Shown piece after piece: positions 1 through 33,667 of a stretch of DNA of 33,667 bases. The stretch comes from Bacteroidota bacterium. Its GTDB lineage: Bacteria > Bacteroidota > Ignavibacteria > Tepidaquicellales > Tepidaquicellaceae. Every line of letters begins with the position of its first letter. The stretch's first letter is position 1. The translations under genes were made by a program, and so were the position numbers. The stretch is from the NCBI GenBank assembly GCA_021286895.1, contig JAJTBN010000007.1, forward strand, positions 1-33,667. Direction: 5' to 3'. The notes under the pieces were generated by a model that made no database searches, was not told where the DNA came from, and was given only the letters and a program-made list of their open reading frames with translations.

Positions 1-1
1 G

Positions 2-2233
2 GGCAATTTCGGGGGCGCGGGAGCCTTTGCAGGAAACGGAATTTTTAAATCAACTGATAACGGTCAGTCATGGGAACTTCTTCCCTCTACATCAGGCATT
101 CCCCCGGGAAGTTTTACATCCGACTGGCAGTATGTCTGGAACGTCGCGGCAGACCCTTCGAGCGCGGCAACCGATGAAGTATATGCCGCAACCGTCGGCT
201 CTATCTATAAAAGCACAAACGGAGGAACAAACTGGACACAAACTCTGGGCAGTTCAACAACACGCTCCGTATTCACTGATGTAGCCGTTTCTTCAACAGG
301 CGTCGTCTATGCCGCCGGCAGTTTTATAAGCGGAGGCCCCATGAACGGAGTCAGACGTTCAACGAACGGAGACAACTGGGTTGACATCACTCCACCCGAA
401 TTTCCGCCGGCGTACGAAAGGATTGTAATTACATTAGCGCCGTCAAATCAAAATGTAATGTATGTTGCCGTACAGGGAGTTCCTGCGGGAGAACCTGGTA
501 CTGTAAACAAGCACCAACTTTGGAAATACACTTACATCAGCGGTAATGGAACAGGCTCAGGCGGTGTGTGGGAAAACAGAGGCTCAAACCTTCCTCAAAC
601 AGGCCAGAACAATTACGGGAATTTCAACGAGCCGTTCGACACGCAGGAGGGATACGACCTGTTCATGCGGGTTAAACCCGACAACGAAAATTTCCTCGTT
701 CTTTGCGCGGTAAACATGTACGTATCTACTGACGCATTCGCTACTATTACCAATGCAAAAAGAATCGGCGGATATCAGCCGGCCGATGAAAACGGAAGTT
801 ACACTAATCATCACCCCGATGTGCATTCGGGTTTCTTCAGACCGGGAAGCAACGTTGCATTCATAAGCGGTCACGACGGAGGGCTTTCTGCTACCTCGGA
901 TATTACAACGAATATTACTGCAAACAATCCCGTATCGTGGCAAAGCCTTAACAACGGTTATAATGTCACACAGTTCTACGCTGTCTCTTTAGCCCCGGAA
1001 TCGGGTTCCAACAGGATATTAGGAGGATTTCAGGACAACGGAAGTTATACAACTGTTTCAGGAACTCTGACGGTGCCGTGGACAGAAGTAAATACGGGTG
1101 ACGGAGGCTATTGCGCAGTGGCTCCGTCTGCGGATAACAGGCTTTATTCCACAGCCCAGAAGGGAGATCTCCAGCGCTGTAATCTCGACTATTCAAACAA
1201 AGTCGATATGAAACCTTCAGGGTCAAGGAACCCTCTCTTCATAAATCCTTTCGCGCTGGACAAAAACAATTCATCGCTTCTGTACTTCGCATGCGGCAGC
1301 AGCACAACCGCGAACGGAATATGGAGGAACAATAACGCCGTTAACGGAACAACTACCACTGGTTGGTCATTCATCGAGGGCACGGAATTTCCCGATACTA
1401 CGGAACAGGTAAGCGCGATAGGAATATCATCCGCGAATTCCCCGAACGTGGTTTACTACGGAACAGACGAGGGGCACATCAGGAAAATAACAGACGCGGG
1501 AGGAACTCCCGTCGTTTCGGGAAATCTTAACGCGGGATTGCCGTCCGGTTACGTTTCATGCATTGCCGTTGACCCCGAAAATTCCGACAAGGCAGCAGCG
1601 ACATTCAGCAATTACAACATTGCCAGCGTCTGGTACACCACCAACGGAGGAACCAACTGGACAAACATCGAAGGTAATCTATCGGGCACGAACGGACCAT
1701 CCGTAAGATGGGCCGAAATATTTTACGTCCAGTCCGTAATGCACATTATTCTCTGCACATCGACAGGCGTTTACTACACAAACCAGTTGAACGGTTCCTC
1801 AACCGTATGGACGCAGGAAGCCGTAAACTCAATAGGTAACGTTGTATGCACTATGTCGGATTTCAGAAACAACGACAAAACATTCGTCGTAGGAACACAC
1901 GGCAGAGGCTGTTTTCAGACCGGGATTACCGCGCCTATCGGCGTGAACCTCATTTCCTCTTCGGTTCCTGAAAAGTTCGCGCTTTCACAAAACTATCCTA
2001 ACCCGTTCAATCCTTCGACGAGCATTAATTTCGAAGTGCCTGAAAATTCTTTTGTAACTGTTAAAATTTACGATATGCTCGGTAAAAATATTGCGAATCT
2101 CGTAAACGGCAGTTACAGGGCTGGAAAATACAGCATCACCTGGAACGCCTCCTCATTCCCGAGCGGCGCATATTTGTGTGTTATGAAATCGGGAAATTAC
2201 TCGAAAGCCATAAAACTTTTGCTCGTCAAGTAG
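2..2233 (+). CDS. Secreted BNR/Asp-box beta-propeller protein with T9SS type A sorting domain (5' partial)
   Basis: The reading frame is open from base 2, so the true start lies outside the window and the ATG at 341 is internal. About 743 residues are visible. The protein carries repeated sialidase/BNR Asp-box motifs of the form S/T-x-D/N-x-G-x-x-W: STDNGQSW, STNGGTNW, STNGDNW and TTNGGTNW. These mark the turns of a beta-propeller like that of sortilin/VPS10-type or YCF48-like proteins. The C-terminus (from about base 1975) is a type A sorting domain: LSQNYPNPFNPSTSINFEV, then KIYDMLGKNIANLV and a final Lys-rich strand. By family knowledge this directs passage through the type IX system to the cell surface or medium. 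No catalytic residues of a glycosidase are evident, so a binding or adhesion role is as likely as an enzyme. The signal peptide is presumably in the missing part. Confidence 0.85.
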   Translation, partial: GNFGGAGAFAGNGIFKSTDNGQSWELLPSTSGIPPGSFTSDWQYVWNVAADPSSAATDEVYAATVGSIYKSTNGGTNWTQTLGSSTTRSVFTDVAVSSTGVVYAAGSFISGGPMNGVRRSTNGDNWVDITPPEFPPAYERIVITLAPSNQNVMYVAVQGVPAGEPGTVNKHQLWKYTYISGNGTGSGGVWENRGSNLPQTGQNNYGNFNEPFDTQEGYDLFMRVKPDNENFLVLCAVNMYVSTDAFATITNAKRIGGYQPADENGSYTNHHPDVHSGFFRPGSNVAFISGHDGGLSATSDITTNITANNPVSWQSLNNGYNVTQFYAVSLAPESGSNRILGGFQDNGSYTTVSGTLTVPWTEVNTGDGGYCAVAPSADNRLYSTAQKGDLQRCNLDYSNKVDMKPSGSRNPLFINPFALDKNNSSLLYFACGSSTTANGIWRNNNAVNGTTTTGWSFIEGTEFPDTTEQVSAIGISSANSPNVVYYGTDEGHIRKITDAGGTPVVSGNLNAGLPSGYVSCIAVDPENSDKAAATFSNYNIASVWYTTNGGTNWTNIEGNLSGTNGPSVRWAEIFYVQSVMHIILCTSTGVYYTNQLNGSSTVWTQEAVNSIGNVVCTMSDFRNNDKTFVVGTHGRGCFQTGITAPIGVNLISSSVPEKFALSQNYPNPFNPSTSINFEVPENSFVTVKIYDMLGKNIANLVNGSYRAGKYSITWNASSFPSGAYLCVMKSGNYSKAIKLLLVK

Positions 2234-2257
2234 AATTATCTAAGAACAAATTTTTAT

Positions 2258-2285
2258 AAAAAAACCCGCGCAAGCGGGTTTTTTT
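2258..2285. terminator. Bidirectional intrinsic terminator between converging genes
   Basis: A run of seven A, then CCCGC, a GCAA loop, GCGGG and seven T form a perfect 12-bp stem that reads as a Rho-independent terminator on both strands. It lies 24 bases after the propeller gene and 21 bases after the end of rbfA on the other strand, so it can stop both transcripts. Confidence 0.9.
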
Positions 2286-2306
2286 GTTAAAATATATTAA
2301 ACTTTT

Positions 2307-2678
2307 TTATGCGGTATCGTCTTTATGAAGTTCTTCATCGCTCTTCTTCACGTCGTTAAGCAGTTTGTTTATCTTGTCCGCGTATTCCATCGTATCGTCG
2401 AAATAAAAAATCAGGTCCGGCGTGTACTTCATCGTCAACTGCCTGCCGAGCATGTAGCGGATATGCGGTTTCCTGAAATTGATTCTTTCCACAAGTTTTT
2501 CCGCCGGCTCTTTGTTTCCGAGAAATGAGACATAGACCTTCGCGAGTTTGAGGTCGGGCGACATTACAACTTTTGAAATTGTAATCAGCCCCGCGTTCAA
2601 ATCCGATAAATCCTTCGTCATCGCCGTATTAAGCCTGTGCTTAATCTCCTCGGCTACCTTTTCCATGCGTATTGACAT
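2307..2678 (-). CDS. rbfA: Ribosome-binding factor A
   Basis: This 123-residue protein has the size and sequence pattern of RbfA, the KH-fold factor that binds the 30S subunit and helps mature the 5' end of 16S rRNA. Recognisable parts are the N-terminal helix (RMEKVAEEIKHRLNTAM), the strand segment LITISKVVMSPDLKLAKVYVSFLG and the late segment RQLTMKYTPDLIFYFDDTMEYADKINKLL. It is the last gene of the rimP-nusA-infB-rbfA operon and starts 3 bases after the infB stop, which suggests translational coupling. An alternative start at Met5 (base 2666) is possible. The transcript ends at the two-way terminator just downstream. Confidence 0.95.
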   Translation of the reverse strand: MSIRMEKVAEEIKHRLNTAMTKDLSDLNAGLITISKVVMSPDLKLAKVYVSFLGNKEPAEKLVERINFRKPHIRYMLGRQLTMKYTPDLIFYFDDTMEYADKINKLLNDVKKSDEELHKDDTA

Positions 2679-2681
2679 ATT

Positions 2682-5648
2682 CTATACCGACTCGAGTTTT
2701 CGTTTCGTTTCTATCAGTTTGTATCCTTCGATAACGTCGCCGACTTTTACATCGCTGAAATTTTCAAGACCTATTCCGCACTCGTAGCCCGATTCGACTT
2801 CGCGCACGTCATCCTTGATTCTCTTAAGCGACGATATCGTTCCGTTGAAAATTTCAAGACCGTCTCTTATAAGCCTTACTTTGTGATTACGAATTATCTT
2901 GCCGTCCTGTACGTAGCATCCCGCGATGTTTCCGATTTTCGGGACTTTGAATACCTGCCGTACTTCGATTGTCGCCGTAATCTCCTCGTTCACTTCAGGA
3001 GCGAGCAGACCTTCGAGCACCTGTTTCACCTCGTCGATAGCCGCGTAAATAATATTATGCAGCCTTATTTCGACGTTGCTCTTTTCCGCGAGTTTCCTCG
3101 CGTTAAGGTTCGGTCTTACGTTGAATCCGATTATAACCGCGTTTGACGCCTCGGCAAGTAGAACATCCGATTCCGTAATCGCGCCGACCGCCTTGTGAAT
3201 GACCCTTACAGTCGCCGTGCCCGGCTTCGAAAGTTTGTGCAGAGAATCCGCAAGCGCTTCCGCTGAACCGTCTACGTCTGTTTTAAGTATAATGCTGAGT
3301 TCTACCGACTGTCCGAGTTTAATCTGATTCGTTATGTCTTCGAGAGTTGTATGCTTGACCTGCCTGAGTTCCTGTTCGCGTTTTAACTGCTGGCGTTTGA
3401 GAGCGATTGCCCTTACCTCGGCTTCGGATTTAAGCACTATAACCGAATCGCCCGCCTGCGGAAGGCCTTCGAAACCTATAACCTGAACGGGTGTAGACGG
3501 ACCGGCGATTTCAATCCTGTTATCGCGTTCATCGAACATCGCCCTTACCTTGCCGGAATAAACTCCCGCCACAAAACTGTCTCCGATTCTCAGCGTGCCT
3601 TTCTGTACAAGTATCGTCGCTACCGAACCTCTTCCCTTATCGAGTTTCGATTCGAGAACCACGCCTCTTGCTTCCCTGTCAGGATTCGCCTTTAACTGAA
3701 GCAGTTCCGCTTCGAGCAGAATCTTATCGAGAAGCACCTGTATGTTAACGCCCTTCTTTGCCGAAATTTCGACTGACTGGTATTTTCCGCCCCATTCTTC
3801 GACAAGTATGTTCCTGTCTGCTAACTGAGACTTTATTCTTTCAACGTTTGCCTCGGGTTTATCAACCTTGTTTATCGCTATTACTATAGGCACCCCCGCG
3901 GCCTGAGCGTGGTTAATCGCCTCAACTGTCTGCGGCATAACGCTGTCGTCGGCAGCGACGACGAGAACGACAATGTCTGCCGCCTGTCCGCCTCGCGCGC
4001 GCATTGCCGTGAACGCCTCGTGCCCCGGTGTATCGAGGAATGTTATCTGTTTTCCGTTTTCAAGCCTGACCTTGTAAGCGCCGATGTGCTGAGTAATGCC
4101 GCCGGCTTCGCCTGCCACAACGTTCGCTTTTCTCACGTGGTCAAGGAGCGAGGTCTTGCCATGGTCGACGTGACCCATGACCGTAACGACAGGAGGCCTG
4201 TCCTTAAGCGTCTCTTCCGCGTCTTCTTCATCTTTGAGCAGGTCTTCTTCGTATTCGCTCTGAAACTCTATCTTGTATCCGAATTCTTCCGCGAGCAGCA
4301 GTATCAGGTCCTTTTCGAGACGCTGGTTGATGGATACCATCATGCCGAGGTCAAAACACTTCTTAATAATCTCGTTCGCCGATACTCCCATTATATTCGA
4401 AAGTTCCATCGTCGAAACGAATTCAGTAACGCTTAAAATATTCTTTCTCGCTTCCTTTATCTCGGCTTCTTTCTTCTCCTGTTCGAGTCTTTCCTTTTTC
4501 TTTTTCTTTCTTGCTATGCTTCTTGCCGACGCTCCGCTGTCATCTTCTATCTTAGCGAATGTTTCCCTGATTGCCTCGTCGATTTCCTTCTGCGAGAATT
4601 CTTTCTGCTTCGGTCCCTTCGATGCTTTCTTTTTCTTGCGGTCGTAATCAGATTCGGTTTTCGGCTTCTTGTCTTTGTTGTCCTTTATGGGTTTCTTAGC
4701 GTCTTTTGAAGCGGAAGAAACAGGCGGCATACCGCCCGGCTTAATAAATCCCGGTTTCTTCGGTTTTTCCTTGTCCTTGTCTTTAAACGGCCTCTTGGGA
4801 GGTTTGCCCGTATCTTTAATCGTGACCCTTTCAAACTTGCCCTTGTTCTGTCTGTCGAATCTTGGTTTTTCGCCTTTACCGTCGCCCTTGTTCTCGGTTT
4901 TGCCGTGCTTAAAATCCCTGTTGAAAGGTCTGTCGGATTTGAACTTCTTTTCCTCGTGTTTCTTCTGCTGGCCTTCGGTTTTAACTACGGGTTTCTTTAT
5001 TTCCTCGCCGCCGGCGGGAAAATCTTTCGCGGAAACTATCTGCGGAACCGGAATTGACGAAGTCTCGGCTTTTTCAGTCTTAACAGCGGGTTCAGCCTTT
5101 TCCTCTGCTTTCTTGACAGGCTTTTCCTCGGGTTTGACTGCCGGTTTTTCTCTCTTATCCGCTTTCTTCGCCTCTTTAGCCTTCTTCTGCGTTTCGAATA
5201 ATCTCTCGAGTTCCTCTTTCCGTCTCTTCGTTTCTTCCTCCTCAGCCTTTACCCTTGCCTCGTGTTCTTCGAAAGCTATCTGTTCCTGCTGCCTGCGCTC
5301 CTCTTCGGCTTTCTTCTTCTGTTCCTCAAGGTTCTTCTTCAGAAGTTTTTCCTCATCCCTCTTCTTCTTGGCCTCTTCTTCTTTCTGAAGCACTTCGGTC
5401 GCTTCCGATATCTCGACCTTGTTCTGCTTCACGAAATCGACAATCTTCTTTACATGCTTTTCCTGTTCTTCGAGGTCGCGCTTGAAATGATTGTAAACTT
5501 TAGATACAGTTTCCGCTTCTAAAGTAGTATTAATAGTTACCTTGTCGATACCTATTGTCTTAAGATATTCGATTATATCCTCTTTCGACCTGTTAATTTC
5601 CTTAACAAGTTTAACCAGTTTCATTTTTTGAAGCGTACTATCTGACAT
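2682..5648 (-). CDS. infB: Translation initiation factor IF-2
   Basis: This is the GTPase that positions initiator tRNA on the ribosome. The 988 residues show an N-terminal IF2_N-like segment (about 1-60), a very long Lys/Glu-rich linker (about 60-400) and a second IF2_N-like segment beginning [14 protein letters not shown] (about 402-460). The GTPase domain follows, with G1 GHVDHGKTS (about 490), G3 DTPGH (about 536), G4 NKVD (about 591) and G5 SAKKG (about 628). The C-terminal domains II-IV run to the end ([17 protein letters not shown] and later). It is longer than many IF-2 proteins because of the charged linker, which is typical of Bacteroidota-like lineages. It lies 20 bases after nusA and 3 bases before rbfA in the conserved operon order. 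The first ATG was kept; Met9 is an alternative start. Confidence 0.97.
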
Positions 5649-5668
5649 AAAAGTTGTTTATGCTGTAT

Positions 5669-6835
5669 TTAGTTATTTGAATTTTCTTCGTTAGTGTTTT
5701 CTCTTACTTCTTCGCCCGCTTTTTCTTCCTCGCCGGCTTTTTCTCCCTCGCTTGTTTTTTCTTCTTCGTCTGTTTTTTCTTCTTCGTCTGTTTTTTCTTC
5801 TTCGCCGTTTTCGCGAATGACGTCAATCTGGTATCCGGTCAGTTTTGAAGCGAGTTTAATGTTCTGACCGTTCTTGCCGATTATAAGGCTCACCTGATCC
5901 TCGTCGGCATAAATTTTCGCTATCTTGTTCTCGTTATCAATGTATATATCCTGAAGTTTCGCGGGTGACAGCGCTCTTGCTATGTAAAGCGCTCCGTCTT
6001 CGGTGTAATTGATTACATCGATGTTCTCGTTGCTCAGTTCGCGTACGATGGAATGGATTCTCATACCCTTCATTCCCACACACGCGCCTACTGCGTCTAT
6101 CTTATCGTCGTTCGAGACTACCGCAATCTTCGCGCGCTCGCCCGGATCCCTCGCTATCGCCTTGATTTCAAGAATACCGTCGTATATCTCGGGTCTCTCC
6201 AGTTCGAACAGTTTGTACAGGAATCTCTCGTCCGCTCTCGAAACTACAACGAGCGGCGGACCCGACGATTTCTTGTCGAGACGTTTTATTATAACCCTTA
6301 TGTTATCGCCTTTTTTGTATCTTTCCTTGGCAATCTGTTCTTCCTTCGGAAAGAAAAGTTCGTTGCTGTTATGAATAAGGAGTATGGAATTGGGTTTAAT
6401 CTGATACACTTCGCCGACAAGAATCTCGCCGACCTGTTCTTTGTAAAAATTAAACGTCACTTCCTTGTCGATTTCTCTGAGTTTCTGATTCAAATTCTGC
6501 TTGAGATTCAGTACCGACCTGCGTCCGAATTCTTCAATGGGAATTTCCTCGACGAAATCGTCGCCAATCTCAAAGTCTTCGCCCGATTTATCCTTGGCAG
6601 TCTCAACGTCTATCTCCGTAGCGGGATCCACGACATCCTCAACAACCGTCTTGTAGAGAAAAATCTCGATGTTGCCTTTCTCCATGTTGACAATAACGTC
6701 GAAGTTCGCCGTCGGTCCGTGCTTCTTCTCCATCATTTTCCTGAATGAGTCCTTAATAACGCTCTCGAGTATATCTCTGTCTATACTCTTCATTTTTGCC
6801 ATCTGGACAAATGCTTCTACTATCTCAGATTTCAT
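5669..6835 (-). CDS. nusA: Transcription termination/antitermination protein NusA
   Basis: NusA binds RNA polymerase and nascent RNA and controls pausing, termination and antitermination. The 388 residues show the polymerase-binding N-terminal domain (about 1-130), an S1 domain (about 133-200, beginning YKEQVGEILVGEVYQI), KH1 (about 205-290, with VGMKGMRI) and KH2 (about 295-345, with IIGKNGQNI). The E. coli C-terminal acidic repeats are absent, as in most non-proteobacteria. Instead there is a low-complexity acidic tail from about residue 344, built from 6-residue units such as EEEKTD. It sits between rimP (18 bases upstream) and infB (20 bases downstream). NusA of other bacteria regulates its own operon through terminators, which matters here because a terminator-like hairpin precedes rimP. 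Confidence 0.96.
   Translation of the reverse strand: MKSEIVEAFVQMAKMKSIDRDILESVIKDSFRKMMEKKHGPTANFDVIVNMEKGNIEIFLYKTVVEDVVDPATEIDVETAKDKSGEDFEIGDDFVEEIPIEEFGRRSVLNLKQNLNQKLREIDKEVTFNFYKEQVGEILVGEVYQIKPNSILLIHNSNELFFPKEEQIAKERYKKGDNIRVIIKRLDKKSSGPPLVVVSRADERFLYKLFELERPEIYDGILEIKAIARDPGERAKIAVVSNDDKIDAVGACVGMKGMRIHSIVRELSNENIDVINYTEDGALYIARALSPAKLQDIYIDNENKIAKIYADEDQVSLIIGKNGQNIKLASKLTGYQIDVIRENGEEEKTDEEEKTDEEEKTSEGEKAGEEEKAGEEVRENTNEENSNN
5707..5796 (-). repeat. In-frame 18-bp minisatellite encoding the NusA acidic tail
   Basis: Five consecutive 18-bp units (5707-5724, 5725-5742, 5743-5760, 5761-5778 and 5779-5796), with a partial sixth, encode 6-residue E/K-rich units. The units at 5761 and 5779 are identical (CTTCTTCGTCTGTTTTTT on the plus strand). 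Because the unit length is a multiple of three, copy-number change would not break the reading frame. Confidence 0.9.
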
Positions 6836-6853
6836 AAATCCTTATTTAATAAT

Positions 6854-7300
6854 TTAAAAAGGTAATTTAACTTTTAATAATTCCAGTTCGGAAAACTTAA
6901 ACGCTGTCTCGCGCGTTTCCTTCTTTCCCGTCTTTATCTCGAAAACCAGATTATCACCGTCGGCTTTTATAAGTTTTCCTGTCTGTTTTTCATCTCCGTT
7001 TCCGAAATCGAAAATCCTGTTAACATGCTTCGCCGCCTGCCAGTCGTACCTGAACGGCCTCTCGACCCCCGGCGACGAAACTACCACTTTAAGTATTTCG
7101 TCTTTTACTTCGCTTCCGTCTATAATTTCGTTTATCTCACGCGATACCTCCGTCAGTTCGTCAAGGCTGAGGTCGCCCGGCGAATCAACGAAAATCTCGA
7201 CAACCTTGTTCTTCCTCTCGCCGCGGATTTCAACGTCAATTAAACGGATATTTCGCCCGTTTAATGCCTTTTCCGCTATATTTTCAATGTTTTTTTCCAT
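6854..7300 (-). CDS. rimP: Ribosome maturation factor RimP
   Basis: RimP binds the free 30S subunit and assists its assembly. About 148 residues match the family: the first alpha/beta domain with LIDVEIRGERKNKVVEIFVDSPG, the signature VVSSPGVERPFRYDWQAAKHVNR, and a small C-terminal SH3-like domain (TGKLIKADGDNLVFEI). The ATG at 7300 was chosen over an in-frame TTG at 7306, which lies only two codons earlier and inside the T-run of an upstream hairpin. It is the first gene of the rimP-nusA-infB-rbfA operon. No good Shine-Dalgarno sequence is visible. Confidence 0.93.
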   Translation of the reverse strand: MEKNIENIAEKALNGRNIRLIDVEIRGERKNKVVEIFVDSPGDLSLDELTEVSREINEIIDGSEVKDEILKVVVSSPGVERPFRYDWQAAKHVNRIFDFGNGDEKQTGKLIKADGDNLVFEIKTGKKETRETAFKFSELELLKVKLPF

Positions 7301-7304
7301 AAAC

Positions 7305-7331
7305 AAAAAAAAAGTGGGTCATCAACCCACT
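7305..7331 (-). terminator. Terminator-like hairpin directly upstream of rimP (possible attenuator)
   Basis: Read on the minus strand, a 7-bp stem (AGTGGGT / ACCCACT, 7325-7331 with 7313-7319) with a 5-base loop is followed at once by nine T residues (7313-7305). The rimP ATG is only four bases further on. This is a complete intrinsic-terminator layout placed inside the leader of the nusA operon instead of after a gene. The stem is short, so the strength is uncertain. Confidence 0.6.
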
Positions 7332-7357
7332 CTGAATTTCTACGCCATATTATCAAT

Positions 7358-7388
7358 CAAATATAATTTAACTGATGTACTTAATCAA
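7358..7388 (-). promoter_or_regulatory. Possible rimP operon promoter of Bacteroidota type
   Basis: On the minus strand, TATATTTG (7365-7358) matches the Bacteroidota -7 consensus TAnnTTTG. A TTG at 7388-7386 lies 20 bases upstream, close to the usual -33 spacing. It sits between the upstream terminator copy (7442-7484) and the hairpin before rimP, where a promoter for the operon is expected. The motif is short and AT-rich, so chance occurrence is possible. Confidence 0.35.
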
Positions 7389-7441
7389 GTATATAATACT
7401 GACACGGAAGCGGTTTGCGGTTGGAAGAGAAATGTTAACGG

Positions 7442-7484
7442 ATATAAAAAAATCCCGGCAGGAAGCCGGGATTTTATATGAAAA
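7442..7484 (-). terminator. Intrinsic terminator, copy 1 of a 43-bp identical pair
   Basis: On the minus strand this is a 10-bp stem (AAATCCCGGC / GCCGGGATTT) with a TTCCT loop and a run of T. It lies downstream of the RAYT gene and its REP. The 43 bases are identical to 8240-8282 on the other side of the RAYT element. Confidence 0.8.
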
Positions 7485-7491
7485 ATTACAC

Positions 7492-7534
7492 GTGGCGTCA
7501 GGTGTTTCCACCTGATGCACAGGCGTTAGCCTGT
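7492..7534 (+). repeat. Left REP of the RAYT element (two hairpins)
   Basis: GTGG is followed by hairpin 1 (GCGTCAGGTG 7495-7504, TTTC loop, CACCTGATGC 7509-7518; one G-T pair). Hairpin 2 is ACAGGC 7519-7524, GTTA loop, GCCTGT 7529-7534. It starts 7 bases beyond the stop of the RAYT gene. Confidence 0.88.
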
Positions 7535-7540
7535 ATGCCC

Positions 7541-8086
7541 TTAAAAATACATGATACGTATCAGCCTCTGATCATTACAATAATAATTTCTGTAACTCGA
7601 ATATTTCCAGTCCTCCGGATTCTTTACCAACCCTTTTCTTACGGGATTCAAATGTATGTAATCCATTTTAATCTCCATAATTTTATCGCCGTAAATAATA
7701 AAATCATCAAACCTGTCTTTCCAAATCTTGAAGACTGTGGATTTGCAATATTTCGCATTCATCCTCAGCCTGCTCAGGATATCCTCCCTCCCGTCTGCTA
7801 TTAGTTGCTCCCTGATTTTGAATGAAGTATACTTTTTAAAATCCCTCATAAAAGCAGATAGGATTTTCCCGCTTTCAATATATAATATCAAATGCAGGTG
7901 ATTCGGCATGAAGACATACGAAATTAATTTTACCTTATATTTTTCAAGAAGAAATTTCAAAGAATCCATTAAAATCCCGTAATATTTTTCCTCCGTAGAA
8001 AATATATTCTCAAAATTCATCACGGTCGTTGTAACGAATGAAACGAGCCAATCATTTTCGAAGAAACTTCTACCTCTGAGTCCCAT
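7541..8086 (-). CDS. REP-associated tyrosine transposase (RAYT, Y1/HUH family)
   Basis: This 181-residue single-strand DNA transposase belongs to the IS200-like Y1_Tnp superfamily. The HUH motif is visible as MPNHLHLIL (His63, His65). The C-terminal family block YIHLNPVRKGLV (Tyr143) follows, then PEDWKYSSYRNY. Tyr143 is a candidate nucleophile, although assignment from sequence alone is uncertain because this subgroup reads RFDDF where many relatives have RFYD. It has a strong Shine-Dalgarno sequence (AGGAGG, 8 bases before the ATG), unlike most neighbours. RAYTs act on the REP palindromes that flank them, and here REPs lie on both sides. The gene is full length with no frameshift, so it may be active or recently so. 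Confidence 0.9.
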   Translation of the reverse strand: MGLRGRSFFENDWLVSFVTTTVMNFENIFSTEEKYYGILMDSLKFLLEKYKVKLISYVFMPNHLHLILYIESGKILSAFMRDFKKYTSFKIREQLIADGREDILSRLRMNAKYCKSTVFKIWKDRFDDFIIYGDKIMEIKMDYIHLNPVRKGLVKNPEDWKYSSYRNYYCNDQRLIRIMYF

Positions 8087-8110
8087 CGATTTTTCCTCCT
8101 TGTTACTATA

Positions 8111-8154
8111 TCAGACCTCCGGTCTGAGTGTCAGGTGGAAACACCTGACACCAC
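8111..8154 (-). repeat. Right REP of the RAYT element (two hairpins)
   Basis: The smaller hairpin is TCAGACC (8111-8117), TCC loop, GGTCTGA (8121-8127). The main hairpin is GTGTCAGGTG (8128-8137), GAAA loop, CACCTGACAC (8142-8151), ending in CCAC (8151-8154). Read on the minus strand it has the same order as the left REP: GTGG, 10-bp hairpin, smaller hairpin. Confidence 0.88.
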
Positions 8155-8239
8155 AACAATATATGCTTATTCGTTCGATTTTAATAATTAATTATTTTTA
8201 TAAACGCCCCCTAACCGCCCAAACAATTATCGGTTTTTA

Positions 8240-8282
8240 ATATAAAAAAATCCCGGCAGGAAGCCGGGATTTTATATGAAAA
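8240..8282 (-). terminator. Intrinsic terminator of the subtilase gene, copy 2 of the 43-bp pair
   Basis: This is the same 10-bp-stem hairpin plus T-run as at 7442-7484, here 13 bases after the stop codon of the minus-strand protease gene. The 85 bases between the right REP and this site are AT-rich and hold no recognisable feature. Confidence 0.85.
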
Positions 8283-8295
8283 TATTTAATCCTTG

Positions 8296-11169
8296 CTATT
8301 TCACCACTACCATTCTCTTAATATCCGAGTACATGCCCGCCTGAATCCTGTAGAAGTAAACGCCGGAACTCAATGAAGAAGCGTCGAATCCTACCTGATA
8401 GGTTCCCGCTTTCTTGAATTCATTCACGACTGTCCTAACTTCCCTGCCGAGCAGGTCATAAACTTTAAGACTGACGTTTTCATCTTTCGGAAGTCCGAAT
8501 ACGATGCTTGTCACGGGATTGAAAGGATTCGGATAGTTCTGCGAAAGACTGAACACTGTCGGTATTTCGCTTTCAATCTGTCTGATGCCGACCGAAGCGA
8601 ATTTAATCTTTGCTTCGTTGTTCTTCGTTATCATATCCGCAACGTCCGTCGCCTTAATCAGCGCGAAGCCCACTGTTTCCGTGCCTCCCGCCGCGATGTT
8701 GAGCGGTCCTACCGAAAGCACAAAGCAGTTCGAACCGGGTCCGAGTGAATCGTTCACTACGTTATTGCTCATGCAGTCCCATTTTTCCTGTGTCGTGTAT
8801 CCGTTCATCACGTCTGTCGCCGGCAAAATCTTGAAATTAAGATTCTGGTTCGTCATCAGACCGAGACCGAGATACAGATTCGAAACAGTGCTGTTGAAAG
8901 TGTAAGCGAGCCTGTTCGCGGAATTAAGCCTTGTTGTATTTCCCGAACTGAAATTGCCGTCCGGAGCAAGCCAGAGATATATGCCCGCGTAGGCATTTGA
9001 CAGCGCAGTGCTGTTTGTGTTTTTAATTTTATATTTCAGAAGAATGTAATCCATGTCCGCGGCTGTTGTGAACGCGTAAGAATACGCCTGAACTTCCACG
9101 CCGATCTTGTTCGAACCCGCGCCGTCATCGTTGAATTTGCCGTAACCGTCCTGAGCGGAAGATGTTCCCGGCGTCGTCAGCGTGTAACCCGTGATTCCCA
9201 CGAAATCCGTATCGGATACGTTCGCGGGCGTCGTTCCTCTTCTTACGCAGTCCGATACTTTCGTATTAGCCGTCCCTATCATCAGACCGCCTTCGTATAT
9301 GTTGTTGGTGATGCCCGTTCCGAACATGAGTCCCGTTCCGTATGACTGCGCCTTCTTTCCGACATTACCGTCCTTCGTAAGACAGAGTTTCATGTTGTTT
9401 ACGTTGTGTACGGCATACCCCTGACGGAATCTGATTGTGAACGTATTCGCCGCGTCATCTGTGTAACATGTATTCGAGTAAGAAACTTTAAACACAACAT
9501 CAGCGTCAAACGGACAGTTCGAAAGCGCCTTCACTTTGAAAGTGTTCGCGAATGTTGTCGAGAACGTTCCGTATGCGGGAATGCTTCCTACATAAACGGA
9601 ATCCTGAACTATCTGAACGTAACTGCTTGCCGTGGTAAGCCTTATCGAAGCGTTCGTACCGGCAAAGTGCGTATTCTTGAAACTTAAAGCGACCGGTATA
9701 ACTTCGTTAACGTCGTAAACCTTATCGTTGTTTCCGTAGATTGAGTCATTGTGCTGGAATGAGGTAATCTTGATTATCGGAAAATCGGAAACGCACTTAA
9801 ACGCGTTCACTCTTCCCGTTCCGAGAAGTCCTACATAACTCGGGTTCAGGTTGTATATGCTGTCAACTCCGAGTTTCAGCCTGTCCACAACCTGCTGTGC
9901 CGTCCATGTCGGATACTTTGCCCAGATGAGAGCGACAGTACCCGCCGTTATCGGCGATGACATTGAAGTACCGTCGAGTGACGCGTATGTGTTGTCGTAG
10001 TATGTGCTGAGAATTCCTTCGCCCGGAGCGCATATATCGACTGTCGAATGGTAATTCGAGAAAGTCGTTTTCACGTCCGTTGAACCGGTAGCCGCTACGT
10101 TGACTACGTTATCGTATGAAGCAGGGTATCTTGCCCAGTTCTGCCCGACGCCGTTAGCGTCGCCGTTGCCCGCGGACGCGCAGATAACCGTTCCGTTATT
10201 GAACGCGTTTGTGCAGACCATCTGTGAATAAGCACTGTATGTCGCGCTGCCGAAACTGCAGTTGATAACTTTCGCGCCGTTCTGATAGCAATAAACGATT
10301 CCGTTGTCAGTATAATAAAGCAGCGATTCGGGATTGGTATCGTCCGTGTGCTTTGTTACCATTATTTTCGTCTTGAAACCGATACCCGCTCCGTGAATTC
10401 CGTTATCCGTTACCTGTGAAGCGCAGCCGGAAACGTGCGAGCCGTGTGTATTGCCGCTCGGCTGAATCTGGACGTTGTTGTCATTCCCCCAGAAGTCCCA
10501 GCCTTTCCAGTCGTCAATGTATCCGTTCGCGTCGTCGTCAATTCCGTTTATCGGTTCGTTCCATTTTATTCTTATGTTTGCCTGCAGGTCGGGATGGTCA
10601 AGGTCCGTTCCGCTGTCAACTATGCCTATTACAACGTTTGTGTCGCCTTTCGTGACATCCCATGCCTGAAATGAGTTTATTTTCGAAATATGATACTGCC
10701 CTGAGATGTTCGGGTCATTCGGCATGTAATCCGCCTGATACACATAAGAAGGCTCCGCCCATTCGAGTATGTCCTTGTTAGCGTTGAGCAGCCTCAGCGC
10801 CGCGTCGTGCGGGTCTTCCGAAGACGTATATTTTATTTCGAATACTTTCGCGAGTTCTTCGTCGCCTTTCATTCTTTTCTTCTCGTCGGTCTTTAACGGG
10901 TACATCTGCCAAACCGACTTCACTCCGTATTCACTCATTATCTTGTCTATGTTCTGAATCCCGGTCGATGTCTTCGTAAAACCGCTGACCTGATTCCTGA
11001 ACTTGATATTAATTGTACCTACCTGGTACATTTCACCCGGTCCGCGTTTTATTACGTTGCCGGAAATGATGTAGTTTCCCCTTCCGCTGAATCCAAGCAC
11101 TGATAACGCGAATGCTATAACAACAAGCAAAACCGCAGGAAGATGGAATCTGGAAAAATAGTTTTTCAT
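8296..11169 (-). CDS. Subtilisin-like serine protease (S8) with T9SS type A sorting domain
   Basis: This 957-residue exported protease starts with a hydrophobic signal segment (about residues 10-27), followed by a propeptide-like region (to about 165, ending LEWAEPSYVYQADYMPNDP). The S8 domain shows the full triad: Asp185 in GIVDSGTDLDHPD, His242 in NTHGSHVSG and Ser402 in GTSMSSP. The oxyanion Asn335 lies in SAGNG. About 450 residues of beta-rich sequence follow, then the C-terminal sorting domain (LSQNYPNPFNPVTSIVFGLP, then KVYDLLGREVRTVV). By family knowledge it is secreted by the type IX system and may be held at the surface. It is a single-gene unit with its own terminator, 13 bases after the stop. 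No strong Shine-Dalgarno sequence precedes the ATG. Confidence 0.95.
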   Translation of the reverse strand: MKNYFSRFHLPAVLLVVIAFALSVLGFSGRGNYIISGNVIKRGPGEMYQVGTINIKFRNQVSGFTKTSTGIQNIDKIMSEYGVKSVWQMYPLKTDEKKRMKGDEELAKVFEIKYTSSEDPHDAALRLLNANKDILEWAEPSYVYQADYMPNDPNISGQYHISKINSFQAWDVTKGDTNVVIGIVDSGTDLDHPDLQANIRIKWNEPINGIDDDANGYIDDWKGWDFWGNDNNVQIQPSGNTHGSHVSGCASQVTDNGIHGAGIGFKTKIMVTKHTDDTNPESLLYYTDNGIVYCYQNGAKVINCSFGSATYSAYSQMVCTNAFNNGTVICASAGNGDANGVGQNWARYPASYDNVVNVAATGSTDVKTTFSNYHSTVDICAPGEGILSTYYDNTYASLDGTSMSSPITAGTVALIWAKYPTWTAQQVVDRLKLGVDSIYNLNPSYVGLLGTGRVNAFKCVSDFPIIKITSFQHNDSIYGNNDKVYDVNEVIPVALSFKNTHFAGTNASIRLTTASSYVQIVQDSVYVGSIPAYGTFSTTFANTFKVKALSNCPFDADVVFKVSYSNTCYTDDAANTFTIRFRQGYAVHNVNNMKLCLTKDGNVGKKAQSYGTGLMFGTGITNNIYEGGLMIGTANTKVSDCVRRGTTPANVSDTDFVGITGYTLTTPGTSSAQDGYGKFNDDGAGSNKIGVEVQAYSYAFTTAADMDYILLKYKIKNTNSTALSNAYAGIYLWLAPDGNFSSGNTTRLNSANRLAYTFNSTVSNLYLGLGLMTNQNLNFKILPATDVMNGYTTQEKWDCMSNNVVNDSLGPGSNCFVLSVGPLNIAAGGTETVGFALIKATDVADMITKNNEAKIKFASVGIRQIESEIPTVFSLSQNYPNPFNPVTSIVFGLPKDENVSLKVYDLLGREVRTVVNEFKKAGTYQVGFDASSLSSGVYFYRIQAGMYSDIKRMVVVK

Positions 11170-11455
11170 AAGCCTTTTTATGTTTAATGATTGATGTCCA
11201 AAAATAGCAAATATAATTTTACATTTAAATTGTATTTTGAATTCACAAAATATTTTTATTTTGCCTATCTATTATCGTTCCAAAAATTTAATATTTAAAG
11301 ACTTCTGGATAAAATAATCGCATCCGGGTGATTTTCGCTTTAACGTTTAACTCCCGGCTTTCCGCTCGAAACTGCACCGGAGGTCCGCCGATACGCGGGA
11401 AATCTCGCGGTAACAGCGGAGTGAAATCGTTTTTCAGAAGTCTATTTAATTGTAT
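11170..11455. other. Divergent intergenic region with widely spaced inverted repeat
   Basis: The 286 bases separate the protease gene (minus) from the glycosylase gene (plus) and should hold both promoters. A 9-bp inverted repeat, AGACTTCTG (11299-11307) and CAGAAGTCT (11435-11443), frames a GC-richer core. The core contains further partial complementarity, GATTT...CGCT with AGCG...AAATC, and a CGCG stem. The part next to the protease start is AT-rich. No protein-coding frame is convincing here. Confidence 0.5.
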
Positions 11456-12088
11456 ATGCCTGACATCGCGGATAAATACAAACTTCACGAAAATTTTTAC
11501 CTGCAGGATACTTTGACGGTTTCCGCGGCGCTTCTCGGCAAGATTCTCGTCAGGAAAACCGGCAGACATGTTTTGTCGGGTAAGATTGTCGAAACGGAAG
11601 CGTACCTCGGTGATTCAGACCCCGCCTGCCACGCTTACGGAAGAGTTACGCCGAGAAATCATACTCTTTATATGAAGGGAGGCATCGCGTACGTTTATTT
11701 TATCTACGGCAATTATTACTGCTTTAACGTCGTGACCGAAAGAAAAGGCGTCGGCGCCGCTGTGCTTATCAGGGCTGTCGAACCGTTTACAGGCGTAGAA
11801 CAGATGAAACTCCGCAGACCGAAAATCAGGACGGAACATGACCTTACCAACGGTCCCGCAAAACTCTGCCTTTCGTTCGGCATAGACAGGAAACTTAATG
11901 AAGCCGATTTGCAATCGGATGAGATTTACATTTCAAAAGGAAACAAAGAAAAATTTACAATAGCCGTTAGCAGAAGGATCGGAATCGAAAAAGGCGCGCA
12001 CTTCCCTTACAGGTTCTTCATAAAAGACAATCCCTACGTTACGCGGCATAAACTTAACAAAGAAATCATTTCGGAGATGAAATCATGA
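11456..12088 (+). CDS. mpg: 3-methyladenine DNA glycosylase (AAG/MPG family)
   Basis: This DNA repair enzyme excises alkylated and deaminated purines and starts base excision repair. The ~210-residue protein matches the AAG family. KIVETEAYLGDSDPACHAYG carries residues equivalent to human AAG Glu125, Tyr127 and His136 (here Glu48, Tyr50, His59). Further family blocks are TPRNHTLYMKGGIAYVYFIYG, LIRAVEP and LTNGPAKLC. The ATG at 11456 is preferred to an in-frame TTG at 11450. Its stop overlaps the next gene by four bases (ATGA), so the two are probably translated from one mRNA by coupling. Confidence 0.95.
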   Translation: MPDIADKYKLHENFYLQDTLTVSAALLGKILVRKTGRHVLSGKIVETEAYLGDSDPACHAYGRVTPRNHTLYMKGGIAYVYFIYGNYYCFNVVTERKGVGAAVLIRAVEPFTGVEQMKLRRPKIRTEHDLTNGPAKLCLSFGIDRKLNEADLQSDEIYISKGNKEKFTIAVSRRIGIEKGAHFPYRFFIKDNPYVTRHKLNKEIISEMKS

Positions 12089-13503
12089 AAATAAAATTCT
12101 GCGGAGCGGCGAGAACCGTCACAGGCTCGCAGCACCTTCTTGAAATCAACGGCAAAAAAATACTCCTCGACTGCGGCATGTACCAGGGCAAACGCGAAGA
12201 GTCTTACGACATGAACAAAAACTTCCTTTTCGACCCCGCTGATATTCAATGCGTCATACTTTCGCACGCGCATATCGACCATGCCGGCAACCTGCCGATG
12301 CTCTCGGCAAAAGGATTCAAAGGATTTATTTATTCGACGCCCGCGACACGCGACCTTTGCTCAATCATGCTTATTGACAGCGCTTATGTTCAGGAAAAGG
12401 ATATTGAATTCGTAAATAAAAGAAGAGCAAAGAAACACCAGCCGCCTTTTAAAGCGCTTTATACTCTCGACGATGCGAAACAGGTCCTTACGCAGTTCAA
12501 GACCGTTTCCTACAATAAGCAGTTTTTACTCGACGGGTTCGGCGGCGAAGTAAAAGTCACTTTCTGCGACGCGGGACACATTCTCGGCTCTTCGCAAATC
12601 GTACTTGAAGTGAAGAACGGCGGAAAGCCCGTCACAATTGGGTTTACAGGCGACCTCGGAAGAAAGAACCTCCCGATACTCAAAGACCCCGAGTTCATGG
12701 GCAGCGTCGATTACCTGCTGTGCGAATCGACTTACGGCGGACTTTATCACGAACCCGCGTCGACCATTGAACAAAGCCTCCTCGATACAATTAGCGAAGC
12801 GCTGAAGACAAACGGAAAAATTATTGTGCCTTCCTTTAGCGTCGGCAGAACTCAGGAACTGATTTATGAAATCTCGAAACTTAATGCCGCGGGAAAACTG
12901 CCGTCATTTCAGGTTTATGTCGACAGCCCGCTTTCGGTTAACGCGACAGCGATTTTCAAGATGCATCCGGAATGCTTCGATGAGGAAACTTATAACCTCA
13001 TAGCGTCCGGCGTAAATGTCTTCGGACTCGATAACGTGAAGTACATTAAGGATGTAGAAGAATCGAAAAAACTGAATTCGACTAAACTGCCCTGCATGAT
13101 TATCTCGGCATCGGGAATGTGCGAAGCGGGACGCATACTTCACCATCTTGCGAACAACGTCGAAAACGCGAAGAATACCGTGATGATAATCGGCTACATG
13201 GCGGAAAATACTCTCGGCAGACAACTGATAAAGGCATCCGACAAACCGAACTACAAAATTAAAATCTTCGGCGAGGAACATACCGTGAAAGCGAAAGTGA
13301 AAGTGCTGAACGCGTTCTCCGCGCATGCCGACAGCAACGAAATCCTCGATTACCTTAAACAGTTCGACAAAAACCGGATCAAAAAACTTTTCCTTGTCCA
13401 CGGCGAGCCGCCCCAGCAGGAAAACCTCCGCACGATTCTCGACTCCAACGGGTTTAAGAACATCGAAATCCCCGCGCGCGGCGATACATTTGAATTGTCG
13501 TGA
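12085..13503 (+). CDS. Metallo-beta-lactamase-fold, beta-CASP RNase-like protein (YSH1/COG1236 type)
   Basis: The 472 residues have the motif set of RNA-processing beta-CASP proteins. Zinc ligands are in HAHIDHAG (His61, His63, Asp65, His66), His165 in DAGHILGS and Asp190 in GFTGDLGR. The beta-CASP insertion follows (about 214-390), with ESTYG, PSFSVGRTQEL and SASGMCEAGRILHHL. A C-terminal RMMBL-like part has AFSAHADSNE and LVHGEP. Relatives act as endo- or exoribonucleases; the exact RNA target here cannot be told. The gene overlaps the DNA glycosylase gene by four bases. A 29-bp tandem array begins two bases after its stop codon, and no canonical terminator is visible. Confidence 0.93.
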   Translation: MKIKFCGAARTVTGSQHLLEINGKKILLDCGMYQGKREESYDMNKNFLFDPADIQCVILSHAHIDHAGNLPMLSAKGFKGFIYSTPATRDLCSIMLIDSAYVQEKDIEFVNKRRAKKHQPPFKALYTLDDAKQVLTQFKTVSYNKQFLLDGFGGEVKVTFCDAGHILGSSQIVLEVKNGGKPVTIGFTGDLGRKNLPILKDPEFMGSVDYLLCESTYGGLYHEPASTIEQSLLDTISEALKTNGKIIVPSFSVGRTQELIYEISKLNAAGKLPSFQVYVDSPLSVNATAIFKMHPECFDEETYNLIASGVNVFGLDNVKYIKDVEESKKLNSTKLPCMIISASGMCEAGRILHHLANNVENAKNTVMIIGYMAENTLGRQLIKASDKPNYKIKIFGEEHTVKAKVKVLNAFSAHADSNEILDYLKQFDKNRIKKLFLVHGEPPQQENLRTILDSNGFKNIEIPARGDTFELS

Positions 13504-13505
13504 GA

Positions 13506-13679
13506 GCGGAAAATGGAAAATAGAAAACGGTGGAATGGAAAATGGAAAATAGAAAACGGTTGATTGGAAAATGGAAAATAGAAAATAGTTGATTGGAAAA
13601 TGGAAAATGGAAAACGGTGGAATGGAAAATGGAAGATAGAAAATAGTTGATTGGAAAATGGAAAATAGAAAATAGTTTT
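13506..13679. repeat. 29-bp minisatellite, six units
   Basis: There are six head-to-tail units of exactly 29 bp (13506, 13535, 13564, 13593, 13622 and 13651). The consensus begins WTGGAAAATGGAAAATAGAA and ends in AACGGTKGA or AATAGTTGA. Units differ by a few substitutions and no indels. Each unit also has an internal GGAAAAT sub-repeat. It lies directly after the beta-CASP gene. Confidence 0.95.
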
Positions 13680-13723
13680 TGCTCTATAGAGACATCTGAA
13701 AAATGATACTTTGAAGATTTGTC

Positions 13724-13743
13724 ATCCCGGCGAAGGCCGGGAT
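13724..13743. repeat. 20-bp perfect inverted repeat (dRS3-like layout)
   Basis: ATCCCGGC, a GAAG loop and GCCGGGAT form a perfect 8-bp stem. No T-run follows on either side, so it does not look like a terminator. It resembles in form, not in exact sequence, the short dispersed ATTCCC...GGGAAT repeats known from Neisseria and other bacteria. Confidence 0.65.
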
Positions 13744-13810
13744 CCATAACAGAAATGCGCTTTTTGGTTTTGCATTTTTTAAAAGATATAGTTTTTCAAA
13801 AGCCTCTCTA

Positions 13811-13845
13811 TAATAATTTAAAATTTAAAATTAATAATTTAAAAT
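13811..13845. repeat. AT-rich direct repeat
   Basis: TAATAATTTAAAAT occurs twice (13811-13824 and 13832-13845) at a 21-base interval, with another TTTAAAAT-like step between. It lies between the 20-bp inverted repeat and the REPIN. Confidence 0.6.
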
Positions 13846-13854
13846 CGCTCTTAG

Positions 13855-13953
13855 GTGGCGTCGGGTGTTACCACCCGACGCGCCGGCAAAGCCGGCAGTG
13901 ACTCCTATAACAGGCCTCCGGACTGTGTGTCAGGTGGAAACACCTGACACCAC
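13855..13953. mobile_element. Solo REPIN: gene-less copy of the two RAYT element ends
   Basis: The 99-bp element begins GTGG and ends CCAC. Hairpin 1 is GCGTCGGGTG / CACCCGACGC (13858-13867, 13872-13881), corresponding to the left REP. Hairpin 2 is GCCGGC, AAA, GCCGGC (13882-13896). After a 14-base spacer come hairpin 3, CAGGCC, TCC, GGACTG (13911-13925), and hairpin 4, GTGTCAGGTG / CACCTGACAC (13927-13950). Hairpin 4 is identical to the right REP main hairpin. Sequence changes within hairpins 1 and 2 relative to the RAYT copy keep the pairing. Confidence 0.88.
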
Positions 13954-13971
13954 AAAAAACTTTACACTTTC

Positions 13972-14073
13972 AAATGTAATTTTGCACTTTGCACTTTGAA
14001 CTTTCAACTGTAATTTTGCACTTTGCACTTTGAACTTTCAACTGTAATTTTGCACTTTGCACTTTACATTTTC
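13972..14073. repeat. 34-bp minisatellite, three units
   Basis: There are three contiguous 34-bp units (13972, 14006 and 14040). The core is TGTAATTTTGCACTTTGCAC, followed by TTTGAACTTTC or a close variant. A partial unit end precedes the first. The array stops 4 bases before the last codon of glgA on the minus strand. Confidence 0.93.
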
Positions 14074-14077
14074 AATT

Positions 14078-15508
14078 CTAACAAAGGCTCTCATACAAAG
14101 CCATATACTCTCCCCCCGACTTGCGCCAGCTGAAATCCCTCTCCATTCCCCTCTTTATAACCGCTGCGAGCAAAGCCCTGTCTTCATACAATTTCATCGA
14201 ACGCATTACCGCCTCCTCAAACTCTGCGTAAACAAACTCGGGAAAACTAATCCCGTTGCCGTTTTCCTTATCTGAAATATCAATCACTGTATCCGCCAGC
14301 CCGCCGACCTTCCTCACAATCGGCACAGTACCGTAGTTCAGGCTGTACATCTGATTCAACCCGCACGGCTCATACCTCGAAGGCATCATGAAAAAATCCG
14401 AGCCGGCAGTAATCATGTGCGCCAGTTTATTGTTGTACTCAACGGACACCTTAATTTTTTCAGGATGCGCCGAAGCAAGTTTTTTCAACTGCTTTTCGTA
14501 TTTCTCTTCGCCCGAACCGAGAACAACAAGCCTGAAATCCTTCCCGATATTCTTTTCGCAGAATTCGAGCACAAGTTCAATCCCCTTCTGCCACGCGAGA
14601 CGCGAAACTATGCCGTAAAGCGGAATACTCTCGTTCCCGCCGAACCCGCATGCGTTAAGCAAAGCGGCTTTGTTCTCCGCTTTCCCTGCCGGATTCATCG
14701 CGCTGTAATTCGATTCAATCAGTTTATCGGTAACAGGATTCCATTCTTCCGTATCAATGCCGTTCAGAATTCCCGTGATGCTATCCTTCCTCGCCTTCAG
14801 CACTCCCTCAAGCCCCGAGCCGAATTCCTGCGTCGTGATTTCCTCCGCGTATGTCGGGCTTACTGTCGAAACCGCGTCGGCGTAATAAATCCCCGTCTTC
14901 AGCATATTCGCGTTGCCGTTAAACTCAAACGGACCGCCCAGCACGAAACTGCTCTCGCCGAAACCCGCTTTAGTAACCGTATCCGGCTCGAAAATCCCCT
15001 GATAACCTATATTGTGAATCGAAAGAATCGATTTCGAATTCCTGAAAATCTCATCCCACGCGTACTGAAGTTTCAGCATCGCCGGTATATATGACGCCTG
15101 CCAGTCGTTGCAATGAAAAATATCGGGCTTCCATTTCATAAACTGTAGAGTCCTTAACACCGCGTGCTGAAAAAGAATGAACCTCTCATTCTCGTCCTCG
15201 TCATTCGTATAAACTTTTCCCCTGCCGAAATAGTAAGGGCAGTCGATAAAATAATAATCAACTCCGTCTTTCCTGCGCGACCAAAGACTAAAACCTCTCT
15301 TCTCCCCGCCCGCTTCAACCGAAGTTTCGGGAAAATCCTCCGCCGCTATACCTGACTTTTCCCTATCAACCAAATCATAAAGCGGCAAAAACACTTTCAC
15401 TTCCGCGCCCAAACCTGACAAAGCCGGGGGCAGAGAACCGCTCACATCCGCAAGCCCCCCCGTTTTCACAAAAGGCGCGCATTCGCTCGTAACAAAACAA
15501 ACTCTCAT
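14078..15508 (-). CDS. glgA: Glycogen synthase (ADP-glucose, GT5 family)
   Basis: The enzyme transfers glucose from ADP-glucose to the growing alpha-1,4-glucan. The 476 residues match bacterial GlgA. The N-terminal SECAPFVKTGGLADVSGSLP holds the KTGGL nucleotide-sugar loop at 15-19. CNDWQASYIPAMLKL, SIHNIGYQGIF, STVSPTYAEEI and GILNGIDTEEWNP follow. The C-terminal catalytic segment PSRYEPCGLNQMYSLNYGT is near residue 378. No other glycogen genes are adjacent, so it is a single-gene unit with a 126-base AT-rich divergent upstream region. It converges on the beta-CASP gene, and the 574 bases between the two are filled with repeats. Confidence 0.97.
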   Translation of the reverse strand: MRVCFVTSECAPFVKTGGLADVSGSLPPALSGLGAEVKVFLPLYDLVDREKSGIAAEDFPETSVEAGGEKRGFSLWSRRKDGVDYYFIDCPYYFGRGKVYTNDEDENERFILFQHAVLRTLQFMKWKPDIFHCNDWQASYIPAMLKLQYAWDEIFRNSKSILSIHNIGYQGIFEPDTVTKAGFGESSFVLGGPFEFNGNANMLKTGIYYADAVSTVSPTYAEEITTQEFGSGLEGVLKARKDSITGILNGIDTEEWNPVTDKLIESNYSAMNPAGKAENKAALLNACGFGGNESIPLYGIVSRLAWQKGIELVLEFCEKNIGKDFRLVVLGSGEEKYEKQLKKLASAHPEKIKVSVEYNNKLAHMITAGSDFFMMPSRYEPCGLNQMYSLNYGTVPIVRKVGGLADTVIDISDKENGNGISFPEFVYAEFEEAVMRSMKLYEDRALLAAVIKRGMERDFSWRKSGGEYMALYESLC

Positions 15509-15634
15509 AATCGAATTTTTAGCAAATTATTCATAAAAATATCAATAAGAAATGAAAAGATACGTCTTTACATTGACTTGTAATTCTACGCTAAAATCAG
15601 TAAAATTATCGTTTATTATAAATTAAAGCGCAAT

Positions 15635-17392
15635 ATGAAAAGGCAGAAAACATTAATCCTTTTACTCGTTTTTACAATTATTTCTACTATGTTCCTCGCA
15701 TACGGATGCAACAAGAAGAATAAAACCGTTGTTGCCGAAGTGGGACCCGAAAAAATTCTCATGTACGAATTTGAAAACCAATTCCTGAAATCAATCGGAA
15801 ACAATCAGGATTCGGCAAAAAACACGACTATCGAACAAAGAAAGGATTTTCTCGACCTGATGATTAAGTTAAGACTGAAAGTACTCGACGCTACCGAAAA
15901 AGGCTACCTTGATTCGCCGGAAATTAAAAAAGACCTGGAGAGTTACAAGAAAAATTATATTTCTGCTTTTCTTGTTGACAAAAAAGTAGTTGACCCCATG
16001 ATTAAAGACCTCTACGAAAAGAAAAAATTCGAAGTGAGAGCGTCGCATATTCTCATTAATCTGCCTCAGACTGCGACTCCCGAAGATTCCATAAAGGCTT
16101 ACGAGAAAGCGAATAAAGTCATCGAAAGACTGAAGAACGGCGACAATTTCGCGGTAGTAGCCGCTGAAATGTCGGACGACCCCTCTGCGAAACAGAACGG
16201 CGGCGATCTCTACTATTTCACCGGCGGTATGACAGTAACGGAATTCGAAGACGCGGTATTCAAACTGAATGTCGGCGATTTCACCAAGAAACCCGTCAGG
16301 ACTATGTTCGGACTTCATGTCGTTAAACTTACCGACAAGAGAAAAAGAAGCGACGGCATCAGAGCATCGCATATCCTTATCCAGGATACAAAAGATTCTC
16401 TCGGAAGAGTCATCGATTCTACAGTGGCGCTGACGAAGATTAACGAAGTTTACAACAAACTCAAAAACGGAGAAGATTTCGGCAAACTCGCCGCTGAATA
16501 TTCTCAGGACCCCGGCACGTCACCAAAAGGCGGCGACCTCGGTTTCTTCGACAGAAGAAGAATGGTTCAGCCTTTCGACAGCGCGGCATTCACGCTTAAA
16601 GTCGGCGAATTCTCATCGCCTGTTAAAACTCCTTACGGCTACCACATTATCAAGGTTACTGAAATAAAGCCGTATCCTTCTTTCGATAAATACAAAGAAA
16701 CTCTTAAGAACGAATTTAAAAGAAGCCCGATGTACAAGGCGGAATACGACAAGTTTGTCGAACAGTGCCTTAAAGACGTTAACCTGAAACCCGAACCTGA
16801 CGGCTTCAAACTTATTTTCTCGAAAGTTGATTCAACAAAGAACATCGGCAGTTTTAATTTCGACAGCCTTTTCACCGATACCGAAAAAGGTACAAAAATC
16901 GCGACTTACAAAGACGGATTCGTTACTCTCGGCGATATCCTGCAGTTCATGCAGACGAACAAGGACCAGTACACGTTCTCCGCGAACCAGCAGACATTCA
17001 CGAAGATAATAAACGAAACTGCCAAGAATCCTATACTTACGCTTATCGCGACAAAAGAAAAAATCGATAAGGAAGAAGATTATCTCGACCTTCTGAAGGA
17101 ATATACTTCCGGCCTCCTGCGCGAAAAAATCGACCTCGAACAGATTTCAAGCAAGATAAAGATTACGGACGAAGATATACAGAAATACTATGATTCTCAT
17201 TTGCAGCAGTACACATATCAGGAAAACGGCGTCGATAAACACAGACCTCTTGATGAAGCGAAATCGGAAATTACGAACATATTAAGATCGGAAAAGTTTA
17301 ACGAAACCGAAAAGGCATACATAGAAACCCTGAAACAGAAATACCCGGTAAAAATCAATACCGACGCATTAAGCAAAGCATTTAAAGATTAG
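15635..17392 (+). CDS. Periplasmic peptidyl-prolyl isomerase with two parvulin domains, probable lipoprotein
   Basis: A 585-residue SurA/PrsA-like folding factor. The N-terminus is a hydrophobic signal followed by Cys25 in [10 protein letters not shown], a lipobox with an unusual Tyr at -2, so lipid attachment is likely but not certain. Two parvulin (rotamase) domains begin at [10 protein letters not shown] (about 134) and [10 protein letters not shown] (about 244). Each ends with the typical P(Y/F)GxHxxK block ([18 protein letters not shown]). The C-terminal ~230 residues are a helical chaperone-like region without a clear name. The next gene, another parvulin protein, starts four bases after its stop, which indicates one operon. 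Expected role: helping outer-membrane and exported proteins fold in the periplasm. Confidence 0.92.
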
Positions 17393-17396
17393 ATAA

Positions 17397-18686
17397 TTGA
17401 ATAGATTAAAACTCGGAATATTGCTGCTGCCGCTGCTTCTGCTCGCGGCAGCAGGCATTTCATACGGTCAGAACGAAGGCGATAAAATTCTCGCAATCGT
17501 CGGCAACGATATCATACTCGAGTCTGACCTTCAGTACCAGATTCAACTGTACGCGAGACAGAACCAGCTGACCTCAATCAATCAGCAAATCGCGACGCAG
17601 ATTTTCCAGCAGTTGCTTACGGAAAAGATTATACTCGCCAAGGCCGAACAGGACAGCATCACTGTCAAAGACGAAGAAGTCAACAAGGAACTTGACTACA
17701 GAATTAAATCTATAGTCGATCAGGTCGGCTCTGAAGACCGCATTCAGGAAATTTACGGAATGCCGCTCGTTAAAATCAGGCTGATGCTTAAAGACGACCT
17801 TGTCAAGAAAATGAAATCCGACAAACTCAGAAGGAAAAAATTCGGAAACCCGGTTAAAGTTAGCGACAAGGAAGTCAGGGACTTCTACCAGGAATTCAAA
17901 GACAGCATTCCTCCCGTATCGCTGGAATACGAACTGAGCCATATCTACATGACGAGGAATCTCACCCCCGAAGAAAAACTTGCGGCGAAAGAAAAAGCGC
18001 TGAAAATTCTCGACAGCGTTAAAGCGGGAGCGGATTTCTCCGAACTCGCAAAAAGAAATTCTGACGATAAGGGCTCGGCAATCAACGGCGGCGACCTCGG
18101 TTTCGCGAAGAAAGGCGTATTCGTTAAGGAATTCGAAGAAGCGCTCTTCACTCTGAATGTCGGAGAAGTTTCGGACGTTGTGGAAACGGAATACGGTTAC
18201 CACATTATCAAACTGATAGAAAAGAAAGGCGAACAGTTTCACGGACGCCATATACTCGTGGCATTCCAGAAAAACGAAGCCTCGGATTTTGAAACGATAA
18301 ACAAACTGAAAGCGGTCAAAGACAGTATCTCATCCGGGAAATACACGTTCGAGGAAGCGGCGAAGAAATTCTCGCAGGACCCCGAATCCGCAGTTAAAGG
18401 CGGCTATCTCGGGTTTATCTCTGTGGATAAACTCGACAGCGCGTACATTCAGGGGTTAAACAACATACCTGTCGGCGGAATTACAGACCCGATTAAAACA
18501 GGCACGGATAAGAACTACGGATATGAACTCGTGATGCTTAAATCGAAAACTGAACCGCACAAGGTTTCTCTCGATACGGATTTTGAACGCATCAGGAAAA
18601 TAGCGCAGATTAACAAGGAGAACAAAGCCTACGACGCGTGGATTGAAGAATTAAAAAAATCGGTTTACGTCGACGTAAAATACTGA
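17397..18686 (+). CDS. surA: SurA-like periplasmic chaperone/peptidyl-prolyl isomerase
   Basis: The 429 residues are close to the length of E. coli SurA. A signal peptide (LGILLLPLLLLAAAGISYGQ) precedes a SurA N-terminal domain (KILAIVGNDIILESDLQYQI). Two parvulin domains follow, beginning about 178 (YELSHIYMTRN) and about 281 (GRHILVAFQ), the first closing with EYGYHIIKL. The start must be TTG at 17397: a stop codon lies just upstream in frame, no ATG is near, and the signal peptide begins there. It follows the other parvulin gene by four bases and is followed by the VWA gene after three bases. The symbol is given by similarity in architecture. Confidence 0.88.
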   Translation: MNRLKLGILLLPLLLLAAAGISYGQNEGDKILAIVGNDIILESDLQYQIQLYARQNQLTSINQQIATQIFQQLLTEKIILAKAEQDSITVKDEEVNKELDYRIKSIVDQVGSEDRIQEIYGMPLVKIRLMLKDDLVKKMKSDKLRRKKFGNPVKVSDKEVRDFYQEFKDSIPPVSLEYELSHIYMTRNLTPEEKLAAKEKALKILDSVKAGADFSELAKRNSDDKGSAINGGDLGFAKKGVFVKEFEEALFTLNVGEVSDVVETEYGYHIIKLIEKKGEQFHGRHILVAFQKNEASDFETINKLKAVKDSISSGKYTFEEAAKKFSQDPESAVKGGYLGFISVDKLDSAYIQGLNNIPVGGITDPIKTGTDKNYGYELVMLKSKTEPHKVSLDTDFERIRKIAQINKENKAYDAWIEELKKSVYVDVKY

Positions 18687-18689
18687 TGA

Positions 18690-20762
18690 ATGAATATCTT
18701 TCATGCGGGATTATACGGCTGGTTATTGCTGATACTGATATTATCGGTCTCGTCGGCACTTTCATTCCTGCTGAACAGAAATAACGGAATCACAGGTTTT
18801 AAAAAAGCGGTGCTCGTTCTGCTGAGAACGGCATCGCTTTTTTGCGTCATATCCCTTCTCTTAAATCCTTTCATCACGCTTTCGGTTACAACCGGTAAAA
18901 CAGGCGCAGACATTATTCTGATTGACAACAGCCTGAGCATGAACCTTGAGAACAGATACAGGGAATTACAGCCCGCATCGGATGAAGTTAAAAAACACGG
19001 CAGCAATGTAAGGATGTTCGCGTTCGGCAGCGGGCTTCTCGGCGAAATTAAAAGCGGCGGTGATATTTTCACGGGCTCGGAATTCAGAACGTACTCTACG
19101 GACCTCGCGGCCGCACTGGAAGAACTGTATCCGGTGCCGAAAGATTTTTCCGTGAATACGGTTACAGTCATCTCCGACGGAATCATTAATCAGAGCGGTT
19201 CCCTCTTGCCTGCCGCGAAAAAATTCGGAGTGCCGTTTTACTATTACTTAATCGGAGATACTGTCCGGAAAAATGACGTTCTTATTAACAAAGTTTTTTA
19301 CAACAAACAGGCGTTCGCTGGTAGCGTTTCAACGGTCAAGGTCTTGATTAATTCATTCGGGTATTCGAGAAACCTGAACGTGAACCTCTTCGGGGAAGGC
19401 ATTCTTATGCAGACGAAAAACGTGCTCGTGAATACTTCCGAAAGCGAATACACAACTGAATTCAAAGTCACGTCGGGCTTTCCCGGCTCAAGGAAATATA
19501 CGGTGAGAATCGATACACTCGACAACGAAATAACGGTTCTCAACAACAGCAGGGATTTTTTCATTAAGTATTACGAGAATAAATTTAAAGTTCTCGTAAT
19601 CGCGGGAAGCCCGGGCGAAGATTTTTCGGCGTTCAGGCAGTCCCTCTCGAAACTCGAAAATTTCAGCGCCGATTTTTTTGTCGGGAAATCTCCCGATACT
19701 TTCTACGAAGGAACACTTCCCTCTTTTGACGGATACAGCGCGGTGTTTCTTTTCGGCTTTCCTCTCGCTAATACTGACAAAAATCTCATAGAGAAAACCG
19801 TGAAAGACGCTTCGGAAAGAAACCTTCCGGTAATATTTTTTAACTCGTCGAACACGGGATACGAAAACCTGAAGGAACTCGAAAAACTTCTGCCGTTCAC
19901 TGTCAGCGGCTCTGCCGGCGCGCCGTACACCAGCATGTCAAGAATGCTTCCGTTTGACGCCCCCGACGAACCCGAACCGATAAGGAAAATAAGCGCTCTT
20001 CCGCCCGCGGTTTTTTTAAAAGGCGCGTTCATTCCGAAACCCGGCGCTGACGTGCTCGCCGTAACCACTTCGGAGAACGAGCCTTCGGTGATTCTATTCA
20101 ACGGCGGGACGTATAAATCGGCCGCGTTTCTCGGCAGCGGGATTTACAAGTGGACTTTGAACAATTCAGGAGAAACGGAAAATCAGATTAGAAATCTCGC
20201 CGCGGTGCTCTTCAACCTCGCTCTCGGAAACGGGAACGCCGGCAAATTTTATCTGAGTACTGATAAAGACTGTTACGCTTATTCGGAACCCGTTGAGATA
20301 AAAGCCCGAACGGTCAACGCGGGCGCGGGAAACTTTTCGGTCAGACTGAAAATAACAGGCAGAGGATTTGCAAAAGAAACCGATATGGAAAAAAACGGAG
20401 CCAATTCGTTTGTATTCCGATTCACGCCCGACAGCCTTTCCGACTTCACTGCCGAAGGCAGGCTTTTTTCCGATAATCAGCCGGTTGCGGGCGACGCCGT
20501 TAGATTTTCCTGCGGAAACGCGCAGGAAGAATATATTCTGACAAAACCCGATGACAGAATCCTCAAATCGCTGTCGGCAAACACCGGAGGCTCCGACATC
20601 AGAACATTGGGAAAATCTTCATTCGAAAAACATGAAGTTACGGACGCCCCCGGGACCGAAACAAAAAAAATACTCGTAAGAGATTCGGCTTATTATCTTC
20701 TATTCATAATATTTCTGCTTTCTCTCGAATGGTTCCTGAGAAAACGGTTTAATCTTCCCTGA
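18690..20762 (+). CDS. VWA-domain membrane protein (BatA-like N-terminus, GATase1-like middle)
   Basis: This 690-residue inner-membrane protein has two N-terminal membrane segments (about 8-28 and 38-62). A von Willebrand A domain follows with an intact MIDAS start DNSLS (Asp79, Ser81, Ser83), Thr137-Asp138 and VISDG (Asp163). Beyond it lie a beta-sandwich region, a region resembling class I glutamine amidotransferase folds without a visible catalytic Cys-His pair (KFKVLVIAGSPGEDFSAFRQ onward), and a final membrane helix (YYLLFIIFLLSLEWFLRKRF). Such proteins are common in Bacteroidota-like bacteria and have no firm function. It starts three bases after the surA-like gene, so it is probably co-transcribed with the periplasmic chaperones. 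Confidence 0.82.
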   Translation: MNIFHAGLYGWLLLILILSVSSALSFLLNRNNGITGFKKAVLVLLRTASLFCVISLLLNPFITLSVTTGKTGADIILIDNSLSMNLENRYRELQPASDEVKKHGSNVRMFAFGSGLLGEIKSGGDIFTGSEFRTYSTDLAAALEELYPVPKDFSVNTVTVISDGIINQSGSLLPAAKKFGVPFYYYLIGDTVRKNDVLINKVFYNKQAFAGSVSTVKVLINSFGYSRNLNVNLFGEGILMQTKNVLVNTSESEYTTEFKVTSGFPGSRKYTVRIDTLDNEITVLNNSRDFFIKYYENKFKVLVIAGSPGEDFSAFRQSLSKLENFSADFFVGKSPDTFYEGTLPSFDGYSAVFLFGFPLANTDKNLIEKTVKDASERNLPVIFFNSSNTGYENLKELEKLLPFTVSGSAGAPYTSMSRMLPFDAPDEPEPIRKISALPPAVFLKGAFIPKPGADVLAVTTSENEPSVILFNGGTYKSAAFLGSGIYKWTLNNSGETENQIRNLAAVLFNLALGNGNAGKFYLSTDKDCYAYSEPVEIKARTVNAGAGNFSVRLKITGRGFAKETDMEKNGANSFVFRFTPDSLSDFTAEGRLFSDNQPVAGDAVRFSCGNAQEEYILTKPDDRILKSLSANTGGSDIRTLGKSSFEKHEVTDAPGTETKKILVRDSAYYLLFIIFLLSLEWFLRKRFNLP

Positions 20763-20813
20763 AAATTTAATTGAAAAGTTACACTGTTTACGATATCTTA
20801 TATTGATTGAAAA

Positions 20814-22130
20814 ATGACATCCGCATTAAAAAAAATATTTATTGTTCTATTGCTGCTGATTTCGTCAGGCGCCTATTCACAGCAGTACTGGCTTAGCAAA
20901 AACAGCCCGGTTACGCTGGACTTGATAGAAAGCCATTTTCTCGACAGCCTGACGGGATGGGTGTGCGGTGATTCAGGACTTATAATGAAAACGACGAACG
21001 GAGGAAACAACTGGATTTTTCAGAATTCGAAAGTCAAGGACGCCGTTCATGAAATATTTTTTCTCAACAGCAGGCTCGGCTGGGCGCTGTCGATGAATAT
21101 TCTGAATCCCCAGCCGCCGTACGGCACCACAATCCTGAAAACCACTGACGGAGGAAACAACTGGGATACCACACGGTTTCCTATTGAGAATGTTTTTTTT
21201 AGAGCCGTCTATTTTCAGGATTCGCTCCACGGTTTCATCGGAGGCGTAACAAAAAATATTATGCGGACAACGGACGGCGGAGCGCACTGGCTCGATGTTT
21301 ACATCGACACTCTGCTCGTCGCATGGCTTCCCGTGAATCATTTTGATTTTTTCAGCAGCGATTACGGCTACGCTACGGGAGGCAGAACGGATTTTGCCGG
21401 TGTCGTATGGAGAACCACCGACAGAGGCGTCAGTTGGTATCCGACGCTTGTCTCACCGGAACCCACTCTGAATACTCATTTCCTGGATTCGCTGAGAATA
21501 ATCTGCATAACAGGCGACTGGGACTACGGTCCGAGCATGATTTCGTCAACAAACTCCGGCGGAACATGGAAATATACCTACCTCGGATTTTTCGGACAAC
21601 CGTATCAAATGAGTTACAGAACCGCGAATGAAGTATGGACTCCTCTCGGATTCGGACTGAAATTTATTTACTCCCTCGATTCGGGATTTTCATGGAGAGA
21701 AACAATGACGCCGGATTCATCTGAAGTCGATAACGTAATATTTACCGATTCGATGCACGGATACGCTTTCGGGAAAAAAGGCAAAATGTATAAATACAAT
21801 ACGGCATTAATCGGCGTCAGCAACCCCGGCTCGCAGGTTCCGGATAAATTTTCTCTTGAACAGAACTTCCCCAATCCTTTCAATCCTTCTACAAATATTT
21901 CCTATGAGTTGAAATCCCCATCCTATGTTACCCTGAGAGTTTTCGACATCACTGGCAAAGAAATCAGGACTCTTGTAAACGGATTTCAAAACAGGGGCGT
22001 GTACAAACTCCGTTTCCACGGGGACGGTCTGCCTTCAGGAATTTATTTCTATGAAATCGCCGTTAAAGATATCTCCGGTAATACCGGAGGATTTATCAAA
22101 GAAACAAAGAAAATGGCGCTTATTAAATAA
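20814..22130 (+). CDS. Secreted YCF48/BNR-type propeller protein with T9SS sorting domain, paralog A
   Basis: The 438 residues start with a signal peptide ending GAYSQ at about 23. Repeats of the Asp-box/YCF48 kind follow, for example TTNGGNNW, TTDGGNNW, TTDGGAHW, TTDRGVSW and SLDSGFSW, each paired with segments like GWVCGDSGLIMKT and YGYATGG. The C-terminus is a type A sorting domain (LEQNFPNPFNPSTNISYEL, then RVFDITGKEIRTLVNG). It is about two-thirds identical by eye to the next gene, so the pair arose by tandem duplication. It starts 51 bases after the VWA gene. Role unknown: surface binding or adhesion is an inference. Confidence 0.9.
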   Translation: MTSALKKIFIVLLLLISSGAYSQQYWLSKNSPVTLDLIESHFLDSLTGWVCGDSGLIMKTTNGGNNWIFQNSKVKDAVHEIFFLNSRLGWALSMNILNPQPPYGTTILKTTDGGNNWDTTRFPIENVFFRAVYFQDSLHGFIGGVTKNIMRTTDGGAHWLDVYIDTLLVAWLPVNHFDFFSSDYGYATGGRTDFAGVVWRTTDRGVSWYPTLVSPEPTLNTHFLDSLRIICITGDWDYGPSMISSTNSGGTWKYTYLGFFGQPYQMSYRTANEVWTPLGFGLKFIYSLDSGFSWRETMTPDSSEVDNVIFTDSMHGYAFGKKGKMYKYNTALIGVSNPGSQVPDKFSLEQNFPNPFNPSTNISYELKSPSYVTLRVFDITGKEIRTLVNGFQNRGVYKLRFHGDGLPSGIYFYEIAVKDISGNTGGFIKETKKMALIK

Positions 22131-22253
22131 ATCTCGGGAAATACCAAAATTACTTAGAATTTAACTTTGTTATTATAACGCCTGTAAGCAAACAGATGTT
22201 ATATGATTGAATAATAAAGCGTTTATTCATATTTTATAATAATGATTTGCAAA

Positions 22254-23570
22254 ATGAAAAGCGTTTATAAGACAATATTTTTATCGGTTATTCTGCTCCT
22301 GATTTCTAATGCTTATTCACAGCAGTACTGGCTTAGCCTGAATAGCCCGGTTGCGATGGACCTTAGAAAAGGATATTTCCTCGACAGTCTGACGGGATGG
22401 GTTTGCGGCGATTCAGGCCTAATCATGAAAACATCCAACGGCGGAATTAACTGGGCAAGGCAGAATTCGAAATTAAGTCAGCCCGTACACGATATATTTT
22501 TCCTGAATAAACGTCTCGGCTGGGCGCTTTCATGGGATATATACAATCCCCTGCCGCCTTACGGCACGGTTATACTTAGAACAACGGACGGAGGAATTAA
22601 CTGGGATACTTCGCGCTTCGTTACTGAAAATGTTTACATCAGAACGGTCTTCTTTCAGGATTCTCTTCACGGTTTTATGGGAGGAAATTTCAGAAACATA
22701 ATGCGCACTACTGACGGAGGAGCGAACTGGCTCGACGTTTACATAGATTCAATGATTGTCGCTTATTTCCCCGTAAATACATTTACATTCTTCAGCAGAG
22801 ATTACGGCTATGCCTGCGGCGGGCAGATGGACTTCGCGGGCGTCGTATGGAGAACTACGGACAGAGGCATCCACTGGTCTCCAAACCTTGTTTCGGCTGA
22901 ACCCGCATGGAGCGTCTTCTTTCTGGATTCAATGAGGATAATGTGCATGACGGGCGACTTCGAATACGGGCCGAGTATTGTCTCATCCTCGAATTCAGGC
23001 GCTACATGGAAATATACCTATCTCGGATTTTTCGGATTCCCTTCCGAAACTGCATTCCGGACTAAATCGGAGGCATGGACTCCGCTGGGGTTCGCAAGGA
23101 AGTTTATTTATTCTCTTGATTCAGGATACACATGGACTGAATATGAAACGCCCGATTCCGCGGAGGTCAACAACGTCATCTTCCCGGATAACAAACATGG
23201 TTATGCTTTCTGCTCGGGAGGAAAAATATTAAAGTACAATTCAGCGGTTATAGGAATCTCGAATAACGAAACACAGAATCCGGAAAAATTCACTCTCGGG
23301 CAAAACTATCCGAATCCGTTTAACCCGCGGACGAACATTTCATACGAACTCAAAACGCCGTCTTATGTCGTTCTGAAAGTATATGACATAAGCGGAAAGG
23401 AAATACGCACGCTCATAAACGGCTATCAGAACAGGGGCAAGTATAACCTGAGTTTCTCAGGCGATAATCTGCCTACGGGTGTTTATTTCTACGAAATTGC
23501 TGTGAGAGACCTTACGGGAAAATCCAATTCCTTCGTGAAAGAAACGAAAAAAATGGTTCTTTTAAAATAA
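22254..23570 (+). CDS. Secreted YCF48/BNR-type propeller protein with T9SS sorting domain, paralog B
   Basis: The same architecture as its upstream paralog: signal peptide (MKSVYKTIFLSVILLLISNA), the shared start of the mature protein QQYWLSLNSPV, five propeller turns (TSNGGINW, TTDGGINW, TTDGGANW, TTDRGIHW, SLDSGYTW) and a sorting domain with LGQNYPNPFNPRTNISYEL. An in-frame ATG 12 bases earlier (22242) is possible, but the start at 22254 gives a better signal peptide. Differences from paralog A are spread evenly, with no sign of recent gene conversion. A 111-base AT-rich gap precedes the earlier ATG. Confidence 0.9.
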   Translation: MKSVYKTIFLSVILLLISNAYSQQYWLSLNSPVAMDLRKGYFLDSLTGWVCGDSGLIMKTSNGGINWARQNSKLSQPVHDIFFLNKRLGWALSWDIYNPLPPYGTVILRTTDGGINWDTSRFVTENVYIRTVFFQDSLHGFMGGNFRNIMRTTDGGANWLDVYIDSMIVAYFPVNTFTFFSRDYGYACGGQMDFAGVVWRTTDRGIHWSPNLVSAEPAWSVFFLDSMRIMCMTGDFEYGPSIVSSSNSGATWKYTYLGFFGFPSETAFRTKSEAWTPLGFARKFIYSLDSGYTWTEYETPDSAEVNNVIFPDNKHGYAFCSGGKILKYNSAVIGISNNETQNPEKFTLGQNYPNPFNPRTNISYELKTPSYVVLKVYDISGKEIRTLINGYQNRGKYNLSFSGDNLPTGVYFYEIAVRDLTGKSNSFVKETKKMVLLK

Positions 23571-23622
23571 TAGTTTTTTCTGATCCCGTTTTTACCGGGG
23601 CAAAAATAAAATCAAGAATTTT

Positions 23623-24456
23623 ATGAAAAAATTACTGCTTATCTTACTCGGAGCCGCTTTTCTTTGCAGCGCTGCATCTGCTCAGGATATCGGACTGACA
23701 ACAAAAAAGAACAAACCACTGCTAACAATCGAGACATCAGGTTCTTTCGACCTTCCTATCATGGACCTGAAGGGCGGAGACGGCATACGCGGAGTCTGGG
23801 CTTTTCAGGATTACGGAACCAACATAGGATTCGGCTCTGCTCTCAACTTCAAATTCGCCGCGTATCAGAACAGAAGGATTCAAATAAGACCGTACATTAC
23901 TTTCGGCTATTCTCATTTCGTTAACGACGACACCAGGGCTTTCGCTTTTTACAACAGCAACGGCGAAGTGTCTTACGGATTTCCGTTTCTGACTGAATAC
24001 ACGAGCGTTCAAACTCTGCCGGGAGTCAGCAACCTTCGTATGAATATGCCTTACCTCGCGCTCGGCTGCGAACTCGGCGTCTATACCGACAGGGACAGCA
24101 GGTCGTCTTTCAATTTCGGGCTTGACTACAATTTCAACGTAATCACTGGCAGAATATACCAGACGATTAACGGTCATTCCGAAACTTATACTACTTATGA
24201 GTCGAACCTCAGAACAGGCCTCGGCGCCAATGTTTCCTATTCATACAAGTTTCAGGACTACCTCGGATTCCATGTCGGAACAAGATTCACTATGCCGAAC
24301 CTTTTCGGAAAAACATCCGAAATGACTGACGCGAGTTGGTACATGTACCTTCTCGATAAAGCCAATACCTCGCTCAACCCGAATCTTTCGGGCAACAGAA
24401 ACATCGCGTACTTCAAGTTTTACGGCGGCCTTTCGCTGTTCTTCGGAAAATTATAA
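23623..24456 (+). CDS. Outer-membrane beta-barrel-like protein
   Basis: The 277 residues carry a clear signal peptide (residues 1-20, ending SAASA before QDIG). Alternating polar/hydrophobic strands typical of a small beta-barrel follow: LNFKFAAYQNRRIQIRPYI, PYLALGCELGVY, FNFGLDYNFNV, TGLGANVSYSY and FKFYGGLSLFFGKL. The last strand ends with aromatic residues near the C-terminus, as barrel proteins do. No named family could be recognised. It follows propeller paralog B by 52 bases, with a weak CCCG/CGGG hairpin between them, and may belong to the same transcription unit. Confidence 0.75.
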   Translation: MKKLLLILLGAAFLCSAASAQDIGLTTKKNKPLLTIETSGSFDLPIMDLKGGDGIRGVWAFQDYGTNIGFGSALNFKFAAYQNRRIQIRPYITFGYSHFVNDDTRAFAFYNSNGEVSYGFPFLTEYTSVQTLPGVSNLRMNMPYLALGCELGVYTDRDSRSSFNFGLDYNFNVITGRIYQTINGHSETYTTYESNLRTGLGANVSYSYKFQDYLGFHVGTRFTMPNLFGKTSEMTDASWYMYLLDKANTSLNPNLSGNRNIAYFKFYGGLSLFFGKL

Positions 24457-24466
24457 CAAGTCTTCG

Positions 24467-24493
24467 GGGATGTCCCGCGACGCGGGGCGTCCC
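24467..24493. repeat. GC-rich palindrome after the beta-barrel gene
   Basis: GGGATGTCCCGCG pairs with CGCGGGGCGTCCC around a single central A, with two G-T pairs. The stem is up to 13 bp, in practice about 11 bp with a 5-base loop. The sequence that follows is not a clean T-run, so it may be a weak terminator for the barrel gene or a dispersed palindromic repeat. Confidence 0.6.
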
Positions 24494-24589
24494 TTCTTAA
24501 AAATATACAAAGAAATATCTAAAGTGAAAATTGTTTTGTGATTTTTATCGGGATTGAAATGAGATTTGATAAGAGAACGGTAAAAAAAA

Positions 24590-25126
24590 CTAAGAATAAC
24601 ACTTGGGCGGAGGCGTGGGTACATCATAAAAGATTTTCAAAACAGGAACAAAAATGAAATTAAAGCACTTATCCTCTCTCCAAGATAAGCCGCCGTTAAA
24701 CTCGTTTGGAATGTTAGCATCCGTGATAAGACTTTTGATTATGTTGCTGGATGCTCCTTTTGAAAACTTATCCATTATGTTCAGGCTGAAGAAAAGTTCA
24801 AATACTTCGTCAAGCCTGCTTTCGTTCTCGTCGCTCAAACAGACGATTTCAACGCTGTCGCCGTTTGCCTTAATGCTGGAGATATCGTAGAATTTCCCGA
24901 AATACGTTATTTCGTTGTCCCCCGTAACCTGAAGATTGCCCGCCTTGTCATAATAGTCCTGCCTGGTCATCTTTATCACTGTCAGTTCGTCGCTGTCAAC
25001 GTAATTTTCAAGTTTGCCGAACGCTTCTTTTTTGAAAAAGAATTTCAGCTGAAAGTACATTAAAACGTACCCCGCTGAATTAAACACAAGCATAAGAATA
25101 AGCAATATTGAAACGCTTCTTTTCAC
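24590..25126 (-). CDS. Small membrane-anchored protein of unknown function
   Basis: The 178 residues have one N-terminal hydrophobic segment (about 4-27, SVSILLILMLVFNSAGYVLMYF). A polar, probably periplasmic part with mixed strands and helices follows, and a Pro-rich end (DVPTPPPKC). I do not recognise a family. A similar build (membrane segment, short beta domain, PPPK-like tail) is seen in unnamed proteins of Bacteroidota-like bacteria, from general recall only. It stands alone on the minus strand, divergent from the ABC exporter genes with 117 AT-rich bases between. The length and clean signal segment favour a real gene over a chance frame. Confidence 0.7.
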   Translation of the reverse strand: MKRSVSILLILMLVFNSAGYVLMYFQLKFFFKKEAFGKLENYVDSDELTVIKMTRQDYYDKAGNLQVTGDNEITYFGKFYDISSIKANGDSVEIVCLSDENESRLDEVFELFFSLNIMDKFSKGASSNIIKSLITDANIPNEFNGGLSWREDKCFNFIFVPVLKIFYDVPTPPPKCYS

Positions 25127-25243
25127 TAACTTATTATGCGGACAATTTGTTACAGTAATATATTTACAAAATACAAATTTTTCAACATTATTTGAATGTA
25201 TATATTAATTTCTTTATTGAATAAGTTTATTTAATTTGAGTAT

Positions 25244-26989
25244 ATGAAATCACTTTTGCCCTTATTGCCATACCTTAAAGCAAGGAAATGGAAACTTATA
25301 TCTGGAACCATATTTGTAGTCATTAGCATTTTTCTGCAAAGCCTGTACCCTATGGTAATCGGCAATGCTGTTGATGAAATTACTAATAAAACAGCGCATT
25401 ATTCGTATTTTCAGTACGCTTTATTGAGCCTGTCGCTGATTATTACAGGCGGCGCCTTTTTATTCCTCACAAGAAAAACAATAATCGTTGCCTCCAGAGA
25501 AATCGAGAATGATTTACGGCATGACTTTTTTGAACACTTGATGACTCTGCCGAAAGAGTTTTTCGACAGGAATTCCACAGGCGATATTATGGCTCATGCG
25601 ACTAACGACATAAACAATATAAGGAATTTCCTCGGACCCGGAATTATGTATTCGATTCAGACTCTTCTGAGAACGGTTGTTACTCTTATTATTATGTTCG
25701 GTATAAGCATTAAAATTTCACTTCTCGCGCTTATTCCTCTGCCGCTGATTTCCCTGCTTGTTTACAAAGTCATGAAAACTGTGTACGGACGCTCTCAGAA
25801 AGTTCAGGAATCTTTTTCCGACCTCACAACAAAGGTACAGGAGAATTTCGCGGGAATCAGAGTCGTGAAGTCTTATGTTCGCGAACTATCTGAAATAGAC
25901 AGGTTCGTAAAAGTTTCGGCTGATTATCAGAAGAAAAGCCTCCTGCTCGCGAGAATCCAGTCGTACTCCTTCCCCATGATGTTCCTCCTTACAAGCCTTT
26001 CGGTCATAGTCGTTGTATATTTCGGCGGGCTTGAGGTAATAAAAGGAAATCTTTCTCTCGGTAACGTTACCGAATTTATAGTTTACCTCGGACAGCTGAC
26101 ATGGCCGATGATTGCTTTCGGCTGGGTGATAAACCTTGTGCAAAGGGCATCGCCTTCCATGGACAGGATAATGAAAATCATGAACACGCCGCCCGCTGTC
26201 GAAGATAACGAACATAGCGACAGGAATATCACAACGATTAAAGGGAATGTAGAGTTCAAAAACGTGAACTTTAAATATCCTTCGACGGATGTTTATGTCC
26301 TTAAAAATATAAACCTGAAAATTCCGGAGGGCAGCAGCCTCGGAATTATAGGACAGACGGGCTGCGGGAAGTCAACACTCGTAAACCTTATCCCGCGCGT
26401 GTATGAAGTCACCGAAGGTCAAATCCTCATTGACGGCAGAGATATTAAATCTGTCCCGATAAACGTGCTCAGGAATTCAGTAGGAGTAGTCCCGCAGGAA
26501 TCGTTCTTATTCTCCGACACCATCGGGAATAATGTTTCCTACTCTTCCGACGACTGCGACGAGGACAATGTCAGGAAATCATCCGAGATTGCAGGGCTTT
26601 ATAAGGACGTACATTTGTTCCCTGAAAATTTCAAAACCATCATAGGCGAACGCGGCGTCACACTGTCAGGCGGACAGAAACAGAGAACTTCTATCGCGAG
26701 GGCTGTGTACAAAAAGCCCGATATACTCATTCTCGACGATTCCCTGTCGGCAGTAGATACAAGTACCGAAGAGGAAATTCTTCAGGGATTGAAAGATGTG
26801 CTAAAAGACAGGACTACAATTGTAATTTCACACAGGATTTCGACTTTGAAAAACCTCGATAAGATTATCGTAATCGATAACCATACGATTGCCGAAGAAG
26901 GCACGCACGAGGAACTGCTCGTTAAGAAAGGACATTATTATAATATTCACGTCAAGCAGCTGCTTGAAGAAGAGATTGAGGAGATGTGA
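25244..26989 (+). CDS. ABC exporter half-transporter with degenerate ATP site (subunit 1)
   Basis: This 581-residue half-transporter of the exporter type has six membrane helices (about 18-300) followed by an ATPase domain. Walker A is GQTGCGKST (370-378), the Q-loop Gln418, signature LSGGQ (474-478), Walker B ILILDD (494-499) and the H-loop His530. The residue after Walker B is Asp499 where active ATPases have Glu. This is the hallmark of the degenerate-site subunit of heterodimeric exporters such as TM287/288 and LmrCD. The partner gene starts one base after its stop. The substrate cannot be told; lipids or drugs are usual for the family. Confidence 0.93.
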   Translation: MKSLLPLLPYLKARKWKLISGTIFVVISIFLQSLYPMVIGNAVDEITNKTAHYSYFQYALLSLSLIITGGAFLFLTRKTIIVASREIENDLRHDFFEHLMTLPKEFFDRNSTGDIMAHATNDINNIRNFLGPGIMYSIQTLLRTVVTLIIMFGISIKISLLALIPLPLISLLVYKVMKTVYGRSQKVQESFSDLTTKVQENFAGIRVVKSYVRELSEIDRFVKVSADYQKKSLLLARIQSYSFPMMFLLTSLSVIVVVYFGGLEVIKGNLSLGNVTEFIVYLGQLTWPMIAFGWVINLVQRASPSMDRIMKIMNTPPAVEDNEHSDRNITTIKGNVEFKNVNFKYPSTDVYVLKNINLKIPEGSSLGIIGQTGCGKSTLVNLIPRVYEVTEGQILIDGRDIKSVPINVLRNSVGVVPQESFLFSDTIGNNVSYSSDDCDEDNVRKSSEIAGLYKDVHLFPENFKTIIGERGVTLSGGQKQRTSIARAVYKKPDILILDDSLSAVDTSTEEEILQGLKDVLKDRTTIVISHRISTLKNLDKIIVIDNHTIAEEGTHEELLVKKGHYYNIHVKQLLEEEIEEM

Positions 26990-26990
26990 T

Positions 26991-28805
26991 ATGGCAGTTA
27001 AAAAAATCGTACATAAGAAGGAAGACGAAGCGCTCGGCAAACCCATAGATTCGCTGCTGTTCAGAAGACTGCTGCAGTATTTCAGGCCGTATATCTGGCA
27101 TATAATACTCGCGACTTCGCTCACTATCTTTATCGCGGCGCTTTCCGCGGTAAGACCGAGACTTACGCAGATAGCGATAGACGACAATATCGTAAACAAG
27201 AATATTCCCGGACTGCAGAAAATAATTATACTGCTTATCGCCACCCTCGTTCTTCAGGGATTCATTCAGTACGCGATGACGTACCTAACAAGTTGGATAG
27301 GACAGAAAATAATTTTCGACCTCCGCAAGAAAATATACAATCATGTTATCAACCTCAACCTGAAGTTCTTCGACAACAATCCGATAGGCAGGCTCGTTAC
27401 GAGAGTGACGAACGATGTCGAAGTGCTTTACGAAGTGTTTTCGTCAGGACTCGTCACCGCTTTCGGCGATATACTTACAATAGTCTGGATATTGTACTTC
27501 ATGTTTTCTCTTGACGTAAAACTTACGCTCGTCACGCTGTCCGTACTGCCGCTTCTGATTTACGCTACATCCGTGTTCAGAAAATCGGTCAGAAATTCGT
27601 ACAGAAAAATCCGCGGCCTTATCGCGTCGATAAATTCGTACATACAGGAGCATATAACGGGAATCGGCATAGTCCAGCTTTTCGGCACCGAGAAAAGAAC
27701 GATTAATGAATTCGAAAAAATAAACAGGGAGCATACCGATGAGAACAAAAGAAGCATTACTTATTACGCTCTGTTCTTTCCTGTTGTGGAACTTCTCGGG
27801 GCGGCCGCCGTCGGCCTGATAATCTGGTACGGAGGCGGACAGGTCGTTCAGTCGGTTGTTTCGGTCGGAGTTATAATTTCATTCATACAGTACACCGAAA
27901 TGTTCTTCAGGCCGATACGCGACCTCGCGGAAAAATACAACATACTCCAGACAGCGATGGCTTCAAGCGAGAGAATTTTCGACCTTCTCGATACTGATAA
28001 TCCTATCAAAGACGTGGAAAATCCGGCAGGGATTAATGACGTGAAAGGTGAAATAGAATTTAAGAACGTATGGTTCGCTTACAATGACGACGATTACGTC
28101 CTCAAAAATGTCAACTTCAAAATTCATGCAGGCGAAAAGGTCGCTTTCGTCGGACATACAGGCGCGGGTAAAACCACAATCATAAACCTTATCAACAGGT
28201 TCTACGACGTCAACAAAGGCAGTATAATGCTCGACGGTGTTGACATCAGAACCATGCCGCAGAAAGAACTGAGAAAGAACATCGGTGTCGTTCTTCAGGA
28301 CGTGTTCCTTTTTTCGGGAGATATAAAATACAACATAGACCTTGATAACGGAGAAATTCTTCCTGAAAAAATAGAATCGGCGCTCGATAACTCTGGGCTC
28401 AGGAAATTTATAAACGAACTGCCCGCGGGTATCGGACACAAGGTAAACGAAAGAGGCACGACACTTTCTGTCGGTCAGCGGCAGTTGATTTCTTTCGCGC
28501 GCGCGCTGGCTTACGACCCGAAAATACTCGTACTCGACGAAGCCACTTCCTCTGTCGATACCGAGACGGAAATACTGATTCAGAAAGCGACGGAAAAATT
28601 AATTGAAGACAGGACTTCTATAATTATCGCCCACAGGCTTTCAACTATACAGGAATGCGACAAGATTATCGTTATGCACAAAGGCGAAATTAAGGAAGCG
28701 GGCAGCCATCAGGAACTGCTCAATAAACGCGGACTATATTACAAACTTTATCAGTTACAGTATAAAGAAGATTTCGAAAACATTGAAAATAAAAATGACA
28801 GGTAA
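26991..28805 (+). CDS. ABC exporter half-transporter (subunit 2)
   Basis: The start at 26991 was chosen because it has a GAGGAG Shine-Dalgarno sequence eight bases upstream and follows the subunit 1 stop by one base. The longer frame from 26889 would lie inside the previous gene. The 604 residues have six membrane helices (about 33-305) and an ATPase domain with Walker A GHTGAGKTT (388-396), Walker B ILVLDE with catalytic Glu517, and His548. The signature is LSVGQ (492-496) in place of LSGGQ. This is complementary to subunit 1: its altered signature faces the subunit 1 site that lacks the catalytic Glu. Together they form one consensus and one degenerate ATP site. Confidence 0.93.
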   Translation: MAVKKIVHKKEDEALGKPIDSLLFRRLLQYFRPYIWHIILATSLTIFIAALSAVRPRLTQIAIDDNIVNKNIPGLQKIIILLIATLVLQGFIQYAMTYLTSWIGQKIIFDLRKKIYNHVINLNLKFFDNNPIGRLVTRVTNDVEVLYEVFSSGLVTAFGDILTIVWILYFMFSLDVKLTLVTLSVLPLLIYATSVFRKSVRNSYRKIRGLIASINSYIQEHITGIGIVQLFGTEKRTINEFEKINREHTDENKRSITYYALFFPVVELLGAAAVGLIIWYGGGQVVQSVVSVGVIISFIQYTEMFFRPIRDLAEKYNILQTAMASSERIFDLLDTDNPIKDVENPAGINDVKGEIEFKNVWFAYNDDDYVLKNVNFKIHAGEKVAFVGHTGAGKTTIINLINRFYDVNKGSIMLDGVDIRTMPQKELRKNIGVVLQDVFLFSGDIKYNIDLDNGEILPEKIESALDNSGLRKFINELPAGIGHKVNERGTTLSVGQRQLISFARALAYDPKILVLDEATSSVDTETEILIQKATEKLIEDRTSIIIAHRLSTIQECDKIIVMHKGEIKEAGSHQELLNKRGLYYKLYQLQYKEDFENIENKNDR

Positions 28806-29394
28806 ACTTTTACTCGCGACAAACAATAAGGATAAGGTAACGGAAATAAAAAATCTGCTCGCGCGGCTTGACATTCAGGTACTTACGCTTAAAGACCTGA
28901 ACCTCGAAATTGACGTTGTAGAGGATAAGGATACTCTCGAAGGCAACGCCCTTAAGAAAGCGTCCGAAATATGGGATGCCGCCCGAATCCCATGCTCCGC
29001 CGACGATACGGGCCTCTTCGTCAACGCTCTTAACGGCGAACCGGGCGTATATTCGTCGAGATACGCGGGCGAAAATGTTTCGTATGCCGACAACAGGCAT
29101 AAATTGCTGAAAAACATTTCGGATGTTCCCGATGTTAAAAGAACCGCGAGATTTAAAACCGTCGTCTGCTATTACTACGGAAAAGACAAATACACTTTCT
29201 TCGAGGGTTGCTGTGAAGGCCGCATTCTGAAAGAAGAACGCGGAGAAAAAGGATTCGGCTACGACGCCGTATTCCTCCCGGACGGATACGATAAAACATT
29301 CGGAGAACTCAGCCTCGATGAAAAAAATAAAATCTCCCACAGGGCGAAGGCATTCATTAAATTCAGGGACTACCTGGCTTCAATTAACAGTTAA
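28795..29394 (+). CDS. rdgB: ITP/XTP/dITP pyrophosphatase (RdgB/HAM1)
   Basis: The enzyme hydrolyses non-canonical purine nucleoside triphosphates to monophosphates and so keeps inosine and xanthosine out of nucleic acids. The 199 residues show LLATNNKDKVTEI (6-18), SADDTGLFVNALNGEPGVYSS (68-88) with the conserved acidic pair, KGFGYDAVFLP (152-162) and the SHR block (181-183). The ATG at 28795 fits the family N-terminus; an in-frame TTG at 28783 would add four residues. It overlaps the ABC subunit 2 gene by 11 bases, so it is translated from the same mRNA. The stop codon lies in TTAACAGTTAAC, a sequence that recurs in inverted form near 29966. Confidence 0.96.
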   Translation: MTGKLLLATNNKDKVTEIKNLLARLDIQVLTLKDLNLEIDVVEDKDTLEGNALKKASEIWDAARIPCSADDTGLFVNALNGEPGVYSSRYAGENVSYADNRHKLLKNISDVPDVKRTARFKTVVCYYYGKDKYTFFEGCCEGRILKEERGEKGFGYDAVFLPDGYDKTFGELSLDEKNKISHRAKAFIKFRDYLASINS

Positions 29395-29402
29395 CTATTG
29401 AA

Positions 29403-29837
29403 TCAGAATTTAAAATCTAAGTGTCCCCCGCTGGCGGGGGTGCGGCTTTTGCCGCGGGGGTGGGCTGTCCGGGATTCAATTTCCTCAATTTTAGTCTTAA
29501 TAATATCAATAACATTATCCATAGCATTGAGTACATCATCGAATCCAGCTTCTTCTAATTCTTTTTGACGAACAATATCTTTTTCAAAAACCTCTTTCCA
29601 ATCATGAATAGCTCCGTCGAGCTCAATAATCAGTTTTAATTCCTTGCACATAAAATCCGCAATATAACTTAGGACACGTCTTTGTCTGCTAAACATATAT
29701 CCAAGCATTTTCCCAGACTTAAGGGCATACTTCCACAAACAGGATTCAGACTTTGTCATTTCTCTGCGAAGTTTATTTGCAAAAGGCTGAAGTCGCTTGT
29801 TATAATTCGTTTCTTCCGACAACTTTGCCGTACACAT
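29403..29837 (-). CDS. DUF559 endonuclease-like protein (PD-(D/E)XK, Vsr-like), probably altered
   Basis: The 144 residues match the DUF559 family: NKLRREMTKSESCLWKYAL, then RQRRVLSYIADFMCKELKLI, then IELDGAIHDWKEVFEKD. The likely acidic metal-binding residues are Asp61, Glu72 and Asp74. The family usually continues after the helix with GF-x-VLRF-x-N-x-x-VL. Here GFD runs straight into DVLNAMDNVIDIIKTKIEEI, so about seven residues including the conserved Arg seem to be missing, by comparison with the remembered family pattern. The last ~24 residues are encoded inside a GC-rich hairpin repeat and are not family sequence; the stop lies just beyond it. The gene is flanked by inverted hairpins. 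Function is inferred only. Confidence 0.8.
   Translation of the reverse strand: MCTAKLSEETNYNKRLQPFANKLRREMTKSESCLWKYALKSGKMLGYMFSRQRRVLSYIADFMCKELKLIIELDGAIHDWKEVFEKDIVRQKELEEAGFDDVLNAMDNVIDIIKTKIEEIESRTAHPRGKSRTPASGGHLDFKF
29421..29468 (+). repeat. Left double-hairpin end of the DUF559 cassette
   Basis: Hairpin 1 is CCCCCGC / GCGGGGG (29425-29431, 29434-29440). Hairpin 2 is GCGGC, TTTT loop, GCCGC (29442-29455). GGGGGTGGG follows. It lies within the 3' part of the DUF559 reading frame and 27 bases after the rdgB stop. Confidence 0.8.
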
Positions 29838-29840
29838 TTA

Positions 29841-29888
29841 CACCCTCCCCCGGCAGCTAAAGCTGCCACTCCCTCCGGAGGGGGACAT
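29841..29888 (-). repeat. Right double-hairpin end of the DUF559 cassette
   Basis: Hairpin 2 is GGCAGCT / AGCTGCC (29852-29858, 29861-29867). Hairpin 1 is the perfect palindrome CCCTCCGGAGGG (29871-29882) within TCC...GGGGGACA. It ends three bases before the DUF559 start codon, so the gene's promoter would have to lie within or beyond it. Confidence 0.8.
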
Positions 29889-29950
29889 TGCTTTGCAATA
29901 TGCAGTAAACAATCAGATAAATTTTCTTCCCTGAAGCTACCTGCTCTAAT

Positions 29951-29978
29951 TGTTAACTGTTAAATGTTAACTGTTAAC
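29951..29978. repeat. 7-bp tandem repeat, four units
   Basis: TGTTAAC, TGTTAAA, TGTTAAC and TGTTAAC stand head to tail, ending four bases before the last codon of the dipeptidase gene. The reverse complement of two units, TTAACAGTTAAC, occurs at the 3' end of rdgB near 29385-29396. Confidence 0.75.
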
Positions 29979-29982
29979 TGAA

Positions 29983-31608
29983 CTACTTTTCCCTGAACTT
30001 CTCCCCCGTCAGTTTAACGAGCTGCCTGTACCATTCCTGCGAGTATCCCGGCTGAGATACCTTCGGCACTCTGCTTCCAGGTACGGGAGTCTTAATGTTT
30101 CCGTCCATGTACTTCGTGAACAGGAATCCATACAACTGTTTCCATCTGTCAAAAGTATTCTTTCCCGCTTTCAGACAGTATTCAGTAAGAAAATCCCTCG
30201 CGGTTTCGGGGTCTTTCTGATAAAGTTCGAGCATCGTCTTATCAACATCGGCGATGCTGTTTATATATCCCTGCTCAAGTTCTTTCTGTACAGGCTGAAT
30301 ATCGAGAATCATATCTTTGTATCTGGTATAAGCGAAATTCGAAACCTGATTAAAAACCCAGAACAACGCGGAATCGCTGAACACCATCATGTCGCCGTTG
30401 CCTACCGCGAAATTCGGCGGCACCTGCTTAATCGCCGTGTACATCGGCGTGTAAACAGTCGTATAGTTATCGTCAACCCCGAACCAGAAAATACCGCCGA
30501 GATTTTCTGGCATCCATGAACGCGACTGCGTTACGAATGAAAATCCCGTCTGCTGTGTCGAGATAGCCCTTTCGTTGAAATAAGTTAGCGAATCCACTTT
30601 CCATGTCAGCGGCCTCCATCTTACGGGGCAGGTGTAGGGTCCCGCGCCGAAATCCTTCGTCATGTCGAGTTCCGTTCCCTCAAAGTGGTCTCTCATCGCG
30701 TTCATTACATCGTACGCCGATAATTTCTTATCGGGCTTCACCCATAGCGGCATCCTGTTTTTTAGATTTTCGCCCTTTGCGTAATCAAGATATTTGTTCA
30801 TTCCGGGCGACAGTTTGTTGAACAGCGCCCATACTCTTGCTTCACAGAATCTCGCGCCTTCAAAATCGACGGGAGCGTAAGTATCGGAAAATGAAAACTC
30901 TTCGTCTTTGCCTTTAAAAAACCCTTTTGTCCTTGCGAAGGAAATCACATCTTTCGCGTAATAGCAGTTCACCGTATCGTTCAGCGGGAATTGCCTTATC
31001 CTTGCCTGATTGGCGTGCCCCGAAATGTAGCCGTCGGGTATTCTTACCGCTACCCAGACCGCGCCCTTGGTTCCGGCGCCCTTGCCGACCATTTCCATTA
31101 TCCATGCTTCATTCGGGTCGGACAGCGAGAAGGTCTCTCCCTCGCTGCAATAACCGTATTCATCCGTCAACTGCGTCATTACCTTTATCGCTTCCCTGCA
31201 ATTCTTAGCTCTCTGCAGCGCAAGATAAATAAGCGAACCGTAATCCATCTTCGCCGTAGAATCCGGCAGTTCAGGCTTTCCGCCGAATGTCGTTTCGCCG
31301 ATTGCTAACTGAAACTCGTTCATGTTCCCGACTACGTTGTATGTATGCGGAACCTGCGGAATCTGCCCGAGCAGTCTTCCCGAATCCCATTCTATAACGT
31401 CAAGCATCGTTCCCGGAGGATAATCCGCCGCGGGCCAGAAATAAAGTTCGCCGTAAAGCGTATGCGAATCCGCCGTGTAGGTTATCATAGTCGAACCGTC
31501 AACGGACGCGCCTTTTGTCACAAGAAAGTTTGTACAGGCATCAACAGTTTCTTTCATCACAGAAAACTGAAGAAAAAGTACAGTAATTAATATGAGAATT
31601 TTCTTCAT
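29983..31608 (-). CDS. Secreted C69-family dipeptidase (Ntn hydrolase)
   Basis: The 541 residues belong to peptidase family C69 (PepD-like). These enzymes are made as precursors and use an N-terminal Cys as nucleophile after cleavage. Cys25 in DACTNFLVTKGASVDGSTM is the expected nucleophile, placed right after a hydrophobic signal segment (3-16). Other family blocks are NVVGNMNEFQLAIGETTFGG, DYGSLIYLALQRAKNCREAI, EGETFSLSDPNEAWIMEMVGKG, and VRIPDGYISGHANQARI. Export suggests it cleaves dipeptides outside the cytoplasm. It has the same orientation as the M13 peptidase gene upstream, but 405 bases and a terminator separate them, so it likely has its own promoter. Confidence 0.93.
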   Translation of the reverse strand: MKKILILITVLFLQFSVMKETVDACTNFLVTKGASVDGSTMITYTADSHTLYGELYFWPAADYPPGTMLDVIEWDSGRLLGQIPQVPHTYNVVGNMNEFQLAIGETTFGGKPELPDSTAKMDYGSLIYLALQRAKNCREAIKVMTQLTDEYGYCSEGETFSLSDPNEAWIMEMVGKGAGTKGAVWVAVRIPDGYISGHANQARIRQFPLNDTVNCYYAKDVISFARTKGFFKGKDEEFSFSDTYAPVDFEGARFCEARVWALFNKLSPGMNKYLDYAKGENLKNRMPLWVKPDKKLSAYDVMNAMRDHFEGTELDMTKDFGAGPYTCPVRWRPLTWKVDSLTYFNERAISTQQTGFSFVTQSRSWMPENLGGIFWFGVDDNYTTVYTPMYTAIKQVPPNFAVGNGDMMVFSDSALFWVFNQVSNFAYTRYKDMILDIQPVQKELEQGYINSIADVDKTMLELYQKDPETARDFLTEYCLKAGKNTFDRWKQLYGFLFTKYMDGNIKTPVPGSRVPKVSQPGYSQEWYRQLVKLTGEKFREK

Positions 31609-32013
31609 AAAATAGAATATTTTAAAAATCAGATATTATGAAAAATATGGATTTTCAAACTCAAACAATATCCAAAATTCTGACAAAATCCGATGACACA
31701 CAAACCATAAGCCTCCACAGATTCGTTGTGTCACGTATAACTCTGATACTACATAAAATTGAGATTTTTTTCTCATTTTGAAAATCCGACCCTGCAATAA
31801 CGCCAAAAATGAGCCAAAAACGACGAATTATCCGGGCATAAAAATTGCTGGAAATTAAGTACTGACGAAAATAATCTTTTTACGGCTCCCCTCATTATGG
31901 CCGGAAAATATGGATGGACGGGATAATAAAATTAGAAAATTCTTATTATCTCATCCAGAAGAAAAGGCTGCCCATGGGCAGCCTTTATTATAAAATCTAT
32001 TTCTTTTTCAATT
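31609..32013. other. Intergenic region between the two peptidase genes
   Basis: There is no credible gene in these 405 AT-rich bases. They hold the M13 gene terminator at 31963-31986, a weak AAAATTGAGA / TCTCATTTT hairpin with a T-run loop near 31756-31779, and a separated inverted repeat TGACACA (31693-31699) / TGTGTCA (near 31726-31732). The promoter of the C69 gene should lie in the part next to 31608, but no clear motif was found. Confidence 0.5.
31963..31986 (-). terminator. Terminator of the M13 peptidase gene
   Basis: This 24-base perfect palindrome has arms AAAGGCTGCCCA and TGGGCAGCCTTT, in practice a 10-bp stem with a CATG loop. On the minus strand it is followed by a T-rich stretch (TCTTCT), 27 bases after the stop of the M13 gene. 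Confidence 0.8.
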
Positions 32014-33667
32014 CTACCAGATATGAACTCTGTCTTTCGGGTCTCTGTATTTCTTGTCAGTCGTTTTTATACCGAACGCGCCGTAGAATTCATCCACATT
32101 ATATACAATTACGTTGACTCTCGCCTCGGAAGGTGAATGCGGGTCTTCTTTCAATCTCTTCAGAAGTTCTTTTTCCCTGACGTTTCCTCTCCAGATTGTC
32201 GCGTAATTGACGAAGAATCTCTGCATCGGAGTGAAGCCTTCGAGTTCCTTAGCCGGCGGATTTTTCGCCCATGCTTTTTTAAGAGCGTCGAGAGAAATCA
32301 TTACGCCGCCGAGGTCGCCGATGTTTTCGCCGAGAGTAAACTTGCCGTCAACATGAAATGTGTCGAGCACAAAATAATTGTCGTACTGGTCTACCAGCAT
32401 CTGCGCCTGCTTCTCGAAATTCGCCGCGTCCTGCTCCGTCCACCAGTCGGTAAGGTTTCCGTCCTTGTCGTACTTTCTTCCCTGATCGTCAAAGCCGTGC
32501 GATATTTCATGCCCGATTACAACGCCGATACCGCCGTAATTTACCGCGTCATCACCCTTCGCGAAGAAATAAGGAGGCTGGAGAATTCCCGCGGGGAAAC
32601 AGATTTCGTTGTTGCTCGGATTGTAATAAGCGTTTACTGTCTGCGGAGACATGCCCCACTTCGTCCTGTCAGTCGGCTTGCCGATTTCTTCAAGACGTTT
32701 GTTATAGTTGAATTTCCTTACTCGCATCATGTTATCGAAATATGAATCCCTGCTTATTTCGAGTTTTGTGTAATCTTTCCATTTGTCGGGATATCCGACT
32801 TTCACGGCAATCTTATCGAGTTTCTCGAGCGCCTTGACCTTTGTCGCCTCGCTCATCCATGAAAGATTTTTTATCCTGTCACCAAGCGCGAGTTTGATGT
32901 TCGCGACAAGTTCTTTGATTCTCACTTTCGCTTCCGGCGGAAAATATTTCGCTACGTAAAGTTCGCCGAGCGCTTCGCCGAGAGAACCGTCAACAACGTC
33001 AAGAACCCTCTTCCATCTCGGTCTCATTTCCTGCTGTCCGCTCATGAATTTTCCGAAGAAATCGAAATTCACATTTACGAATTCCTTGCTGAGGAACGGC
33101 GCGGAAGCGTTAAGCACTTTCCATTCAAGATAACTCTTGAGGTCGTCCATACTCACTGTCTCGAACGTCGGGCCGAGTTCAGTGAAGAACTTTACCTGTC
33201 CGAGATCGACGTCGCCGGGATTGACAAGACCGATTTCATGAAAATAAGTCTTCCAGTCGAAATTCTTCGCTGTTTCCTGCATCTCAGCGAATGTCATCTT
33301 GTTGTAATTCATTTCAGGATTGCGAAGTTCAACATTGGAGAAAGACGAGTTCGCGAGTTTAGTTTCAAACTCAAGTACAGCGTCCGCTTTCTTCGATGCC
33401 GTCGCTTCGTCGTATCCTACGAGTTTGAACATGGAGGTCATTGTTTTAACGAATTCGGCTCTTATCGATTTCGACCTTTCGTCATCCTTAAGGTAATAAT
33501 CCCTGTTTCCGAATGAAGTGCCGCCCTGACTGAACCCGCCGATTACCATTGCGCTGTTCTTTTCGTCAGTTGTCGCGCCGAAATAAAAAAGCGCGGGGAA
33601 ACCGAGTGTGTGCATCTTCGCGATGTACTTCACCGCGTCCTCTTTCGTTTTCAAACCGTTGATTTCA
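32014..33667 (-). CDS. pepO: M13-family zinc metallopeptidase (neprilysin/PepO-like), 5' partial
   Basis: The frame continues through the end of the window (EINGLKTKEDAVKYIAKMH at the edge), so the apparent start at 33654 (a TTG) is not the true one. The visible ~550 residues include the M13 N-terminal domain (YFGATTDEKNSAMVIGGFSQ, then GNRDYYLKDD). NAYYNPSNNEICFPAGILQP follows, then the zinc site HEISH (bases 32497-32511) in VIGHEISHGFDDQGR, and the third ligand block ENIGDLGG. The protein ends in DRVHIW, a form of the family's C-terminal Trp. Family members are exported oligopeptidases; the signal peptide would be in the missing part. Confidence 0.95.
   Translation of the reverse strand, partial: EINGLKTKEDAVKYIAKMHTLGFPALFYFGATTDEKNSAMVIGGFSQGGTSFGNRDYYLKDDERSKSIRAEFVKTMTSMFKLVGYDEATASKKADAVLEFETKLANSSFSNVELRNPEMNYNKMTFAEMQETAKNFDWKTYFHEIGLVNPGDVDLGQVKFFTELGPTFETVSMDDLKSYLEWKVLNASAPFLSKEFVNVNFDFFGKFMSGQQEMRPRWKRVLDVVDGSLGEALGELYVAKYFPPEAKVRIKELVANIKLALGDRIKNLSWMSEATKVKALEKLDKIAVKVGYPDKWKDYTKLEISRDSYFDNMMRVRKFNYNKRLEEIGKPTDRTKWGMSPQTVNAYYNPSNNEICFPAGILQPPYFFAKGDDAVNYGGIGVVIGHEISHGFDDQGRKYDKDGNLTDWWTEQDAANFEKQAQMLVDQYDNYFVLDTFHVDGKFTLGENIGDLGGVMISLDALKKAWAKNPPAKELEGFTPMQRFFVNYATIWRGNVREKELLKRLKEDPHSPSEARVNVIVYNVDEFYGAFGIKTTDKKYRDPKDRVHIW

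Follow-up and report, generated by a model that had tools for sequence, protein, structure and literature searches.

The intergenic interval between the Ham1 gene (28783-29394) and a C69 peptidase gene (29983-31608) raises the question of whether a small nuclease gene and the inverted hairpins that frame it form one mobile unit. The window, i.e., the whole 33,667-nt stretch of Bacteroidota DNA that was analyzed (contig JAJTBN010000007.1), harbors in this interval (29395..29982) an arrangement that the first-pass annotation had put forward as an undescribed mobile cassette, in which a nuclease recognizes, or spreads with, its own palindromic repeat. Judging from the comparison of genomes, we consider it likely that the unit is mobile and that its nuclease acts on the ends cognate to it.

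The nuclease gene and its palindromic ends

The gene, a 144-aa ORF on the minus strand (29403..29837), belongs to the DUF559 (EDxHD/Vsr-like nuclease) family, and its domain spans 29478-29795 on the same strand. Its original assignment as a DUF559 nuclease is borne out by the PF04480 profile, which scores 84.3 bits on the ORF (curated cut-off, 20.6), and by Vsr-like fold matches. When the predicted structure of the window protein (pLDDT 83.9) was compared to solved structures, the first matches were 3hrl, annotated as a putative endonuclease-like protein, and the I-Bth0305I catalytic domain (3r3p; probability 1.00, E 0.0018). Vsr followed, and Vsr and PvuRts1I are weaker fold neighbors. The DUF559 family profile also matches 3r3p by sequence (E = 3.5e-5). 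On the predicted structure, the homing endonuclease I-Bth0305I is the closest fold of known activity. One DUF559 gene was previously placed in the EDxHD family (PMC9403480). The cassette resembles EDxHD/Vsr-like homing endonucleases such as I-Bth0305I in its fold, its detectable sequence similarity, and its mobile, nuclease-centered organization. However, I-Bth0305I is described as a mobile-intron enzyme with added DNA-binding regions, whereas the DUF559 cassette is single-domain, lacks an intron or intein, and has palindromic, putatively triplex-forming ends. A search with PADLOC returned weak hits only.

The window protein retains E31, D61, E72, D74, and H78. The DUF559 core is incomplete, as an alignment with 40 relatives places a gap of ~8 residues after residue 99, near position 29540, in a conserved strand (RF..N in relatives). 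Because these conserved-strand residues are missing, the window copy is probably decayed and inactive. As a separate observation on the site, AT-rich heptamer-like repeats (TTAACTG, AATTACT) occur at 29379-29400 and 29947-29982 of the window and at three other loci (L010, L357, and L160). In the window's genus, such repeats border several cassettes and other palindromic inserts, and they are possible preferred landing or repair tracts.

The two ends are inverted copies with the same order of parts, as the first-pass annotation had described. The left unit (29422..29464, plus strand), of the G-C stem/T tag type, lies at the 3' end of the gene and reads TGTCCCCCGCTGGCGGGGGTGCGGCTTTTGCCGCGGGGGTGGG in the gene-ward direction; it consists of a hairpin CCCCCGCTGGCGGGGG, a second hairpin GCGGCTTTTGCCGC, and a gene-facing tag GGGGGTGGG. 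The right unit (29843..29887, minus strand), of the T-A stem/A tag type, lies 5' of the gene and reads TGTCCCCCTCCGGAGGGAGTGGCAGCTTTAGCTGCCGGGGGAGGG gene-ward (29887-29843), with a hairpin CCCCCTCCGGAGGG, a second hairpin GGCAGCTTTAGCTGCC, and a tag GGGGGAGGG that also faces the gene. The inverted alignment of left against right scores 17, and none of the shuffled flanks of any locus reached 14. The left unit is part of the reading frame, as had been noted, and the right unit, with its CAC at 29841-29843, stops three bases before the start codon, again as reported. The claim that the ends differ mostly by changes that keep pairing also holds. Over nine aligned units of the window genome, pairing was found in 93.1% of cells, compared to 84.3% in shuffles and 47–65% when the partner strand was slid, and both-sided changes occurred in 8 cells versus 2.5 expected.

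The GGGGG-x-GGG motif of the ends is informative at x, the critical tag base, where A accompanies T-A stem pairs and T accompanies G-C stem pairs. Among the units of the window's genus, A was found in 14/14 with T-A stems and T in 11/12 with G-C stems (Fisher p = 1.6e-6), i.e., the tag base covaried with the stem pair in 25/26 units, and the middle hairpin varied. Two sub-families by descent could produce such a table; however, a structural link between stem and tag is favored because the same middle hairpins occur with both types. A.AT and T.CG are the triads expected in a purine-motif triplex. By eye, every type shows a tag that is the mirror image of the 3' stem strand, with T allowed opposite A. 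A mirrored tag with a score of at least 8 on at least one flank was present at 50% of the stand-alone loci of the phylum; a direct-repeat rule gave 8%, and flanks farther out gave 3%. The contrast was weaker in other phyla (82% versus 59%) because GGGAGAGGG is its own mirror. The build of boxC/TM repeats, i.e., a Y block, a complementary R block, and a mirrored R tag, was found across loci; the units of the window have a short mirrored stretch, which the second hairpin interrupts. Read in this way, each end is a hairpin with a tag mirroring its 3' strand, a putative intrastrand triplex motif. Intrastrand triplex formation by TM-ECO was observed by CD and NMR (PMC4666352).

The end type follows the nuclease

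Inverted hairpins at other DUF559 genes, a check that the first-pass annotation had suggested, were found in the same genome, through the phylum, and in other phyla. The window genome carries three full-length DUF559 genes (in the window, on contig C65, and at the edge of contig C314), and inverted palindromic ends are present at 3/3. A covariance model of the unit gave 26 matches in this genome, of which ~20 are strong; two congeners yielded 11 and 13 matches. Gene-less end pairs, likewise sought, are present twice, at C70:9181-9284 and C138:5851-5961, in both cases as inverted pairs with inward tags and a 14-nt spacer. Contig C131 holds a composite pair, and the remaining units of the window genome are solo.

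PF04480 occurs in 63/148 sampled genomes of the phylum. We aligned the 250 nt upstream of the domain to the reverse complement of the 250 nt downstream, and 60% of the 82 stand-alone DUF559 loci of the phylum scored at least 14. In the controls, this score was reached by 5% of mismatched mates (flanks paired across genomes), by no shuffle (0%), and by 1.4% of these loci when the flanks were taken 750–1000 nt out. Ham1 control loci reached a score of 14 in 11% of cases and 16 in 0%, versus 48% of the DUF559 loci at 16. DUF559 domains in large ORFs were unfit as a negative control and were dropped since they turned out to be cassettes inserted in frame, with linkers encoded by the hairpins; Ham1 loci and farther flanks were used instead. 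The ~40% of stand-alone loci below the threshold would reflect either decay or other end types. Among 78 loci spread over many phyla (including Pseudomonadota, Chloroflexota, Nitrospirota, and CPR), a biased sample chosen by similarity to alignment A2, 63% reached a score of 16, compared to 18% of mismatched mates and 0% of farther flanks. Additionally, when whole genomes were scanned with a pattern for one end type, 33 hits were obtained in 12/148 genomes, and 10 of these 12 genomes carry DUF559 (Fisher p = 0.0035). The hits lay within 5 kb of a DUF559 gene in 20/33 cases, or 8/21 after exclusion of the four genomes from which the pattern had been designed.

Seven tag types were assigned to both flanks by one rule. 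On the DUF559 protein tree, the tag type changed 12 times (minimum, 6), compared to 31.9 times with shuffled labels, and 0/200 shuffles were as low. The nearest protein from another genome had the same tag type in 27/37 cases versus 5.6 expected, and in 20/37 when the comparison was limited to proteins below 60% identity. Conversely, the tag type differed in 9/11 pairs of DUF559 genes within one genome. The few changes on the tree, the agreement of nearest proteins, and the differences within genomes indicate that the ends belong to the nuclease; thus, the end type co-evolves with the nuclease, not with the host genome. The first-pass annotation had named hairpins without a link to DUF559, together with DUF559 genes that lack them, as the outcome that would overturn its proposal. 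Solo units do exist, yet the ends recur at DUF559 genes elsewhere and their type tracks the nuclease.

Occupied sites, unoccupied sites, and the route of movement

Empty sites in related genomes, also among the suggested checks, were found at the window site, in a MutS-GntR interval, and in LeuRS. The orthologous site of the window is without the cassette in three genomes (G207, G206, and G214), and an unrelated palindromic pair lies at the orthologous place in G207. Within one genus, four species carry a cassette in the MutS-GntR interval and four others lack it there. In this interval, differing small ORFs adjoin the same DUF559 cassette in sister species (L298, L301, L305, and L307), as if neighboring cargo had been exchanged along with it. 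In genome G078, a 490-bp cassette including both ends is present at two unrelated loci with 85.5% identity, and the homology stops near the outer edges of the ends. In genome G206, two cassettes have a common gene and do not share the left end, a pattern more consistent with homing or turnover of the ends than with a fixed unit that moves as a whole. At two loci of that genome (L357 and L362) with genes 85% identical, one identical 47-nt end unit stands at opposite gene ends, and the ends seem interchangeable. We infer the mobility of the cassette from these genome comparisons.

Cassettes also occur in frame inside protein-coding genes, namely LeuRS (at two sites), MetH, RecG, PheT, HsdR, and HsdM, where the palindromes are translated as Pro/Gly-rich linkers. 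In the LeuRS family sample, the insert is absent in most genera and present in five, one decayed; it measures 149 aa, of which 103 belong to DUF559, and the host frame is open throughout. A gene-less end pair as an intermediate was not found at the LeuRS site. The DUF559 domain is under purifying selection, with omega mostly 0.03-0.2. The LeuRS of genome G149 (L364) carries a decayed DUF559 insert at the same site, still in frame, with the catalytic region eroded. The LeuRS loop is an insertion-tolerant hot spot, and in other genera (L130, L132, L142, L152, and L155) it holds unrelated in-frame REP-like repeats (GTCATTGCGAGC..). An intein or a group I intron was rejected as an explanation of the insert, which is too small, leaves the host frame open, and has no intein domain among its Pfam matches.

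In the mechanism that we propose, each end would fold on one strand into a hairpin, and the tag would fold back onto it to supply the third strand of a triplex. The nuclease would recognize its own end pair, with inward tags and a short spacer between them, and would cut at or near it. Repair of the break would then copy the cassette into the cut place, as with homing endonuclease genes. The gene-less pairs, like the solo units, would then represent either non-autonomous derivatives or targets still empty, and a triplex or hairpin extruded at the replication fork may be a natural substrate. We lean toward this description of a widespread, small, selfish, homing-like cassette, with an EDxHD/Vsr-like nuclease between inverted palindromic, putatively triplex-forming ends. 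Homing as its exact route is offered tentatively, at rather less than an even chance.

A transposase-like route, in which the nuclease would excise or copy the folded single strand between the ends into new sites, comparable to IS200/IS605 or REP/TnpA-REP, appears unlikely. The two whole copies in G078, with homology ending near the edges of the ends, suit it, as do the dispersed solo units and gene-less pairs and the ability of the ends to fold as a single strand, as in REPs. However, the enzyme has no HUH or DDE chemistry, its nearest solved relatives are homing/Vsr-fold endonucleases, and no clear target-site duplication and no constant target site were found at the cassette sites compared.

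A less probable reading still, which we regard as poorly compatible with the distribution of the cassette, takes DUF559 as a resident Vsr-like repair or restriction enzyme and the palindromes as terminators, regulatory hairpins, or inert local repeats. GC hairpins can act as transcription terminators, and the weaker fold neighbors Vsr and PvuRts1I would fit such a role. In Caulobacter, a methyltransferase mutant requires the DUF559 protein VsrA to mount its DNA-damage response (PMC12907096). However, terminators need neither an inverted pair, nor a mirrored tag, nor in-frame translation inside LeuRS and MetH. The presence of the gene is also patchy, both in the 63/148 genomes of the phylum and in E. 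coli, where ycjD is found in 3365/5426 genomes and its neighbor sapF in 5372, and orthologous sites differ among sister species.

The window has its own Y1_Tnp (RAYT-like) gene at 7541-8086, flanked by inverted hairpins of its own (GTCAGGTGTTTCCACCTGA). Outside these hairpins, two identical 43-nt hairpin copies lie in direct orientation at 7442-7484 and 8240-8282. Units of the DUF559 type are absent from this locus and from the other Y1 loci examined in the window genome, which have different palindromes or none. The idea that a Y1 (RAYT-type) transposase mobilizes the units, with DUF559 as a passenger between two REPs, draws on the abundance of Y1_Tnp (98/148 genomes, including one gene in the window) and on the REPtron-like architecture, and it was rejected as highly improbable because a Y1_Tnp match is absent in 14/63 DUF559 genomes (including G059 and G106, whose ends are among the strongest), the Y1 palindromes are unrelated, and the end type tracks the DUF559 tree. 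The first-pass annotation had equated the architecture with that of the RAYT element. The layout is indeed alike, and the ends are not akin; the likeness is one of architecture only, because the ends of the window Y1_Tnp are unrelated and Y1-less carriers exist. In both systems, an enzyme gene lies between inverted palindromes that bear a conserved tag, the end types are cognate, and gene-less pairs are dispersed (PMC6006769). In contrast to REP/RAYT, the DUF559 cassettes encode a PD-(D/E)XK/Vsr-like nuclease and not an HUH Y1 enzyme, often in genomes with no Y1; there is no GT[AG]G at the hairpin foot, and the tags are stem mirrors.

boxC repeats, YcjD, and the wider family

The boxC/PIT/TM-ECO repeats of E. 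coli have been known since the 1990s. The three names denote the same intrastrand triplex repeats, present in E. coli and more than 260 genomes and described as gene-less and intergenic; the authors of the 2015 survey never found mobility activities around them and gave no mechanism for the instability nearby (PMC4666352). The cassette ends share with boxC/TM-ECO the hairpin with a mirrored purine tag and the inverted pairs with inward tags and a short spacer. From the published coordinates, 4/5 TM pairs of K-12 have inward tags, with a spacer of 16-27 nt (PMC4666352, Table 1). However, in the window's genus, the units differ in sequence and place a second hairpin between the stem and the tag. 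The earlier proposal of a mobile nuclease cassette with its own palindromic repeat thus stands with regard to recurring ends, gene-less pairs, and empty sites, and the ends, in contrast, belong to the known boxC class.

Several observations connect this class to the DUF559 gene of E. coli, ycjD. TM-ECO number 9 (1351204-1351239) lies ~170 bp from ycjD. In strain FDAARGOS_1289, the exact published TM-ECO motif ends the ycjD ORF with its tag gene-ward and is translated as SPSPQPSP. This terminal stretch is held by about 175 E. coli genomes at ≥80% coverage, and K-12 has a shortened form of it. Beyond E. coli, the exact TM-ECO consensus was found within 250 nt of DUF559 at 23/80 multi-phylum loci versus 1/62 farther flanks. 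The exact unoccupied ycjD junction was not readable within E. coli, as ycjD-less strains are rearranged (with a TetR gene beside fabI). The boxC copy number looks bimodal in 60 sampled E. coli records (1-4 versus 9-23), as counts not paired per genome with the presence of ycjD. E. coli YcjD and the boxC/TM-ECO repeats may be the same system as the DUF559 cassette, and DUF559 is the first good candidate for the spreader of boxC repeats.

The in-frame copies invite a further comparison. Rickettsia palindromic elements (RPE) are palindromic inserts that keep the reading frame of protein-coding genes and are translated; they carry no gene. The DUF559 inserts are likewise palindromic, in frame, and translated; unlike the gene-less RPE, they include a nuclease domain of ~100 aa. 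In the literature searched (open-licence PMC papers), we found no paper tying DUF559 or PF04480 to palindromic repeats. The boxC-class ends, the EDxHD/Vsr fold, and the palindrome-plus-enzyme idea (REP/RAYT) are known already; their combination, the co-evolution of ends and nuclease, and the in-frame cassettes were not found there. A broader proposition, to which we give close to an even chance, is that Vsr/EDxHD-like nucleases constitute a new, pan-bacterial class of mobile DNA that would recognize and spread triplex-forming palindromes, both as nuclease cassettes, intergenic or in frame in essential genes, and as nuclease-less boxC-like repeats.

The cassette accounts for the odd Pro/Gly-rich linkers that accompany DUF559 in LeuRS, MetH, RecG, PheT, and subunits of type I restriction systems; without it, these arrangements would look like domain fusions. 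With the boxC/PIT/TM-ECO class tied to one enzyme family, ycjD included, the question can be addressed directly in K-12. The proposed system, if true, would be a second bacterial palindrome-plus-enzyme system beside REP/RAYT, with triplex DNA and a nuclease of homing-endonuclease fold, and it would explain the origin of the boxC/PIT/TM-ECO elements and the instability around them.
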